NCBI GenBank assembly: GCA_003577005.1
Contig: QEUW01000430.1
Coordinates: forward strand, 1-6,256
Length of the DNA: 6,256 nucleotides
Reading direction: 5' to 3'
From: Chloroflexota bacterium
Lineage (GTDB): Bacteria; Chloroflexota; Anaerolineae; Caldilineales; Caldilineaceae
The notes under the pieces were generated by a model. It saw only the letters and a program-made list of their open reading frames with translations, searched no databases and was not told the origin of the DNA. Positions 1 to 6,256 of the stretch are shown here, piece by piece; position 1 is the stretch's first letter, and every line of letters starts with the position of its first letter. The position numbers and the translations under genes are program-made.

Positions 1-123
1 GCTGTACACCCGGTACCCGTTCTCCGCCCGCTGTGGTTTGGGGAGCAAGCCGATGTCCTCGTAGTAGCGGATGGTCTTGCTCGGCACGCCGGTTTGTGCA
101 CTCAATTCGCCAATTTGCAGCAT
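1..123 (-). CDS. MerR-family metal-type transcriptional regulator, N-terminal part (runs off left edge)
   Basis: The visible 41 residues form the N-terminal winged-helix DNA-binding region of a MerR-family activator. They open MLQIGELSAQTGVPSKTIRY and continue YEDIGLLPKPQR...NGYRVYS, which is the family signature (helix-turn-helix followed by RYYE and YR.Y). MerR proteins bind the over-long spacer of their target promoter as dimers and untwist it when they bind an effector. The start is supported by GAGG about 6 bases upstream of the ATG. The effector-binding C-terminus, with any metal-binding cysteines, lies outside the window, so the ligand cannot be read from the protein. The operator in its own promoter resembles CueR-type sites, which favours a copper or related soft-metal sensor (CueR, HmrR or ZntR group). 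The family call is secure; the effector is inferred. Confidence 0.9.
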   Translation of the reverse strand, partial: MLQIGELSAQTGVPSKTIRYYEDIGLLPKPQRAENGYRVYS

Positions 124-145
124 TTTCCTCACCTCAATTGAGTTT

Positions 146-176
146 ATCTTACACCTTCCAGTCCCTGGAAGGTCAA
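146..176 (-). promoter_or_regulatory. MerR-type promoter with 19-bp spacer driving the merR-family gene
   Basis: Read on the minus strand, a -35 box TTGACC (176 to 171) is followed after exactly 19 bases by a -10 box TAAGAT (151 to 146). A 19-bp spacer is the hallmark of MerR-activated promoters; ordinary sigma70 promoters have about 17. The expected transcription start, about 7 bases past the -10, leaves a leader of roughly 16 to 20 bases before the ATG. A 10-base perfect palindrome CTCAATTGAG (133-142) lies near the expected start. The arrangement implies that the regulator controls its own operon. Confidence 0.85.
153..173. repeat. CueR-like inverted-repeat operator
   Basis: A perfect inverted repeat has 9-base arms, ACCTTCCAG and CTGGAAGGT, around a 3-base centre (162-164). 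It fills the spacer of the merR promoter and overlaps the end of the -35 box. The ACCTTCC...GGAAGGT pattern is that of operators recognised by CueR-type copper regulators, such as the one at E. coli copA. The specificity is inferred from this resemblance; the symmetry and position are seen directly. Confidence 0.85.
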
Positions 177-186
177 GGCTTTTTCG

Positions 187-558
187 ATTGTCGATTGCGT
201 CTTATTGGATGACTTCTCACGCAACATCCTCGCCTGGCGCCTGGCTCCAACGGTGGCAGTGACCGCTGTCGAAACCACCCCCAACCTGGCACTGGAGAAA
301 ACCGGCGGGCGGCAGGCCAAAGTCGTGCTCGCCTGCCTCTGCTGTCTGATAATGGCCGGGCGTTTGTACCCAAACTGCTAACGCAGTACTTGAAGTCCTG
401 CTGGATGCGGCGTGTGCGGGGTCGCTCGCATCTTCCCCAGACGCGAGGCGCAATCGAGCGCTATCCGCGCTCGATGAAAGCTATCGTCAAACTCGACACG
501 TACTTCTATCCGTGGGAGTTGGGACAAGCCACTATTGATTTCCCCAATATCGCTCCTA
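187..558 (+). pseudogene. IS3-family-type transposase fragment (integrase core), frameshifted and truncated at both ends
   Basis: The plus strand carries a decayed DDE integrase-core (rve) segment. In the frame starting at 208 it reads DDFSRNILAWRLAPT and continues to ...LALEKTGG. In a second frame from about 327 it reads LLSDNGRAFVPK, then HLPQTRGAIERYPRSMK and KLDTYFYPWEL. These match the order of conserved blocks in IS3-type transposases (DDFSR.I.AW, LLSDNG, YHPQT.G.IERYHRSMK, PWEL). The switch of frame near 320-336 shows a small indel. The second catalytic Asp (in SDNG) and the Glu (in IERY) remain, but the first Asp region, the rest of the N-terminus and the C-terminal YYN..RYHESL block are missing. 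No terminal inverted repeats are visible. It cannot encode an active enzyme. The fragment fills most of the gap between the merR promoter and the usp gene; nothing else is seen there. Confidence 0.85.
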
Positions 559-576
559 AGGTAGATAGCATTCTAC

Positions 577-1494
577 TCATCCTGTTCTGTGATGCTCGCC
601 TTCTGGCCCGGAGTGGCGCACCACCAGCACTGGATGGCGACTCAGACGCAGCACATTCTCAAACGTACTGCCGGTTAAAATCTCTCGTAACGCACTGCGC
701 CCATGAGATCCCAAGACAATCAAAGACGGGGCCTCTTCCTCGGCCACACGCAGTGTCTCGCGCACCGGATGCCCATGACGAAGCAGTGGACGAGCTTGCA
801 GCCCAAACATCCGCAGCGTGTGGCACAGTTTCTCTAATCTCTCGGCATCTTCGGCATCGAAAGCGGCGACTTGTTCGGGTGTCCGGTGCTGCATAGCACG
901 TTCATCCTGCACGTGCAGGACAATCACCTCTTGTGTGCCGGCACTTTTCAGACGTTTGACCACCTGGAAAGCCGCATCGGCGCATTCCGAAAAATCGGTG
1001 GGATGCAACACGCGAGAAAACATCTCTTTGCAGGCAAGCTGGCACTGAACGCGCCCCATATCTCGCACTACCAGGGCTTTCTCAATCAGCACCGGCACAG
1101 TGGCACCTCTGACCACCTCGTAGGCCACACTCCCCAACAAAATTTCCTGCCCCAGCGTTTTCCCCTGCGCGCCGATGATGATCAGGTCGACCCGCTCCTC
1201 TTCGGCCACACGTAGAATCTGTGCCGCGGGCGAACCATAGCGCACATGGGTAAAGACGCGAAAGCCATGCCCTTCCAACGCCATTTTCGCGATATTCAGC
1301 CGCTCTTGCGCGCTCCATTCGACGCGCTTGAGGTTTTCGCGGTTCATGGTTTCGGGCATTGGCACATCGCTGTCTTTGATGACACTCACCAAAACCACGA
1401 TCTGCAGCCCTGCCGATTTTAGATCGGGCAGACAGGTGAAAACCGTATTGGCATACGCTGAAAAGTCGGTCGGGAAGAGCGCTTTCGCGAACAT
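577..1494 (-). CDS. Tandem-domain universal stress protein (UspA family)
   Basis: This 305-residue protein has two UspA domains, about residues 1-140 and 157-295, each opening with the family's PTDFS motif (LFPTDFS, LHPTDFS). Each keeps the full ATP-binding signature G-X2-G-X9-G-S: GAQG...GS at residues 108-122 and GSHG...GS at 262-276. Both halves are therefore predicted to bind ATP, whereas many tandem Usps have lost one site. UspA proteins are soluble cytoplasmic stress factors; ATP-binding types are linked to starvation, redox and hypoxia responses, but the molecular job is usually unknown. The start ATG has a GAGGGTGAG ribosome site that overlaps the stop of the upstream xdhC remnant (TGAGATG), so translation may be coupled. 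It is the last gene of the minus-strand series; no intrinsic terminator is evident beyond its stop. Confidence 0.93.
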   Translation of the reverse strand: MFAKALFPTDFSAYANTVFTCLPDLKSAGLQIVVLVSVIKDSDVPMPETMNRENLKRVEWSAQERLNIAKMALEGHGFRVFTHVRYGSPAAQILRVAEEERVDLIIIGAQGKTLGQEILLGSVAYEVVRGATVPVLIEKALVVRDMGRVQCQLACKEMFSRVLHPTDFSECADAAFQVVKRLKSAGTQEVIVLHVQDERAMQHRTPEQVAAFDAEDAERLEKLCHTLRMFGLQARPLLRHGHPVRETLRVAEEEAPSLIVLGSHGRSALREILTGSTFENVLRLSRHPVLVVRHSGPEGEHHRTG

Positions 1495-1495
1495 C

Positions 1496-1798
1496 TCACC
1501 CTCTTACCAAGCATTCAATCCTGCCCGCGTGCGCGCATCTTACCACTGCTGCCCGTCGCACAGCAATAATCTCAGCCAGGATAGCCACGGCAATTTCACC
1601 CGGAGTCGGCCCGCCCAAATCCAGACCGATGGGCGCATACACACGGGCAAGCGTGTCCTCTGTCTGGCCATCCGTGCGCAGATGATCCAGGGCGATCTGG
1701 CACTGAGCCCGGCTGCCGATCATGCCAATATAGGGCGCCGGCGAATCGATCACCTGGCGTATGGCGGCCGCATCGAAGATATGGTCAGTTGTGATCAG
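1496..1798 (-). pseudogene. XdhC/CoxI-family C-terminal remnant (5'-truncated)
   Basis: About 100 codons match the C-terminal Rossmann half of XdhC/CoxI proteins, which help insert sulfurated molybdenum cofactor into xanthine dehydrogenase-type enzymes. The segment begins LITTDHIFDAAAIRQ, corresponding to the family's THDH..D..AL block, then shows PYIGMIGSR, LARVYAPIGLDLG, TPGEIAV and ILAEIIAVRR. Full XdhC proteins are about 250 to 380 residues. Here homology is cut by an in-frame TAG at 1801-1799, and no upstream coding sequence or ribosome site is seen. An internal ATG at 1753 would give 85 residues beginning inside the fold, which is unlikely to work. It is probably the residue of a deletion or rearrangement upstream of usp. 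No molybdenum hydroxylase genes are in the window. The family call is firm; non-functionality is inferred. Confidence 0.82.
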
Positions 1799-1832
1799 CT
1801 AAATGAGCACGGGGTGCTGTAATCACTTTCCG

Positions 1833-2153
1833 TTATTCGTGGTTCAGCACTTCCCGACTACCCGCTCCTTGTTCCATTCGGAACCGGTTGAGGATTTCGG
1901 CGCAGCACCTCGTTACGCATTCGGAGTTGGTCTGATAATACACATGCCGACCTTCTTGCCGCGCTGTGACAAGATTAGCCCGGCGCAAAACAGCCAGATG
2001 ATGTGAAACCGTCGGCTGATGGACTGGCAAAAGGGCTTCGAGTTCACTCACGCACATCTCGCGCTGGGCCAACAGCCTCAGGATTTCCTGACGGGTTTCG
2101 TCAGCCACCGCTTTGATGAAATCATCCAGATCGCAGCACGCTGGCGCGCTCAT
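1833..2153 (-). CDS. ArsR/SmtB-family transcriptional regulator with unusual cysteine layout
   Basis: This 106-residue winged-helix repressor has the usual ArsR/SmtB order: a dimerising N-terminal helix (VADETRQEILRLL, residues 17-28), the ELCVCDL-equivalent stretch EMCVSEL (33-38), the recognition helix HQPTVSHHLAVLRRANLV (45-62) and a beta-wing GRHVYYQT (68-75). In the metal-sensing motif only the first cysteine (Cys34) remains and the second is Ser. Extra cysteines sit at 6, 7, 79, 83 and 84, so the effector site, if there is one, probably differs from classical ArsR. The gene follows the mini-thioredoxin gene after 10 bases. The nearest good Shine-Dalgarno (AGGAGG) lies within the end of that gene, about 19 bases away, so coupling is likely. 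Family certain; ligand (metal, metalloid or thiol oxidant) unknown. Confidence 0.92.
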   Translation of the reverse strand: MSAPACCDLDDFIKAVADETRQEILRLLAQREMCVSELEALLPVHQPTVSHHLAVLRRANLVTARQEGRHVYYQTNSECVTRCCAEILNRFRMEQGAGSREVLNHE

Positions 2154-2163
2154 TCGCAGCCGT

Positions 2164-2433
2164 TCAAGCAGCCTCCTGGAAAGAGATCGTCAGCCATTTC
2201 AACACTTCGTCGACCGAGGGAATCCGCCCCGCACACACCAACTTCTCATTGATCACCAGCCCGGGTGTGAACAAAATCGGGTATTTGCAGATTTCCAGCG
2301 GATCCTGGACGTGCTCAAGTGTGACTTCCAGGTCAGGGTGATTCTGGGCGAGCTGTTCCAGGCTGAGGACAACGGCCTCTTCCACTGCGTAGCAGTTGAA
2401 GCAACCCGGTCCGAGAATCTTGATATTGAGCAT
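2164..2433 (-). CDS. Small thioredoxin-family protein with CXXC (redox-active disulfide protein 2 type)
   Basis: This 89-residue mini-thioredoxin opens MLNIKILGPGCFNC, with the redox pair Cys11 and Cys14. It keeps the loop TPGLVINEKLV containing the cis-proline (Pro57) and the ending GRIPSVDEVLKWL. That layout and length match the glutaredoxin-like thioredoxin_3 / redox-active disulfide protein 2 group, cytoplasmic dithiol proteins often found beside ArsR regulators and permeases in anaerobes. Two more cysteines, Cys49 and Cys67, are present. A longer reading frame begins upstream at 2499, but I chose the ATG at 2433. It sits 7 bases after GGAGG and 2 bases after the stop of the zinc-ribbon gene, and it gives the normal family N-terminus. 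A probable role is electron transfer to an oxidised protein or metalloid; the partner is not visible. Confidence 0.9.
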   Translation of the reverse strand: MLNIKILGPGCFNCYAVEEAVVLSLEQLAQNHPDLEVTLEHVQDPLEICKYPILFTPGLVINEKLVCAGRIPSVDEVLKWLTISFQEAA

Positions 2434-2435
2434 GA

Positions 2436-2699
2436 TCATTCCTCCAGCGGCACGTTGGGGTCGGGAAGCCGCACCCCATTTTTCTCGCAATCCATACACA
2501 GGTCAGTAGCGCGATTCGTCCAGTACATCTTGCCACAACCTGGGCAGGTCACTTGGCGCAACCCGCCCATTCTCGGCGGCGACTTGGGACGCAGTTCGGG
2601 CGGCAAGGCTGCAAATGGATCCTGCACGCAGGCGCAAACAGGCGGTTGATTATCCGGCCTGTCCTTTTCAGTAGCGGAGTCCTGCTTGAGATCTCCCAT
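2436..2699 (-). CDS. Small zinc-ribbon protein (hypothetical)
   Basis: I do not recognise a named family for this 87-residue protein. It has a polar, proline-rich N-terminal half (residues 1-45) with an isolated Cys22-X-Cys24. A compact zinc ribbon follows: CPGCGKMYW at 52-60 and LCMDC at 67-71, giving C52-X2-C55-X12-C68-X2-C71. This should hold one structural zinc (or possibly iron) atom. There is no signal peptide or membrane segment. The start was set at ATG 2699, with GGAG/AAGG just upstream; a GTG at 2705 is also possible. Its stop TGA is 2 bases from the thioredoxin start, and it follows the Fe-S gene by 15 bases, so it is co-transcribed and probably acts with those proteins. The function is unknown; nucleic-acid or protein binding is typical of such ribbons. 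Confidence 0.8.
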   Translation of the reverse strand: MGDLKQDSATEKDRPDNQPPVCACVQDPFAALPPELRPKSPPRMGGLRQVTCPGCGKMYWTNRATDLCMDCEKNGVRLPDPNVPLEE

Positions 2700-2714
2700 G
2701 ACCACCTTCTCCGG

Positions 2715-3254
2715 TTAGTTGATAGATGGCGCATCGATGATAATGGCCCGCAGTGCCGCCAGCTTTTCAGCGTTCTCTGGTTCAAACAGGGGCGGGCAAT
2801 CGTCAACGTGCATCTGGGATGCGACGAGCTTCAAGGCGAACGTGAAGCAGGTCGGCTGACCACACTTCTGACAGTTTGTCTTGGGCAGCAGGTTATAAAC
2901 AGCCAGCGGCGTGGGGCGCTGGTGCGTTTCATAATCGGGCGTAATCTCTTCTCGGCGTGCCCATGTCCGGTTCACCAGGGCGATCAGGCTGTGCAGCTCT
3001 TTCTCGGCCGCATCGCGATCTTCCACGTTGCTGGTCGCGATCTCGTAGGCGTGAAAGGCGATGTTGTGCCCACCTTTTTTCCAGGTGAGCGCCTGGGCAG
3101 CCGGGTTGTACACCGCGCCACGCAGTGTGGCATTGAGGTAGGGCAAAACTTCCGAGATGTCCACCCGCAAGCGCGCCCGCGCAGCAAAGCGCTCCGCTCC
3201 AGGCTCACAAGGGGGTGTATAAACCTCCACGTCATAGTCTTCGATCAGCATCAT
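2715..3254 (-). CDS. Small Fe-S protein with AcsC-type 4Fe-4S motif
   Basis: The last third of this 179-residue protein reads NLLPKTNCQKCGQPTCFTFA and continues ALKLVASQMHVDDCPPL. It supplies Cys128, 131, 136 and 153 in a C-X2-C-X4-C-X16-C pattern. This is the 4Fe-4S module found at the N-terminus of the corrinoid iron-sulfur protein large subunit (AcsC/CdhE) and in related electron carriers, where it passes single electrons at low potential. Here no corrinoid or TIM-barrel domain follows. Instead the module is preceded by about 120 residues of unrecognised alpha/beta sequence with one cysteine (Cys16). No signal peptide is seen. Two adjacent ATG codons (3254 and 3251) could start it, after AAAGGGG. 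It lies 36 bases after the CVCD-type arsR and 15 before the zinc-ribbon gene. I infer an electron donor or redox sensor; the substrate is unknown. Confidence 0.85.
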   Translation of the reverse strand: MMLIEDYDVEVYTPPCEPGAERFAARARLRVDISEVLPYLNATLRGAVYNPAAQALTWKKGGHNIAFHAYEIATSNVEDRDAAEKELHSLIALVNRTWARREEITPDYETHQRPTPLAVYNLLPKTNCQKCGQPTCFTFALKLVASQMHVDDCPPLFEPENAEKLAALRAIIIDAPSIN

Positions 3255-3290
3255 GACCCCTTTCTGGCAGCTCAGGCGACTGAAGGCACC

Positions 3291-3599
3291 TTATGTTCGT
3301 TCCTCGCGGGCTGAGGGCGGCGCGTCATTTGACGGCGCTCGCTCGCTTGCCAGCATCCGCAACACATCCGGCGAAGCCAACCGGTAGCGTATCATGATGC
3401 CCTCTCGCGTAGTGCTGACCAGCCCTGCCTCGCGCAAAATGGCCAACTGCTGCGAGGCATAAGGCTGCCGGCATCCCATCTTTTGAACGATGTCGCAGAC
3501 ACAGCAAGGCTCAACTGCCAGGATTTCCAAAATCCGCAGCCGCGCTGGATGTCCCAACGCACGAAACAGCCTTGCCCGGCTCTCATACCAGTCGGTCAT
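3291..3599 (-). CDS. arsR: ArsR-family repressor with CVCD metalloid-binding motif
   Basis: This 102-residue winged-helix repressor contains LFRALGHPARLRILEIL (residues 11-27) and then EPCCVCDIVQKM (30-41). The Cys33-Val-Cys35-Asp core equals the ELCVCDL motif that binds As(III)/Sb(III) in classical ArsR, with an extra Cys32 beside it and Cys43 nearby. The recognition helix is QPYASQQLAILREAGLV (45-61) and the wing is EGIMIRYRLA (66-75). The start ATG at 3599 has GAGGAGG 6 bases upstream; a longer open frame to 3773 was rejected because it adds sequence unlike the family. It precedes the Fe-S, zinc-ribbon and thioredoxin genes, so it probably controls them and itself. Arsenite or antimonite is the best-supported inducer, but Cd, Pb or another thiophilic species is possible. 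The family is certain; the symbol is used in the family sense. Confidence 0.92.
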   Translation of the reverse strand: MTDWYESRARLFRALGHPARLRILEILAVEPCCVCDIVQKMGCRQPYASQQLAILREAGLVSTTREGIMIRYRLASPDVLRMLASERAPSNDAPPSAREERT

Positions 3600-3621
3600 G
3601 GCTGACCTCCTCAACTGCCAC

Positions 3622-3650
3622 CTGACAGGCGAAGGTCTGCCGCCTGCCAG
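3622..3650. repeat. Hairpin-forming inverted repeat between the FmdB-like gene and arsR
   Basis: On the minus strand, CTGGCAGGCG and CGCCTGTCAG can pair as a 10-bp stem with one G-U pair around a 9-base loop. It starts just after the stop of the FmdB-like gene and ends about 10 bases before the arsR ribosome site. No U-tract follows, so it is not a standard intrinsic terminator. It could be an mRNA-processing or stability element or an operator half; its function is inferred only from position. Confidence 0.45.
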
Positions 3651-3652
3651 CC

Positions 3653-3853
3653 CTATCGGGATGAGCAACAACCAACCCTGGGCGCAGAATCGGGTGAGCG
3701 CGCCATCTTGGCTACTGCCCTGAATACATGCCGAGTCTGCACGCCACCACACTTCGGGCAGCGCGGCTGCCACCCCGACTCCTTCTTGCCGATTGACACA
3801 AAGATGTCAAACTCCGCCCCGCATTCCTCGCACACATAGGCATAGATAGGCAT
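3653..3853 (-). CDS. FmdB-family zinc-ribbon protein
   Basis: This 66-residue protein has the FmdB-type N-terminus MPIYAYVCEECGAEFDIFVS and a second knuckle RCPKCGG. Cys8, 11, 32 and 35 form a zinc ribbon. The family is named for a putative regulator of formamidase/formylmethanofuran dehydrogenase genes in Methylophilus and archaea, but no biochemical role is established for most members. The C-terminus ends GCCSSR, a Cys-Cys tail of the kind seen in some homologues. The ATG is preceded by AGGAGG with ideal spacing, so expression should be good. It is the first gene of the second minus-strand group, 53 bases before arsR, and has a 179-base gap behind it where a promoter would be expected. Confidence 0.88.
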   Translation of the reverse strand: MPIYAYVCEECGAEFDIFVSIGKKESGWQPRCPKCGGVQTRHVFRAVAKMARSPDSAPRVGCCSSR

Positions 3854-3935
3854 GAACTCCTCCTGACATTGACTGGAACACCGCCTCCAGACCCATCAGG
3901 GGCCAACCACAACTCCACGCCCACCGAATCTTGAG

Positions 3936-3948
3936 CAGGGTGACCCTG
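3936..3948. promoter_or_regulatory. 13-bp perfect palindrome in the 179-base gap upstream of the FmdB-like gene (candidate operator)
   Basis: CAGGGT and ACCCTG flank a single central base in the gap between osmC and the FmdB-like gene (3854-4032). It is about 80 bases upstream of the start codon. A repressor such as the downstream ArsR could bind here, but the sequence does not resemble a known ArsR consensus and no convincing -35/-10 pair is seen beside it. Nothing else recognisable lies in this gap. The palindrome is real; an operator role is a guess. Confidence 0.35.
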
Positions 3949-4032
3949 TCATCCCGTTGAAGGCAACACGGGCTGCCCCATAGATATTCCGCTCATGTGG
4001 GCCTCTATGCCGGACACTGTCTGCAGCCCCTT

Positions 4033-4485
4033 TCAAGGGACGATCTCAATCGTTGGCTCGATAACGATCTCGGACTTGACCGAATTCGCCACCAGGCTGT
4101 ACTTCTGGGCAGACTGCAGCGCACGGCGTGTGCGTACTGCGACGACCTCCGCGGCCTCGGCACCAGCGCTGATGCGGATGACCGGCCACAAGCGCAGGTG
4201 TGTGAAGATTTCTGTCCGGTCCAGTTCGATCAGCTTGGTTCCCTCGGCTCGACACTCATAGGACTGCAGGTTCAGCTTGAACCGCTCGGCAGCCCAGATG
4301 AACATCATCATGATGCAGGTATTGGCCGCCGCAACGAACGCATCTTCGGGGGTCAGCACGCCGGGGTGACCCTGGGCATCCGGCGGCGCGGAAAAGTCCA
4401 TCTCCGGGCCGTTGCCCATCACAATATGACCCCAGTGTTCGCCTCGCCACGACACAGTGGTGTGATACGTTGCCGTACGGCTCAT
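4033..4485 (-). CDS. OsmC/Ohr-family protein lacking the usual resolving cysteine
   Basis: This 150-residue protein follows the OsmC fold pattern: N-terminal beta-strands ending DFSAPPDAQG, the segment LTPEDAFVAAANTCIMMMF with Cys57 at the reactive-cysteine position, and a long helix with LNLQSYECRAEG. The second half ends RRALQSAQKYSLVANSVKSEI. OsmC and Ohr are cytoplasmic thiol peroxidases for organic or fatty-acid hydroperoxides that use two cysteines. The second normally sits in a CPVS-like motif; here that position reads KYSLVANS, so the canonical resolving cysteine is absent. Cys78 is the only other cysteine. It could still be a one-cysteine peroxidase or persulfide-handling protein, or an OsmC-like protein with another role. 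Its start overlaps the stop of the preceding DGC gene by 4 bases (ATGA), with AGGAG upstream, and it ends the lpd-H-protein-DGC operon. Confidence 0.88.
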   Translation of the reverse strand: MSRTATYHTTVSWRGEHWGHIVMGNGPEMDFSAPPDAQGHPGVLTPEDAFVAAANTCIMMMFIWAAERFKLNLQSYECRAEGTKLIELDRTEIFTHLRLWPVIRISAGAEAAEVVAVRTRRALQSAQKYSLVANSVKSEIVIEPTIEIVP

Positions 4486-5216
4486 GCGGCTGTCTCCTGG
4501 TGGCTGCAGAATGCCTCATACTCGCGCACCAGTGCCGCCGCGTAGGCTTCCTCGGCCTCGGTGGGCACCTCGTTGTAAACCTTGACCACGTCCAACAGTT
4601 CCCTGGCCAGGCTATCTCCCGGCACTTTACCCGCCGTGCGGAATTGCTCGAAGATCAGCGGCAAAGCCACCAGAGCGACGGTCTGGCCGTTGACTGCGAT
4701 CTTCTGGATCGGAATACCCGATCCACACGAACAGGTCGCCTGCGGAGCTTCTTGCGACGCAGCCAGGGGTATGGTTTCGGCGAAGGTTCCGGTGCGGCGA
4801 CTCCATCGCTTGCCGAGCAGTTCATCAACCAGGCTCGCAACCTGGTTCGCCGTCAGATCCACCGCCTGCAGGCCACTCTCGTTCAAACGGCGCGTGCCTT
4901 CGGGCTGGCGCAGCCCATGCTCCGCGACCAGATCGCTCACAACCACGCTCGCGGCTGGCTTGCCCGAAAACTGCTCGGTCGCGCGCGCGGCACAGCGCTT
5001 GTCACAACCATCCACGGCAATCGTGGGATAGAAACGCGCAAACGCCCGGTCGCCTTCTCCACCGGCCAGGAAGAGCGGCAAACAGATGGTCACCGTATCG
5101 CCGGGGCGTAGTTGCTCCAGCACCCTCAGTGCCGCCAGCCGGGTCACCGTCCCCACGGCAAGCTCTTCACCTGAACAGGCGACAATTCCCACTTTTTTCT
5201 GCGGCAGATCAGGCAT
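4482..5216 (-). CDS. DGC-domain putative zinc-binding protein with an extra C-terminal domain
   Basis: Residues 8 to about 135 form a DGC domain: VACSGEELAVGTVTRLAA with Cys14, CLPLFLAG with Cys45, and AVDGCDKRCAA with Cys71 and Cys75. The domain is named for the conserved Asp-Gly-Cys and is annotated as putative zinc-binding; its activity is not established. A linker with Cys162-Ser-Cys164 follows. Then comes a C-terminal domain of about 75 residues, IQKIAVNGQTVALVALPLIF and onward to VKVYNEVP...YAAALVREYEAF. From memory it resembles a small stand-alone protein type common in anaerobes, but I cannot name it. The gene overlaps the preceding DGC gene by 8 bases and the osmC gene by 4, implying fixed stoichiometry. 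It is the divergent, fused partner of the 142-residue paralogue. Metal or persulfide binding by the cysteines is inferred. Confidence 0.87.
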   Translation of the reverse strand: MPDLPQKKVGIVACSGEELAVGTVTRLAALRVLEQLRPGDTVTICLPLFLAGGEGDRAFARFYPTIAVDGCDKRCAARATEQFSGKPAASVVVSDLVAEHGLRQPEGTRRLNESGLQAVDLTANQVASLVDELLGKRWSRRTGTFAETIPLAASQEAPQATCSCGSGIPIQKIAVNGQTVALVALPLIFEQFRTAGKVPGDSLARELLDVVKVYNEVPTEAEEAYAAALVREYEAFCSHQETAA

Positions 5217-5637
5217 GGCTACGTTCCTCGTCCTCGGATATCAGGTTATCGATTACGCCGGCTATCTCTTCGGCAATGGTGTGGGCCAGTCGCTGCCCGC
5301 CCTCGTTCAACTGAGCGATACCTTGCGGTTTGAACTCCCGATAGCGCCGGTACACATCGAGTACGGCGAAATCCTGGGCAACAGTTCCCCCGCTCTCCCG
5401 CACCATTTTGGTAGCACAGGCCAGCTTGCACCCGTCAATGGTCACGACCGGGCGCGCAGCGATTGCCGCACGGGCTTCATCATCGCCCAACACCAACAGA
5501 GACAACGCCACCAATTGAGTGGCCTCCGGTCTGCTGTCTTCGGTCACCTCATAGGCAGCCTCTCGGCTGACCGTGCCGTATGACTTGCCGATGCCGCTGC
5601 ACGGCACGATGATCACTTTGCGTTCCTGGTCGTTCAT
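5209..5637 (-). CDS. DGC-domain putative zinc-binding protein (single domain)
   Basis: This 142-residue protein is a stand-alone DGC domain. It shows VPCSGIGKSYGTVSREAAYE (Cys13), then VVTIDGCKLACATKMV (Cys70 and Cys74), and ends in an acidic helix. It shares the CSG...DGC...C framework with the next gene but lacks a counterpart of that protein's Cys45 (it reads LSLLVL) and the C-terminal domain. DGC proteins have no established reaction; the three cysteines could bind zinc or carry sulfur. Its ATG overlaps the stop of the lipoyl-protein gene by 4 bases (ATGA), and its own stop lies inside the start of the second DGC gene, so all three are translationally coupled. No membrane or signal segment is seen. 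The family is recognised; the role as partner of the lipoyl carrier is inferred from the operon. Confidence 0.87.
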   Translation of the reverse strand: MNDQERKVIIVPCSGIGKSYGTVSREAAYEVTEDSRPEATQLVALSLLVLGDDEARAAIAARPVVTIDGCKLACATKMVRESGGTVAQDFAVLDVYRRYREFKPQGIAQLNEGGQRLAHTIAEEIAGVIDNLISEDEERSHA

Positions 5638-6083
5638 AGCTTCCTGGCTTCCTCTTCGGCTTGCCCCTTCATCAGCTCGAAATAGGCCTGGGGATCAAGC
5701 AGCCTGGCGCGGTCCTTCGGCCAATCGCTGGCTTCAATCACGACCAGCCACCCCTCACCATACGGATCCTGGTTGATGACTTCAGGCGATAGTTCCATTG
5801 CCGGATTGACTTCTACCACAGTGCCGCTCACGGGTGAGGTCAGGCTCACATTGACCTTAATCGTCTCGATCACGGCGACTTCGTCTCCGGCTTCCAGTGT
5901 CGTTCCTTCCGGTTTGACTTCGGCAAACGCAATATCCCCGCTGCGCTGCTGCAAGAAATCGGTCATCCCGATCCGAATGCGGTTACCTTCGGCCAGCGCC
6001 CAGATGCCTTCATCGTTGTAGTAGCGATCGGTAGCCACCTTGAAGGTAAACTTGTCAACGGTTGTTTCCAGGTATTCCGGCAT
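5634..6083 (-). CDS. Glycine-cleavage H-protein-like lipoyl carrier
   Basis: This 149-residue protein has the GcvH/biotinyl-lipoyl fold: IWALAEGNRIRIGMTDFLQQ near residues 27-46, SGDIAFAEVKPEGTTLEAGD, then VIETIKVNVSLTSPVSGTVV with the lipoyl lysine at Lys76. The closing block is INQDPYGEGWLVVIEASDW. H-proteins carry aminomethyl or electrons on lipoamide between enzymes. True GcvH is about 125-130 residues and usually reads ESVKA around the lysine; here it is ETIKVN, with a C-terminal extension of about 25 residues. No gcvT or gcvP lies nearby, only an lpd 9 bases upstream and DGC and osmC genes downstream. This favours an alternative lipoyl carrier, comparable in principle to the LbpA proteins of sulfur-oxidising sHdr systems. 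TAGGAGG gives a strong ribosome site. The fold and lipoylation site are firm; the pathway is inferred. Confidence 0.9.
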   Translation of the reverse strand: MPEYLETTVDKFTFKVATDRYYNDEGIWALAEGNRIRIGMTDFLQQRSGDIAFAEVKPEGTTLEAGDEVAVIETIKVNVSLTSPVSGTVVEVNPAMELSPEVINQDPYGEGWLVVIEASDWPKDRARLLDPQAYFELMKGQAEEEARKL

Positions 6084-6092
6084 GTCGTCCTC

Positions 6093-6256
6093 CTAACGAG
6101 CATGAAAATGCAGCGCGGCATCACGGAAGCCGAGCGCCGCTTCGAGCATGGCTTCCGGCAACGTCGGATGGGCATGCGTCGTCCAGGCCAGGTCGTCAGC
6201 CGTTGCGCCCGTCTGCACGGCCAAAGCACCTTCCGCAATCAGGTCGGTCACATGGG
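6093..6256 (-). CDS. lpd: Dihydrolipoamide dehydrogenase, C-terminal end (runs off right edge)
   Basis: The last 53 residues of a dihydrolipoamide dehydrogenase (E3) are visible. They include HVTDLIAEGALAVQTGATAD and then WTTHAHPTLPEAMLEAALG. The HAHPTLPE segment holds the His-Glu pair (H-P-x-x-x-E) that acts as proton acceptor at the disulfide active site in the dimer interface. E3 is an FAD flavoenzyme that reoxidises dihydrolipoamide with NAD+, or reduces lipoamide with NADH. The protein ends AALHFHAR. Its TAG stop is 9 bases before the ATG of the H-protein-like gene, and the ribosome site of that gene touches the stop, so the two are one operon. The FAD domain and the CXXXXC disulfide lie beyond the window. 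Confidence 0.92.
   Translation of the reverse strand, partial: HVTDLIAEGALAVQTGATADDLAWTTHAHPTLPEAMLEAALGFRDAALHFHAR

Follow-up and report, generated by a model that had tools for sequence, protein, structure and literature searches.

The presence of a lipoyl carrier in an operon with genes for two DGC proteins and an OsmC-like protein raises the question of what such a carrier would carry. The window, the whole stretch of 6,256 nucleotides analysed here (contig QEUW01000430.1 of a Caldilineaceae genome, Chloroflexota), encodes on its minus strand the C-terminus of Lpd, an H-like carrier, DGC-A, DGC-B, and an OsmC-like protein in one overlapping operon, as read from the list of open reading frames and Pfam matches (Table 1). 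A first-pass annotation had described these five genes, with overlaps of 4, 8, and 4 bases and a 9-base gap between lpd and the carrier gene, and had proposed a lipoyl-carrier system outside glycine cleavage that handles peroxides, persulfides, or thiol-bound metal. The coordinates (overlaps recomputed) and the domain matches agree with that layout, the codon of the predicted lipoyl residue Lys76 was confirmed at 5858..5856, and, as the annotation had noted for glycine-cleavage genes, a Pfam scan of the ten window proteins from position 2164 rightwards gave no match to GCV_T or GDC-P.

Table 1. Features of the window, listed from the right-hand end in the direction of transcription.
Feature	Coordinates	Strand	Evidence
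lpd (dihydrolipoyl dehydrogenase), C-terminal dimerisation part, truncated by the window end	6093..6256	-	Pyr_redox_dim 33 bits (cut-off 25.3)
H-protein-like lipoyl carrier	5634..6083	-	GCV_H 111.7 bits
DGC-A, Cys triad CSG...DGC...C	5209..5637	-	PF08859 58.5 bits
DGC-B, DGC domain and C-terminal part of ~100 aa with CSCGSG motif	4482..5216	-	PF08859 61.7 bits
OsmC-like protein	4033..4485	-	PF02566 39.9 bits
FmdB-type zinc ribbon	3653..3853	-	PF09723 50.1 bits; L001 relative at same position
ArsR/SmtB regulator, CVC motif in sensor helix region	3291..3602	-	HTH_5 53.4 bits; HTH_metalloreg 89.3 bits
FeS-cluster domain protein	2715..3254	-	PF04060 46.9 bits
Small Cys-rich (CxxC) protein	2436..2705	-	Relative present in L001
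Thioredoxin_3, MTH895/ArsE family	2164..2433	-	PF13192 69.4 bits; TIGR00412 69.1 bits (cut-off 62)
Second ArsR-type regulator; CVS in sensor region, CVTRCC further on	1833..2153	-	ORF; clusters with ArsR proteins of related loci

The linked genes extend to the left of position 4033, from the FmdB-type gene through the ArsR, FeS, CxxC, and thioredoxin/ArsE genes to the second ArsR gene (3853..1833), and in a related locus (L001) the same genes follow OsmC in the same order, without the second ArsR gene. The CxC sensor motif of the first ArsR protein reads CCVCD, and the small Cys-rich protein matched neither a Pfam nor an NCBIfam family. The best NCBIfam match of the truncated Lpd, lipoamide_DH (4.9e-10), falls far under its cut-off because the window holds just 53 amino acids of the protein; two related loci, L003 and L005, encode a full-length LPD immediately upstream of the carrier.

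The module is conserved well beyond this genome. A carrier is found alongside DGC genes (two or more DGC domains) in 83 of 91 related loci, and OsmC in 68; these loci were drawn from 87 genomes (two each from G009, G376, G471, and G1193) and belong to four groups, namely Chloroflexota (50 loci, with L022, also titled Chloroflexi, tallied apart), Bathyarchaeal, Acidobacteria/Aminicenantes, and Bacillota. Thus the linkage that the first-pass annotation had read from a single window, of a carrier with two DGC proteins and often OsmC and Lpd, is kept elsewhere, and the DGC proteins that it had singled out are a constant component of the module across related loci. Among the 247 adjacent module gene pairs of the window and the 91 loci, with start codons set by rule, 160 overlap and a further 65 are separated by 0-30 bases, which indicates gene packing beyond chance. 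Labels in the loci derive from models built from one or few seeds with cut-offs of our choosing, and at these cut-offs eight loci (L011, L136, L173, and five Bathyarchaeal DGC-OsmC loci) have no carrier label; L136 has a partial carrier (L058). FeS and LplA labels were assigned in 19 and 4 of the 91 loci, respectively. No paper on a gene set of lipoyl carrier and DGC proteins was found in the open-access literature.

The module carriers also stand apart as proteins. In an unrooted tree of 58 carriers, thinned of near-identical copies, they form one side of a branch with support of 99/92, separate from the H-proteins that their genomes encode elsewhere. The 22 comparison rows exclude eight module-copy loci, and two of these rows (L051, L052) are H-like proteins of a different type. 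After two two-Cys H-like proteins were added, in a second tree of 49 carriers (without the long-branch L185 and L153), the module carriers were still apart (98/97) and the comparison H-proteins no longer formed one side of a branch. In two clostridial genomes (G018, G904) the sole full-length H-protein is the module carrier, and a lipoate ligase gene lies close to it; these genomes gave no E2 match and GDC-P only below cut-off. Together with the LplA labels and the lysine kept in all 84 module carriers, this favours lipoylation of the carrier.

To our knowledge, the DGC family has no established function. Both DGC proteins of the window exceed the PF08859 gathering score of 27, and DGC-A, whose cysteines are conserved, matched no NCBIfam family. 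The cysteines of DGC-B (Cys14, 45, 71, and 75) fall in invariant alignment columns; Cys71 and Cys75 are present in 201 of 201 DGC sequences and Cys14 in 197, with a gap in the other 4. A structural model of DGC-B (alpha/beta, pLDDT 83.5) places the conserved cysteines at the ends of neighbouring strands, and comparison of its fold returned no functional match and no known reductase fold. The OsmC-like protein shares its fold with the Ohr/OsmC thiol peroxidases (2onf, E 1.1e-12; 2d7v, 3.1e-12), and Ohr entry titles (6ebg) mention an interaction with dihydrolipoamide, a precedent for contact with a lipoyl group. It differs from those enzymes at the second, resolving cysteine: the window protein has Cys57 and Cys78, and its Ser130 aligns with the second Cys of 2d7v and 2onf. 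Serine occupies this position in 69 of 69 module OsmC proteins, Cys57 is present in all 69, and the extra Cys78 is conserved in 68. Two-Cys peroxide defence was accordingly set aside and peroxide handling by the usual route, as first suggested, has become less plausible, although the OsmC-like protein may act by a one-Cys peroxide mechanism.

The neighbourhood of the module points to arsenic or another soft metal or metalloid. ArsR occurs in 70 of the 91 loci, and a CxC motif lies within the first 50 residues of 81 of 95 ArsR-type stretches. Such a CxC sensor is also known from Cd/Pb sensors. Further neighbours are ACR3 (33 loci), an LMW-phosphatase-type ArsC (21), ArsP (12), ArsD (12), ArsA (11), and ArsM (6). 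Arsenic-type genes other than ArsR were found in 52 of 91 module loci (50 if ArsP is left aside) versus 0 of 39 control regions (Fisher p 2e-11, ignoring kinship of loci), where the module loci total 1356 kb and the controls 707 kb, and where the arsenic-gene models, built from module neighbours, could favour module loci. One region, L217, had been dropped from the controls as the module locus of G015. The 50 loci with ACR3, ArsM, ArsA, ArsD, or ArsC span all four groups, including 9 of 9 Acidobacteria/Aminicenantes and 13 of 21 Bathyarchaeal loci; among the Chloroflexota, just 20 of 50 loci have one of these genes (13 of 25 among loci of at least 15 kb). The five Bathyarchaeal loci with no carrier label have neither ArsR nor an arsenic-type gene, save for an ArsC-type match in L188. 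Of the 33 ACR3 proteins, 26 match TIGR00832 at E 1e-84 or better and seven do not; the lowest-scoring, mostly from Chloroflexota (L004, L140, L144, L159, L166, and L170; 164-284 bits with our own model), may include fragments or proteins that do not pump arsenite. Since resistance genes travel in islands, such neighbours need not share a pathway with the module. Of the three cargoes first proposed, thiol-bound metal fits best given the arsenic-type neighbours, and peroxides and persulfides have lost ground.

Taken together, the gene linkage, the separation from the H-proteins compared, the conserved lysine and cysteines, and the arsenic-type neighbours suggest, with a probability of about 0.5, a dedicated lipoyl-carrier module for a thiophilic metal or metalloid, for which As(III) or a similar arsenical is the likeliest candidate. 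Such a module would differ from known ars operons, whose ArsR, ACR3, ArsA, ArsD, ArsC, and ArsM genes adjoin it, in having a lipoyl carrier and DGC proteins.

A close known counterpart of the carrier is GcvH, which is its nearest solved relative (1onl, 4.9e-39) and shares with it the PF01597 fold family and the lipoyl lysine (kept in 84 of 84 module carriers); an ordinary GcvH serving glycine cleavage or lipoate delivery is nevertheless extremely improbable. The window carrier passes the NF002270 GcvH subfamily cut-off of 117 by 0.7 bits (117.7), yet at 102.1 bits misses that of the TIGR00527 gcvH equivalog (115.85), and module carriers separate in both trees, have the HEW motif in 0 of 84 cases, and keep other operon partners. 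Seeds of gcvT, which the first-pass annotation had expected upstream with gcvP if its idea were wrong, matched in none of the 91 module loci, and those of gcvP in two: L188 (2.6e-60), which has no carrier label, and L179, whose 19.9-kb locus has weak matches (4.1e-10 and 1.2e-8) between 17.9 and 19.9 kb, no nearer to the module than about 5 kb. The module is also present in seven genomes with no GDC-P over cut-off (G005, G014, G018, G020, G904, G1071, and G1193), some of which incomplete assemblies may explain. On tree and gene context a glycine cleavage role was rejected, and the carrier does not branch among the other H-proteins compared. A relay of persulfide or sulfane sulfur akin to that of LbpA in sHdr sulfur oxidation is likewise very unlikely. 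Like LbpA, as the available part of its description has it (PMC6067878), the carrier is GcvH-like and belongs to an operon of its own, separate from glycine cleavage. Some module loci also have a lipoate ligase and an HdrA-like piece. The carrier fold, the HdrA-N-like protein and ferredoxin of some loci, the TauE-type exporters of 18 of the 91, and the existence of ArsR-type repressors that sense sulfane sulfur, described in the available text of PMC12423496, would suit such a relay. However, LbpA has two conserved cysteines, near the N- and C-terminus, some archaeal LbpAs excepted (PMC6067878, in the part available), whereas the window carrier has none, and carriers with none, one, and two cysteines number 45, 26, and 13 of 84. 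TusA and DsrE seeds, taken from L241 of one genome, found L241 and L242 as positive controls and matched in 0 of 91 module loci, although TusA matches occur in 16 of 23 genomes. Two of the same genomes do encode, at other sites and together with TusA and DsrE genes, H-like proteins with two cysteines, which the tree places apart from the module carriers. Membership in sHdr was rejected on the carrier cysteines, and the LbpA-like sulfur-oxidation role first raised for the window is less supported than before; the partners are DGC and OsmC and the neighbours of arsenic type.

Two other accounts stay nearer to the metalloid reading. Under one, which is possible if doubtful, the module would be a lipoyl-dependent reductase in which electrons from NADH or ferredoxin travel by way of the lipoyl arm to an oxidised metalloid (thioarsenate, an organoarsenical, or arsenate) on DGC or OsmC and reduce it. 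Two possible electron inputs, Lpd in 14 of 91 loci and an HdrA-N-like protein and ferredoxin in 22 and 25, are something that a passive chaperone would hardly need, and redox neighbours are common (TRX3 in 56 loci, CcdA in 15). Against it, the DGC model matched no known reductase fold, and a separate ArsC-type gene in 21 of 91 loci makes arsenate itself less likely as the substrate. Under the other, which we consider unlikely, the module would meet general soft-metal or thiol stress (Cd, Hg, Pb, Sb, or Cu), with arsenic genes as mere co-residents of the island. A CDF transporter label, assigned in 8 of the 91 loci, would fit, as would the window itself, in which the proteins scanned against Pfam and NCBIfam include ArsR and ArsE-like ones but neither a pump nor a reductase or methylase for arsenic. 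So would the Anaerolineae survey, which, like the content of the window, also speaks against the arsenic reading, and in which ACR3 (E 1e-40 or better, at most 10 candidates scored per genome) was not raised in module genomes (15 of 49, five of which, G168, G178, G186, G274, and G277, have matches within ~600 bases of a contig start that were not extended) relative to others (124 of 347). Weighing against it are the absence of arsenic-type genes from the controls and their presence in all four groups, the Acidobacteria/Aminicenantes and Bathyarchaeal loci included.

In the dedicated metalloid module that we infer, an ArsR-type repressor would turn the operon on and lipoate would be attached to Lys76 of the H-like protein. 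Lpd, using NADH, would hold the lipoyl arm as a dithiol, a task perhaps taken in Bacillota and some Bathyarchaeal loci by the HdrA-N-like protein and ferredoxin. The dithiol arm would bind the metalloid, which we take to be arsenic and not some other soft metal, in the form of a cyclic dithiolate, and would pass it to the DGC proteins. The OsmC-like protein would serve as a thiol binder or a partner in the transfer, not as a two-Cys peroxidase, and the metalloid would then be exported by efflux or methylated. Tentatively, and with somewhat less than even odds, this would constitute a further use of lipoate in bacteria and archaea, in which a swinging dithiol arm powered by NADH or ferredoxin carries As(III), organo-, or thioarsenicals between DGC proteins. 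If so, lipoic acid would gain a physiological role besides 2-oxoacid dehydrogenases, glycine cleavage, and sHdr sulfur oxidation, the bond behind arsenite toxicity to lipoyl enzymes would be turned to detoxification, and the DGC family would gain a first, testable function. The novelty lies in the distance of this gene set from the systems compared here, within the open-access literature, and depends on the inferred function proving correct.

Organometal-type genes are likewise found in the Sec-assisted organometallic (SAO) and Tso selenoprotein loci of Haft and co-workers, as described in the available part of PMC13188914. The ArsP-type permease of L001 matches SaoE and the CcdA protein of L004 matches TsoB, both below the curated cut-offs, and the window carrier scores 59.6 against a cut-off of 150 for GcvH_rel_desulf. 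If correct, the proposal would reveal a metalloid-handling system whose proteins, where source records among the matches listed name them, are termed 'glycine cleavage system H protein' or 'uncharacterized metal-binding protein'.

The five-gene minus-strand set described in the first-pass annotation (lpd, the H-protein-like gene, DGC-A, DGC-B and OsmC) was found again in the window, with the same gap of 9 bases and overlaps of 4, 8 and 4 bases (see table). The genes to its left include ArsE-like and ArsR genes, and no arsenic pump, reductase or methylase was seen among the window proteins scanned. The XdhC/CoxI-related copy in the window appears incomplete: it is 85 aa long, and its relative in locus L001 (8424-9173) has 249 aa.

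Features of the window; rows without a position are in leftward order
Feature	Position	Strand	Remark
lpd C-terminus	6256..6093	minus	first in reading order
H-protein-like gene (carrier)	6083..5634	minus	9-base gap after lpd
DGC-A	5637..5209	minus	4-base overlap with H-protein-like gene
DGC-B	5216..4482	minus	8-base overlap with DGC-A
DGC-B residues 135-244	4814..4482	minus	C-terminal part, about 100 aa, CSCGSG motif
OsmC-like gene	4485..4033	minus	4-base overlap with DGC-B
FmdB zinc ribbon		minus	left of OsmC
ArsR regulator		minus	CCVCD motif; follows FmdB leftward
PF04060 FeS protein		minus	further left
Small Cys-rich protein		minus	next in order
Thioredoxin_3/ArsE protein		minus	next in order
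Second ArsR-type gene		minus	leftmost of the genes linked to the operon
XdhC/CoxI-related piece	1753..1496	minus	85 aa
MerR-type regulator, putative	1..123	minus	start only, off the left end; presumed from reading by eye

When genome contigs were scanned with DGC-B, 23 loci emerged, titled as Chloroflexi/Anaerolineae, Aminicenantes/Acidobacteria, Bathyarchaeota, or clostridia and their relatives. Matches to a DGC-B profile were present in 49 of 396 Anaerolineae genomes (E 1e-15), 17 of 201 genomes of the Bathyarchaeal class (E 1e-20), 8 of 198 genomes of the phylum of genome G010, and 6 of 391 genomes of the clostridial class. Once wider regions were taken around the DGC-B matches, a total of 91 loci could be compared. 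By labels from models built from one or few seeds, 83 of them have the carrier, 70 ArsR, 68 OsmC, 56 thioredoxin, 33 ACR3, 25 ferredoxin, 22 an HdrA-N-like protein and 14 Lpd. The carrier/DGC gene set is a conserved module. All 10 Bacillota loci carry an HdrA-N-like gene, a ferredoxin and a third DGC domain, the last fused to the carrier, and none has an OsmC label. HdrA-N-like genes occur in 8/21 Bathyarchaeal loci and 3/50 Chloroflexota loci. Five Bathyarchaeal loci (L182, L183, L184, L186 and L188) are DGC-OsmC loci with no lipoyl carrier label; the first four have no arsenic-type genes and L188 has only an ArsC-type match, along with a gcvP-like gene. Additionally, 23 of the 91 loci have a radical SAM/SPASM protein next to the module; for the copy in L009 (11174-12370), the nearest model is a tungsten-cofactor oxidoreductase maturase, at a score below cut-off (258.7 versus 380).

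Arsenic-type genes are much more frequent near the module than in control regions. An arsenic-type gene besides ArsR was present in 52 of 91 loci (50 when ArsP is excluded) and in 35 of the 50 loci that span 15 kb or more, whereas neither such a gene nor ArsR was detected in any of 39 control regions from module-bearing genomes, 19 taken around other H-proteins and 20 at arbitrary places (Fisher p 2e-11, with kinship of the loci ignored). With ArsP excluded, the association holds for 9/9 loci of the Acidobacteria/Aminicenantes group, 13/21 Bathyarchaeal, 7/10 Bacillota and 20/50 Chloroflexota loci. Among the ACR3 proteins, 26 of 33 reach E 1e-84 against the curated model, a value close to its cut-off. 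Two results speak against the association: Anaerolineae genomes with the module do not have ACR3 more often (15/49) than others (124/347), and no pump was seen among the window proteins scanned; the module therefore does not depend on ACR3.

Cysteines are a conserved feature of the DGC proteins. Numbered as in the window's DGC-B, Cys71 and Cys75 occur in every one of the 201 DGC domains of the loci, Cys14 in 197, with a gap in the other 4, and Cys45 in 150. The predicted DGC-B model has an alpha/beta fold (pLDDT 83.5, pTM 0.57) in which strands E9-13, E41-45 and E65-69 end at or just before Cys14, Cys45 and Cys71, and Cys75 begins the next helix, from which we infer that the cysteines would meet in space. 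Sequence searches for a solved relative found none, fold comparison gave matches at background level only, and neither window DGC protein matched a model in NCBIfam (June 2026). The consensus of 48 relatives also includes the C-terminal part of DGC-B, which has no Pfam match. The window OsmC-like protein has the OsmC fold. Cys57 is kept in 69/69 module OsmC proteins and Cys78 in 68/69, but because serine occupies the site of the cysteine of solved relatives 2d7v and 2onf in 69/69, the usual two-Cys peroxidase mechanism is unlikely.

Because the lipoyl lysine is kept in all 84 module carriers, that of the window included, and because of the gene content of two genomes, Clostridium tepidiprofundi and G904, the carrier is very probably lipoylated. 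In both, the module carrier is the sole full-length H-protein, no E2 was found, GDC-P matches are below cut-off only, and the module has a lipoate ligase gene nearby. Arsenite binds tightly to dihydrolipoyl groups, and in the simplest reading the module would exploit this chemistry: the reduced lipoyl arm of the carrier would catch As(III) and pass it to the cysteine-rich DGC proteins, while Lpd, or the ferredoxin/HdrA-N pair, would keep the arm in its reduced state. Alternatively, the module may act as a reductase or may handle soft metals more widely. No description of the module was found in the open-access literature, with few subscription-journal papers covered.

The window carrier scores under the cut-off of the gcvH equivalog model and 0.7 bits over that of the broader GcvH model. 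An unrooted tree compared 58 module carriers with 22 further H-proteins drawn from the same genome set; a single branch split the module carriers from the rest (99/92; in 97% of 200 bootstrap trees), and the split persisted (98/97) after two two-Cys H-like proteins were added. Being unrooted, the tree shows separation of the carriers, whichever side is the derived one. Cysteine is absent from 45 of 84 module carriers, and in 14 of 23 genomes another H-protein adjoins a GDC-P gene elsewhere. The reading of the carrier as a plain GcvH or LbpA was rejected by the tests run (gcvH equivalog cut-off, tree and cysteines). Two further loci, L241 (7468-7914) and L242 (3675-4121), encode H-like proteins that have a Cys close to either terminus, and lie next to [NiFe]-hydrogenase-type genes; judging from gene names mostly assigned by reading the sequences, these loci, both with DsrE-like and TusA genes and L241 with a lipoate-ligase-like gene, may represent a hydrogenase-linked LbpA-like system.
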